From positions 134,070,022-134,134,021 of the forward strand of contig JAOWCC010001634.1 of NCBI GenBank assembly GCA_030867875.1: a stretch of DNA of 64,000 nt, given 5' to 3'. The DNA comes from Actinernus sp. WN-2022. Lineage: Eukaryota; Cnidaria; Anthozoa; Actiniaria; Actinernidae. Below, one piece after another: positions 1-64,000 of the stretch. Below the pieces are notes generated by a model. It searched no databases. It worked only from the letters and a program-made list of their open reading frames with translations, and was not told the origin of the DNA. The translations under genes were made by a program, and so were the position numbers. Each line of letters opens with the position of its first letter. The stretch's first letter is position 1.

Positions 1-78
1 TCAGGGAGTCGTAATGCACTGATGGAGGGTAGTATCACGTGATCATCGACACCGTCAAAGTACAGCGCCTGGTTTACC
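1..78 (-). CDS. Exon (partial): start of a LamG/concanavalin-like domain
   Basis: After TTCCTATCAG the frame reads VNQALYFDGVDDHVILPSIS followed by ALRLP, the opening strand of a LamG/pentraxin-like jelly roll (ALxFDGxDDxVxLP). Its phase (one base completing a codon) fits the donor at 729/730, giving KCIDR-VNQALYF. It could instead be an internal exon of a separate downstream gene on the same strand. The exon runs off the left edge. Confidence 0.72.
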
Positions 79-544
79 CTGATAGGAAAAATAAACAACG
101 TACTACCTTTATAGACTAAAAGCAAAGCAAAATACGATGTAATTTCTGTGAGTAAAGTAGGAGATAATATACACCTATCTTTAAAATAGATGTCATGGAT
201 GATAGTACACAGAACACGGTCACTAGGACACAGGATATGAGATGATCCAAGATGAATTCGTTTACGTCGGAAGTCGAAAACTGTAAGACAATTGCCAATG
301 GTTTCCGTCGAATCCATTTTTTACAACGCCCACCAATGTTCTCGCAATCTGATTGGCTAATTTTATCGCCCATATCTGGACAGACAACATAAGGTCACAT
401 CATTCGTCAGGCAGTGCGCGGCGAAGAAGCCTAATGGTTTTACAGCTATTTCATGTTATGATGGAAATTATTGTCAATTAACGGACAGACACGTGAAAAA
501 CTAACTTCAAATTTGTTAATTCGAATCACACTGTTGTTCTATGT

Positions 545-695
545 TCTGACTGTGTCCTATACTATCCTACTGACTATGTCCTATATCCTGTCTTATGTCC
601 TACTGACTATGTCCTATATCCTGTCTTATGTCCTACTGACTATGTCCTATATCCTCAGTCTGTCTTATGTCCGATTGACTATGCCCTATGTACTT
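545..695. repeat. 33-bp minisatellite in the last intron
   Basis: TACTGACTATGTCCTATATC recurs at 568, 601 and 634, a period of 33 bases, with degenerate copies on each side. Because 33 is a multiple of three, it makes a spurious periodic open frame (LTMSYILSYVL). The rest of 79-729 shows nothing recognisable. Confidence 0.85.
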
Positions 696-729
696 TAATT
701 AAAATATCTACTTAATATTGACATCTCAC

Positions 730-873
730 CTATCGATACATTTGGCCTCCAGACGTGACCATATGACGTCCTCTTGACCAAATACAAACATACCAAGACG
801 ACCCCCTGTAATGGTGATATCGTACAGGTTACCCGAGTCTGTCAGGATCTTCTCACCTTGGAAGATAACCAAC
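730..873 (-). CDS. Exon: last thrombospondin C-terminal block, with donor overlapping the usual stop
   Basis: It encodes LVIFQGEKILTDSGNLYD, ITITGGRLGMFVFGQEDVIW and SRLEAKCIDR. This matches VVxYEGxxxxxDSGxIYDxTxxGGRLGxFxFSQExVxxSxLxxxC. In frame the next codon is TGA (726-728), the family's usual end. That TGA lies inside AG|GTGAGA, a strong donor. Phase 2 out matches exon 1-78, so two endings are possible. Confidence 0.95.
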
Positions 874-1042
874 CTGGAACGAGAACAACACACATCATTC
901 AAATTATTTTTTCGTCGTTTTGATTGGCCGAGAGAACTGCAAATAACTGCCTACAAATAATGGTCTGCTCATGCGCATTACGGTGCAAAGCCGTTTTGCT
1001 GCAAATAATGGTCTGCTCATGCGCAGTAACATTGCATTTGTC

Positions 1043-1160
1043 AACATGGCTCGCTTTCCTGAGCTGTCGGAGAATGACTTGGCATGTTTGATAGAAAGTA
1101 AAATCAGCGAAAACACAAAAAAGCGACTAAAGTTGCTCTGAATTCCGTGAATGACAAAAC
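1043..1160 (+). pseudogene. N-terminal fragment of a tyrosine-recombinase (DUF3504/Crypton-like) ORF
   Basis: From ATG at 1045 the frame reads MARFPELSENDLACLIESK, then SENTKK, and breaks after about 30 codons. It resembles the N-terminus of the multicopy anthozoan DUF3504/Crypton-type recombinase ORF, seen also at 14118 and 55873. Two direct copies of a TAATGGTCTGCTCATGCGCA block (958 and 1005) precede it. The fragment runs into a palindrome at 1160. Confidence 0.5.
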
Positions 1161-1275
1161 AATTATTGGACTCGGTTATCGCAAAATATCGTGATTTGTT
1201 AGTGTCTCGCAATCAATAATTGATTGCTCGCCACTAACAAATCACGATATTTTGCGAAACCTCGTTCAATAATTG
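1160..1275. mobile_element. Perfectly foldable palindrome (MITE-like)
   Basis: The arms 1160-1204 and 1232-1275 are near-perfect inverted repeats (CGCAAAATATCGTGATTTGT against its complement) around a loop that is itself palindromic (AATCAATAATTGATTG). No ORF. 1276-1495 holds nothing else recognisable. Confidence 0.85.
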
Positions 1276-1495
1276 CTTATTGTTTATTATTACTGACTGT
1301 AACAGAAAACAAAAATCGAAATTTCCCCCACCATTTTTACCGTACTTGAAAAAACAGAGTACGCAAAAGTGCATGTGTATATGTGGTTCATTCAAATTCT
1401 AGCTATTATTTCACAGGCGCTGTTTGCGTAACCAGTTAAGGGCGTGATATCAATTTTATGATAATAATGTACGATATCATTTTGGATTTTTATAC

Positions 1496-1593
1496 CGTAT
1501 CAGTCCAATGGATGGTCTGTGCATGACATGGAACTGGTACGGCGTCTCGTGCTTCCAACCTTCCATCTTGGGATCGTGCCACAAGACGGTCAC
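1496..1593 (-). CDS. Exon: thrombospondin C-terminal domain
   Basis: Phase is 0 in and 2 out. It encodes VTVLWHDPKMEGWKHETPYQ and FHVMHRPSIGLI, the LWHDPxxxGWKDxTxYxxxxxHRPxxGxI block. The CGG arginine is completed in the next exon. The acceptor is CGTCCAG and the donor GTATAA. Confidence 0.96.
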
Positions 1594-1639
1594 CTGGACG
1601 ACATAGAGAAAACCAAAATTAGTTATTACACTAGTTATA

Positions 1640-1720
1640 TCCAAATTAAGGTGGCCCGCGGATATTGTGACAGTTGAATGGGCATCATAAAAATGCGTAC
1701 TTTTAAGCGCGAAGACTTTA
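1640..1720 (-). repeat. Dispersed repeat, partner of 6710-6795
   Basis: The block containing AAGGTGG...ATTGTGACAG...GAATGGGCATC on the plus strand recurs inverted at 6710-6795 (GATGCCCATTCGGCTGTCAC...CACCTTAA). Both flank the same intron. 1721-2340 holds weak open frames but no recognisable protein. Confidence 0.6.
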
Positions 1721-2339
1721 TCATTGAGAGTTTTTGCGCCATGTGTTTCCTCATATTGAAGTATAGTATAAACACACAACAGATACATAATATTTTCGGA
1801 GATATGTGCTTTTTTTGACCCCTTGTTTTAAATAAAATGCGAAAATCTGTAAAACAGTTATATTCCAGCGCCATCAGTACATAATTGTGCACTTTTTGAT
1901 ACCAATGATACTTTGTAGAGTAAAAGGCATGGTCATGCTGATTTATTACTCGGGCCAGGCCTTCGGCCGGCACGAGTCTTAATTCGCAAGTGTTTTTCCT
2001 TTATCTTTTATTTATTATTTGTGTCGAGATTTGGCGCCGTCAACCAATCAGATTGCGCCTACTTTGGAAGTTCTTTCCACCACCGTACCAATAAGATTGC
2101 ACTGTGCTGGTCACGTGAACAGTGGATTTTTCAAGACGGTGGCGAGTGGGAGTTTTGACTTAGCAAAACCTTTAATATCAGCTGTTTTTTTTTGTAAACC
2201 AAAGGTTCCTTCAAGTGCAATACCAATATTTTTGTCTTTTCTAAAGCTGAGAGGTGTTTCACTGGCTTTGGACGGGAATTTATCACATATTATGCGACAT
2301 GGGGTAACAGCTTGTAAATGTAAGTAGCCGCTAATCTGA

Positions 2340-3960
2340 AAATGATAACCTTTATAAAAATTGACTGTCTTTGTGTTCTTATTTATTGTTATTAACCTCT
2401 CGAAAGTATAGTAATGACCCGATTTCTCAGTTCTCTGACTGACAGGGGCCTTTTAAAAGAATTACAGTCGTTTCGCCCCCCTTGCACATGTATTTAAATG
2501 TTTATAAATTTGGGAACGAAAATCTAGCATGCAGTGAGTGAGTATAAACTGAGTAAGTAATCCAAAATGAAGATTTTTTTCAAACGAACGATAAATGACT
2601 CTGATGTGGAAATTGCATATTTATCTGTGGCGTGTTATTGACACTGGTAAAAACCAATCTTTCCTAAACACAAGACCAAGGGACAGTTATCACCTAACAC
2701 AATTATTGACTTTTTATTTTGTTCTATTTCCCGGGTCTATTTACATCTGGCCTATACCTCTTTGTATTTGATTAGTATCGGTCACGATCAGGAGTACGAG
2801 TACTTTTAAGAATTATTTGGGAATTGCGACCCCAATGATAGAAAAAAATGAGTGGACATTGCATGTTTCTTTGTGGCCTGCCATACGTTTCAGTCTCCTT
2901 CGAGATGTAGAAAATGAGCACTAGCACAGTGGCAGCTCACTAATACTAGAAACTGGTGGTCTGTAGTTTACGACCCCAATCGAAAATATTGTATCGAGAA
3001 TTTAGTCTGAATTTCAGCCGTTTCCACTGGCTTTTTATTGAGAATTACAAATAGATGACTTTATTTCACATGTAGAACGACATTACCTAACTTAGTATTC
3101 ACAATGAATAGCAACATTATGTGGAATTTGTTGTTCTATTTTGCTCGATTTCTCGTAGTCGTGCTTCACCTGATATAATTACAATGCATCAAATTTGAGT
3201 GACTCGATATCGTGCAGAATACTCAAATAACCATTGCACTTCAATCAAAAACATCCATACCAAGTTTTTTTAATAATTCTAATGACCCTCAAGGAACAAT
3301 AATATTGAAAAGAAAGTAATATTAAACTACAGAATTGAAGAAAATTTTGGCTGAAATGTACATCCACAACATGTATGTATGTGTGTGTTGTGTGTGTATT
3401 ATGGCTGTATGATTTCCATTATTTCCTCCCCCCCCCACCGGCATACCATAACCCTAAACCCCCCCCCCCCCCCCCCCCGCATACGTGGTACATTTGCACA
3501 TTGACATTTGACAGACAAGAGCATCAGAGAACCAATTCTCTGGCTACTCTAGCACAAACCATGTTGACACAAAATTATGCTAGAACTCCTTGCAGTACAT
3601 GCTATAGATGGCCCGAGTTAAGGCCACTCAGGGCCTCTTGTTTCTGATATAGTGCCAAGCATTGCTCAGTTTAGCCCCATAGACCCCCCACGAAGTATAA
3701 CATTTTCTCCTATAGCATCATAATTTTGAAGCGGTTTATTTTAGAAACTGAACAGAACGTTAGGTACGTAGTCACAGATCATACATTAAAATAAAGCAAC
3801 AATAATATATGCTACCTCTTTCGGTTCTGGGAGAGACTAGAGAGAGCGGGAGGAAACGTTAATGCGTAAAAGAAACGCTTATCGTTGCTAGCAATGGTTT
3901 TAAAGAAAACCAGGTTGTTTACAATTGTCCTCTTAAACATTCACTACAGCTGCATGCAGT
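2340..3960. other. Intron DNA without recognised genes
   Basis: No frame with convincing coding character on either strand. The only conspicuous item is a 20-base C homopolymer at 3459-3478, preceded by a shorter C-rich run at 3427-3436. Confidence 0.6.
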
Positions 3961-4039
3961 TGATAACATAGACCCCATCCCTTCCTCGAAAACTGATACA
4001 GACTTTTTCGTGGCACATGAATCTCACTCATGTAGCATC

Positions 4040-5890
4040 CCAAAAAGGCCTGAAGACATGAGAAAATGGTATTAACGAAATCCTCCTCTGAAAAGTGTGT
4101 GATTCCTCTACCACCATCCTATACAAATGTCCCTCCAGTATCTATTAAGAACAAACGTTCAACTGTACCAGCTGTAGAACCCCAAATGCAGTGTGACATG
4201 ACGACAAACAAACAGGACGAACTGGCAAGAGATACAACAGATCTGGAGGGATCAGGGAGATTGTCTGATCAAGAAACAGATGCAGTTGCAACCGCAGGGG
4301 CGGAAGCACAGAACGATGATCAGAAACCCAAACCGGCAAATGAAAGTGACGATATACTGGTCTGCTTATCATGCAGACAGGAACAAGGCCGAAGTTAATG
4401 CAAAGAGCAAACGCTGTCTTTTGTCTCTTTTTGAGACTTGCTCACTCTGTGGCAATGATTTGTCATGCAATGTTTGTGGGCAAACTACTCGGTTTAATGG
4501 CTTTGGCTAAGTAAATACAGTGGACCAGCAAAGAGACCGTGAGGACGAATTAACTCGTAGTAATATTTGGTGGGCTACACATAGAAATGGCTATATTGAA
4601 GTCAATAGGTACATGGCTGGATGGAAGTTGATGGACAGATGTTTCAGATGCTTTGGCTATAGCCACAATCACTGGAAAAGCGGAAGCTTTCATACAATGT
4701 GCGCACATTACACGGACAAGATATGCACATCAAGTTACTACTTCCTGCCTATGCTAGATTCAGTATAATTAGTACAAAAGTATCTCGGATCTGTTTCTGT
4801 AGAAGAAGTCTATCAATTTTCTGTCTGGTGCAGTCACTGGCATCTCAGCCTTCATTTGGAACTCCTAGTGACCTTACTTTTGGTGCGTTTCTTCAGAATC
4901 GAATCGAATCGCTACACTGCTGCACTGGTTGACATTGCCACGCGCGTGGATGTTTGCTCAAGATATAACAAATTATGCCAGATGGTAACCAGTACATTCA
5001 GAGACAAATGCTAGAACTACCACGCAAACACCCTGCCATATAGAAAGAGTTTCAGAATGGCAAGTTTACAGTACAGATACTGCAAACGCCTTTTCAACCA
5101 TCACAATAGATCAGGCCCACAAACAGAACAATGAACTTGTCAAGGGAGATGGTGGGGCAATAGTCCGGCTTAATAGAAAAAATTCATAGTGCACTCTTAC
5201 GATGGATGGTGGCTGGATCTGAGCTGGCTTAAGAATGGTTAGTGAAGGAACGAAGTGGAAAGGATCACCATGAGCAGTCAAAAGCAAACCAAGAAATATT
5301 CAAGACTCATGTCAACTCTCTAGGCAACCCCTTTGAAGAAGAAAGTGGAGACCTCACCAGTCAGTGTACAACACTCTGCATAAGACTGTAACAGTTGGAA
5401 AGGAACATTATCATACATTTCTGAGGGTAAGGCTAATTTGCAGATGCAAGCCCCTAAGCGACTGCATGCACATATTCCTCGCAACAACCTGCCTCTCCGG
5501 AAACCTGCTTCAAAGAAGGAATTTCAAATGATAAGATCACTGAGCTTGTGACATCAAAAACCGACTGCCAATTGTTCTCCAAATTCTCCAAATGATGAAA
5601 ACCAAGGCTGCCCACCCTCTCTGTCTCCAGGAGGAACAATTAGACAAAACACATGATTTAATTCCATGCATGCTTAGACACGTTGATTGAATCGTCAGAA
5701 GACACCCCACATCCCTCTGTTCTGATACTGTATGGTACAGCCTCTGTTCAGCTGTTGAAGCCTCAATTCTGTAACACTTTTCATGACTATAGTGAGAAGA
5801 TCTTTCTACCATACCTCTCAAAATCGCTGGAGAAAGTGCAAAATTATATCAAGAATAGGATGAGTACTTGCCCAACAGCTTGAAAACTGT
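4040..5890 (+). pseudogene. Decayed multicopy ORF, probably mobile-element derived
   Basis: Several plus-strand frames interrupted by stops and frameshifts read as one degraded protein. Near 5110 it contains DQAHKQNNELVKGDGGAI, then a HxxNxLGNPFEEESGDL-like stretch near 5300, and a DCQLFSKF-like segment near 5560. I recall this combination from a protein family repeated many times in anthozoan genomes and often next to mobile elements. A short Cys-rich region (CSLCGNDLSCNVCGQ, 4441-4490) may be a zinc knuckle. No catalytic motif is visible, so the function is unknown. The copy is surely inactive here. Confidence 0.5.
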
Positions 5891-5929
5891 CACAAGGGCC
5901 AAGAGAGGAAAAGGTACCTCGAGCTGCAA

Positions 5930-6225
5930 TAGGCCTTTTGCAGGAAACAGTCACGTGCTGACATAATACTTCGTTAACGAATGAAATGAGCTCGTGATCC
6001 CCACGGGACAGGCGTTGCCATGGATGCTGGAGAGCAAGCTATCTTTAAAAACGTTGTTTTAGAAAGATCGACAATCGATTGCAGGTGGAAAATAGAATTT
6101 ACAAACAGGTTTTGCTAATAACACTCCCGATCTCGTACAAGTGCATTTAAATAATTGAAGTCAGATTTTGTTTTGCTGTCCAGTACAACCACGTGATTGC
6201 ATTCCTGCAAAAGGCCCATTGCATC
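5930..6225. mobile_element. MITE, copy 1 (about 300 bp)
   Basis: It begins AGGCCTTTTGCAGGAA...GTCACGTG and ends CACGTGATTGCATTCCTGCA...AGGCC, inverted termini of about 28 bases. A second copy with the same internal sequence lies at 20929-21210 in the same orientation. Internal shared blocks include TTTTAGAAAGAT...GACAATCGATTG and AACAGGTTTTGCTAATA. Confidence 0.85.
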
Positions 6226-6860
6226 AAAGCTGGCCTCCCTTGCACTATCACTCTGCATGTGCGATGGCCAACGTGTCTGAGAGGAGAGTATTAGCATTTT
6301 AGAAAAGGTAACCTACAGTAATGTTCAAGTGGTTCCAATGATTAGTTGCCATGGCAACAAAATGGTTGTAGCCCAGCATTGTTGTTTATTCGTTATTACG
6401 TCTCATTGTTCAACGTCTTGTCAGTGAAATGCCTTAAATTTACAGTTATACTGCAGGAAAGACCGTGCTAACACTGGAATTAATTAACATGTGGTTTCCA
6501 TGGTTACGAAGTTTTTCCCAACTTGGCACTATATCAAAATATGTTTGTCTTGTTAACCTCTTCAAGTGTAACAGTTTTCATGCTGGTATCAAAATGTGTA
6601 TACAAAAAAAAAGAGCTATGCCGCTAGACTATTACAGATTAACAAACCCATGAGCTTTGTTGGTAACCGGAGTTCAATAAAATCGGTGTGCTGGAAACTT
6701 CTACAGCCTAAATGTTTCTGCTTAAAAGTGCAAATCTTTAAGATGCCCATTCGGCTGTCACAATACCTGCGAACCACCTTAAGTTGGATTTATGTACAAC
6801 ATTAGGATTAGCACTACTAAGAGTAAGAAATTCGATCAGAAGGATGCGACCTAACCTTAT

Positions 6861-7223
6861 TTGTGGTATCTGACGAATGCCAAAGAGCTTGTGCCAGTGC
6901 CGCTCCAGGAGCTGTGTCCGAATTTACAAGCTGTAAAAGTAACAAAGAAGTATGATGAAGGTAAATATTGCATATCATTTCAATCAAGCATTGAAGGAAA
7001 TACTTTCACTGTTTATGGCCAATTAACAGCCACCAATCGAACATTGACTCTGGCCATACATGTGCAGCACCATGGCATAGCTCCTTCAATATATTTTTTA
7101 ATGACATCCCAGAAGACAAAATCATACAGAAACAAATCAGCAAAACGGGGAAGAGTTTTACATCCGCCGAGCCTTGAAATGATTGTGTCTTTATATCGAT
7201 TCGATCTCGGAATGGCTCATTAA
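6861..7223 (+). CDS. Unrecognised 120-codon open frame
   Basis: Reads QELCPNLQAVKVTKKYDEGK and GNTFTVYGQLTATNRTLTLA with reasonable codon use, but no known motif, signal or membrane segment. It ends where a MITE begins (7220), so the 3' end is probably lost. It may be a transposon remnant or chance. Confidence 0.25.
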   Translation: MWYLTNAKELVPVPLQELCPNLQAVKVTKKYDEGKYCISFQSSIEGNTFTVYGQLTATNRTLTLAIHVQHHGIAPSIYFLMTSQKTKSYRNKSAKRGRVLHPPSLEMIVSLYRFDLGMAH

Positions 7224-7445
7224 GGGCGCGTTCGATTGACCGTATTCCGGAATACGAATAGATGGAATAATCTCTGGAAATCACTGGTCCCGGCACATTT
7301 TGCATTACAAGCTATTAACGTTTGCTGAAATGTGATATTCAGGATACATTTAGTATTCCAAATCGCTTGTGTTGGGATTTTTTAGTCCCTGTAGTGATCA
7401 TTCTGTGTATCTGTGTATCTGTCAATCGAACGCACCCTAAGTTAA
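7220..7445. mobile_element. MITE with 20-bp inverted termini flanked by TTAA
   Basis: The termini GGGCGCGTTCGATTGAC and GTCAATCGAACGCACCC are inverted. TTAA occurs at both outer edges (7220-7223 and 7442-7445), compatible with piggyBac-type insertion, though the right TTAA is offset by three bases. No coding potential inside. Confidence 0.75.
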
Positions 7446-8118
7446 TGTAATTTTTTTAATAAGCAGTATTTTTATCATACTTTCTCAAACTCATGAATAC
7501 CTATTGAGGTAAAAAATCAATACATGCGAGACATTTCGTCATGAGGTTTGAAACCCAGTAAAGGCCGTGTGGCACTGACTTTTGTCACGTGTATGAATCT
7601 TGATATCCAATCATATGACAGATCAACTGAGATTGCTCCGATACGGTTCAAATACCAATTAACACACTTGAATTTTAACTAAGCCATGAGGATTACACCA
7701 TAAGTATGGCTACTGAAGTTCGAAATGTGTGGCTCGAAATGATTTATGAATACAGGCATTGTTTTCGTTTGAGAAGTAATATCAAAACTTGTGCTTCGTG
7801 TTTCACCGGGGGATCCAAACATCGTGAAACCACGACTCCGCAGGCGTCGAGTGCCGGCCTCGTTTTTGATATATTACTTCAAGACTTTTATCACTGTTCG
7901 TTCTTATTAACAGCTGATTTGTAAAATGTGTTGAATTAAATTCCCATTCAAAAATTCGTCATACAGTAAAAATATGATAAATTAACCAATTAGAACAGGA
8001 AATGTAGAAATGAATATATCAGTAAAAGTAATACGTTGCGTTTCTTCTCTGAACAAACGTTGATGATAGCAATTTTCAATTTCACAATATCTCGCAATTG
8101 ATAGCACGTATAACCCAC
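7446..8118. other. Intron DNA, nothing recognised
   Basis: One 72-codon frame (7706-7924) contains a small inverted pair of GAAGTAATATCAAAAC type, so it is more likely repeat DNA than a gene. Confidence 0.5.
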
Positions 8119-8309
8119 CTTTAGCTGAAGTCCTCTGATTGCGATGTTTATGTTCCCGTCTGCGTAGTCGGTGCTTTCTCGCCTCCACATGGCAACGTAG
8201 AATTTCCTGTTCGTCTGATAACCAAACACCACCCCGATGTAGTCTGACCCTGAACTACCTCTTACATACATGGTGCCCCTGTAATCCACCGGGCCGTACC
8301 TCGTATTAC
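8119..8309 (-). CDS. Exon: thrombospondin C-terminal domain
   Basis: Phase is 1 in and 0 out. It encodes YGPVDYRGTMYVRG, SDYIGVVFGYQTNRKFYVAM and WRRES...GLQLK. This matches the VDFxGTFxV...DDDYxGFxFGYQxSxxFYVxMWK block, including the conserved FGYQ and W. The donor GTGGGT follows CTAAAG. The next 25 or so residues of the family are not found downstream. Confidence 0.96.
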
Positions 8310-8966
8310 CTACAACCAGACATAGGTTATCGTGATCAGTAACTACAACATGTATAGTCTGACTTTTCTATTAAATGGATCGTTATTTAAACCCAATTAA
8401 AGCAGAACTAAAATATAGGGTTTACAGCATCATTGTAAAACTGAACTATTGTAAAAATGCTGAAGTCTAAAGCCTGACTAATTTATACTTGTATTATCAG
8501 GAACCGCAGAAACTCTCGCCCATTAGTTTGTCTGATCATTCTTCCTTTTGCGTTAGGCCCAAACATAGAAACAATGGTAAATCGAACAAATGCGAACAAA
8601 TGCCCCCAAAAACCCCTTTCCAATATATGCTAATTTCCAAAATATAATTACTTTAGTTTCTTGTCATGAATGGGTGACTGAATACACGTGCGGAATTTGA
8701 AAACACGCTGTGAAATGTACGATTTGGCGCATAATTAGAAAGCTCGAAGGAGAAAAGAATAGGAGCGATTTTGAAGGTTTCAACCAGCTACATTCCCGAC
8801 CTCAGTGCACAAAAACGTATTCATGACACGAAATGAAATTGCACATGGTGGCACAAAATATGTTGTTCTACAACATACTCGCGAACGAGGCCAAAGTTTT
8901 TTAAATATTTACATAAATTCAAAATTGACACTTTTCACTAAATATTCACTATACACGACTTTCATA

Positions 8967-9252
8967 ATGGCCGCCTCCTAATTTGCATAATTCGGAAGAT
9001 CAATCTGTAGAGGGAAACCAATGCCACCACATGAAAGATCACATTAAAACTAGCTATAAAGGCCTCCGTTGTTTTTATCATACAAATCTCTCTAAGTTCA
9101 AATGGCTGTAACTTCATTGCTTTATAAGCTACAGCACTCAATACTTTCACAAGTTCACTAATGTAGACATGCTCTTTCACATGGCAATGTTCATATTTTC
9201 TATACATGTGGATAAAGAACATGTGCATATATGCAAATTAGGAGGCGGCATT
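8967..9252. mobile_element. MITE-like element with 23-bp inverted ends
   Basis: AATGGCCGCCTCCTAATTTG at the left edge is complementary to CAAATTAGGAGGCGGCATT at the right edge. The 285-bp core has no convincing ORF. The flanks 8310-8966 and 9253-9795 show nothing recognisable. Confidence 0.8.
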
Positions 9253-9795
9253 ATGCATGAAATTCGTATATTAACCTTACTTCCTTCATCTAATGGTATA
9301 CACTGCCCCACTTTCTCGATTTTCTTGTAGTTAACACAGTACTTTCCCATGGTGTTAAACTATAGACTACCAGGTAGAATTGGAAGCGGCGATCATAGCT
9401 GCCGAGGTTTTGCATGAAATTTGCAAACATAATATTTTCACAATATGATCTCTCTTTTGCTGTAGAAGTTTCCATTCCATCTATTTTCTTGAAACTCGTT
9501 ACCAACAAAGCTCATGGTTAGTTAATCTATAACATATTTTTTTATAAAAATCTATCGCGTCGTTTTGAAGATTTTCGCATTTTACTTAAAAACATGTGGT
9601 CGAAAGAAAATTTATATCTTCGAAAATATTATGTATCTTGGAATTCTGTTTCGTGTTTACTATTCTTCAATATAATGGAATATATGGTCCCAAAAAATCT
9701 CAATGATCGGCCAAAAACTCAATCAGCAACAATAACCTACAATCACGCGCGAGCGAACATAATTTATTTGATGGGTTATGAGCAGAGATATTCAA

Positions 9796-10095
9796 TGTGA
9801 AAGGAGCCTGGAGCCAAGTGTTCCCATGGCAACATCATAGCTTGCATAATGATGTATATGTCCCTTATTACTATACATGCCAAGAGTTTCAATTGTATTT
9901 ACCAATTATTTGCAGAACTATTCTTCATTTGTGATTTGTCTCCAGGCTATTTACAACTTATGGCGTCATAACTAATTTAATTTCTTTAACGACATGAAAT
10001 ATTAACAAACAAAACAACATGCTTACTGAATTCGAAAAGATTTAAACTGAGATGTTAATTTTAATGACGTAAATTTTATTTCATAGGCACTGTAA
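9796..10095. repeat. Dispersed repeat related inversely to 37600-38060
   Basis: The 10040-10095 end is the inverse of 37608-37660 (GTGCCTATGAAATAAAATTT). A block at 9803-9840 with TTCCCATGGCAAC...GCATAAT matches 38020-38050. It is a scattered non-coding family. Confidence 0.6.
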
Positions 10096-10288
10096 GATCT
10101 CTTATGTCAAAGTTACATTTGGAATATTTATATTGTGCGGACGACGAGGGAGAAAAAGGTTCATTGGGATTGGACACTTTCGAAAAAAAAAAACTTATTA
10201 CATAGTATGATAAACTGCAAATTATTCTAAGCAGCACAAAAAGACTAATCACAAGGCATCGGTTTGGAGAAAGAAGGGATAAACTCAC

Positions 10289-10340
10289 CGATGAGCATGC
10301 CGGGATGGCTGGTATTGGATACGTGCTCCACATCTACACC
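10289..10340 (-). CDS. Exon: C-terminal domain segment (52 bases)
   Basis: Phase is 0 in and 1 out (TGCATTTAG, then GTGAGT). It encodes GVDVEHVSNTSHPGMLIG, matching the thrombospondin segment QGMEIVQTMNSDPGLAVG. It is found only by homology and phase, because 52 bases is too short to stand out. Confidence 0.9.
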
Positions 10341-11195
10341 CTAAATGCAAATTGAGAACGGAAACGATTGTGGAGGAACTGTTTGTAAAAAAACGTTTCC
10401 TCTCTCAAAGGTACAATATTTGTCAATAAAAAACCCACAAGAATACAGATTTAAGTGCAACGGAATCATACTCTGACCCCTGAGGAGTACAACTGCATTC
10501 TAGTCTTGAGCGCTTCTCATGTCAGGTTTAGCTAACCGTAGTGTTATGTGAAAGAATTTGCAGGGCTTTTATAGGGCTTTCGTAGCTCTGGCCATTTCGT
10601 ATATATATGTGTGGCGGTATCGAGACCGGTTTTGAACCTAATCCGGGTTTTTCGTAAAAATATGTAGAATTCCGTTTTAGTCAATCAGATTGTTGAATTT
10701 ACTAGGTCATAGACTATTCATAATAATCAAACAAGGAGAAAATCCGGGTTCGCCCTCACAATAACTTGGAAATCTGGGTTTTGGGCAGGAGCCCATTACG
10801 AGGAGCATCTATCTTTCATACTTGCCCCGTGAAGCCGCGAAATTCTACCTAGTCTAGATAATTATTCCAGCACAAGAGTATAACGTTTTTATGGTTACTA
10901 CGGATGATATATTGAATCGCTAAAACTCAAACAGTGTCAAGTGTACAAATTAGGTATCCTGTGTATGTAAACCGTGTCAATAATGAAATACCGCGCCAAT
11001 ATCTCACGCTAAAAATAGATCAACTCGGATTTTGTGACTTCACAAATCCAATACAGATAGACGATCCTGGTAATGGGCTCCTGGTTTGGGAGCTATTTTG
11101 ACTCTGAAAACCGGGTCCAGTTCTGGACCTCATGGCCGCACCCATTTATCATACAGGTGCCCCCCCCCCCCCCCCCGGACTCAGACCACATATAC
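10341..11195. other. Intron with an inverted-repeat pair and a C17 tract
   Basis: CAGGAGCCCATTACGAGGA near 10787 is inverted as TCCTGGTAATGGGCTCCTG at 11066-11084, hinting at a non-autonomous element between them. A 17-base C homopolymer sits at 11160-11176, just 3' of the exon at 11196. Confidence 0.5.
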
Positions 11196-11371
11196 CTTTT
11201 TTGCAACTTTCCATTCAGGATCTGGATCACCGTGGCCTGGGTACAAGTCTACGGTGAAGTGGTCCAGGAAGCTCGTGTTGCTGATGTGTTTGACATGTGC
11301 GCATGCGTCATTATTATCATCAACACCGTCACCATCAAAATCACTGATACACTTGTCACCAACCGCTTGAG
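11196..11371 (-). CDS. Exon: last type-3 repeat and start of the C-terminal domain
   Basis: Phase is 1 in and 0 out. It encodes GDKCISDFDGDGVDDNNDAC followed by AHVKHISNTSFLDHFTVDL, then PGHGDPDPEWKVAKK. The second part matches the thrombospondin hinge into the lectin-like C-terminal domain (TDFxxFxxVxLDPxGxxxxDPxW). The donor GTATATG follows AAAAAAG. Confidence 0.95.
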
Positions 11372-11903
11372 CTGTAATAGGAATTGTAAAAAGCTTTCGG
11401 TTAATGTATATAATCAATAAGCTACTTGTGGCGTTGAGGTATGCACTGTTACACTTATTTCCCAAACCGTTGGAGCTGAAGAAAAGTAATGAAAATTTAA
11501 AAGAGCTTCGTTATTATTTAAAAAAAATATAACATTGAAATAAAAGCATTTTCAGGAAATACCATCGGTTTCATTTGCTGATTGGACGACTGTTTCAGGA
11601 CTTTAGGTTGCACTTCGGCTTCCATCTTGAGTAGACGTCAAAGTTAATTTTGAAACAGGTAATTTAAAAAGCTTTAAATATCACACACGACAGGTTTCAA
11701 TCATTATCGAGCACTGATTTTTTAAAGACAACCACGCTGCAAATTCAGAGGTATCAGCTGGGTAAAAAAAGTAAACAAGACAGCAGTCTGTACCCGGTCT
11801 CAATATCTTCTCGTCTGTTCAAGAACGTGGCTGAACAAAAATCCTAAACACAAAGACGCAGGAATACTTGATAACCATTTCAATGTGTATGTGCACAACT
11901 TAC
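11372..11903. other. Intron, nothing recognised
   Basis: Short intron between two type-3 exons. 11405-11460 resembles fragments near 41810 and 47240 (CTACTTGTGGCATTGAAATA), a minor dispersed repeat. Confidence 0.5.
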
Positions 11904-12017
11904 GTTTAGTGTCATAGGTGAGCTTCACGTGTTCTTGTCCTGGGTTACTGACGAGTGCGCAGTTATCCTGCAAATTAGTGACACCATCGCCATCCTGATC
12001 GTCATCACAAGCATCAC
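11904..12017 (-). CDS. Exon: thrombospondin type-3 repeat
   Basis: Phase is 1 in and 1 out, 38 codons. It encodes [20 protein letters not shown] followed by [18 protein letters not shown]. The DNCxLVxNPGQ block is the strongest type-3 signature. The donor is GTAAGT. The intron before it (12018-19344) holds several mobile elements. Confidence 0.96.
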
Positions 12018-12156
12018 CTAGCAGGGGGTGGGGTGAAATGATAAATAGAACATAATACAAGCGTGACCTACGGCCTGCGGGTTAATATTAGTTAGTATAT
12101 ACCAACTCAACAACCTCCTAAGAACGCGCAATTTCATTGGTTCGCAAACAGTAGAT

Positions 12157-14069
12157 ATTTAACAATTATTCACCGAAGTGGAGGTGAATAGTAGTGGATA
12201 TTTACCGAGCCGCTACTATTCACCAACCCTGAGGTGAATAATTGTTTTAGTATATACATGTACCACACTGCAGGTGAATATCCAGCACCAAATAGTTATT
12301 TCAGTTATTTTCTGTCAAATGGACAAAAACTCGCGCGAAGTGATCGCTGCTTCGCTCGGAGGTGAATATGAAAATAATCATATTCACTGTTTGAGTAGCC
12401 AATCAGAGCACGCGAAATGACCAGAGTGTTTTATGATAGTATAAAACATGGATTTAAGGCTTCTTTATCTGTTTTATAATATAGATTTACGCGCGCGATG
12501 AAAGGAAACCGCCAGTTGAAAACAATAAAACACGGCAAACCATGTTATATTGCTTTTATAAAATAACGAACAGGAAAAACACGAGATAAATCTTACGCAC
12601 GCGCGATCAGAAGATCAAATCTCCTAACAGTAACAGTCGTCAGAAATTGACCGACGGTGAGTTTGTACAGCGCGGGAAATCCCCCAAGGCAGAACTGAGA
12701 GAAACGAAGGCATGCTCTGTGTCAGTGTGTGGCTCTATTTTGAAAAGATCTGCTTCAACATTCTCCGAAAAGAATAACTCGGAATTCACTACATTTTTTT
12801 CAGGAAATTTAAGGCATAAGGCATTCAAGGAGTAGAGGACTTGAACTGGGTGTTTTTATCGCTGAATGTACACGAGGAAACATGATTCCCCTGTTGAACT
12901 TTGAAGCAGGTTTTACTTTTAGTTGAATGAACTTTTATTTTCGCCAAACTCAATGGAAAGATCTGGCTGTAGGAACTCTTCCTTCCAATGAGACTGATGA
13001 GGCTAAGAGTGCAAGGTAAGAGGGAAAAGCTCATTTTGTCTGTGAAAAATCAACAAGTTTTCGTTTGGTTGTTATGTTATCAACTTCACAACTGTCGCAC
13101 GTGAGTTTGCAAAATTCATGTAGTTGTTCATAAAATGGCAAGGAGAAAGCTATTAAAAAACCTTACCTGAATTATCTAAGACCAAGCAGGATGAATGATA
13201 ACAATTGGCCTTATTATTTCGTCGCCGACAAACTGTCGGACTTGAACATTAAGCGTACATGTACGTATATATACTTTTCGTTTAGGATAGAAAAGACAGA
13301 GAAAAAAATTTGAAAGAGTGTTGCCTTGCTTTTCCCTCTCTTCTACTCTAGTCTCTAGCTCGATTCCTCGCTCTATTCGTCTGCAAGGAAGATTGTTTAA
13401 AAAACTAGACTTGTTGTCCGTTTATGTGTTTTAGTTTTACCGTACAAAATATTAAAAGCTAAACGAAAAGTGGTTTTGACTTTTGTTTGTTGGATCCGCG
13501 AATAAAAATATCTCGGCCGCGAAGGTTAGCAAACTTCGTCGGTTGGTTGTATTTTTGTTACTGATATATCTGTCGGATTTGCTGATTACAATCATATTAT
13601 TGAAAGTCAACGTTTGGTGAAGACATTCTTCCCTGTCGTTTGCTATTTTGATTTCATTCACAATCGCGTGCCAGCGAATTTCCATGTCTATGGACTCTCA
13701 TATAAACACGGCTTTCAGCCAATCAGCGCGCGAGTTTTCTCTGGGTTATTTTATAAACTCTGATAAAACATGGCTTTTTAGCCAATCAGACCGCGTGTAC
13801 TATCGTATCTATATTATAAATACTAATAAACAGTAGTATATACCACACCAGTGAATATGACTTTTCGCGCGCTCTCATTGGCTACTCAAACAGTGAATAT
13901 GATTTCATATGATTTCATATTCATCTCCAAGTGAAGCAGCGATCATTTCGCGCGAGTTTTTGTCCATTTGACAGAAAATAAAATAACTATTTGGTGCTGG
14001 CTATTCACCTGCAGTATGGTATATACTAAAACAATTATTCACCTCAGTGTCGGTGAATAATTGTTAAAT
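12157..14069. mobile_element. Foldback element: inverted arms around a nested repeat
   Basis: The arms 12157-12420 and 13850-14069 are inverted copies. Shared landmarks are ATTTAACAATTATTCACC, CACCAAATAGTTATTT, GCGCGAAGTGATCGCTGCTT and CACTGTTTGAGTAGCCAATC. The left arm carries extra copies of the AGGTGAATA motif. A further partial copy lies at 62545-62740. The centre (about 12430-13840) is occupied by a different repeat, so this is a nested structure. The right arm runs directly into the recombinase ORF at 14118. Confidence 0.8.
12430..13840. mobile_element. 1.3-1.4 kb non-autonomous repeat, copy A
   Basis: 12543-13755 matches 60908-59726 in inverted orientation at high identity along its length. 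Ends carry TTATAATATAGAT (12473) and ATCTATATTATAA (13805) as short inverted termini. Open frames differ between the copies and are broken, so it probably does not encode protein. Transposon type is unassigned. Confidence 0.75.
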
Positions 14070-14117
14070 AGCTACCTCCGAAACATGGGCTATTCATCGA
14101 GCAACAGAATGGCCGCT

Positions 14118-15607
14118 GAAAACTCGCGTTTTGCGAAAATTTAAGAGGAAGATATTCGAGAAATTGAAAAACAAGCAGTACCCGAGATAACACAAAAAAA
14201 GCTACTAAATACGGGTTGAAGGTGTTTCAAGGTATGAAAACATTATAGGCCACGAACAACACGACTTAAAAGATAACAAGCTAAGACATTGGCTTGTTTT
14301 TGTCTGAAATTGCAACTGTTTTTTGCACTTTTGACACAAATAATTTTGTATTTTTAAAGTGGTTTTCACAGCAAGATGAGTTTTCAACAAGTATTGTAGA
14401 CATGGAAGTAGACGAGCTGGACAAATGTCTGAGAAAGTTTTACTTGTCGGCAAGAAAGAAGGACCATAGTTACTATAACAAGGTAACGCTTACCTCGATA
14501 CGGGCGGCCATTGAGCGCTTTCTCCGAAATGACAACAATAAGCCGTTCTCGATTATCAGAAGCCCAGAGTTTACAGAAGCGAATAAAGCCTTGAATTCTT
14601 TCTTGAAGAATTTAAGCAAGTCTGGACAAATTCGTCCTACGCAACACAAGCTACCATTGACGAAGGAAGCGATAACAAAGTTGTACTGACAACGCAGGCG
14701 AGCTTGTCGACTGCACGTCCATTGATCCGGCGAAGCTACAACAAACAGCGTGGTTCTTCGTTACATTTTATTTTGGCCGCCGTGGACGAGAAAACCAGAG
14801 ACAGCTGAGTCCTTCGTCGTTCAAGCTTAATCAGTAACTCCAGATTCAGGTCATGAATATTTCGAAATCAACCGTAATAGTCCTGGAGGCGTCCTCGCAA
14901 CCAAAAATCACCAGGGTGGTTTAGACAGCAACGACGACCCGTCGAATGGGAAAATGTTTGCAAACAAAGGCTCCCTTCGCTGTCCAGTGGCTGTCCTGAA
15001 GAAGTTTCTCTCACATTTGAATCCTAAATGTCCAGCACTGTTCCAGAAACCTTTGACAGGCTCGAAGTTTAGCCCTTTGCAAACTGAAGTTTGGTACAGC
15101 TCTGTCCCTCTCGGCCACAACATGCTCGATAACATGATGAAAAACATGTGTCTCCGAGCTGAAATTAACCCTGCCTATACAAACCACTCCGTCAGATCAA
15201 CCACAATGAGTGTTTTGTCTGCGACAAACTTAAAGAACCCCCATATCCGTGCTGTCACAGGGCACAAAAGTGACACAAGCCTCGAGTCGTACAACAACCG
15301 CCCGACCTTCGAGCAGTTCGCAGAAATGTCAACAGCCCTGACCGATTTCGTGAACTCCGCCGATCGCCAAATAGTTCCTCGACCTACAACGAGTGTTCAG
15401 AGCCTTCCTCAGTCATCTACTGCACCTCAACAGCTATCTTTGCCCTCCAGTTCTGGCCATGTAAACGGATCCCCAAACGCTACCATCCAGGTTCAAGAAA
15501 TTGTGAATCAATCGGTTTCGTTCCAGTCACATAGTTTTACTCCAGCAATGATTTCTGGTGGTTCTTTTGTAAATTGCACCTTCAATTTCAACTTGAGTCA
15601 TCCTTGA
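14118..15607 (+). pseudogene. Broken tyrosine-recombinase gene (DUF3504 / Crypton-like)
   Basis: The N-terminus reads MAAENSRFAKI and continues with DKCLRKFYLSARKKD, SIRAAIERFLR and a core-binding-like helix set. It breaks by frameshift at about 14686 and stop codons near 14833. GRRGREN (14775-14795) is the likely first catalytic arginine region. After another frame change, 14954-15607 encodes the catalytic C-terminus: RCPVAVLKKFL, HSVRSTTMSVL (H-x-x-R), VTGHKSDTSLESYN (the H/K and the tyrosine nucleophile), then a Ser/Pro/Gln-rich tail ending in NCTFNFNL. Such ORFs are common in cnidarians as mobile elements or domesticated genes. This copy is inactive by frameshifts, although the catalytic half is intact. 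Confidence 0.75.
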
Positions 15608-15734
15608 ACTCTACTTTACAAGCTTTAGTAGAGTGAAGAGTAAAACATTTATCGAGGAAACTAAAAATGGCAGCAAAACTTTCCGGATTGAATATTCTTC
15701 ACGCACGGACAGAAATTGTATTAACTATTAACTA

Positions 15735-16500
15735 TTTTTAATTGGAATTCCTGCACTTGGAGCATAGCAGTGGTGGATACGAATACATTTTAGTACTTGT
15801 CGACCATTTCACGAGATACATGCAAGGTGATATGCCACCCGTAACAAGTCCGCCAAAACAGTCGCCGAAATGTTATTCAATAACTACATCCCTCGATTTG
15901 GTTTTCCAAACAGGGCGGAGAGTTCGAGAACAAATTATTCAAGACGCTGGAAGAAGTGGAATATCTCACTCCCGTACTACACCCTACCATCCTCAAAGAA
16001 ACGGTAAAGTCGAACGCTTCAACTGTACTCTTCTAGATCTTTCGATGCTGCGTACTCTCGAGCTCCTTGAACAACCGAAATCGCATTGGAAAGATCACTT
16101 GAACAAGACAGTACACACGTATAACTGCACACGGAATGAGTCGATGGGGTTCTCGCCATTCTCTTTACTCTTCGGACGTCTTCCCAGACTACCCATATAC
16201 CTTATTTTCGGAATAGAATCATCGACTGACCAGATTACGGGTGGAATATACATGCGTGTATACGTATGAGTTAGCAGGAAAGAAGATATGTGAAAGTGGT
16301 GAAAGGGCGAAAGGCTCTTAGTAAGGAACATGACATCGCGTGGGGGCCCAGGGAAGCTGAATTCCTTCTGGGAGGACACCATATACAGGGTAATATGCAG
16401 AAAGGGAGACGAAGTCCTGTTTATGAGGTCAGCCCTGAAGACGGCCGGGGACGCCGTCGAGTATTGCATAGAAATCTTGTAATTTTTATCCACACGCCCC
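15735..16500 (+). pseudogene. Gypsy-type LTR retrotransposon integrase fragment
   Basis: A frame from about 15742 to 16269 retains the integrase core landmarks LVLVDHFTRY, a decayed middle, TPYHPQRNGKVERFN and LLFGRLPRLPI. A frameshifted C-terminal piece near 16390-16480 contains SPVYEVSPEDGRGR. No gag, protease, reverse transcriptase or LTR is seen next to it. The fragment lies immediately after the recombinase pseudogene on the same strand. Confidence 0.8.
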
Positions 16501-19344
16501 ATGTGGAAATCAGCAATAGTTGACGGGGCAAGCGTGTTTACATAGAGTTGTATCTACCTACCTACCTACCTCATGCCTTGTAATGACCGGTGATTACTGG
16601 AGGGGATAGATCCAAAGAGGGACCTATGTTCGAGGAGGAGTCTGGGAACTAGTTTTACGAACGCACGAACGAACTTCGGATGCTACGGCAAATGCTCGGT
16701 AAATTTTAAATGGAGGACATGCACTGAATCCACATCTGAGACTGAGAGCACAGAAAAGTGACTCGATTTATTTCTGGTTATTTGATATTCTGAAGTTGTA
16801 TCTCTCCGCATTTTCACTCTTGTGTTGAGTAATCGGCTAAAAATGGTAGCATGAGGACGTAGGGACCTTTGGTCTATCCCCTCAAGTCTTTTGTAATGTT
16901 TACGTGCTGAAAGGGATAGATCACAGGGCCCAACATAATTACTGTTTAATAATTACACTAGGCTCCTACTCTTTTCATCATATTTTGAAACCCACAAGAA
17001 CCACTGAATATTTGGCTACCCTAATTAACAACATTTTCTTCACTTCTCTACATCATCAGTTATATTTAAAGCAGGGTTCACAATTATAAGAGTCAATTAA
17101 CAGCCAGCAAAAAGTTTTCATCTGATTATTTGTGCAGTTTGTGCCACCTAAAACATATTTTACCCAGAAAAAAATTAGAATCTCAATTGAAGAGAGTATG
17201 AAAAAGGATTTTTTTAATGACATGAGAAATTATTTTACTCTTAAATGAGTTCTCCAAACTGAGATATTCAACATAAACTAATTAGTTATTTTTCTCTGAC
17301 ATTACCACTACTGAATCAGAATTATGTTAATGTTTCGATCAAACCTTAATTTTGATTCAATTATCACAGAGAATATTAATAATCATGCTCCACTGCCTAA
17401 AGTTATTTGAAAATAAACTAAATGCATACCAATAACTTCTGTTATTATATATAACTAGGTAATTTTGCGAGCTGTGATTGGTCAATCTGTGGTCCATAAC
17501 TTCCCGTACGGAGCTGAAAACGAGACAAAGCTGGTTTGGGATACTTTTGCACTATATAATAAACATATAGCTTCATTTGCTTGGTCCATGCCATCAGTTA
17601 TAGATCCTCGTTTTCCCCCTTTCTTAATACGGCCTGCGTGCTTCGTGCTTGGGCCATATAAGGGAAAACAAACTCTGTCCATAACTTACAGCATGGACCT
17701 CACTCAGTTAATAAGAGATATATCCTATGAGTCGACTTTAAAGATCAAAGATGGACTATTCAAGAAATAACGGAACACTTGTATTGACGTCCATTCTGGT
17801 AAATAATATGCTGAACATTACAGTTATGCTATTTATTTATAATATTACAAAATGCTTAGTTTATTATGTACTTGCAATAATAACACATAGCCATATTTGC
17901 AATTTATTGAAAAAGATCATTCCTTTTTATGCAGGGATAATTATCTTGTTTATGCCATTCTCTACTTCCACATCCCTCATAAACAATTTTCACCTTCTTC
18001 AAATTCATTGGTCAACTCATTTTCATTCAGTTATAACAACTGCTCAGTTTCTCATTTTCTGATTGAACCATGCACACAGTGTAGATTGCATGGCTGCCCG
18101 TATAAGATCAATTGTATGACATAGCATGTGCTGATCACTTTTTTCCACTCACCTTGCACTCACCTTCAAGGCTATGTCAAGTTGACAAATTTTATTTTTA
18201 GTCTGCATGTTGTTGTAAAACAGATTGAAAACTGACGTTTACTGTGTTCACATGGTCTTGAAATTGTTGTGGCTTTTTGAGCATCTTGTGAAATGTACAA
18301 CAATTTGACAATGTGATGATGCAAAATTATGGGAAATAATAGGACATACCACAACACACAATAGTGAATTTGTTAATTATTTCCACCCCTGTAATAAATA
18401 TTAATAATGGCCATATTTATATAGCGCCATGTCACCACAGCTACAGTCTCTTGGCGATTTACATATTACTGACATATCCCGTCAGTGAATTATTTCGGAC
18501 TGCTTACGGCGCTAATAGCTGCCACGCAGTTTACAATGTTGAGTCTGTGGGTAGTGCAATGGCCAGGCTGCTGTACCGGGTGACAATCCCCTGCTCTTTT
18601 TCGAGTAGTACAACAGGTTCTTTCACGTCCCCTTCAAATACTGATTAGAAGTAGAAGGAGACAAGGCCTCCTCCTCATTCCCAGAAAAGAGTTTGAGAGA
18701 AGCCATCAATTAAAATGTCACATAATTCATCATTTTGCCTCCCCTCCCCCAATTTTCAGAACCTCCCTACGCCACTGATTTAAACCATTTGTGTTCTAGG
18801 TTTCTTAGGCGTAGGCGGTGCAATGCTTTCAAAAAAATTATGATCTACCGTATCGAAGGTATTGTTAGAGCTTGACCGCAATTAGCCGGTAACAAAACGA
18901 GCGGGGGACTGGAACCGAGTCAGTTAAACTAATTCAATTAATAACTAGTCAAACTGAGCATTATTTCCCAAAAGAACAGATCAAACTTAGCTAGTCTGGA
19001 AAGTTTGGTGAACTTTGGCTCAATATTGACGATGCTAGAAGGCATCAAGTATGTCAATTTTCCCATACAAACTCTCTTATTTTTTAACGTTGTCCCTCCA
19101 AACCATACATTCATTTTAAAAATTTTGAGAGACAAAGAAATTTCAATTGCTTATAATTCAGACACGATTCAGTTGAATCAGGTCAAACTTGGCACATATC
19201 CTAATTTCAACATGCTCTATCATGTGATGAACTTCATTTTAGAATTAGAGTAATTCTGATAAACTCGGTACCAGTCTCCTGCTCGTTTTGTTGCCGGCCA
19301 ATAGTCACCATAACAAAATGGAGAAAGAATGCTCTTTAGGTTAC
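16500..19344. other. Intron DNA without recognised genes
   Basis: A short TACC microsatellite lies at 16553-16571. A 101-codon frame at 17465-17770 has no recognisable motif. 18405-18645, beginning ATATTTATATAGCGCC, is repeat-like. The remainder shows nothing. Confidence 0.5.
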
Positions 19345-19430
19345 CTATGCCATCTTTGTCAGCGTCGGCCTGTTCTCCATTAGGTAGATCAACACAGTTG
19401 TCGAACTCATTCAGCACTCCGTCACCGTCT
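19345..19430 (-). CDS. Exon: thrombospondin type-3 repeat
   Basis: Phase is 2 in and 1 out. It encodes KDGDGVLNEFDNCVDLPNG and EQADADKDGIG. The last G codon is completed by the GT that opens the next exon (DGIG-DACDDD). The acceptor is TCTCACAG and the donor GTAACC. Confidence 0.94.
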
Positions 19431-20028
19431 CTGTGAGATTCATAAGTAGTTCAGTATTTATATTCCAGTTGGTGTAATCGTTTTACTGATATTCATGACT
19501 GGTTTAGATACCTCATACTCAGCCGAGCAGATATGTAGCACCTGTATTAGTTTTGACTGTATGATACAGTTTTCCGAGGAAACAATAATCCTCATTGTAA
19601 TAAGGACTTTAAGCAACCAGCCGGACGGCAACGGCTGTGACGACGGGAAGTGAAAAAGTATTTTCTCGACAAATCTTGTGTCTGTAATTTCTTTTATTTG
19701 TCTTAATTTTACTGCTTTTCACATTCAGGCTTTCGAAAAATTGGATGCACAAAAAGTTTAGTTCAGGCCGAACAAAAACAGAATGATTTACTTTTCGTAC
19801 ACTTTCGTACGCGTCCTCTCACTTAAACCGCTCCATCTGCTGTTTACAAGTTGTTCTTACAGTGGAACAAAATCAGTACTCGTAGGTAATTTGTTTGTTT
19901 GTTTCATTTTATTAGTCCCGCAGATGTTTAGAAAATGTTAGGCTTGCGAGGAATTGTGTTTATTGAAATAAACGCATAGGCGCCATCTTTGTCTGTATGG
20001 TAAATTTTAAAGCAGACTGCACACTCAC

Positions 20029-20084
20029 TTGTCTTTACTTGCCCCGTCACAAACATCTCCATAGCCATTTTGGTTGGTGTCAAG
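20029..20084 (-). CDS. Exon: short type-3 repeat segment
   Basis: A 56-base exon, phase 0 in and 2 out, between TCGTAG and GTGAGT. It encodes LDTNQNGYGDVCDGASKD. With its neighbours it gives NTNQ-LDTNQNGYGDVC...KDKDGDGV, a continuous type-3 sequence. Too short to be seen as an open frame on its own. Confidence 0.92.
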
Positions 20085-20928
20085 CTACGAGTCAGAAAAA
20101 TAAACAGTCATTCAATGGTACACTCGTGGATATCTCCAATTATACAATCAGCGGCTAAATGTAAGGTCTGATTACATGAGACTGCCTAGCTCGGTTAGGC
20201 AGGCTGGATCGGCTTCGAGAGACCGGGAGCCTGGTCAACCAGACCGGGCTAAGTTCTTTCTATGTAATCGGATTCACTGGGACAGCAGTAATTTTGCTTA
20301 ATGTCTCGCCAAATGAGTCAGCAATTGAAGTGTGTTAGACAGAATATCATAAAGTTAAGTATTGCTGTATGTTAGTGACCAAGTGAAATTTAGGCTAATC
20401 AAATCTTAGTATTTTCTACGTGTTGTGGAGGAATTTAGCGACTGATCAGTCGTCCCAACACTAGTTTTTACAGGAACTAGTTACCCATCGTCCCAACTTT
20501 GAGCTAACTTGGAACTGACGGCGGAGAAACTGATTATAATGGGAAACGGAAAGAGTAAAATGATTCAGGGATACTATGGAACAAAAGAGAGAGTGTTTCA
20601 ATGAAGATTTATCTGTTTTATCGCCGATAGAATGCTTTGAGTGTCAGCCGATAGACTGAATGTCGCCACTAGTCAACCTCGGAAATCCATGCAGGACATT
20701 TCTCTGTTGAACCTTTAAATATGCTGTTAAAAACTCCATTCATTGTGTATCCACTGTGGGAGAATCTTTATCGGGGTTGTTTCTGCTTCTTCTACAGCTG
20801 CTATATATATATATATATATATATATAGCTTATCTCTAACTTCTGTTCAGCCACATACTAGTCCATATTACATGACACAAACACGCTAGTCCGACTAAAT
20901 ACTGACTATTTGATGGAGACCAAATAGG

Positions 20929-21210
20929 CCTTTTGCAGGAAACAGTCACGTGCTGATATATCCCTTCAATAACCAATGAATTGAGTTCGTGATCCCATGG
21001 GAAAGGCTTTACTGGAGGGCTCACAAACTTCAAAAATGCAGTTTTAGAAAGATAGACAATCGATTGGAGGTGGAAAATAGCATTTACAAAATAAACAGGT
21101 TTTGCTAATACCACCATCGATATCGTAAGGTGCGTTTAAATAAACGAGGTGAGATTTGTTTTGCTCTCCAGTGAACCACGCCACTATATCCTGAAAAAGA
21201 CCATTCTGTT
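20929..21210. mobile_element. MITE, copy 2 of the 5930-6225 family
   Basis: Same left terminus (AGGCCTTTTGCAGGAAACAG) and same internal blocks as copy 1. The right terminus is diverged (CCTGAAAAAGACCATT). A few small indels separate the copies. Confidence 0.85.
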
Positions 21211-22063
21211 CAGATCCGTCGTGCTTGTGGCACATATATAATTTGAGAATTGTATGGCAATTCCACCCGCTACAATCCGTAGGTTCTCCGATGATGTTGT
21301 GGTAACCGTTTGATTGTAGTGCTTGGTAGTACAGACGTCATTACCACTACGTACTGACACTGCGCGCGTCTACCGCCGTTCGGAATTTGACAATTGTTTA
21401 TCTTTATCCTTGACTGCTTTTAAGAATAATGATTATCATTGTTTTAAGGCGATTTGACAATTAATGATAATCATTGTTTTAACCTCGAGGTTGTGTTGCA
21501 ACGTACAGATCCACTTAGTGACAAATCTCTCCCATGCCAATAACTCGTTGATGCGCAAGCGCACATATCCAGGAGTTAAGAAGGAAGCGTAATCTTCTTA
21601 CTGAGAATATACCAATGAGGTTCACAGAAAAGGCGAAATCCTACAGTAAAATATCATAGCATAACACTGAGACGTTAATGTCATTGTACTGCGCATGCAT
21701 GGAGTCAGTGTTCGATTGGTGGGTTAAAACAGTTAACCCCCTCCTTCAATACTTTATTGAAAGTATTTTCATTATTACTTTACTTGAAGACTGTATATTT
21801 ACACAGTTAATTGGTCATTTTTGAATATTTGCTTGATTTTTACCAACCCACATGTGCGCGAGTTTCGTCAGTTCATATGAGAATCGCTGATAATGACTGT
21901 GTTCGGCTCGGACATCTAATGTAATGGTCTCTCATCATGCCGCAGTCCCTTTAAAATATTAATGTCACGATATCGATCACGATAATGAACACAATGATGA
22001 TTACGGTCTCGATCTAAATCACGTTCAGTCACGTTCACGGGATTTCAAAACAGTCTCATATAC

Positions 22064-22185
22064 CTGGTTCGTGTTTGCATTATTACGGCAGTTGTCACAC
22101 AAGTCACCGATCCCATCACTATCAGCGTCCGCTTGATCTCCAGTCGCATTTAGATACTTGCACTTGTCCGTGATGTCTGCTATAC
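22064..22185 (-). CDS. Exon: thrombospondin type-3 repeats
   Basis: Phase is 1 in and 0 out. It encodes IADITDKCKYLNATGDQ, ADADSDGIGDLCDNC and RNNANTNQ. Two acceptors six bases apart keep the frame. The outer one (start 22185) restores DGDGIADITD with the previous exon and is preferred. NAT is a possible glycosylation site. Confidence 0.94.
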
Positions 22186-22629
22186 CTACCGACATGAATA
22201 ATAATGATAATAATAATAATAATAATATTAATAATAACAACAACAACAATAATAATTCCTAACGATAATCATATAAATAATACAATCATTTCTCCTCCTA
22301 AACGTTGATTTCAACCAAAGTCCCTGCAGTTTTCTACGGGTAATAGGGACTTTAAGCATCAGGAATGGGGACGGCAATGGGGACGCTAGACGGGTCAGGA
22401 AAAACCCAAATGATGAACTGCGCATGACTGGCGGAAAATAGTTCGTTCTGTGTTCGGTCCCGACGTGAGACGGGTTGCTTTCCCGTTGCCTGAAAACGTG
22501 AGTAGTCTTTTTCGCTGCCTCTCCTATTTAAACATATTCAAACCCTAGGAACCCTTCGATACAGTTTGAATGTAGTTGTTTTTGCTTCTCGTCTACACTT
22601 TAAGAGAGATGAATTCTTGATAGACTTAA

Positions 22630-24972
22630 AACATAGATAGACTTAAAAAAATCACAGTGTACGAAATCTTCTTGAGACCCACCGCTTCGATGTCTTAACT
22701 ATATCTGAGACTTGCAGCTGAGATGTGGAAGGTCATGAAACAGATTTTTCCAGCAAAATCTCCTAGCGATGGCTCTGGTCCCTCGGCAATGATGCAATAT
22801 GGTGTCCTAGTTACCAAGCCAGCAGATATCGCTAACTGTCTCAACAAATTCTTTACCAGCATTGGACGTCACCTTGCTTCCCGTTTTGTAACGGCAAATA
22901 GTTCCGATGACCCGTTACCTCTGTGTCCAGACTTCTGCATGGGCAATATCGAAGAAAGTTTTGTTCTGGGTCAGCTTCAGAAACTGAAGACCAATAAGGC
23001 CATTGGACTCGACCGGATAAGTGCCAGATTGCTGAAGGATTCACTTCCGGTAACTACATCTGTTATTACCAAACTGTTAAATCTGTCTATAAATGCAGCG
23101 AAGTTTCCATCTCTTTGGGAGTGTGCAAAAGTGGTGGCTCTTTTTAAAGCAGGTGATAGGGCAGACCCTAATAATTATCGCCCGATTTCTGTGTTGCCTA
23201 CGATAAGCAAGATACTGGGCGAGCTGTGCACGAACAGTTATATCGTCATCTGATAGAGAATGGGCTCCTTTGCTCCAAGCAATTTGGTTTTAGACCAAAA
23301 CTTTCTAAAACTATTGCTCTGGCTAATTTTACTGATCAAATCTTAGAGAACATGGATAAGGGCAAAGTTACTGGGTGCGTATTCTTAGACCTCACTAAGG
23401 CATTCGACACCGTCGATCATGTCATATTACAACGCAAACTTCGAAGCCTTGGAGTCACTGGATCCTCCCTTGATTGGTTCTGCTCATATCTTAATCAGCG
23501 CTCCCAAGCAACCGCTGTTGGGAAATGTACTTCACCGTCACTACCAGTAACGGTCGGAGTACTTCAACGATCCATACTTGGCCCTCTTCTTTTTATCGTC
23601 TATGTGAATGATCTACCTAACTGTCTCGAACACACCGATGTCACACTCTATGCCGACGATACAATTATATACTGTGAAGCAGGTGCGCCCCAGGATCTAC
23701 AATTCAAGCTGGATCGTGACCTGCTCAACGGTATTTCATGGTTTACAAAGAATAAGTTGACGCTGAATACAACCAAAACTAAGCTTATGTTAATTGGCAG
23801 CTCTCAAAGGCTGAACGCTTTTTCTAATGTTGAACTGAATATCTATGATGAAGTTCTTGAGAAGGTGGATAACTTCAAATATCTTGGCGTGACTCTAAAT
23901 AATAACTTAACTTGGCATGAACATATATTTGTAAGATTCAATCGAAGGTTCGCCAAAAACTTGCTATTCTTGGGCGTATTAGATACTGATTGCCGATACA
24001 TGCAAGGATAACGTTTTACAATACAATGATAAAGCCGCATTTTGACTATGCAAGTATTGTATGGGGAGACAAGCACAATGTTAGTTCAATGGAATCTCTT
24101 CAGATTTTGTAGAATCGAACTGCAAAGTTAATTCTAGGTAGGGATTATTACTCGTCTGCGTCAGTTGCTCTCTCTGATTTAGAATGGTCAACTTGTGCCT
24201 CTTATATTTCTGAATATTGGACTGAGCAGTTTTCCATACAAAATTCGGTCAAAACTCACTTAGATTCAGAAGGCTAAGGTACATGGGTTTTTGAAAGATA
24301 CAACTGAGGTCAATAGCTCTACTGATTTATGTGACCTTTAGCTTCAAAAATGAAGCTTCGAGAGCGCTCCAAACGTAAGCTAGTGGAAGCGTTTTCGCCA
24401 TTTCTTTGTATTTGAATCTCCCGCTCCTCATTAACTGGGCAATTGTTCAAGTACTTACGGGGACTTAATTATATTCATAACTGGATATGTCCATTGATTC
24501 TGGGCGATGCGTATATTCGATCGCTGTCTCTTTGTTTATAAATGTTTAAATGGGCTCATTGATTATGACTTTCATCTTCAACATGGCGATACAATTCATA
24601 ATTACAACACAAGAAATAAGAGAGACTTGCGAAGACCCCCCTCACGCACTAATTGGGGAACTTTCAGAACTTCTTTCCAGTGCTCTAATGCCTGGAATCA
24701 CCTTAATACGAACATTAGAGAACTTGACAATCCCATTGTATTTAAGAATCAATTGAAGGCGAACATTTTTAATTGTATATAGTTTTTAGATATGGACTTT
24801 TAGTTTTTAGCTTCTACGTATTTTATCTTTTCTTTTTGTCAACTGTTTCATATATATGTATTATATATTCTTGTATATTATATTTTTTATTTGAGGGCCC
24901 TCCTGAAAATCATCACATCGATGAGTGTGGTTACCTCAATAAATATCATTGTAATAATAATAATAATAAATT
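22630..24972 (+). mobile_element. L2/CR1-like LINE, internally deleted and interrupted
   Basis: At 22668-22716 the frame reads LLETHRFDVLTISET, the first strand of an APE endonuclease. It then jumps to the endonuclease-RT linker (22723 on), so most of the endonuclease is gone. RT landmarks: RPISVLPTISKI, CVFLDLTKAFDTVDH, a GVLQRSILGPLLFIVYVNDL block and LYADDT with the YADD active site. A frame change occurs near 23222. The post-RT segment (NTRNKRDLRRP...FKNQLK) reaches 24782. The 3' end has a TAA-rich microsatellite tail (24953-24972). About 310 bp at 24188-24497 interrupts the frame. Confidence 0.88.
24188..24497. mobile_element. Insertion within the LINE C-terminal region
   Basis: The LINE frame reads ...ALSDLEW up to 24187 and resumes with LGDA...FDRCLFVYKCLNG near 24498. 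The intervening 310 bp has no matching frame. It contains AAGCTTCGAGAGCGCTCC and is probably a small inserted element; its ends were not defined. Confidence 0.5.
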
Positions 24973-25008
24973 TATACTAGCGCGGCATAGTAAGATATTT
25001 TCTTTCCA

Positions 25009-25273
25009 ATACTCCAGTTTCGTATTCGAAATTTACCGCTGAATGCAATGACAACAGACGCATGTACGCAGGGTTAGCCTCATTCTGAAGTTAAACATTC
25101 TTAAATGCCAGCAAGAAGGTGCAAAACGTGAAACTACAACAATACAGTGTTGTGAATAGCCCACGTTCTCGCTGGTATTTATGAATGCTTAACTTCAGAA
25201 TGAGACTAATCCTGCGTACATGCGTCTGTAGTGATTGCATTGAGCGGTAATTTTCGAATACGAAACTGGACTA
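25009..25273. mobile_element. Foldback MITE (265 bp)
   Basis: Left arm: CCAGTTTCGTATTCGAAA...GACGCATGTACGCAGG...CATTCTGAAGTTAA. Right arm: its complement ending GAATACGAAACTGG. The arms are about 100 bases around a short loop with AACACTGTATTG-type symmetry. Confidence 0.85.
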
Positions 25274-25404
25274 TTTATATTTGGGTCGGTGTTTTTGTGA
25301 CTGAGTTTGACGTCAGCAAATTTGTCGCTATTGATAGACACTACAAAAATTATCCCTGGATTATATACTCACTGGCTTATTGTTTATATATTCTTTTCAA
25401 AATA

Positions 25405-25565
25405 ATGCCCCAATGCAATGGACGAAGGAACGTGATCTGCTGTTAATGAGGGAGGTGTTGACTGTGGAGCCTTACAGCGAGCTGAAGGGAAGCAGAGAGC
25501 GGGCAAAACTGTGGGACAACATCAGGCGGTGTCGGACACGCATCGCAAAGCACGATGGGAGAAAA
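25405..25565 (+). pseudogene. Fragment of a Myb/MADF-like ORF of Harbinger type
   Basis: Reads NAPMQWTKERDLLLMREVLT, then EPYSELKGSRERAKLWDNI. This is the first trihelix-like (Myb/SANT) segment of a multicopy anthozoan ORF, whose middle and C-terminal parts appear at 27261-27897. The frame is lost after WDNI, and a foldback element begins about 60 bases later. Confidence 0.6.
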
Positions 25566-25627
25566 TGTAAAATAGCCTCATTTCAACGCGGTCGTCGAAG
25601 CGTGAACATCTCTGACCTCCGACTTTT

Positions 25628-26352
25628 GGTTAGCCTGTGTCGCATCCGAACTGAACCCTGGTTAAGTCCGTCTGCGAATTAACGAGCGGAAGCTTGTTTT
25701 GGACCCCCAGCGGAGTAGCACGATTATACGTACCCTCCTCTGATTGGTTTTTACTAATGCTCATTCTTACACGTCTTCTGAATGGCAATTCAACTGTCAC
25801 CAGTGCGACTTACGGCTAATTTACATTTCAAAATATGGCGGCAATGGCATCTGTACTGATATCAGTTTGAAATGAAGATTCGTTTGCTAGAACAAGAGGA
25901 GTTGACCGTAGTTGAGTTCAGATGTGGCACATACTAGACCTTTCCAAGTTGCATGGGAGATTTGTTTGTGTGTTCCTCGAACGAGCATTTTGTCGTGACA
26001 GATTCTATTTAATGTGATCGGCAAGTTTCCTTTCATGTGGCACTAAACCACAGCCAGCCTATTATGTTACATTACTTAAAAACCTGACTCGAAATCGAAA
26101 TAAACCTAACCTTCTCCGATAGTAAAACACAGTGAAATGACGACTGAACTACCCATCATAACAATCTCCGAGGCAGGTGACAGTTGAATGGCCATTCAGA
26201 AGACGTGTAAGAATGAGCATTAGTTAAACCCAATCAGAGGAGGGTACATATAATCGTGCTACTTCGCTGCGGGTCCAAAACAAGCTTTCGTTCATTAATT
26301 CGCAGACGGGCTTAACCAGGGTTCAATTCGAATGCGACGCAGGCTAACTTTT
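25628..26352. mobile_element. Foldback element with 175-bp inverted arms
   Basis: 25628-25803 is complementary to 26176-26352. Shared landmarks are TTAGCCTGCGTCGCAT, CAGACGG, CGTGCTACTNCGCTG, AATCAGAGGAGGGTAC and GAATGAGCATTAGT. The central 370 bp is unique and without an ORF. The element separates the two halves of the Myb/poly-Q ORF. Confidence 0.85.
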
Positions 26353-27254
26353 GGTCCGTTAATCCTTATCTTCGCGGCGTAACATCTGAAGAAGGTCTTC
26401 TCTTTTCGGGAATAAACAGTGCCTGAGTCGATCAGCGATATTGCTCGATTCACAAAGGAGCAATGTGATGTGCAGCGGACTTATTAATTTCAGGGAAAGT
26501 AACTTCACGGTGAGTTGTTGTGATCCGGAAGTCGACTTGTATAGTTTTTTAGAGTAATACATTATTTATTTATTTCCCTGAGTTTAAGCCAGCTTTTCGA
26601 ATTTTCTATTTATGTCTAGGAGTTTTGCAAAAATGGCAATATATAAATTGGCTGTCTCTGAAAGAAAGTTCACAATTTTTCCAAGCACGAACTAAAGCAA
26701 AGATACGGCGGTTATAATTCGAACTGGCCGGATACTGGGCAACATACTGTACACAGTCAGCGGAGTAAAACATGGTCGTGATCTGCATGAACTTCAAGGT
26801 CAATTTTCTCCGTTAAAATGAAGGGGCCCCTTGACTTTCTCTGTATGTTTATCATTAAAAGTACCTCGCTGTGTAAATATAATAGTGAATTCTCATCTCT
26901 GAACGTAGTAAATAGTACCCTGGTCCCAGAGGTTTTCTAGAAGGTAAGTAAATATACTTTTTGAAGAGCACTCGATCGATTCAACGCATACACAACACGA
27001 ACGGTAAAGACGAGGGCGTGATTAGATACAGATTTAAGTACTTAAAATGTCTTATCTGCTCTTGAAACGTCATCCAAGCGGCATTGTTTACATGTTTTCT
27101 TTGTAAGTTTCAGTAAGGATATGAATAATATTTCAGAATATTCCGATACGCCCGTACAAAAGAAAGCACATACAACGTCCTCTCGGAACTCTCTGAACAG
27201 AAAACGCTTCACAACTTTATAAGCACTCTGCATGATTGGCCAACTTGAGTTACA

Positions 27255-27898
27255 CGAGTCGTGTCCAACACCGCCTGGGACAACATTGCCATAAACCTCA
27301 ATGGAGTTCCACAACCCCAATTCTCGGTTTCATTGAGATCTATAAGACACCGTATGAACCTGTTTTTTTATAAAGAACACACGAAAAAGCTGAATGAAGA
27401 AAACAAGGCCAGTGGCATAGCCGTTGATCTTCTGTCAGAGTTCGATGTTGGAATGGAAGAAATATGCGTGAAAGCTGAAGCTGCTGATAGGGATATGCAA
27501 AATGTGTCTGAGGTAAGGAGAGCCAAGATGGAGAAAGAAAAGAGGGAAGCAGAAGATGTGAGAGCCAAGGCTCTTGAGAAAGTAGAGGAAACAAGAAGAG
27601 TGCTCAGTAATGATGGTAGCGGAGAACCTGACAAAAAACGAGGAATTCAAAACGAGACAAGAGGAACTACAACTGAAAAAAACTAGAGCAGGCTGCCAAG
27701 GAGAAGAGTAAGGAAGAAATGACCAGACAACTTATCCGCCAACAAGAGCAGCAGCAAACGATGTTTGCGAACTTTCAACAGCAGCAGCAACAGCAGGTAC
27801 ATCAGCTAAATCAGTTTCAAATGACTGTTATGCAACAGCAACAGCAACAAAGCCAGGCACTTGTAGCACTGCTGCAAGAGCTGGCCAAGAGGAAGTAA
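27255..27898 (+). pseudogene. Myb-like / coiled-coil / poly-Q ORF (Harbinger-associated), frameshifted
   Basis: From 27261 the frame encodes WDNIAINLNGVPQPQFSVSL, RSIRHRMNLFFYKEHTKKL and NEENKASGIAVD, the second half of a Myb/SANT-type DNA-binding domain. A charged coiled coil follows (AKMEKEKREAEDVRAKALEK). After a frame change near 27686 it ends with a CAG-rich poly-glutamine tail (27745-27880) and stop TAA at 27896. The family is common in anthozoans and resembles the DNA-binding ORF carried by PIF/Harbinger transposons. Its matching N-terminus lies 1.7 kb upstream. Either an exon-intron gene or a transposon ORF split by insertion would explain this; frameshifts favour a relic. Confidence 0.6.
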
Positions 27899-28129
27899 AG
27901 GGACTATGAAATGGTTGTGTTAGATACAGTTTGCCGAAAGAATACTTCATCATGTTTTATACTTTGCTATAGAATACACAAGAACACAGTTGTTTTCTGG
28001 TCTACCATAAGTTTTAAATTTATTATTATAAAACATATATATAAGATTGTTAAGATAAAAAAACCCGTGCCGAAGATTTCCTTTATTTACCTGATGTCCA
28101 CTGATATGACAGAATTGATTGTTTACATT

Positions 28130-30500
28130 TGGGAATTGGGGGTGAGGGGGATGAAAACCCCATCTCGCTACGACATTCCTTTCTACTCGTAGAAATGCAT
28201 CGCCATTTTGATTGGCAAGGCAGAGCGGGCCCTGGGACTGAATTTCGATTTCTCGTCTACTTTGAATATTCAGAACTTGCAATCTTAGAAAATGGTTAGG
28301 TTTTTTCCATGAACGATATACCAACCACATTTTGCTATCACTAACTAAGACATCAATTTCTAGGGGTAGAGGAAGGGATCATTTGCCTTACCCCTTCCCT
28401 GAACGATATAATTCGACACAATTAACGAGGATAGTGGAGGTCTATCGATTTTTAATGATCTTCAATTTGCTGCAAACCTGGCCTAGTCTCTATAACCCTC
28501 CCTCCGTCACTGAGATAAAGCTTTGTTATTTCATCACAGGGTAACTGGGAAAGTTCTCCTAGTTCCTAACGATATACAGGAATAATACAATCATAATGTT
28601 TGGTAGGTAGAAAATTAATAGTAAAAGGAATAAAGATCACCAGGTGTATATTACATAGGAGTGTTCCTGTGCCCTTGTGTTGGCCCCTAACACAGTAGAT
28701 GGTGTGTCTATTTATAGCCGCGAAGTTCTGGTATGCGACTACGTTGTCTTTTTAGCAGTTTGAACTGTGTTAATTACATGTTTTCAGTGCATCCTGATTG
28801 GTTAAACGTGACGGCCTTTGTTTCTTCTCGCGGGAAACTCTATGCTAAAAATAACTCTACCGTCTACAGTGTTGTGTGACAATATAATGCGGGAAGAGGA
28901 ATACTCCTCTGTACTATACCCCTGAGATCACCCTACTTATATGATCAGCCCTTGAGGCTTTGAAGATTTTGTTTTCTAAATTATTCCTTTCGTATCCCAA
29001 TAAAATTGTCTCAAATATTTGTCGGGAATTTTTGATATGTTGCGTATTATCAATTTTATCCATTTTCAAAGTGGAAGAAGCGGTTTTTCATTCTATTAAA
29101 ACCTGAACGAAAATTTTTTTCAAAATTTCCCCACACAATGTTGTAGAAACATTGAAAACAAAAACGCGAAAAATGCTGGACTTCAACAACAACAATTTTT
29201 TTTTGGGGGGGGGGGGGATAAAGGTTTTCCAGTCATTTCACGGACTATAAAAAGTTCCGCCTCCAAGGACCTCATTAACTTTAGCCAATCAGATCGATTC
29301 ATGTTGTGTTCAGTCTCTCGGCCGATTACGAACTGGGTCAGATCTTCTACATAAACGAGTGTCTTCGAAGCAACGGAGAAAACCTGTGGGAACAGGGTAT
29401 ATTAAAACTTCACAGCACTGAAGCACAACCGGCAAACCGTTGCTTCCTGCATTGAATTCTCTGATAATAACAAGCATTTAAATTGCTTGATTGCTTATGG
29501 ACTTTCGGTCTTCAATGATTCTAACCTCTTGGAACATAAATATATTAAATTCCTCCATTGTTTGTCCAGAGAACTTTGCACACGAGAATAAAATAAGATG
29601 GCCAGTGAATATCTGAATACCAGCAGCTATCAATCATTTTTCGCGCCTCAGTTATAGCGATAAATCAGAAAGTCGCATTTTTATTTGAGTTTGAGTTTTT
29701 TTGTGACGCTAGATTAGGGCTTTTAGATTTTAAATTTGCGAAAAATCATATTTTGGAAACTTTTGTTTAACCTTTATCTATACCTTAATGCTCGTGCAAA
29801 TGACGTTCAAGGGGATTATATTAAGGGGGAAATGCAGCTGAATTTAGAGGAATAAAGGGTCAGAATTGAGGATGGAATAAAAGAGGAAAAAGGAACCACT
29901 AGTAATAACAATTACTAACCGTTAATCATAGAAATAATACAATCATTGGTATGTAGCGAACACTTAATGAAATAAAGACTAGCCTATCTTATGTAATTTC
30001 GCCCAACTAGAACAAATTAATTGATGTATTACTCGCGCAAATGAAGTTCACGGGGGTTAAGGCGTTTTTTCTCGCTTTTTGCTTGGCCGAGCGGGGCCTG
30101 GGTCACCATTTAAATTCGGAGACATTTTGCTAACACAAATGGGTATACGATTTCCAGAGGTGTTAATGTTTGGTGTTAATGTTTGGTAAGTAGCACAAAC
30201 TTAACGGGAATTAAAACCAGCCTGTCTTATATAATTTCTCCCAACTAGATTATTTTTTTGATGTTGATCTCGCGCAAATGAGGTTCAGGTGGGGTTAAGC
30301 AGTTTTGAAATATTGTTTCCGCTATCATTTCTCCCCCTGTAGTTTTCTATGGGTGACATTTTGGTCAAAACACCATGTCTCTACGACGTTGCTTTCTATC
30401 CGTAAAATAATTCGTCCTTTTCATTTTGGCCGCTTTGGCCGTTTGGTCACTAACTGGGACACAGTTTAACTTTGTATTTCCCAGTTTAGAACTGGACTAA
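28130..30500. repeat. Mosaic of dispersed non-coding repeats
   Basis: 29960-30070 and 30190-30310 are direct, diverged copies (CCCAACTAGA...CGCGCAAATGA-GTTCA). 29789-29890 recurs at 31320-31410 (GACGTTCAAG...GGGTCAGAATTGAGGATGGA). A G13 run lies at 29205-29217. No coding region recognised. Confidence 0.6.
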
Positions 30501-30504
30501 AGGA

Positions 30505-31113
30505 CGTTTCAGCGTGCCCCTACGATCAAATTTTGACATATTAATGTTTTTGAATATTTTTGCATATTTTTGCATATTCATAAAGTAGGGTTGGTATATT
30601 ATTACCAGTTCAAATCGTTTTTCGATACGACGACAGTAAGTCCTATTTTTTGAACTCCGAATATTGAATCTAAACGTCCACCATTACCGGAGGCCGCTCC
30701 CGTTTGTTCAGCTTTATAAAAAAGGGTTATTCAGTGGAAGTGATGTCATAAACTCAACGCTCGCCTGCACAACACAACGCGTTGGAGGCATATTTCTACT
30801 AAAAACGCCTTCACGCACACAAGAAGAAAGTTATCAATTATCTTTGCAAGGTTGGCTACGTTTTTATGCACACTATTTCGCGCGACATGGTTGTCCTGTT
30901 GAGTGTATGACATGACTTCCGCTGAACAATGAGAACGGCTTCCAGTAACGGTGGACAGAATTTTACCGGTAAACTCTCCTAAACTTTTGTGGTTTAATTT
31001 GCCCATTTGGGAATATTTTTTACTATTTCGGATATTTCTAACACTAATTGACCTATTGATGCTGAAAAAGTGGCAAATCGACATGGTGAATTTTCATCGT
31101 AGTGGCACTTTAA
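30505..31113. mobile_element. 600-bp MITE, copy 1
   Basis: Matches 45205-45750 along its whole length in the same orientation (e.g. ATTATTACCAGTTCAAATCG, GGAAGTGATGTCATA, TTGGAGGCATATTTCTACTA). Ends are inverted: GTGCCNCTACGATCA and GTAGTGGCACTTTAA. Open frames inside are chance. Confidence 0.8.
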
Positions 31114-31492
31114 ATCATTGTTCTAACACTATACGCCCAATGCAATATATTGCTTTAGAATTTGGTGTAATATCCCCATTAGAAATGAATTGAATGAAGT
31201 TGCAGCGTTGAAATCATGGCTTCGGTACTAAACACGATGAATGCAACATATTGGTTGCGAATTTGGGGTAAAATCTGCGAACAAAACCGAAGGGGGAGAG
31301 GTTAAAAATCATTAAATTTCCGAGTTATTATTCGCACAAATGACGTTCAAGAGGGGATTGCAGTTCAATTTAGAGGGAAAGGGTCAGAATTGAGGATGGA
31401 ATAAACTGAGGAAAAAAACAATTAATTCGCAGTTCTGAGTTCATCGTACAGTCAGCATGCAAGTGCCTGTATTTTATGTATTTATATTATTA

Positions 31493-31667
31493 TTATGTAT
31501 TTATGTATTTATGTATTTATGTATTTATGTATTTATGTATTTATGTATTTATGTATTTATGTATTTATGTATTTATGTATTTATGTATTTATGTATTTAT
31601 GTATTTATGTATTTATGTATTTATGTATTTATGTATTTATGTATTTATGTATTTATGTATTTATGTT
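31493..31667. repeat. ATGTATTT octanucleotide satellite
   Basis: About 21 near-perfect copies of an 8-base unit. Since 8 is not a multiple of three, every forward frame reads the same octapeptide MYLCIYVF in rotation without stops. This yields overlapping spurious open frames. Confidence 0.95.
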
Positions 31668-31669
31668 CA

Positions 31670-32600
31670 ATTACACAATATTCATAAAAGATATCTGCGT
31701 AATTGCTATTTCGAACGTCTTTTATGTGCCGATACCGAAGTTCATATGAATTCTTTTGGGTTCCTCGACCGACATTGTGTCTCGTTATCATTTCATCGGA
31801 GCAGAGAACTGGTAACTACAATCTCATGTGTCATTGGCCTTTCGCCATTTTGAATAGCGAATGAGACCTCAACTATACCCACGATAATCCTCGCTTCTAT
31901 CGCTTTAAGTAAGTAAAGTTATTGAAACATTCTATCAAAACATTAGGATGATGTTTACTGTTTTGGGTTGTGAAAGAAAACCCTGTTTCCTCGGTGAATG
32001 CGGCTTGTATCCGAGAAGAGTTTCTGTGTTTGATTCTTTTTTTCACGGGAGTAACAGACGATATGATCAGATGTTTTCCCGGTGCTGTGGGAAGGCTAGA
32101 AGGACCAAAGCCTTGTCTGACGGCTGTTCCTTGCTTTAACGAACTGAAGAACAGCTGCTTGAACAAACTGAAACAATCACAAATGAACTGGGTCGTCGCA
32201 CAGTCGTGACTGTCGATCTTCACACGCTGTGACGTCCTCTGTACATATATGACAACAAACAAACGGGAAAATATATTCTATTTGTTTTATATTACAATTG
32301 CCAAGCTTTTTTAATGAGATAAACACTGAAAAAACAAACTGAATGCGCGCTGTCGACGATAGCAATCCCTCACTACATTTCAATGTACTGCTGCGATCTC
32401 GTATAAACATATACACCGCTTGCAGCACTTCACTTTTGTTAGAAACCTCTAGTTAGGAAGGTTTATACAGAACATGAAAATGTTCCCGTTATAAAAATAA
32501 ACCACCTGTACATGTATTAAATTTATTATATAACCATACAGACACTCTAAACATGGTTCTCCGGAAACATGAGTATCACCAGGAACCGAATACTCCCTTT
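31670..32600. other. No recognised gene
   Basis: Frames on both strands at 31897-32262 overlap each other and show no family signature. They may derive from repeats. Confidence 0.4.
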
Positions 32601-33600
32601 TTTAGTAAACCACTCTCAGAGCGTACACTACAATATGAATAAAACTATGATAACTATATACATAGGAATATGATTTAAATCTAGTGGGAAAATGCACGTT
32701 AAAATCATAATGACCTTTGAGGCATTAGAAGAAAAAGCATATAGATCTAGAATATCACCTGCATGTGCTCAAGGGGCATAAGACCTAACTTTATAAGACG
32801 TTCTGGGTAGGTCAGGTCTGACTTCAACATAAATTTAGTTGCTCGTCTTTGCACTCGTTCGATGGATGTAATTTGGCCTTTCGCATGGGGTGACACTTGC
32901 GTTGCGTACTCAAGTTGCGGACGAACAAGGGATGTATAGAGAGTTAGGAGAGTGCTTTGATCACAATCATTGGCACAAGTTCTGTAAACCAGGCCTATCA
33001 TCTTATTCGCTTTACTTACAATTAAGTTTACATGATCGTTCCAGGCCATATTAGGAGAAAAGTGAACTTTTTTCCTTTTCTAGGAAAACCTCATTGATCT
33101 TAGAACCATTAATGGTATATGACGTTTGCGACTTGTTCCTTCGTTTCGTTACAGTAAGGAGCTTACACTTCTTGGTATTAAAATTTATGCAGTGTTTATA
33201 ACCCTAACGCTGTAAGTTCAGCAAGTCACACTGCAGCTCTTCCTGGTCCATTGGTATCAGAAATTATCCTGATATCACACTTGATATCATCTGCATATAT
33301 CAGAACAGTAGTATTCAGATTAGTTACACTCGGGCATCATTGACGTATATGATGAACATCAGTGGGCCTAGAATTGATCACAGTGGTACTCCAGGGCAGG
33401 ACTCTCCATCTATAATCGTTCTGTGGCGACGGTTGGGCAAATAGCTTCTAAAGCATTGCAGTAAGTTACCCCTTACCCCACAGTATGTCGCTCTCTCAGC
33501 AGGCAGTTAAACGAGACTGAATCAAAAGTTTGCTGAAGTCCAAGTATACAGCATCAAGTTGTTTACGGTCATCGAGTGTTTTCGCAAAATCGTGCGTGGA
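32600..33600 (-). mobile_element. LINE fragment (RT to C-terminus), decayed
   Basis: On the minus strand 33049-32747 encodes the post-RT segment MAWNDHVNLIVSKANKMIGL and LVRPQLEYATQVSPH, then VQRRATKFM, typical of L2/CR1-like LINEs. Upstream to about 33600 degraded pieces of RT are visible (a decayed FIIYVND / YADD region near 33300-33350). It stops abruptly at about 33600, where another LINE begins. Confidence 0.75.
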
Positions 33601-33604
33601 TCAA

Positions 33605-36270
33605 GGTTGAAGGTTCTTTATTTTTACACTATTTACGGGCAGGTATGAATATATGGTTTACAGGAATTGTGCGTAGTGGCCAAAGTAGCATTGAAGCTTT
33701 CGAGTTAGCCACTACCATCAGAATAAATATAGGAGGACAGGTTTATCGGTAATGTTATCAGACCTAATCATACAAGTAAGAAAAAGAGGAACAAGTTTCA
33801 GTTATATGTATATAATTATTACACATACATCAGTTATATGAAATGGACAGTAAATTTGATAACAGAAATATTAACAACTCTTGAGGAAAAACATAAATCA
33901 TAATTAAAATTTAAAATTGAGAAAAATAGGCTTTAATATCATAACATGCTCAAAGGTAGTATATTCAGATGTCAGGTCTGATTATCAACTGAAGTAAAAA
34001 TGTATATTTTTTTCTTAAAACTACTGTGAGATAAACATTTGAAATAATAAGTTTTTTTTCCCATATCTTGGAAGCCATGTAGATAGGCCATAATTTGTTC
34101 TGGCATCTGGTCTGTATAGGTTTTGATTGGCTGCATATCTTGTATTGTAGGAGTGGACTTCAGAGGCAGATGTAATAAAGTTAAGGAGTACAGCTGGAAT
34201 ATTTATTTTATCATATTGAATTCTGTGTACGAGAGATGATATTTTAAACTTAAATATATTACTTAGTTTTAGGATTTGTAAGATTTCATAATAAGGGTTA
34301 GCACTTTCTCTTTTGTCCGCAAAGAAGATAGAACGAATACATTTATTTTGTCTGGAGGTATTTTTTAGCCTAGATTGGTAAGCGGTACCCCAGATCATTA
34401 ATCCATAGTTTAAATAAGGGTATACAAGGGTATAATATAGTTCTTTAAGTGTTTTTAAATTGACATAATGTCTTAGTTTACGAATAATTCCTATATGTTT
34501 TGCTAATTTATTGACATATTATATTTGGGGATCCCAATTTAGGTGCTCATCTATATATACACCTAAGTATTTTATAAAATGTTTTTTGTTCTATATTGCA
34601 GGTTGTTATATTTATATGTGGCTTATTCCTTGGAGATGTTATTAGCATGGAATTTGTCTTTTTAAGATTAATTGATAATTTATTAGCTGCACAATAGTTG
34701 TGTAATTGGGTGAGCTCATCATTAATAACTGTTTCCAATTCACTTAGCTTATTGGATGAATAAAATACATTGGTGTCGTCAGCGAAAATTCTAAATGAAA
34801 GCTTTTTCGATGAGTTTGGCAAATCATTTATATATAAAAGGAAAAGTAGAGGTCCTAGAGTAGACCCTTAAGGACCACCAAATATTATGTATTTCAAACT
34901 AGATTCAGTATTACCAATTTTTACGTACTGTTTTCTATTATTTAAATAACTAGAGAACCATTCATATGGGACTCCCCGAATTCCATATTTGCTGATTTTT
35001 GCAAGTAGTATGTCATGGTTTGATTGTGTCAAAAGCTTTAGAAAAATCGAGGAAAATTCCACAGGTTATTTGTTTTTCATCTATGGCTGTTTTGGGGTTT
35101 TCTACAATTTCCAGAATTGATGTTCGGTTGAGTGTCCTTTTCTGAATCCAAACTGGTAATTATACAAAAAAAAAATTGTTTTTCCAGAAAGAAAATTTAT
35201 TGATTAATATACACTTGTAAGTCTTTGTAAGACTTTACTGAAGGGAGAAATAGTGGCTATATTGGCCTATAATTGCCTTGCTCTGTCACGATAGTTACCC
35301 TAGATATTTGAAAACATATCAGGTACTATTCCTGTTGATAATGACTCATTCTATATTTTTGTGAATATGACTGATAGGGGTTCGCTTGCAGGCTTAATAA
35401 GTTTATTTGGGATGTCAATGGATGTTTTATTTTCATTCGATGTAGCAAACAATGTAAAAACTTGTGATTCAGTAACAGGTGAGAGGAAAAGCTTGACGAT
35501 GGCGAGTGAGTAATATACTGAATGGGGTTAACATTAGTATTAATTGTGTTTGCTAGAGTTGGGCCTAGATTAATATATTATTTTTTTAATTGCTCAGCCA
35601 ATATCTGTCTGTTTGGTAAAACAATTATTTCCTCGTATGATCCTCGTGGGTAGGTTTGACCCTTAGAAAGTCTTTCATTTAATCAAAGTACCAATAACTT
35701 TCCAAGTTGATTTTAGGTTGTCCTTACATTTAGAAAAATGGATGTTGTAATCTTTTTAGGTGGATGAGCATGTTAGCATATTGCTTGTATTCATTAGTTT
35801 TACATGGGTCTTTACTAAGGACATGTGAGGTACATTTTTTGTTTCCTTTTTATTGATTTTAAGATACCGTTTGTAATCCAAGGCCTTGTTAGTTTTTTTT
35901 CCTTCATCGTGAGACATGTTTCACTTTTTTATTGTATTAATTGCATCTGTGGCTTTATCATTTATGTTTTTATTTGGTACAATGATGTCATCCCATTGAT
36001 ATCGTATAAGAATAGTTCACTATAAAATTTGGAATAGTCGATAAAATACAGTTTGCTATTATCATATTTTTTTGGATATCAGTTATACAAAATACTGGCA
36101 AGTGATCAGATATACCAATTATAGTTGCAATGCCAGCAGTAATTTGGGAAATTGGAGAATTTGTATAGATATGGTCAATCAGTGTTGAGGTGTGATCAGT
36201 TAATCTTGTTGGTTTGGTGATAATAGGAAGAAAAGTATTAGTATAGTGCATGTCTAAATACTCTTCGGTT
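33605..36270 (-). mobile_element. Second LINE (endonuclease to 3' end), decayed
   Basis: Minus-strand order: endonuclease C-terminus (36251-35988, ISDHLPVF with the catalytic-type SDH), RT pieces (35062-34868, WFSSYLNNRKQYVKIG; 34822-34547, FADDTNVF, the active-site FADD) and the C-terminal segment (34398-34021, MIWGTAYQSRLK, NTRYAANQNLY). The 3' untranslated end lies toward 33605. Many stops and frameshifts, so inactive. RT and terminal motifs suggest a different LINE lineage from the 22.6 kb copy. Confidence 0.8.
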
Positions 36271-36683
36271 TGGGAATGTACAGTATGTTGTATTTCAGAA
36301 AGTCGATGTACATGTCACCTAAAATACAGGTTTAGTAATTTATATATTTTAATGTTACGTCTTGTACTTGTAGATAATAAAATCTAACATCTAAAATTTA
36401 AAAAGTTTATAAAAATTAATAAAGTAAGATTATGTGAACTGGAATCAGTAACTAGATAAAGTACATATATATTAAAGCTGAACTGCTAGCTTGTAAAAGG
36501 CAAGTATTCTCACGGATGACGTATTCTCACGGATGAGCTGGAATGAGCCCTCAGTGGAGGCTAATGCGGTAGGATAATTAAAAGCTAAAGTATTTAGCAT
36601 CGGGAACGATGACCCTACATGAGCCTGCATTGAGTGCTCGTTCCAGCTCGTTCGTGAGAAAACGAAACTTGGCTACTGAAACT

Positions 36684-37152
36684 TAAAGGAGAACTGAAGC
36701 CTAAAATCAACTTTAGCTCAATGAGTAGATCTAAACATGAAAAGACTCATACCAAAATTTATTTTACTGTCTTAAGCTAAGTACAGACAGCTCAATTCCT
36801 GTAATCTGTGACGTACTATACGGGAAATAAATTAGTTTTGACATCTTGTTTTCGGCTTTGAATATATAGATGGACTAACGACTCATAATTGCGAACTATT
36901 GTGCTTTCTTTGTGCTGAAGGTGTGGTTGTTTTTCTTTGGTATGCATGACGTACGATACGGGGAAAAAAGCACTGAATTGAGCCGCCACACAAACTAGCT
37001 TTATCAGCGGAGAATCGGCTATTTTTCGACCTTCAAACCGTAATTCCTCTTTTTAGACGTGCACCACAAAGAAATAAAATAGCAGAACTTATTTCTCTTG
37101 AATACAAGTTTGTATAGACGTCGGATTGATTTAGGGTTCAGTTCTCCTTTAA
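36684..37152. mobile_element. MITE with 25-bp inverted termini
   Basis: TTAAAGGAGAACTGAAGCCT at the left end is complementary to GGTTCAGTTCTCCTTTAA at the right end. About 470 bp, no ORF. Confidence 0.85.
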
Positions 37153-37162
37153 CCTGAATATA

Positions 37163-37437
37163 TTGCTGTGTTTGTCTTATGTAAAGTGTACACTAGGTCT
37201 CAGCTATGTACCGATTTTCTTCTCCATAAAAGACATTTGAATTTCCTGCGCGCCGTCGAAAGGTCACCACTATTATTCGAAAACAATAGTTCGTTTGTTG
37301 TGAACAATAGAGGCAACCATGTGATGTAAAATTACAAGATGGCGGCGCGCAGGAAATTCAAATTTCTTCCAGGGAGAAGAAAATCGGAACATAACAAACA
37401 TCTAGAGTACAATTTATAGAAGACAAACACAGCAATA
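37163..37437. mobile_element. Foldback MITE
   Basis: GCTGTGTTTGTCTT...CCGATTTTCTTCTCC...GAATTTCCTGCGCGCCG is inverted as GCGCGCAGGAAATTCAAA...GAGAAGAAAATCGG...GAAGACAAACACAGC. It directly abuts the preceding MITE. Confidence 0.85.
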
Positions 37438-37599
37438 GATTTAGGCATCCATAAGGAACATTTGAGAGCAAACATTGTTTTTAATGGTCACTGTAATGTT
37501 CAACCTATACATGATTTGCAATACCAACATAACATTCAATATTCAGTACTCATACGCTAGATTCGATCGGAATATGAGTTCGGGGTTAATTAATTTCAT

Positions 37600-38060
37600 T
37601 GCCGTTAAAGTGCCTATGAAATAAAATTTACGTAATTTATTATTAAAAGTAAGATCTCAGTTGAACATCCTTTCGAAATGAGGAATATCTGCGTTTTCTG
37701 TTTGTCAATATCTCATCTCGTTCCGGAAATATTCAGGTTCTTCGAATATGCAAATTATACAATTTATGACGTGACTAGTTGTGTACAATCTGGGAATAAA
37801 TATATATCTGCAAATAATTGGTATAAACAGTTTAAACTTTGCACATATATAGACATTATATAATCCATGACGTTGCCATGGAAACACTGCTGACTCCAGG
37901 CTTCTTTCACCTTGAACATAACGTTTTTATACAGTCACAATGCCTACATTGTTCCAAAACCTGGCAAAGGAAAAATCAGGGAATCCCATTTCCTTATTCA
38001 AGGAGTCTGGGACCAAGAGTGTTTCCATGGCAACGTCATGGTTTGCATAATAATTTGAAA
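37600..38060. repeat. Dispersed repeat, partner of 9796-10095
   Basis: Begins AAAGTGCCTATGAAATAAAA and ends with GTTTCCATGGCAACGTCATG. It resembles in inverted order the 9.8-10.1 kb block. Non-coding. Confidence 0.6.
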
Positions 38061-38216
38061 TGATTTATTATTGAGATCAAAATTTTAATGACGCTTTCCA
38101 AGAAAAGCAGGCATTTATTAGGGAATTCTAAAACTCATTCATAATTCATAAGGGTACTATCCAATCATGTGTGCTGAAGGACACCACACGATGGCCTCGT
38201 AATACTCCAGTACAGC

Positions 38217-38277
38217 CCTGATTAATAAAACATCATATATTTATATCTGATATACACGTGATGTTTTATTAATCAGT
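38217..38277. repeat. Near-perfect 60-bp palindrome
   Basis: CTGATTAATAAAACATCA is followed after a short AT-rich loop by TGATGTTTTATTAATCAG. A third partial arm (GATGTTTTATTAATATCAG) lies at 38307-38325. Confidence 0.85.
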
Positions 38278-38559
38278 GTTACTTGTATAATCAGATAACG
38301 GAAACTGATGTTTTATTAATATCAGTGCTATATCCAACGAAACACTGTGCCAGTGTCTGTCTGAGGGAGATCTCACAACCGATCTCTGACCTCCCCTACC
38401 CAAGGGTGAAGTGTCAATGTAAACCTCCTGTATTGATGCATACAGACTGTCTCATCATTATGGAACTTGTTTTGTGAACGCTGCGCATGTCCGTTACACA
38501 AATGATAGCGCCAAACTCTAATTCTGCCCACCGGCTTAGCTGGCTCCATAATAGGACAT

Positions 38560-38700
38560 TTGCACGATGACGTCACATACTACAACTACCAGAACTCTTT
38601 GCGCGAATTATTTTGTTCCTCTAATTTGGACGATTGTCTTGGAATTCTCAAAGGAGTTTAACAATCTGAATTTTGGTAGTTGTAGTAAAATGACGCCATA
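38560..38700. mobile_element. Short MITE-like element
   Basis: CATACTACAACTACCAGAA is inverted as TTTGGTAGTTGTAGTAAAAT about 110 bases away. No ORF. Confidence 0.65.
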
Positions 38701-38869
38701 ACGAAAATGTCACTAGTTATTGTGCATATAAATATATTATTATTATTTTTATTGTGTATTATGTTATTTTTATTTTTTATATTATCATATAGATTACTTT
38801 ATCAATTATGTATATTAGCATAGGATAAGTATTAGTAATTATAATCAGATATTGAGATGTTTATAATTT

Positions 38870-38952
38870 TAATGCACGCCTCTCTTGGAAACCAGCTTTT
38901 AAGTTGAATGAGGCCAGCGTGTTTAAATAAAGTTAGATCATCATCATCATCC
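38870..38952 (+). mobile_element. LINE 3' end with ATC tail
   Basis: GCACGCCTCTCTTGGAAACC...TAAATAAAGTTAG followed by (ATC)n is the kind of 3' untranslated end and simple tail found on L2/CR1-like LINEs. The coding part is absent. Confidence 0.55.
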
Positions 38953-39199
38953 TATTGAATAGCATACTATTCGCGACACTCCCTTTCACGCTTATCAAAT
39001 AAGAATGGGAAAAGGCGACCGCGACAAGGGAATGCAAGTTATAGGGTCTAAACCCCAAACCCCCAGCAATACACCCATACTTAATAAGCTGACCCCTCGA
39101 TACCTAAGCCCTAACCTAGACACAAACACAACCCCCAAACTTAACTAAAGAGGGGGTCGCGAAGGGAAGTGCCTTAAATTGTTTAAAGTCTGAGTAGCA

Positions 39200-41100
39200 G
39201 GAAGTGGACGAACGAGTGAGGGAATCATCAGCCGACAATTAATAATTCAGAGGGGCCTCCAGGACGCAGCACTTGAGCGAGCTTAAATATTAAGAGGCAG
39301 TTAGAGCGTTACGCCAACCAACATGACTCATTGTGTCGGCTAGCTGACTCCCTGATAATGTTAGTGTGATAGCTACGCCAGCTCTGAAACTGTGCAAAGT
39401 TTCACCTTCGTCGACTCCCGCTTCTTTCAAATACAATCGCAACCGAGATTGCATAGCGGAACCCGTGAGACGACTGTTGACTACCCTCCCTTGTGGTGTA
39501 GACGGCTGGAACAGGTAGCCATTAGAGATGTCCAACCAAGCGTATAAAATAGAAATAGTAGACAAAAGTATAAATACTTGTGCAACTGAGCTGCCATCCC
39601 GTTGGTCAGAAATGAAACAAACCAGTAACTCAGAAAAGGCTATAGGGGAATGGAAAATATAATAAATGAATGCTATACCGCCTAAACGGGCGGGAGGACC
39701 CAGGGGATGACAGCCTGGGCGTCAGTAATCCGACTAGGGAATTAGTATCCCTTTCAGGCTGCCATAGGGCGGAGAATAAAGGGGGCAACGGAGCAGAAAG
39801 GAACAATGGAACCGACCGAGTAGACAACTGAGGCAAACAATATCACTATAATGAAAGAGCTAAAAGCCAACGTAACGGACAAGGGGAAGCAGATAATTAG
39901 ACCATTCAAACAAATATGACAGGTATGGCAATAAAAGGGCTAAACAACTAAAAACTGAAAGCCAGGCAATCGTATAACGCATGAAATAACATAAACAAAT
40001 AAGGAATATGAGGGCAGAAAATGCTTCCAAAAACAAACAAACAAACCATGGCCTAAACAAGTATCCTTCGCCAGATGACATCTGAATAAAATGCGAGTCC
40101 CAAATGCACAATGTGAAACCATGAAAGTGCGATAAACAACTAAAAAACCTGCAGATGCCGCGCAGAAACCAAATATAAATATATATACCGGTCTAAAACC
40201 TGGTGCTAACCACAAGGTGGGCACGTCTGAATCAATTCGCATAAAACGCATAAGACAGAGTACCAAATAACAATCAACTAGAAACGGCTATAGAAGCGCA
40301 CAATAAGCAAGGCACCGGGACCGACCGCGGGTAAATAATTAAGCCATTACTCAAACCGTGTTTTCAATCAGGCAAAACACGCACTAGATCACCCGCGTAG
40401 AACGAACGAAATCAGTCTGGTTATAGAAACCCATAACAATCCACTGAAGGCAACAAAACGCATATTAAACAACTATAACTGGCTATACAAGCACAAATCC
40501 GTATCGGAGAGGCCAGGCACGTACAAATTAACACTAAGTCTATGCCTGATCAACCCTGGCTACTCAGCCCAAAGTGCATAGAAAACCGTACAGGGAGAGA
40601 AAGGGAATTATCCAGCAACTGCACAAATCCGTATTTGTGAGGCCAAGCACGTACAAAATAACTATAACTGGCTGCTCAGCCCTGGCTACTCAGCCCAACG
40701 TGCATAGAAAACCGTACAGGGAGAGAAAGGGAATTATCCAGCAACTGCACAAATTCGTATTTGTGAGGCCAAGCACGTACAAATTAACTATAACTGGCTG
40801 CTCAGCCCTGGCTACTCAGCCCAACGTGCATACAAAACCGAACTGGGAGGGAAAGGGAAGTAGAAAAAGGCAGGGAACCGAGGGGGAAAGCGAAAATAAA
40901 TAAGAGAATAAATACGAAATAAATATTAAAACCTCAAGCTGAGCTGGCGGCTGGTCGGGAGGATTAGGGTCAGGACGAGGGACGGAGGCAGGAGTTCTTG
41001 TGCAGCAACGACTCTATCCAAAAGAGGACGCTGCTCTTCGACTGCACCGCCTTGGGCTGCACGTAGGACTTGTAATTGAGCCATGGTCGTGGAGATAAGA
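39200..41100 (-). mobile_element. Tyrosine-recombinase retroelement relic (DIRS/Crypton-like)
   Basis: The minus-strand frame 39565-39290 contains GYLFQPSTPQGRVVNSRLTG, LYLKEAGVDEGETLHSFRAG and DTMSHVGW. HSFR gives H-x-x-R and HVGW the next catalytic position; the tyrosine is lost or out of frame. At 41083 a possible first ORF starts MAQLQVLRAAQGGAVEEQRP on the same strand. A 126-bp tandem repeat lies between. No reverse transcriptase was seen in the 1.4 kb between the ORF1-like start and the recombinase, so the element is deleted or non-autonomous. Confidence 0.6.
40493..40850. repeat. 126-bp tandem repeat, about 2.8 copies
   Basis: GTGCATA...AACCG recurs at 40574, 40700 and 40826, a period of 126 bases with few changes. 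The unit is divisible by three and keeps a plus-strand frame open (ITGCSALATQPNV). Confidence 0.9.
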
Positions 41101-41359
41101 CTGCGGAGCTAGCTGAATCGCATCTGACATGAACTGCGCCTGTTCGCTAGTGGTGTTCTTATTTATACTTGCATTGAAAGGGACTGGCGCGAATAATAAT
41201 GAGTTTTCGGAGAGCTGTTATATCACTATTATTTAGCATATGGCTCCAAGGGTACCGCTACTGAATCATACAAAGGCATTCAGTACTTAGGTAAAGTATT
41301 TATCGCTTAGAACTCATACAGACAAAGTACAATATTTTATTCAGTTTGATTCTAAATAC

Positions 41360-41456
41360 TTCAAAGTTTTAGTCATAAATAAAAGTCATATATAAAATTC
41401 ATGTCCGCGTTATATACTTCAAAGTCATATATAAAATTCATGTCCGCGTTATATCG
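41360..41456. repeat. Short direct duplication near an exon
   Basis: ATACTTCAAAG...TCATATATAAAATTCATGTCCGCGTTATA occurs twice in tandem, ending about 130 bases left of the exon at 41583. The rest of 41101-41582 shows nothing. Confidence 0.7.
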
Positions 41457-41582
41457 GATCTAAAGATCCTCGCCCTGCGACTCGGATCTTCATATGCCGA
41501 TGTAACACAGCCACTTATTTGATAAATATCACATCAACATCAGCTTAAATACTAGTTATCAAACTGAAACGTCGTAACGTAC

Positions 41583-41742
41583 CATCTCCATCACTATCAG
41601 TGTCACAAGCATCCCCCACTCCATCCCCATCAGTATCCTTTTGGTCAGGATTGGACTGGTTAACACAGTTATCACACCTGTCTCCAACCCCATCTCCATC
41701 GGTATCGAGCTGATCAAGATTCTTCTTAAACTGGCAGTTGTC
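41583..41742 (-). CDS. Exon: two thrombospondin type-3 repeats
   Basis: Phase is 0 in and 1 out (acceptor TTTGTACAG, donor GTACGT). It encodes [39 protein letters not shown] and [11 protein letters not shown]. All metal-ligand aspartates of the D-x-D-G-D-G loops are present. It is followed by a 19.4 kb transposon-filled intron. Confidence 0.96.
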
Positions 41743-43684
41743 CTGTACAAATATGAATGAATAATAGAATTAACAATTATTCACCTCAGTCTCAGTGCAT
41801 ATATAAACTATAACCTACTTGTGGCATTGAAATATGCATTGCTATTTGTCGGCATATATTGTCTGTTCCGCGAGAAGAGAACTGTTTATACATCATCATC
41901 ATCATACATCATCATCATTTATTACATTTATGACAGTGAAGATCGAGGGAAACTGAGTTTCAAGGAACAGATAATATTCTAGGGCACAAAGTACGTTATT
42001 GTATATATAATCCTTCAAATATTTTATTTTACGGGAGCCCTTGCGCGCGCTACCTGACGTTCACAGGGGATTTATATAACAACTAGACTGTGAGCTCGAT
42101 GTTTCTAACAATTATCCTGCAAGATCGCGCGGAATATCGCCAGATACTTAGCCGACGAGGCCGAAGGTCCGAGTTTGCTAAAATCAGGCAATATTCCGCA
42201 AGATAATTGCTTCAATGTTCAATACATCGATAGCAAACCACAGTTTTTATCAAAACACTCGCAAAGGGCACAACTTATTTCATAAAACGATTTTTGGCGG
42301 GAATCTAGTGGCGCGCGCGCCATGTTTGTGCACAATTGTGGCGCCTTTTGACTTTCAGCGAAAACGCCCTCAACTGCTCTTTTATTCGGATCGAAAGTAT
42401 CTTTCAGTTCATAAAAATAAGACTCTTCACGGTTAAAGTTGTAAGTTATCGGAAATGTTAAAAATACAAGGGAACCCAGTGGCTGTTAGTTTGCATGAAT
42501 TCCATAGAATCCCAGACCTACTTGCACGCCTAGTATTTACCAAGATGGCGGTGCTAAACCGGACTGGATCCGTGTTGTATTTGTTATAGCAGAACAGATC
42601 ACTCCCTGACCACTCTAAACGGTGTGATAAGCTTTTGTATTCTTTTCAAATCATTAATGCTGCTGGCTGTTTATTGGGTAACATTCAATATAAACATCAT
42701 AACTAAGAAAGCATGTTATCGTGGAGGGTCGTGGTTCGTCTCGTATTCGTTATTTGCTTTTGACCCCTTCAATAATACTGCCTGTTGTAAAATTTTAATA
42801 CGAGTATTTTATTTTATTTTTGCATATCCTAACATTTTAAGCTATTCGATAATCATTTATCGAAAAGTTCTCTATCTTTTGTGCCATTTCTAGGGCAACG
42901 TTAAGACATTGTTTACAAAATGTTGCACGAAACATGTGAAAATTCAAGCGCCCTCCATACTAAATACTTATTGGCTTGTTTGCCATTTTAGGAGAAGCCA
43001 AAACCTAGCATCTGTGAAGTTTCCAAGTAATATTTGAAAGGACGATCAACGAAAATAGACACCGTGTCAAATAATCTAATTAGGTGTACGTAGTTTTGAC
43101 TTGAATAGCTTAATATTTTCCAAAAAATGCTGCATGCTAGCTTCGACTATAAGTCAAAATGTTGTATTGCATAAATTTGTAAATAAATAACAATCAGTTT
43201 GACTTAATTCATGTTTTACAGAAAACCTTTATCTCCTGTTTTGTTTTTGTTTTTCAAATCGTGGCCTTTATTTAAACATCATTTTACTACTTTAGCAAAC
43301 ATTGCACTTGTTCGTAGCAGGTGAATTCTTCAAGGTGGGATTTTTTTCAGGAATGGCTCTAGCTCACGGACAAAAACTGAACTCGAAAAGGAAGATTGAA
43401 TGAATACTTGTTTATTGGATCAAGTTGTTTCAATGTCAATTCACTGCTATAGGTGTAAGTTCCGTATGTTTTAAAATAAGTTAACTGCAAATAAAAACTT
43501 TACACCAGATTCGATCAAACTCTTTTAATATCAGTGAATCGTGCCATTGCGTTACAATTACATGTACATGTAAAACACCTCTCCCTGACAAAAAGACAAT
43601 AAACTGTTGAATATAATGCATTCAGAAATCTTACGATTGCCACTGTACTTCAAATTAATTAAATACTTATTCTGTGTTTGGTAC
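41743..43684. other. Intron with a palindrome, no gene recognised
   Basis: Around 42113-42210 a foldback (ATTATCCTGCAAGATCGCGCGGAATAT...ATATTCCGCAAGATAAT) resembles a short MITE. ATC repeats lie at 41893-41915. Other frames have no family features. Confidence 0.55.
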
Positions 43685-43792
43685 CTTTTTGTCAGGAATG
43701 AGATCGTTGTCATCATCTTCGTCACAGGTGTCTCCATCAGTATCTCCATCATTATCCTCCTGACCCGTGTTAGGGATAACAGGGCAATTATC
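43685..43792 (-). CDS. Exon: thrombospondin type-3 repeat
   Basis: Exactly 36 codons, phase 0 in and 0 out. It encodes [31 protein letters not shown] and LIPDKK, the consensus aspartate-rich calcium-binding repeat. The D-x-D-x-D-G spacing is intact. Confidence 0.96.
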
Positions 43793-44466
43793 CTAATAAC
43801 AAAAATAAATGTCATTCTGCCGTGCATCGGTCCTTGTATACATGTACATGCAAAGATGATGCCAAATCGTAAAGAGAGCAAAGTGGTATCCCACGAGACG
43901 CAGTCAAGTGGCGTGACTATTTTTTGTCGTCACGTTTTGACGTCATCTGTGCATCTATAAATAATTTCATGTTGACTTTGAAGTTGGGAGTGACTCTCGG
44001 TCACAACCAAAACACATTGGCTCTTCCATTGAAACAAGCCCCCCTTTCTTGTAAGCCCCGCCCCCAAATATGCTGGACAAAACATCTTCCCCTGAGCTAA
44101 ATAGAGAAATTACGGTATTTGTTTTACACAATACAATTAGCGAAAAAGTTGGATACAAGTTTATTGCGTCATCTGAGTTCTGATTCCAATAACATCAGGT
44201 TACTGAAAAATCAGAGCGCTCGTTCCGCACTGTTTATTGTTTAAAATTTCATAAAAGACTCTTGAGGATGTAATGTAAACTTGGCTGGATATGATTAACA
44301 ATACGCAGGTAAATATTATCTTGACAGCGGACGATTGACAATTATCAATAATAAATTAATGTAGCACATTGTTAGTATCTGATTTTTTTTTGTCTGTGAG
44401 GAAAATCTCTCAAGACTGGACCTCGAGATGTGGTCGTAAAGTAATATTAGAGCATAACACCCTTAC
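43793..44466. other. Intron, nothing recognised
   Basis: Short open frames on both strands without motifs. Confidence 0.5.
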
Positions 44467-44571
44467 TTTTCTGCAGTTTGGAAGAGTACAGCTGAGTCCT
44501 TGGTCGGGAATGGCATCGAAGTCAGGATCAGGGTTGCACTCTTCTCCGCTGCCACCAAAACCATATTTGCA
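44467..44571 (-). CDS. Exon: end of EGF 4 and start of type-3 repeats
   Basis: Phase is 0 in and 0 out. CKYGFGGSGEEC closes EGF 4. CNPDPDFDAIPDQGLSC and CTLPNCRK form the characteristic link into the type-3 wire (C-x-P-D-x-D-x-D). The next exon supplies DNCP. Confidence 0.94.
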
Positions 44572-44715
44572 CTAAAGATATGAGATATCATTCAAAGCCG
44601 TTTATTTGGTGTATGGTGATTTCAAAAGGGTTTTCTTTTACGTTATTCGATCGTTGTTCTTTTATCATTTGATCATGCAAATGAAGTCTTTCTTATCATA
44701 CTCTAACAAACCTAC

Positions 44716-44865
44716 CGCACACTTGTATTTCCCAGCAGCTGTTTGAGTACACGTAGCGTTCACGTGACATGTGTGTGTTCCATTGGTACAAAGGTCACCC
44801 GGGGAACATCCAGCATAACCGTCTCCAATGAATCCAGGGTTACATGGACCGCATTTGTAACTCCC
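44716..44865 (-). CDS. Exon: end of EGF 3 and start of EGF 4
   Basis: Phase is 0 in and 0 out. It begins GSYKCGPCNPGFIGDGYAGC, which completes EGF 3, then opens EGF 4 with DLCTNGTHTCHVNATC and GKYKCA. The acceptor is GCACCAG and the donor GTAGGT. NGT and NAT are potential N-glycosylation sites. Confidence 0.94.
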
Positions 44866-45204
44866 CTGGTGCAAAATGTGTTTTAAGACAATGGTTGTAA
44901 TAAATAATACTAGGCTATTGGAGTAGGGCAATATCAAGACAAAAATGTGAGTAAGATGGGCAATAGAAACATGTAACTGACGCGATATGTACAATCATTT
45001 GGTAGATTTTCGTTCACTCAAAATATTTTTCTTTTCTTTATTGTTTTTGTTGAATTAAGAACTACCCCTAACAAAATATGTTCTGTTCTGGAACGTTTTT
45101 GCATGATAGTTATGGAACGTTAAGTAAGCTTTTTTTAAAGAACCTTATCTCTTCTTTCACGACAAAATGTGCCTCAGAGATTGCAGCAGAAAGGTATAGC
45201 TGTA

Positions 45205-45750
45205 CTTTAAAGTGCCACTACGATCACATTTTGACATGATGTTTTTGCATATTTCTTAAAATAGAGTTGATATATTATTACCAGTTCAAATCGCTTTTCG
45301 ATACGACGATAGGAAGTCTAATTTTTATATTGAATCTAAACGTCCTCCATTACAGGAGGCCGTTCTCTTTGTTCAGTTTTATACAAAGGGTTATCCAGCG
45401 GAAGTGATGTCATACACTCAACGCTCACCTGCATAACACAACGCCTTGGAGGCATATTTCTACTAAAAACGTATTCACGTACACAAGAAGAAAGTTATAT
45501 TTATCTTTGCGAGGTTGGCTATTTCGCGACGTGGTTGTCGTGTTAAGTGTATGACATCACTTCCGCTGAATAATGGAACGGATTCCAGTAATGGAAGACA
45601 GGATTTTACCGATAAACTCTTCTAACATTTTGTGGCTTAACATGCCCATTTGGGAATATTTTTACTATTTCGGAAAGCTCTAACACTGATTGACTTATTG
45701 ACACTGAAAAAGTGGCAAATCGAAATGGTAAATTTTCGTCGTAATGGCAC
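45205..45750. mobile_element. 600-bp MITE, copy 2
   Basis: Same family and orientation as 30505-31113, with inverted ends AAGTGCCACTACGATCACA and GTCGTAATGGCACTT. A few deletions relative to copy 1. Confidence 0.85.
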
Positions 45751-45884
45751 TTAACGTTCATGCCATTCTTAAATGGAATGAAAATCTTAAAGATGTACCA
45801 TTTCTTCCTGAGCGCTAATTCAAGGATCTAGGATTACAGGTAGGAAAGTGCTACACATTTTTCCTCAAGCAATATGTTTTTAAA

Positions 45885-46330
45885 GTGCATATGTACACAT
45901 TTTTTTAAAAATTAAAATCGATTCTACATCAACTAAATAGTGGAATAGTTGAATACTGAAATATTTCTTGATTTAAGTGTTGCGTCTATGAGTTATAATG
46001 GTTGCGAATAAGTTAATGATGTGATGTCAACAGGGAATTTTTTTTTAAACAAAAACGTGCTGGTAGAGATAAATGAACTTTTATAACCATCTATACAATA
46101 TGTGAAGCTTATATCAGTGATTTTACCAAATATTGTGTCTAAATCAGAAAACAGTTTCATTTACAAGGAGAAAGAAATGACAGACAATTCCTTGATTTAC
46201 GTCGCGTCATTATAGCATATTGGAAATATAAACCTCTATATCTCATAGACGCAACACTCAAATCAAGAAATATTTTACTTTTTAATGTTTGTATAATCGA
46301 TTTTTTAATGATAACAAAATTGGTCTCATA
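45885..46330. mobile_element. Inverted-repeat element related to 50080-50290
   Basis: GAAATATTTCTTGATTTAAG...TGTTGCGTCTATGAG near 45957-45992 is inverted at 46240-46275. The left half matches 50085-50280 (ATCAATTCTACATCAA...ATGAGTTATAGAGG). Non-coding. Confidence 0.75.
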
Positions 46331-46361
46331 TGCATTTTAATCTCAAATAGCAGATATTACG

Positions 46362-46574
46362 GTTGCGTCTACGAACAGCAATTTCAACGGTATTGACACA
46401 CACGCCTCACTTCAATGTAATGAAGCGCTATTCAAACCATCATTCTTGCATGACACCAACACCCTCTTAAAAAAGCACGACTAATTTAGATACACAGTTT
46501 GAATAGCGCTTCATTACATTGAAGTGAGGCATTTGGGTCAATACCGCTGAAACTGCTGTTCGTAGACGCCACTG
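46362..46574. mobile_element. Foldback MITE with about 80-bp arms
   Basis: GTTGCGTCTACGAACAGCA...CCTCACTTCAATGTAATG is inverted as CATTACATTGAAGTGAGG...GCTGTTCGTAGACGC around a central loop of about 60 bases. Confidence 0.88.
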
Positions 46575-46746
46575 TAAATCAGCTACTCGTAGCGTACGAG
46601 AAAGCAATTAGAGCTGAAGATTACCCTTATAGTGTGATTAGCTTAATCGGGTTTTAAATAACTGGCTCATGGTCTCTTACATGGTCTATTCCACTGAAGA
46701 CGTGAACCATCGCAAGTGTTTAACGAACTGTAGTGTTTGTTCTTAC

Positions 46747-46962
46747 CAGTGTGTTAATACACCGTGCGTTAGGATCACAGGAGTGATTTCCTTCCCGGCA
46801 TTCATCTACCTCGCTGCACACCTGCTTATGCGATTGCGCATGCGCAACGCTTATACCAGAAGGTGCGTTGCCACGGTAACCAGGTGGGCATCCTCCACAT
46901 TGATATCCAGGAGCGAGGTTGACACACGAAGCGTTGGTATAACAAGGGAAGGCCAGGTTACA
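46747..46962 (-). CDS. Exon: EGF-like domain 2 and start of calcium-binding EGF 3
   Basis: Phase is 0 in and 0 out (acceptor TTTACGCAG, donor GTAAGA). It encodes CNLAFPCYTNASC, then GYQCGGCPPGYRGN, with a loop before VCSEVDEC that starts a calcium-binding EGF (D-E-C...CDPNARCINTL). Two EGF domains share this exon, as in other thrombospondin genes. Confidence 0.94.
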
Positions 46963-47587
46963 CTGCGTAAAGAAAAATATGACAACCATTTGCTCCACAA
47001 TATAATGAGTAGGAACGTGTATACGAATCACTGAAAAATATTCAACAAAAATATATAACACTTAACAACATTGTACAACATTACTGTGGAACGACTTGCA
47101 ACTATATGGAAGCCAGGCTTCCATTGGTTGCGGTAAACTATATTGCTAAATAAGGAAAATAGTTGAAAATGGATTGTGTTTTTATTTGACATTATTTAGT
47201 CCTTTCTCTCATTATTAAAAAAATGAAATAACCTACTTGTGGCATGGAAATATGCACTTATATTTGTTTGCGGATATTATCTGTTCCTAGAAGTGAGCGA
47301 TTTATGAGAGTGAGAAGCCCGAGGAAACCTGTGAGTTCCGAGAACGGACAAATATCTATATTAAGATATATGCATCCCTCGGGCCTACAGTCCTCGGCTT
47401 GAATGCCGATCTGAATGCCAAGCTGAATGGCTCGGTTCTCGGTATTTAACTCTTACTTATTGTTACTTTGGCTCTGATTCACATATTCCCCTTGCATTTT
47501 AATGTATATTCCCCTCGACTTATTCCCTCATGCATCTCCTAGCAACTTAGAACTACAGAGAAGTAACATGAAAGAAGAAGATAGAAA

Positions 47588-47680
47588 ACAAAAACGGAAT
47601 TTGTTACGACCGGAATCGAACTCGAACCCTCGCTATCTTGATTTTTAGTCGTCTGTCATATCCACTTCACTACAGGCTAC
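47588..47680 (-). ncRNA. tRNA-like sequence, probable SINE relic
   Basis: On the minus strand a B-box (AGTTCGATTCC, complement of 47612-47622) matches the RGTTCRANNCC consensus. About 50 bases upstream an A-box-like TAGCCTGTAGTGAAGTGG is present, with an anticodon-loop-like CTAAAAA between. Stems are imperfect, so it is more likely a decayed tRNA-derived SINE than a working tRNA. Confidence 0.45.
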
Positions 47681-47840
47681 GTTGGTTGAAAGAGTCCAGA
47701 CAAAAAAAACAATACGAAACCTTATGAACAGTAAGCCTATACAACTATGCACTAGGAAAACAATGATCCTAATGATTTATAAAAAGAGGTATTGTTATTT
47801 CATGGCACGAGAAAACCTCGCCATTGTGAAAATAAGCATT

Positions 47841-47945
47841 ATATTGGCCTGGAGCGAGGGGGTATGGGATTTATTCACCTCGGGCTGCGCCCTCGTGCGG
47901 ACCACTCGGTGAGTAAATCCCACACCCTCTCGCTCCAGGCAAATA
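47841..47945. mobile_element. Foldback MITE
   Basis: GCCTGGAGCGAGGGGGTATG...ATTTATTCACC and its complement GGTGAGTAAATCCC...CTCTCGCTCCAGGC form a 33-bp stem around a G+C-rich loop. Confidence 0.88.
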
Positions 47946-48474
47946 TCCCTTAAATATTTCAAAGCAACAGCCGGAGCAGGTTATCGTATTTCTAATCCAT
48001 TTATTTTGCTACAACCCTTGTGCGCGCTACGTTCACATGAAGGTTATATGCACGTGATGCGATTCAACCAATCACACGGGAGAGAAAATCAGGCGTTGAA
48101 TGGTTAACAGATCACGTAACGAGATTGCACGCGCGAGAATGTTTTTGATAGGTTATTAGATTTTAATATCCTCTCATTCACCTTATTCATAATGGCATCA
48201 AAACGAGGCCAGTTGTCACAGGAAGAGAAAATATATAGTCGATGGCGGCAAATAACGTTAATTTCCTTATAATTATATGATACAAAAGAACACAACAGTG
48301 CGGTACGACATAAACCAAGACATTTCTGACCGACTACGATCTTTGGGACAGCTGCCCTCGCTCTGGTACCATTGTTACCAAACTTATTCCCGCGCGGTCA
48401 TGAGATAAGGTGCATGTAGTGAAAAAAGAGCTCGAAAACTTTGTTCCAAAGTAACCAAGTGTCAATCAACCCAC

Positions 48475-48602
48475 CTCGTTGATGTCACTGCATAATATGC
48501 CATTACCCTCGAAGCCATCAGGACACCCTTCACACTGGTACGTACCAGGTCCACGGTTACGACACGTCACGCCTTTGTAGCACGGCTTGGTTTGGCAAGC
48601 GC
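48475..48602 (-). CDS. Exon: EGF-like domain 1
   Basis: Phase is 1 in and 0 out, with donor GTGGGT. It encodes ACQTKPCYKGVTC, GTYQCEGCPDGFEGNG and the closing CSDINE. This matches the first EGF-like repeat of thrombospondins (NPCFPGVxC...CxxCPxGxxGNG...CxDIDE). DINE joins directly to the CNLAFPC start of the next exon. Confidence 0.93.
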
Positions 48603-49178
48603 CTAGTAATGAGGTTTGAGGTCAGAATTTTGCAGTAATTAATGACGCAAAAACAATCTTCAGGATCCTATGGTCCTGCTTCTTACGTTTACTTGTTCTT
48701 CATGTACGCTTGTGCTTCCGATGGGGAATCGGTTGAGATCTCCCGTGAAAGCAATTCTTATACGGCAAAACATAATGCAGATTTTTCTCACCAAATGTTT
48801 GCCACTCGTGGAAGGCACTCAGATTGGTAGCATCAAAGGTGACGGCGTACTAATGTAAATGCGGATGTCGTATGGACAAGAACGAATTTCCATAGCCGCA
48901 CTGTAACCATACAAGGACCGTGCTGCCGTTTTCAGTTATAGGCTGAACTTGGATAAACTCAAGTTCTGTTATTACGGTGAGGTTACTTCCAGGAGAAAAA
49001 GAGCTAGCACCCAACACTGTAGCAGCACCTCGCTCACAACGGCGATTCGCAAACCCTTATCGACTCTCAGCCAATAAAAGAAGGTGTAACACCTGTTAAG
49101 TTATGGCCTTGCTTTGTCACATGTTGGCCTTATAGTTTTAAAGTAATATTTTTAAAACAAACACGGCATTATACTCAC

Positions 49179-49373
49179 ACACACTGCTGTTAGTACATGT
49201 TCTACACAGTGAGCATTTAGGGTAGTTTCCTTGTTCAGCCCATTCATTTTCTAGGCACGGTACACATGTACTCTTTCTGTAGGTACTACTGTAACCAGTG
49301 GGACAGCAGTGGCACGTATCGGCACGAGACACATTGTTATAACTTCCCGGGATGCAGAGCTTACATGGGAATC
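49179..49373 (-). CDS. Exon: cysteine-rich module before the EGF array
   Basis: The acceptor is TTTCTGTAG and the donor GTGAGT; phase is 1 in and 1 out. The 65 codons contain PCKLCIPGSYNN, CCPTGYSS and CVPCLENEWAEQG, again CxxC/CPxG patterns of the ephrin-receptor-like fold, then CRTCTNSSVC. The last codon is completed across the intron to a cysteine that opens the next exon. Confidence 0.9.
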
Positions 49374-49791
49374 CTACAGAAACAAGGTAACAATTACAAT
49401 GATGATTAAACAAAACAAAAATAGAGTATCAAATGTTTATAACTGCTCCTGAAACACAAGGAAGACCATGTTTTTGTTAAACTGCAGACCGAAATCCCTG
49501 TCAGAGTCTTTGGAATTGCATATTTTTCGCACGCAGAACCTGTGGTCTAATCATGAAAGCGAGGTCGGTCAGTCCATTATGTTTTTTATCCTATTCCCGA
49601 CATTTTAAACTTTAGAAAAAATTCTTAAGTTAGGGATACCAATATTTTTGGGATTTTTTAAGGAAATAATAATTTGTTTTGTACCATTTCTATTTTTATT
49701 TTTAGTGAAAATGTAACACTTTCACATTGTTATAATTATGCACATTATGATGTAACCATTGTTATGTTACTTGCCGACATATCACTCGTAC

Positions 49792-49888
49792 CTGTGCCGT
49801 CGCTGTAAGTTCCTGGTTCACAGTCATACTTCTTGCCCTCGATGCAAACTCTGCCTCGTTCACATGGAACGCAATTTTCGGGACACCA
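49792..49888 (-). CDS. Exon: GCC2/GCC3-like cysteine-rich repeat
   Basis: The acceptor is GTGTTTCAG and the donor GTACGA; phase is 0 in and 1 out. It encodes WCPENCVPCERGRVC and CEPGTYSDGTG, typical of the CxxCxxG / CxxGTYS signature of GCC2/GCC3 repeats. The upstream intron is 12.8 kb, the downstream one 0.4 kb. Confidence 0.85.
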
Positions 49889-51080
49889 CTGAAACACATT
49901 TAAGATGGACCTTTAATAACGTTTTGCATGTATCTAAGCCTTTCTTTTCTTTGTTAAAAGACATCGTTCTTCCAGATGACCCCATCTGTCTTGCTTAAGA
50001 TTTGGCAGAGCTTAGTGTATAACAACTTATAACACTTGGAAAAGTGGTTTTTCTCTGACCTCAACTTAAGTATCCTTAAAGAGCACCTCATGATTTTAAA
50101 TATTAAAATATTTTGTTATCACAAATATCAATTCTACATCAAGTGAGTAGTTGAATGGTAGAATATTTCGTGATTTTTAATTTAGTGTTGCACCGTTATG
50201 AGTTATAGAGGTTTATATATCCAAAATGCTAATTATGTGACGTCTAACCAAGAGTCATTTATTATACACAAACATGTTGGTAGATATATTCTTAAAAATG
50301 GCATTCTGTCAATAAAACACAAGCATAAAGTCTCTAACTTTTAATATTCAAACTGAGCGCATATAATTGCATTTCAACTGAAATCAGTTAGTTTAAAAGT
50401 CGTCAATTCAAAAAGAAACCAAATATTCCGGCTATATAAAATATTTTTTGGGTAAAAATCTCCGCAAAAAATGTCATTTCAATAGACAAGGAATAAAACA
50501 GGAATTATTATATCATTCTAACTAACAAACATACAACGCGAAGCCGTCTTGCGAGCTCAATTGAATCAGTATGATTGCACATAATTCGAAAACGTTTCCG
50601 TTGGAGCCACGTATTGAAATATCAAGTCTTTAGCCGGATTAACTCATAGACAGTCTACTTTCTTTGATAGTTTCTTTCATTCGAAAATGACTAACCTGAT
50701 TCCAGTGGTTTGAATAGGAATTGAAATCTTAATAATAAAGGTCTTTATTTCAATCATAAGATAAAAATACATATCTTACGTTACAGTTAAAATTGAAATA
50801 TATACATATAAAAAGCTAAGACTGAATAATTATAAGTTATAAAGTTATGTTATAGTTAAAAATCAATCTATTTATATAAGATTTCTTAAAACGGTTTGTA
50901 TTCACTTTGGGCCGTAGGCTTGATTTGGATCGTAGTTTATATTGAGTGTTTTTTTTTAGGCATTAAATTATCGAGAGGATGCATATCTAAATTAGTTACT
51001 TTCTTAAAAATCCTTCTATCCTGCTTCTCTAGCAATTCCTTTATCTTACTTGGTTTTGATACGTACAGTCAAGACGCAAA
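49889..51080. other. Intron DNA, repeat-rich, no gene recognised
   Basis: 50080-50290 is the relative of 45885-46010. The rest is AT-rich with no recognisable protein. Confidence 0.5.
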
Positions 51081-51095
51081 CTTTGTCACGCGCGG

Positions 51096-51265
51096 AAAGG
51101 CAATTGCTGAACCGGCTCAGCAATTGCTGTTCGTTAACAGCAATTGTTGTTTTAGAAAACAGCAATCAGCAATATCGTTTTTCCGGCAAACAGCAATATC
51201 TTTTTTGAAAAACGCAATATCGTTTTTGTTGGTAAAACGGCAATTGCTGATTTACAGCAATATCT
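51096..51265. repeat. Cluster of CAGCAATTGCTG / CAGCAATATCG motifs
   Basis: GGCAATTGCTG, CAGCAATTGCTG, CAGCAATTGTTG, CAGCAATCAGCAATATCG, CAGCAATATC, CGCAATATCG, GGCAATTGCTG and CAGCAATATC follow one another with variable spacers. Several are self-complementary. It is neither a simple tandem repeat nor a coding segment. Confidence 0.75.
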
Positions 51266-52240
51266 CCGATATTCTGACGAGTTTGTACAAAATCGATGTT
51301 TTGCGTAATCGTATGCCAAATGGTTTGTTTTTGTTGACGTAGAGAGAGCCGTTATGGGGCGGCTTCCCAAGAATGAATGAGGGCCATTGAATAAACCAGG
51401 CCTGAATTGGAATTTAGTTTTTTTTAGCATAAAGAAAACTGGTGAATCTGGAGAAGTTTGACCTTTGGCGAAACCCGAGCTCAATATGACGATCGATCCC
51501 GCATATGCGTGCATATAGTAACGAAACTTCATGCTGTCCTTGCTACTTCACAGCTCGCTTATAACGCTTCTGCAAACCTTTATCGGAAACCTATACTTAA
51601 AATATTAGAACTAGCATGAATATGGAAGCCTCAACTTGCGACACAAAATAATAACAAAACGATTAGCGGTAGCTTGTTTAGTTCCCTGACCGACACGGGA
51701 CTCGCTTTAAAGTTTGCCGCTAAGCGCAAATCATAACAGTAAATAAACTTTAGCTTCTGTAGTTTCACATTTTCGGTATATCCTTGTATAGTTAAAAGTT
51801 TCGGCTGAAATTATTGCAACTGTTTGAAGTCCTGGCATGTTTTTCGAAAATTAAAATCTCAAGTTCTCGGAGTGTGAATTTTCACGTGCAATCAGTCAGG
51901 CGTGAACGTGACAGTCTGACTTTTGACGAGTCTGTCAAATCGCTGAAACTTTCTGCGAATGTAAACACAGTTTTGAAGCCAATTCGTAATGAAAAGACGT
52001 GCAAAAAACTTCTATATTCTTACCAGAAAACCTCTACTGGGAATGTGGTATTCATGTTGAATGCAAATTGCGCTTTAATACATTGAAAGTTTTCCAAAAC
52101 CTTCAAGGTCGAAATTAGCATATTACAATCGTCTCAACAATCGCTAAACGCACGTGCAAGTCAAAGACGCGGTCGAACTTCAAGTATCTGCAAAATCAGG
52201 GAAATACATGTAATCAATTAATAAATACTGCCACAAACAA
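51266..52240. other. No recognised gene
   Basis: A 90-codon plus frame (51814-52086) has no family feature. The sequence is otherwise ordinary intron DNA. Confidence 0.4.
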
Positions 52241-52244
52241 AATA

Positions 52245-52805
52245 AAAATGGTAAAAGACATCTCAATGTCTCTGACATGTCGCTTAAAGTAGCGATCTAG
52301 ACAGCCTTGAATTGTAGTGAGCTCCGCACTAGCTAGACGCAGTACCATACACTGGCAATCCGTAAGTTATATTAGGTAAAACTATACTGGAGAATAATTG
52401 ATCTACCTCTGACTGATTGTAACCCTCTAGATTTACGTAAAAATCTAAGAATAAATAGACATTTATTGGCCTTAATTAGCTTGCTATGCACGTGTGAGGT
52501 GAATCTACAGTCGTCCTGGAAAGTAACTCCCAGTAAAGTGAGTTCTTTGCATTGTGGTATGCTAGCTACTGTGGGAAATTCTTCTGTACATCCTTTCTTG
52601 CGAAACGTCAGCTCTTTACATTTGCTGGGATTGCTAGCCATAGAATTACGGCTGGACCAATCTAGGAATTGGCTTACTAGGTATCTAGAGCTATCACCGT
52701 TTTTGAAGCCGGCCTCCATGTGCTTTCTCCAAATCCGATGCAAATATTTTCCAAATTGAAAAATCCTGGATTTTTGAAAAATCCACTGAATTCTCGCCGC
52801 ATTGT
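52245..52805 (-). mobile_element. LINE C-terminal fragment
   Basis: The minus-strand frame contains WSSRNSMASNPSKCKELTFR, then CKELTLLGVTFQDDCRFTSH and KLIKANKCLFILRFLRK, the post-RT thumb/C-terminal segment of an L2/CR1-like LINE. A frameshift near 52415 is followed by LFSSIVLPNITYGLPVYG-like sequence in another frame. The 3' tail is not clearly seen. Confidence 0.8.
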
Positions 52806-52849
52806 TTCTTCTTACTGACATAGTACGGTCTCAGAAATAAAAGCCACCT

Positions 52850-53670
52850 CTTCAGTAAGACTACTATAGTATTTTAGAAGCTTTCCAAATGTTCGTCTCA
52901 ATATATATATTTTGTCATGCAGGAAAGACATAATTCAATCCTGCTGTTACCTTTCTAGCAATTATCTGCCATTCTCGCTATTAAATATGCGGTTGGAATG
53001 AGATTTTCCAAACATGTATCACGTCTACCTTCTCGTGGGTATGAGAGGATCTGGGTCGAGTGCTTTGTTCATCAATAATGCCCTGTCATTAGCCAATCAC
53101 ATGCATGGACTTTGTACTGTGCACGAAGTTTGAACATTAAAACTAAATAAACGTCAGGTGCACTTTAAGCCTACGCGACAATACCGTAAGGGAGTATGCC
53201 GGGGTAAATCGATCCCTAAATATTTAAAACAGTATATGCTTCAACTCCATACGGATGGCAGAGTTCTTCAGGATCAAACTTGAGATATTTAGTGATCGCT
53301 ACCCATGCTCCCTTTCGGTCTTATCGCGTAGACCTAAGGCTTTTTATCCGACGTTTTCTGTGAATGGCTGCAACCGAAGAGTCCTAAAAGGCTACTACAG
53401 ATAGCCAGTACATGTGCCTATAATTGTCTCGTTTAGGCTCTATCTAAATATTGTAACTCAGTCTCAAATGGTAAGAATAAACTTATTGTTGTTGATTCGG
53501 ATTTCTCCCGTATAAAGTTTTGTTTTGGAGGATCTTCCTGCCTTGATACTCCTGTTTCATTTATACTCTCTTGGTCAGCAGCTTACCGTTGTATTACACT
53601 TGACATATGTGTAGGGTGGACACGGGAGCGCCATCCCGTTTTTACACAACTGTTGGGATCAAGATATAGG
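52850..53670. other. No recognised gene
   Basis: Some locally open frames between 53480 and 53660 but no identifiable motif. Confidence 0.4.
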
Positions 53671-53673
53671 TTA

Positions 53674-54440
53674 ATGCCTGTTCAAACGGATGCAACATGT
53701 TGGCACAATATCATGCAAGATTGTTGGATGCAACATGTTGGATCCGTTTGAACACCCTGTTGGACGATGTTGGATGATGTTGGACAATGTTGCATGGAGT
53801 TTGAAACTAGTCAAACTTTTCATCCAACATCGTCCAAGATTTCTTTTGTTATCGTGATCGATGAAGCATGTCCCAACATGTTGGATCCGTTTGAACGGCT
53901 TTCCCAACAATGTTGGACTCGCGCACGCGCACTTCATTCGTCATTCGCGCTGTATCCATGGATATTTGATTTTGTTTACTAACAGACGATCAGGCGATCA
54001 TTTCAGTTTGCACCATGATGGCGGAGAGTGAAGTACTTTCAGAAGATTTTGAGCAGGAAAACAGGAGCAAAACTCCTACAAATGGAAAAAGTAAGGCTGC
54101 AAACACAGGGAAAGAAAAGTGCAAGACCAGAATTATTAAAGTGGTCAGACGCCGAAGTTGACGAACTGCTAGATATGTTAGAAGAGAGAGTTTGCCTTTG
54201 GGACGTTTCAAGCAATGATTATCACCTCAGGAACAAGAGAGAAAGGGCCTACGAGGAGATGCAAGAAAGACAAAATATAACTATCTCAGACATAAAAGCC
54301 AAAGTAACAGGCTTACGAGCTCAACTCGGCCGAGAAATCGCAAAGATGAAGACTGACGTAACAGCACCTTCGGAATCCTTTGCGATATAACAGTACTATC
54401 CAACATGTTGAATTAATGTTGGATCCGTTTGAACAGGCCT
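53674..54440. mobile_element. Short PIF/Harbinger element with TTA target duplication
   Basis: The left end ATGCCTGTTCAAACGGAT and the inverted right end ATCCGTTTGAACAGGCCT form imperfect 25-bp termini. TTA flanks both edges (53671-53673 and 54441-54443), the 3-base duplication expected of PIF/Harbinger. The left 250 bp holds many CAACATGTTGG-type palindromic subrepeats. It carries a MADF-like ORF but no transposase. Confidence 0.85.
54015..54390 (+). pseudogene. MADF/Myb-like ORF inside the Harbinger element, frameshifted
   Basis: ATG at 54015 (MMAESEVLSEDFEQENRSK) precedes a frameshift near 54110. The second frame encodes LKWSDAEVDELLDMLEERVC, LWDVSSNDYHLRNKRERAYE and EMQERQNITISDIKAKVTGL, then RAQLGREIAKM. 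The tryptophan and leucine spacing fits a MADF/Myb-SANT DNA-binding domain, the usual second ORF of Harbinger elements, which helps transposase reach DNA. The stop at 54388 lies about 50 bases before the right terminus. Confidence 0.7.
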
Positions 54441-54939
54441 TTAGGACATTAAAAGCCGATCAATCTAACGAGGATTTTAAATCTGAATGAATTTCGATCA
54501 TAAGAACTTCCCTATTCAGACAGGAAACCCAGATATAGAATATTCAGGAATTCATCAATATCTACACATCTATAAAATATCAATTGTGTGTAAGTTTTAG
54601 GTGCATTAGAGGTAATTATTTAATACTATTCTTATCAGTGTAATTTTACCAGTTTTATTTTTACGGTGACAAATGTCGAATTTCCAATATTCCTTTTCGG
54701 AGAACGTCAGGAATCATATAAAGAAACTTCTCAGTCCGGCTGAGTTGTCGATTTTGACAAAACGTGTATAAAAGCGTTCTTTCCTCTCCTAGTGTCAAAT
54801 AAATGACATTACAAATAAATGATGAGAACTTTTATAGCATCAAGCAGCACTTAAAAAACGCAGCCAAAACCAGGGGTATAGATGGTTTGCACATGACGTC
54901 ACGACGGCCATGTTGGTGTACCTTTAACAATAGATTATA

Positions 54940-55760
54940 ACGAAAGTCATGCTCGTTGGAAGCAAACGCAAAATTTCGGCGCTTGATCGCGATATAAGCA
55001 TTGAGGTGAATAACACGAAACTGCAGTCAACTAAATCGATTAAACTACTTGGTGTACATATTGACAAATCATTATCATGGAATATCCACATTGATTATAC
55101 TGAAAAGAAGGTTTCGCAACGCATCGGATTACTTAACCGCAACAAAAGGTGCATACCTCATGCAGAAATAATACTATTTTATAATGCACTAATTAAGCCT
55201 GTGATCGAGTACTGTGCCACAGTTTGGGGTGGCTGCTCCATAGAAGGTAAGTACCGCCTTCTTAGATTACAAAAACGAGCTGCTCGAGCTATCTGCACTT
55301 AGCCCTTCCGTTCCTTTATTTAATACACTTAGCTGGATTCCTATCCATGAAGTCTGTAATTACTTGAGCTGTATTTTAATGTTTAAGATCTTAAATGGCT
55401 ACGCACCAGCCTATCTTTCAGATGACATTAAACCTATTAAGAAAGTACACAGAATGCACACTAGCTCGTCTAGGTTTAATGTGCAGATTCCAAAGATATC
55501 CCTAACAACAGCAGGCGGCAGATCATTTGCTTTTAGAGCCTCATCAATACTTTTATAGTATTTTATTGCAACAGAAGTTAATTGACCATTTTAAAGTTTA
55601 GCATTTCGTAATTCACTTATCTTAATCTCTCAGTCTCTATTCAAGATATATGTACTCATTCAATTACTAGATTAGATTAGATCTATTTAGCTACATGTTA
55701 TTAGTTAGTAATTGTTGTTCTGGTTTTAATTGTATTTATAATATAAATTATGGGATCATC
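54940..55760 (+). mobile_element. LINE C-terminal fragment
   Basis: 54949-55302 encodes MLVGSKRKISALDRDISIEV, STKSIKLLGVHIDKSLSW and ALIKPVIEYCATVWGG, then LQKRAARAICT. 55364-55558 continues FKILNGYAPAYLSDDIKPI after stops. This is the post-RT part of an L2/CR1-like LINE, 5'-truncated. Confidence 0.82.
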
Positions 55761-55872
55761 CTAAGAACGTGCGATTTGATGGGATGCTCAGCAGAAAAAA
55801 TCAAGCACGCTGAGCAAAACGTATCGGTAATTGTTTTTCGCGACGGAGATAATTTTTAAACTGGGAAGAAAG

Positions 55873-56045
55873 CATGTCCGACTTTGAGTTGTTAAGGTGT
55901 GTTGAAGAAGAGGAAAACAAAAGTCGCTTCCCAAAACTAAAAGAAAATGATCGGCGAGAGAATTTAGGGCTTCGTACTCTAATGCGACCACAAAAAGGGA
56001 TGCTAAAACGTTTGAAGTTGAGAAAAGCAATGCCCACATTCTAAT
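55873..56045 (+). pseudogene. N-terminal fragment of a recombinase-type (DUF3504-like) ORF
   Basis: Starts MSDFELLRCVEEEENKSRFP, then a KATK-like basic run that appears split between two frames (NATTKRDAKTFEVEK). It resembles the N-termini at 1045 and 14118. No catalytic part follows. Confidence 0.35.
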
Positions 56046-56049
56046 ACAG

Positions 56050-57300
56050 TATTACTCATTGACGGTTTGATATAAAAAAAATATTGCATTTAAGAAAAAT
56101 GTGGTTTTCTTAACAGCCGGTGTATTTATAAACGAGTGGAAAGTGACAACACAACAACAAGACATAACTCACCAAGAACTCGACGATAACTGTAATATGC
56201 CTGCTTTATGCTGAAACCTGAACAGTGACTGATTGCGAAGAATACAATGGGGTTCTCTGGTTTCATGTAGAAATTCGTTTGAGAGGTTCCTGAATGTCCC
56301 TGAATGAAAAACGGGCGATAAAACTTGCAAAGAACCCAGGTATAATATTCTGGTGTTGAGTTTATGAGAATTCTGCTTGCCAAAAAATTAACAGAAAAAC
56401 ATTGATTTTCCATCAGAAGATTCAGAAGCATTTGGATAACTAGACTGTAAAACAATCCATTTTATAACGAAGGTCTGTTGAGAACGAGCACAAAGCTGGC
56501 CGAGAGTCAAATTGTGTGGTGTGACAATATTGGGGCCTGAATCTAAGTGAAAAGGGAACTGACACGTGTTGACATGAGTTGACTTTTGCACACTGTTTCT
56601 CGACACACTTTCTTGCTTTTAATAGGGACTGTTTTGTAGTCTGTTGGGTAACACAGTTTGTAAGAAAATGTTATTTCATGACTAAACAATATGGCAGCCA
56701 GAAGTCAACTCTGTTTATTGCATAAATTAAATATAAAATATAGACAGGAAACTTATTTGCAGCATTATTTATTTATTTATTTATGACATTTGGATCCTGC
56801 AGGGTCACATGAGGACAAACTAGGATGTAAACAGTATTGGTTACAAGTCCATGTAGTAATTTACGCTCTGAAATGGACTACCTGTGATTGGCGAATCCCC
56901 AGGGGGGACTCCTATATGAAAGTGATACGTATGATTGGCCATCACCCCAAAATGACCCCTAAAATGTACACATCAATTAACAGATCAGACTAGAAATTCG
57001 TCATGATTTTGCCCCCTAAAAGGTACGGCCAAACACCCTATTACCTCAATATAGGGGAATACCCCGGGGGAAAATCCCAGCCCAAGCCCCTCTTCTGTCC
57101 CCACTGTTTTCCCATTACCACTAAAATCCACCAGTAATTCTCCGCTATTGTCCCAGGGTAGTTGGGGTCTGGGGCTTTTCACTGACTAGTGCATTATACT
57201 TATAGCCAAGAGAAAATAAGTTCCAGATTGAGAACAAAATAGAGAAAATACCACAAGCGCTCTGAAGGAAATGAAAATCCGAAGAATTCCACAATTATCA
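56050..57300. other. Repeat-rich DNA, no gene recognised
   Basis: A TTTA run lies at 56766-56784. 56990-57180 is G+C-richer repeat-like sequence with CCCCGGGG and CCCAG blocks. Frames show no motifs. Confidence 0.45.
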
Positions 57301-57314
57301 AGTTGAAGCCCTGA

Positions 57315-57560
57315 AGATAATAATAATAACTTTATTTCAGTGTCAAATGAGAATAGCAGGTACAACCACCAAGTGGGGACACTGGAAATTACAAAATAAT
57401 TAACTCGTGAAATAATTATGGTTTAACTTTAAGAATATATTCAATAGTTTTAAGAATCCTAAGCTTTGTTTCTATAATAAGATTTACATCATATAAAAAT
57501 ATATCCATTACTTTAATATTCAGGATTCTAATAATTGAGGAGTTGAGTGCACAAGGGGCA
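57315..57560 (-). mobile_element. LINE 3' end (inverted), with ATT tail
   Basis: ATAATAATAATAACTTTATTTCA read on the minus strand is a poly-adenylation-like signal followed by a TTATTATTAT simple tail, as in 5'-truncated L2/CR1-like LINEs. No coding part. Confidence 0.45.
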
Positions 57561-57680
57561 CAAATGACTCCTTATGATGCCCCAGAAGATAGAGTACATG
57601 CATGAAGATAGAGAGAAAGAATGGGGTGGATTACACTCGCCGGCTGCCATGCCATCGGGCCTCATGCATGTCATGAACAT

Positions 57681-57897
57681 TTCGCACAACCCTAGTTTTT
57701 GAAACAGCTAAAGCTCTTTCTATGAGATATTTTCATGATTTACTCTGCGACGAGAGTGCAGTGAAAGTCAGATTTGGCATAAATACCGCGTCAATTTGTA
57801 TGAATAATGCAGCACCTTACCTGCACTGTGAACTCCACGTGGAGAAACGAAGAAGTGCCCGCGGTATTAGCTGGCAGCGGATACAAGCAGGCATGGC
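57681..57897. repeat. 217-bp direct repeat, copy 1
   Basis: Matches 58400-58616 with only a few base changes, 719 bases apart. Starts TTCGCACAACCCTAGTTTTT and ends near GGTATTAGCTGGCAGC...GGCATGGCA. Function unknown. Confidence 0.9.
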
Positions 57898-58399
57898 AAA
57901 AAATCAAGAGGGGGCAACTTAAAAACTCACCATATCCTAGGGGGGATATAAGAAATTCTATCCAGACGGGACACTTCAAAAAATATATCCAAGGCGATAA
58001 AAAGGGTACCCCTCAATAGGGGGATGTATAAAAAAAATCGGAATGGCTCAATTGACCAGTGCATTTATTAAACTTACAAAAATCACTCTTAAATTCCACC
58101 TGTATTTAATAAAAGACGAATAAAAGACGCGCTCCTAATAACAGGAATCGCTCACTAGATCGAGAATGTTTGGAAAAAGAACAAAAACTAACTAAAACCC
58201 TAACCCGAACCACGAAAATACCCTAACCGAGTCAATAAACTTAAGTTCCCAGGTAAACGACGAGGTTTAAGGGCTAATTGAATGGCGAGTTCACAAGTAA
58301 ACAAGTTATTTTTCCATACATTCTCTAACTAGTGATCGATTCCTGTTTAAATATATAAGAAACTCTAATCGGACATCATGTCATGAAAATTGTCAAAAT

Positions 58400-58616
58400 T
58401 TCGCACAACCCTAGTTTTTGAAACAGATAAAACTCTTTCTACGAGATATTTTCATGATTTACTCTGTGACGAGAGTGCAGTGAAAGTCAGATTTGGCATA
58501 AATACCGCGCCAATTTGTATGAATAATGAAGCACCTTATCTGCACTGTGAACTCCACGTGGAGAAACGAAGAAGTGCCCGCGGTATTAGCTGGCAGCAGA
58601 TACAAGCATGCATGGC
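58400..58616. repeat. 217-bp direct repeat, copy 2
   Basis: Near-identical copy of 57681-57897. It runs directly into the left inverted terminus of the element at 58610. Confidence 0.9.
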
Positions 58617-58980
58617 ATCATGCACACAGCGGTCAAACGTCTGCGCGTGCGTATTACGGTCAGTCTGGTGGACGGCCGCGCGAATTTCCGGCGCAAATTT
58701 ACCTTAAAACATATTACAGTGAACTTCTACCCCCAAAAGTTAAGAAAAATACCTGAAAGTTAAGCTTTTTATTTTCACAGTCGACGGGAAATTGAACAAA
58801 CTTCAAACTGTGAGTTTACCAATTTTTTTCGTAATTTACCAAAAAAGTTCTCAAGGTTTGAAAACGGATGTGTTAACAGTGACGGCCGCCGGCTCGCTTT
58901 GAATTTGTTTTGGAATATGTTGTTGTTGCAAGACTTTTGACGCATGCGCAGACGTTTGACCGCTGTGTGGGCATCATGGG
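58610..58980. mobile_element. MITE with 40-bp inverted termini
   Basis: CATGCACACAGCGGTCAAAC...CTGCGC (58619-58645) is inverted as GCGCAGACGTTTGACCGCTG...CATCATGG at 58947-58979. The core has no convincing ORF. The 20-bp satellite follows immediately. Confidence 0.85.
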
Positions 58981-58983
58981 TAA

Positions 58984-59320
58984 TCTTCTGATCGTTTTGA
59001 GAAGCACATGATCGATTTGAGAAGTACATGATCGATTTGAGAAGCACATGATCGATTTGAGAAGCACATGATCGATTTGAGAAGTACATGATCGATTTGA
59101 GAAGCACATGATCGATTTGAGAAGTACGTGATCGATTTGAGAAGCACATGATCGATTTGAGAAGCACATGATTGATTTGAGAAGCACATGATTGATTTGA
59201 GAAGTATATGATCGATTTGAGAGATACACGATTGTGAAGTACATGATCGATTTGTAAAGTACATGATCGATTTGTAAAGTGCATGATCGATTTGAGAAGT
59301 ACATGATCGATTTTGTCGAT
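58984..59320. repeat. 20-bp satellite with ATCGAT core
   Basis: About 16 copies of GAGAAGCACATGATCGATTT with C/T variation at the seventh base, degrading on the right (59220 on). Each unit contains ATCGAT, a ClaI site and GATC. Long minus-strand frames here come only from the repeat. Confidence 0.95.
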
Positions 59321-59519
59321 ATCAATTTTGACAGTAATAACGCGCCATAGCTAAATGCACTCGTGTTCCGCTCGTGCATCCGCAGTTTTTCAAGACCTCG
59401 AGCATGCATTATTTTGTTATATAACAAGGAGAACCATCTTTCATTAGTTAAATAATGCACATCTTAGTTTTATCCGTAGTTTTTATCATATTTGCTACCT
59501 ATATGTAAAGTTATATTTT

Positions 59520-59605
59520 ATACTTAAATTAGTAGTTGAGGGCCACAAGTTTGTAAGCTTTGCTTTTGGGTGTTACCCAAAAGTTAAATAAAGAATATTA
59601 TTATT
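59520..59605 (+). mobile_element. LINE 3' end with TTA tail
   Basis: GAGGGCCACAAGTTTGTAAG...AGTTAAATAAAGAA followed by (TAT)n is a LINE-type 3' untranslated end without its coding part. Confidence 0.5.
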
Positions 59606-59689
59606 GTTGTTAGGTACACAAACATGGCCGCCATGCCCTTTGTCATTTGAATCTCTGGGGAGTGACTGCAACCCATATATTCCTTATAT

Positions 59690-60915
59690 CTGTTAATATA
59701 TATATATATATATATATTTATAAAATAACCCAGAGGAAACTCCCGCGCTGATTGGCTGAAAGCCATGTTTATGTGAGAGTCCATAGACATGGAAATTCGC
59801 TGGCATTGGCACGCAATTGTGAATGAAATCAAAATGGCAAACGACAAGGAAGAATGTCTTCACCAAAGGTTGACTTTCAATCAGTATGATTTTAATCAGC
59901 AAAACCGACAGATATATTTAACAAAAATACAAAAATACATCTAACCTTCGCGGCCGAGATATTTTTATTCGTGGATCCAACAAACAAAAGTCAAAACCAC
60001 TTTTCGTTTAGCTTATTTGTACGGTAAAACTAAAACACATAAACGGATAACAAGGTCTAGTTTTTAAACAATCCTCCTTGTAGACGAATATCTATAGACT
60101 AGAGTAGAAGAGAGGGAAAAGCAAGGCAACACTCTTTCAATTTTTTTTCTCTGTCTTTTCTATCCCAAACGAAAAGTATACGTACATGTACGCTTAATGT
60201 TCAGTCCGACATTTTGTCGGCGACGAAATAATAAGCCTTCACATAAGGCCAATTGTTATCATTCACCCTGCATGGTCTTAGATAATTCAGGTAAGGTTTT
60301 TTAATAGCTTTCTCCTTGCCATTTTATGAACAACTACACGGATTTTGCAAACTCACGTGCGACAGTTGTGAAGTTCATATAACATAACAACCAAACGAAA
60401 ACTTGTTGATTTTTCACAGAACAAAATGAGCTTTTCCGTCTTACCTTGCACCCTTAGCCTCATCCCATTGGAAGGAAGGTTTCAACAGCTAGATCTTTCC
60501 ATCGAGTTTGGCGAAAATAAACGTTCATTCAACTAAAAGTAAAACCTGCTTCAAAGTTCAACAGGGGAATCATGTTTCCTCGTGTACATTCAGCGACAAA
60601 AACCACCCAGTTCAAGTCCTCTACTCCTTGAATGCCTTAAATTTCCTGAAAAAATGTCTTGAATTCCGAGTTATTCTTTTCGGAGAATGTTGAAGCAGAT
60701 GTTTTCAAAATAGAGCCACACACTTACACAGAGCATACCTTCGTTTCTCTCAGTTCTGCCTTGGGGGATTTCCCGCGCAGTGCAAACTCACCGTCGGTCA
60801 ATTTCTGACGACTGTTACTGTTAGGAGAATTGATCTTCTGATCGCGTATGCGTAAGATTTATCTCGTGTTTTTCCTGTTCGTTATTTTATAAAAGCAATA
60901 TAACACGCTTTCCAT
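59690..60915. mobile_element. 1.3 kb non-autonomous repeat, copy B (inverted to copy A)
   Basis: Complement of 12543-13755 along nearly its full length, with small indels (for example a TGGCAT duplication near 59800). An AT run at 59697-59717 marks the left side. No consistent ORF is shared with copy A. Confidence 0.8.
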
Positions 60916-61052
60916 GTCTTTGTTCTCTTATATAAACACTCGGGATATGTTGGGAGAACGCAGAAAAACCTGAAATTCAAGTTTTTCTTTTTTCTCCCAA
61001 CATATCCCGCGTGTTTATATAAGAGAACAAAGACATGCAAAGTGTGTTATAT
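60904..61052. mobile_element. Hairpin element
   Basis: ACACNCTTTNCATGTCTTTG...TATATAAACAC...GGATATGTTGGGAGAA is inverted as TTCTCCCAACATATCC...GTGTTTATATAAGAGAAC...CAAAGACATG. Arms are about 58 bases with a 30-base loop. It abuts copy B. Confidence 0.9.
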
Positions 61053-61083
61053 TGCTTAAATATAAATGCTTCGATTAATTCTA

Positions 61084-61533
61084 TCAGACAGTGCTCGATA
61101 CAATGCTGTAGAGCAATAATAATGCTAAGGATTCGGAATATTTAAATTTTTGGTTGATAGGACAGCGTGTCTTTCTTTCAAACAGGTTTTCAAAGGCGCG
61201 TATGAAATCACAGTACTCAATCGGATCACCGCTGAAAACGGGAAGTTCAGGTTGGGGTAGGGTCAAGGACATGATTGCCTCTTGTTGTTGCTGGAGGAGT
61301 AGCTGTACGTCGCTACTATGGTTGGCTGGTGTGGCGAGAACGGTCTGTGGAATACTGCGGACAGCTGGGTTGGGGCGCGTGTCGTGAGACGCCTCATAGT
61401 ACCATTCCGGTGCGCCTGGATTTAGCGGACGATGACTTATCAGGGGGGTTTCTGCTGTCTGAGGGCGTGGCCTATTGGGCTGATTGGACTTGACTGCGGT
61501 GGACTCATTCTTCGGATAGGAGTTGCTGGTCAT
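61084..61533 (-). pseudogene. BEL/Pao retrotransposon gag fragment
   Basis: Minus-strand frame of about 149 codons: Pro/Ser/Thr-rich start, a PLNPGAPEW block, a glutamine run (QLLLQQQQEAI), then LPVFSGDPIEYCDFIRAF and FENLFERKT, the DUF1759-type gag signature of BEL/Pao elements. Truncated at its 3' end; no LTRs seen. Described only as a remnant. Confidence 0.75.
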
Positions 61534-61535
61534 GT

Positions 61536-62040
61536 TGCTTGCTTATGTCTCTTCTTGTTGCTTCAGGAATTCTGGACCATGTATCCAGCGCTGGTTGCTT
61601 AGCAACGCATCCACTGATATCCCGGCTCTGGATGCTTCATCTGCGGGGCTTAGTGAAGTGTCGACATACCTCTACTCTGTCGCTGCGGACTGATCCAATA
61701 TGGCGGAGACTCGGTTGGCTACGAAGATCTGGAACTCTTGTCCTTGTTTTCTATGTACCAGAGAACACATGTGATGTCGGTCCAGAAGGTAGAACTGTAC
61801 ATGTCGATAGCCATGTTCACTTCGCCTTTGATCATTATATCTAGCCTCGTTGCTAGAACGGCTGTGGATAACTCCATCCTTAGAATTGTCATTGCCTTTA
61901 GGGGCGGCAATCTCGACTTTGCCATAATAAGGGAGATAATTTGACGGAGATACGGTACGGCTCCATAGCCTTGGTTGGAAGCGTCTGAGAAGTGGTGAAG
62001 CACTCTACGTTTGATATCAGCAATGTTTTTAAAACGACCG
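61536..62040 (-). pseudogene. BEL/Pao pol fragment (RNase H and linker)
   Basis: On the minus strand 62003-61719 contains HHFSDASNQGYGAVPYL, LRMELSTAVLATRLD and FWTDITCVLWYI, the RNase H-like part of BEL/Pao pol. After a frame change the linker toward integrase follows (NPADEASRG-like, DALLSNQRWIHGPEF). It runs directly into the gag fragment on the same strand, an order reversed from an intact element. Confidence 0.75.
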
Positions 62041-62054
62041 TTTGCAAAAACACT

Positions 62055-62545
62055 ACTCTGATATATATATATATATATACATTTTATTCTCCATTGTTTT
62101 AGCTGTCAAATTTGACAAGAATATAAAAGGTTATAGCTCCACTGGCTGAGTACTCGAAGTCGAAGGCGGAAACGAAGGTGGGCGATCGTTTTCTTTCAGA
62201 TAACTACAACTTTCAAATACATTTATTCAGTTTGTTTCCTTTTTATGACTCAAATATTGATTTAGAAGGTTTATTTTTGTTCTCAGAATAAGTTAACACT
62301 GAAAGAGAAGCCGAAATCTAGTACGTAACTTACGGTTAATATTTGTAAGAACAAAATCACAATTCTCTGCTGAATTGACTAAAAGTCTTCAAAATTTGTT
62401 CAAGTAGTCCATTACTTTCGAAAACCGTTGAAACCAAGTTTCCTGCATCTTGTGAAATAGCACTGTCCTGGATTTTTAAAACTTTCCCAACTCAAGCTCT
62501 ATAGCAAGCCATGAGTTTACGCTGAAACAAAGAGTGGCCGACATT
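62055..62545. other. No recognised gene
   Basis: An AT run at 62059-62081 followed by AT-rich sequence without motif. Confidence 0.5.
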
Positions 62546-62736
62546 ATCCCATGTTTCGGAGGTGAATATTGCTCAATATCCCATGAATGCGAACTAATCT
62601 GATTGCTCGATCTAGCAAGGTTCCCGAGTTGGTATATACTAAAGCAGGATATTCCGAGTTTGAGTAGCCAATCAGAGCGCGCGAAAAGCACTATTCATTT
62701 GTATGGTATATATACTAAACTGTGCTATTTACCCAC
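62545..62736. repeat. Fragment of the 12.1-14.1 kb foldback family
   Basis: CCCATGTTTCGGAGGTGAAT corresponds inversely to 14083-14095 and its surroundings. GAGTTTGAGTAGCCAATCAG and GGTATATACTAAA match the arms at 12395 and 14018. It sits in the intron right next to the first exon found. Confidence 0.75.
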
Positions 62737-62888
62737 CCAACCTTCGGGACACGAGCTACATCTGGCTGCTCCTCCAAATGAATATTCGGTAGGTGACCGC
62801 CCACCGCATCTTATCTCCGAACCATCCCCCGCACAGTAGTATCCTGTACGACAACGGCGGCACATGGGTTTGGTGGTGGAGTTCTTAG
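62737..62888 (-). CDS. Exon: GCC2/GCC3-like cysteine-rich repeat
   Basis: The exon starts after a TTTGCAG acceptor, needs one base from the previous exon, and ends in phase 0 before GTGGGT. It encodes about 50 residues rich in paired cysteines (MCRRCRTGYYC, then ARCSSCPEGW), the pattern of GCC2/GCC3 or ephrin-receptor-like modules. It joins the 49792-49888 exon to give CPEGW-WCPENC. Nothing upstream of 62889 in the window looks like a further exon. Confidence 0.8.
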
Positions 62889-62942
62889 CTGCAAATTAAC
62901 ATTTATATTGTTTAGAATTTACAATATTAATACTTCTAAAGG

Positions 62943-63170
62943 CCCGTCCAAACGAGCGCAACATGTTGGTCCAACATCATCCATCATTGTTTAGACGCAA
63001 CATGTTGCGCTCGTGCGAAAACAAAATGGCGGACGGAAAGAATAGGGGGGCTGGGGGAAAGGGGGAGGGAAAGAGAGCATGTGGACATTCTATTCCGCCT
63101 ACTTGTCAAGCTGTCACTGAATTGCGGTTTCAAGCTGTCTACCAAATTCCAGTTTACAGCGCGGGATAAT
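62943..63170 (+). pseudogene. Harbinger-type 5' end with ORF start
   Basis: GGCCCGTCCAAACGAGCGCA resembles the terminus at 53674, followed by CAACATGTTG palindromes and a short ORF from ATG at 63026 (MADGKNRGAGGKGEGKRA). No DNA-binding or transposase domain follows; 5' fragment only. Confidence 0.45.
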
Positions 63171-64000
63171 GTAAACAAACCGCGGCATGTCGAATCGAAC
63201 TCTCACAAAGAATTTGCAAATCCACTCACAGGCTCTAGACACTGGGGAAAAGGACGTACAGTTTAAAGCCTGCATATCTAAAGAAAGCTAGACTATAAAC
63301 GTTAATTTTCAAAATAAATAATATCGAGCTATAACTAAGGTTACTTTTGCTGTAAATTCCGTTCCTGTTAGGGTTGCTTGATGTTTTGAATAATACAGTA
63401 TATAATTTTTCGATACGTGTTCGGTTGAAATTTCACACATTTGCCATTCAAGGGAAGGTACGTTTTTTTATTTGGGGGAGGGGGGGGGGGGGAAGGAGGG
63501 CTGGGGAATTTGCAACATTTTTTTTTCAAAAAAGTTGGGCCCTCCCCTTTTCATCAGTAGATAAATTCATGACCCTCCATTCAAGATATCAAGAAAACAT
63601 GTCCCCCCCCCCCCCCCCCCCCCCCCAACACACACACACACACAAATATTCATCATGTGAATCGAATGAATCGAGTGGCGCAACAGAAAGCACTCCGTAT
63701 CCGCCATTAGTAGCTGATTCCACGACTTCACGATACGCACGAAAGAGAACACGGGTTCTCCGGGACAACTACGTGCCGTGGCAAAACATAGAAATATAAA
63801 AACTGAACGGAACACAAGTAACGAGATATGTACACATATTTTTGTTATTGTCAGGGGTATCAATGTCGATGCTATTAGGAAGGATTGAATTCATATCCAA
63901 TATATCCTCGAAGTCTCGATCTATACACAGCTTGTCAGTGAGTTCTGTATATTTGCTTTGTCTTTAAACATCCCACATGTGCGCGAGGTTCGTCAGTTCA
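63170..64000. other. Upstream intron with homopolymer tracts
   Basis: G13 at 63480-63492, C24 at 63603-63626 and (AC)n at 63627-63644. 63975-64000 repeats the block at 21849-21874. No exon of the thrombospondin-type gene was found here. Confidence 0.55.

Follow-up and report, generated by a model that had tools for sequence, protein, structure and literature searches.

The minus strand of the window, that is, the whole 64,000-nucleotide stretch of Actinernus DNA analysed here, very probably carries the C-terminal half of a mega-thrombospondin (mega-TSP) gene, in which the twentieth exon is spliced, most likely constitutively, to the twenty-first, which opens a ConA-like domain of the Laminin_G_3 type. 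We put the probability of this reading at about 0.96. Exon 20 would complete the thrombospondin C-terminal domain (TSP_C) and would be joined to exon 21 (78-1 and beyond), the splicing in this species being predicted from the gene model and its relatives. The protein made from it would be large, secreted and part of the extracellular matrix, with LRRs, cadherin, a Cys-rich region, EGF domains, type-3 repeats, TSP_C and a ConA-like domain, and its C-terminus would have the standard mega-TSP form of two tandem jelly rolls. The N-terminal LRR and cadherin part of this product presumably lies beyond the window, and we infer its matrix role from published work on Nematostella and Hydra.

The two exons at the left end of the window are the core of the case. 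In the window sequence, exon 20 reads (R)LVIFQGEKILTDSGNLYDITITGGRLGMFVFGQEDVIWSRLEAKCIDR and closes with ...EAKCIDR at the phase-2 donor CGATAG|gtgaga; reading past this donor, AG|GTGAGA, leads directly to an in-frame TGA. Exon 21 has the acceptor tttttcctatcag, opens in phase 2, as needed, and encodes VNQALYFDGVDDHVILPSISALRLP as far as the window edge, which cuts the exon. A first-pass annotation, made from the sequence alone, had described a thrombospondin end, KCIDR, with its TGA inside a strong donor, and a same-strand exon of the right phase with a LamG/ConA-like start; coordinates and phases are correct in the sequence, and the start of exon 21 aligns to that of the Laminin_G_3 domain in the mega-thrombospondin of Nematostella vectensis (P0226). 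Joined to each other, exons 1593-1496 and 873-730 have their best structure match in human TSP1, at its end (1ux6, E 3.3e-24; residues 2-80 of the 81-residue query), and also match the solved TSP2 and COMP structures; a fifth, weak structure match was to a Photorhabdus protein (E 8.3e-05). Across the junction, exons 20 and 21 give WSRLEAKCIDR-VNQALYFDGVDDHVILPS, compared to WSRLEAKCADR-VNQALYFDGVGDHVVLPS in P0226. Since the Nematostella protein matches the residues on either side (AKCADRVNQALYFDGVGDHVVLPS), the junction is more than a chance juxtaposition.

Upstream of these two exons, 19 further exons of the same gene extend on the minus strand out to 62888, giving a model of 21 exons from 62888 to 1 with 854 codons and no stop (see table). 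All phases are compatible, all acceptors are AG and all donors GT (exon 21 being cut by the window edge), and the longest intron separates exons 10 and 11. The encoded order is Cys-rich region, EGF, type-3 repeats, TSP_C and the start of Laminin_G_3. Exons were found by motif scan and tblastn, two of them and the start of exon 17 being set by comparison with the Nematostella protein. A model version of 832 aa, which lacks exons 53649-53587 and 10340-10289 and starts exon 17 at 8358 instead of 8309, was used for the Pfam scan, the first search for relatives, the tree and the motif counts over 224 proteins; the identity of 75.1% given below refers to the 854-residue version.

Features of the predicted mega-thrombospondin gene in the window, with exons numbered within the window part
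Feature	Position	Strand	Evidence
Exon 1, growth-factor-receptor Cys-rich / ephrin-receptor-like, KNSTTKPMCRRC...PEGW	62737..62888	-	tblastn with Nematostella mega-TSP, E 6e-21; splice sites, phase
Exon 2, LCKNGMALPCPPYTYVKCNTT	53587..53649	-	81% identity to Nematostella mega-TSP 1788-1808
Exon 3, Cys-rich region	49792..49888	-	gene model, Nematostella mega-TSP comparison
Exon 4, Cys-rich region	49179..49373	-	gene model; Ephrin_rec_like match below cut-off
Exon 5, EGF-like	48475..48602	-	gene model, Nematostella mega-TSP comparison
Exon 6, EGF-like	46747..46962	-	Pfam, gene model
Exon 7, EGF-like	44716..44865	-	Pfam, gene model
Exon 8, end of last EGF and start of type-3 repeats	44467..44571	-	gene model
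Exon 9, TSP type-3 repeats	43685..43792	-	Pfam, gene model
Exon 10, TSP type-3 repeats	41583..41742	-	Pfam, gene model
Exon 11, TSP type-3 repeats, beyond 19.4-kb intron	22064..22185	-	Pfam, gene model
Exon 12, type-3 repeats, phase-2 donor GTGAGT giving immediate TGA	20029..20084	-	gene model
Exon 13, type-3 repeats	19345..19430	-	Pfam, gene model
Exon 14, type-3 repeats	11904..12017	-	Pfam, gene model
Exon 15, last type-3 repeat and start of TSP_C region	11196..11371	-	Pfam, gene model
Exon 16, GVDVEHVSNTSHPGMLI, TSP_C	10289..10340	-	65% identity to Nematostella over 23 residues
Exon 17, TSP_C, GSD at the DDD place of most canonical TSPs	8119..8309	-	motif alignment, gene model
Exon 18, TSP_C	6856..6930	-	gene model
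Exon 19, TSP_C	1496..1593	-	structure match, gene model
Exon 20, TSP_C end, ...EAKCIDR, phase-2 donor AG|GTGAGA	730..873	-	structure match, gene model
TGA from reading into the phase-2 GTGAGA donor, most likely intronic	726..728	-	sequence, exon 12 control
Exon 21 (edge-cut), start of second ConA-like / Laminin_G_3 domain	1..78	-	73% identity to Nematostella mega-TSP 2567-2592

In the 832-aa version, Pfam found TSP_C (E 8.3e-77, residues 612-806) and, also above the cut-offs, TSP_3 (seven stretches), EGF_3 and EGF_CA, with Ephrin_rec_like, cEGF and EGF_MSP1_1 below them. The 25-residue LamG piece, which is all of that domain inside the window, had no Pfam match when scanned alone.

The window also has features other than the exons of the gene. 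The open reading frames at 22699-24011 and 14831-16269 on the plus strand resemble, as judged by eye, reverse transcriptase and recombinase/integrase fragments, and are located inside introns of the host gene, on the strand opposite to it. A 20-base tandem repeat of 16.5 copies (58989-59313) is the source of repetitive minus-strand reading frames there, and a 33-base tandem repeat of 2.8 copies with 100% match occupies 565-655, inside intron 20.

The 854-residue model aligns to residues 1737-2592 of P0226, with 75.1% of the 856 columns identical and 2 gaps, and the alignment runs unbroken over the exon 20/21 junction. P0226 is the UniRef entry 'Mega-thrombospondin' (A0A346ASF3, 2805 aa), which we take to be the same protein as the Nematostella mega-TSP of 2,804 aa given by Shoemark et al. 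2019 (PMC6526912). Its TSP_C domain (2372-2566) is directly followed by Laminin_G_3 (2575-2719), and the part upstream of TSP_C contains LRRs and, at the cut-off, a match to cadherin. The other 11 proteins listed against the 854-residue model had 64-70% identity, the named ones being stony corals. A query from TSP_C to LamG yielded 276 protein matches, the best 120 of which were listed; the best four of these, Actinostola and Desmophyllum among them, contain TSP_3, TSP_C and Laminin_G_3 (PF13385) in a single chain. Two more searches, each with a longer match as query, reached full-length forms including P0226. One relative from Actinia tenebrosa (P0143, isoform X2; 70.6% identity to residues 1-621 of the 832-aa version) is a predicted isoform that stops just before TSP_C, near the junction of window exons 15 and 16 (11196/10340), and lacks both ConA-like domains; whereas a genuine short form is possible, this end may also be an artefact of gene prediction. 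By its relatives, the window gene is probably that of a sea-anemone-like hexacoral.

The fusion of TSP_C to a LamG/ConA-like domain was correctly spotted in the first pass, in that relatives hold both domains in one chain with near-identical junction residues, yet it is already known. Shoemark et al. 2019 (PMC6526912) describe the same architecture as that of the window gene, with the DDD motif absent and with a second ConA-like domain conserved in all mega-TSPs identified in that study, so that an additional jelly roll after TSP_C is not the oddity it had been taken for. In the same paper, the members listed range from ctenophores up to basal chordates (cephalochordates and Ciona); its authors state that the Nematostella open reading frame was sequenced from cDNA, and connect mega-TSP to head regeneration through siRNA work in Hydra. 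In the literature searched, this was the only paper found to use the names mega-TSP or mega-thrombospondin; a paper on the Nematostella matrisome (PMC12549020) cites it.

Two features, the DDD-like motif and the start of the domain after TSP_C, were scored in the fetched proteins. There were 335 of these, and 224 gave a match of E 1e-10 or better to the stretch that runs from the last type-3 repeat up to where LamG begins. We scored a motif as DDD-like if DDD, DND or DED was found at the aligned place, and a start as FDG-type if [FM][DN]G occurred at most 15 residues after the last Cys. The window TSP_C has GSD at the motif place, i.e. the DDD motif is absent, and its close relatives run into Laminin_G_3, which differs from the canonical pattern of a DDD-like TSP_C followed by an early chain end. 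The combination seen in the window, an FDG-type start without a DDD-like motif, was present in 51 of the 224 proteins, the reverse combination in 156 and neither feature in 11. The remaining six were P0003 (motif unaligned, FDG start), P0006 and P0048 (non-DDD, junction unaligned), P0189 (DDD-like, junction unaligned), P0167 (DDD-like, FDG start) and P0143 (neither aligned). Of 64 non-DDD proteins, 13 had no scored FDG-type start (11 none, 2 junction unaligned). Seven of the 11 have LDG or LNG instead; the others are a diverged ctenophore protein (P0251), one whose junction is garbled before the domain resumes (P0121), one that ends at CADR (P0150) and a mosquito protein with a canonical-looking tail (P0085). 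The metagenome-derived P0167 is a mix of canonical and mega features, with a DDD-like motif, an FDG-type extra domain after TSP_C and PF00094, which we take to be von Willebrand D.

For the tree, 225 proteins were considered, 196 of which spanned 90% or more of the query segment; from these 196, 65 were taken and combined with the window (66 sequences). Labels (36 mega, 29 canonical) were set beforehand by the analyst from Pfam lists, junctions and names, and the alignment comprised only the part from the last type-3 repeat to CIDR, leaving out the LamG part. The window was placed in a clade of 11 sequences with support 100/100; the other 10 were all labelled mega and six of them are named stony corals. 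All 29 canonical proteins fell to the same side of a branch with support 100/100. The branch leading to the window itself is rather long (0.41).

The location of a TGA directly in the donor of exon 20 had led the first-pass annotation to propose two isoforms, and it is one of the points in favour of alternative donor use, by which reading on into intron 20, followed by polyadenylation, would give a shorter isoform that ends at CIDR and lacks the second ConA-like domain. Yet an exon in phase 2 with a donor starting GTGA always has TGA as its next codon, and the same donor TGA recurs at exon 12, an internal exon in the middle of the type-3 repeats; being automatic, it speaks neither for a stop nor for two isoforms. 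AATAAA, which occurs on this strand of the window at 0.85 per 650 bases, is absent from the 651-base intron 20; the single ATTAAA there, at 699, could serve a short form but is close to what the window's frequency of 0.46 per 650 bases would give. The one observation that favours a short form is that the mega-type record P0150 of Saccoglossus kowalevskii ends exactly at ...CADR, the equivalent of the window CIDR; this record may be a truncated gene model, and a partial record from Saccoglossus, P0010, goes on into the domain with VNQALYFDG. Furthermore, 51 of the 64 non-DDD proteins have the FDG-type start and seven more have LDG or LNG. On these grounds we consider a short isoform unlikely and did not adopt it; the TGA is most likely intronic, part of the splice site rather than the stop of the gene. 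That the donor is regulated, with the animal making both a full mega-thrombospondin and a canonical-like form ending at CIDR, is likewise unlikely. If it were true, splicing that drops the second ConA-like domain could be one way in which mega-type C-termini turn into canonical-type ones.

Constitutive splicing of exon 20 to exon 21 also has to be weighed against two readings that change the identity of the gene. If exon 21 belonged to a separate neighbouring gene, the thrombospondin would stop at the TGA as canonical ones do, most of which end no more than about 60 residues after the last Cys (P0005, P0056, P0099 and P0108 run on further, with no FDG start). However, in relatives a single protein holds both domains, with nearly the same junction residues, and even by its TSP_C alone the window groups with mega-TSPs and not with canonical forms, which makes a separate gene extremely improbable. 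A sushi-TSP, or a different member of the TSP family that has ConA-like domains in tandem, is a very unlikely identity as well. Tandem ConA-like domains also occur in sushi-TSPs according to PMC6526912, and the DDD-type P0167 carries an extra domain, but the window part has a Cys-rich region, several EGFs and no DDD, compared to a single EGF in sushi-TSPs (PMC6526912), and is collinear at 75% identity with a named mega-thrombospondin.

With the mega-thrombospondin reading, an apparent novelty turns out to be an orthologue within a matrix protein family that is already published, and a 21-exon structure is now given for the C-terminal half of a mega-thrombospondin gene. It also illustrates a general trap in annotation: a TGA within a GTGA donor after a phase-2 exon tells nothing about termination.

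Among known systems, the Nematostella mega-thrombospondin is the closest. The two are collinear over 854 residues, share the junction from TSP_C to Laminin_G_3 and lack the DDD motif (GTD in Nematostella); over the window part, to which the comparison is confined, the only difference is sequence divergence, as the half with LRRs and cadherin and the remainder of LamG lie outside. Canonical thrombospondins (TSP1-5/COMP) have EGF, type-3 repeats and TSP_C in common with the window gene, but most end soon after the last Cys and have a DDD-like motif, and the 29 sampled here group apart. Sushi-TSPs have tandem sushi domains, which would fall in the N-terminal part beyond the window, and one EGF, whereas the window part has several EGFs and a Cys-rich region.
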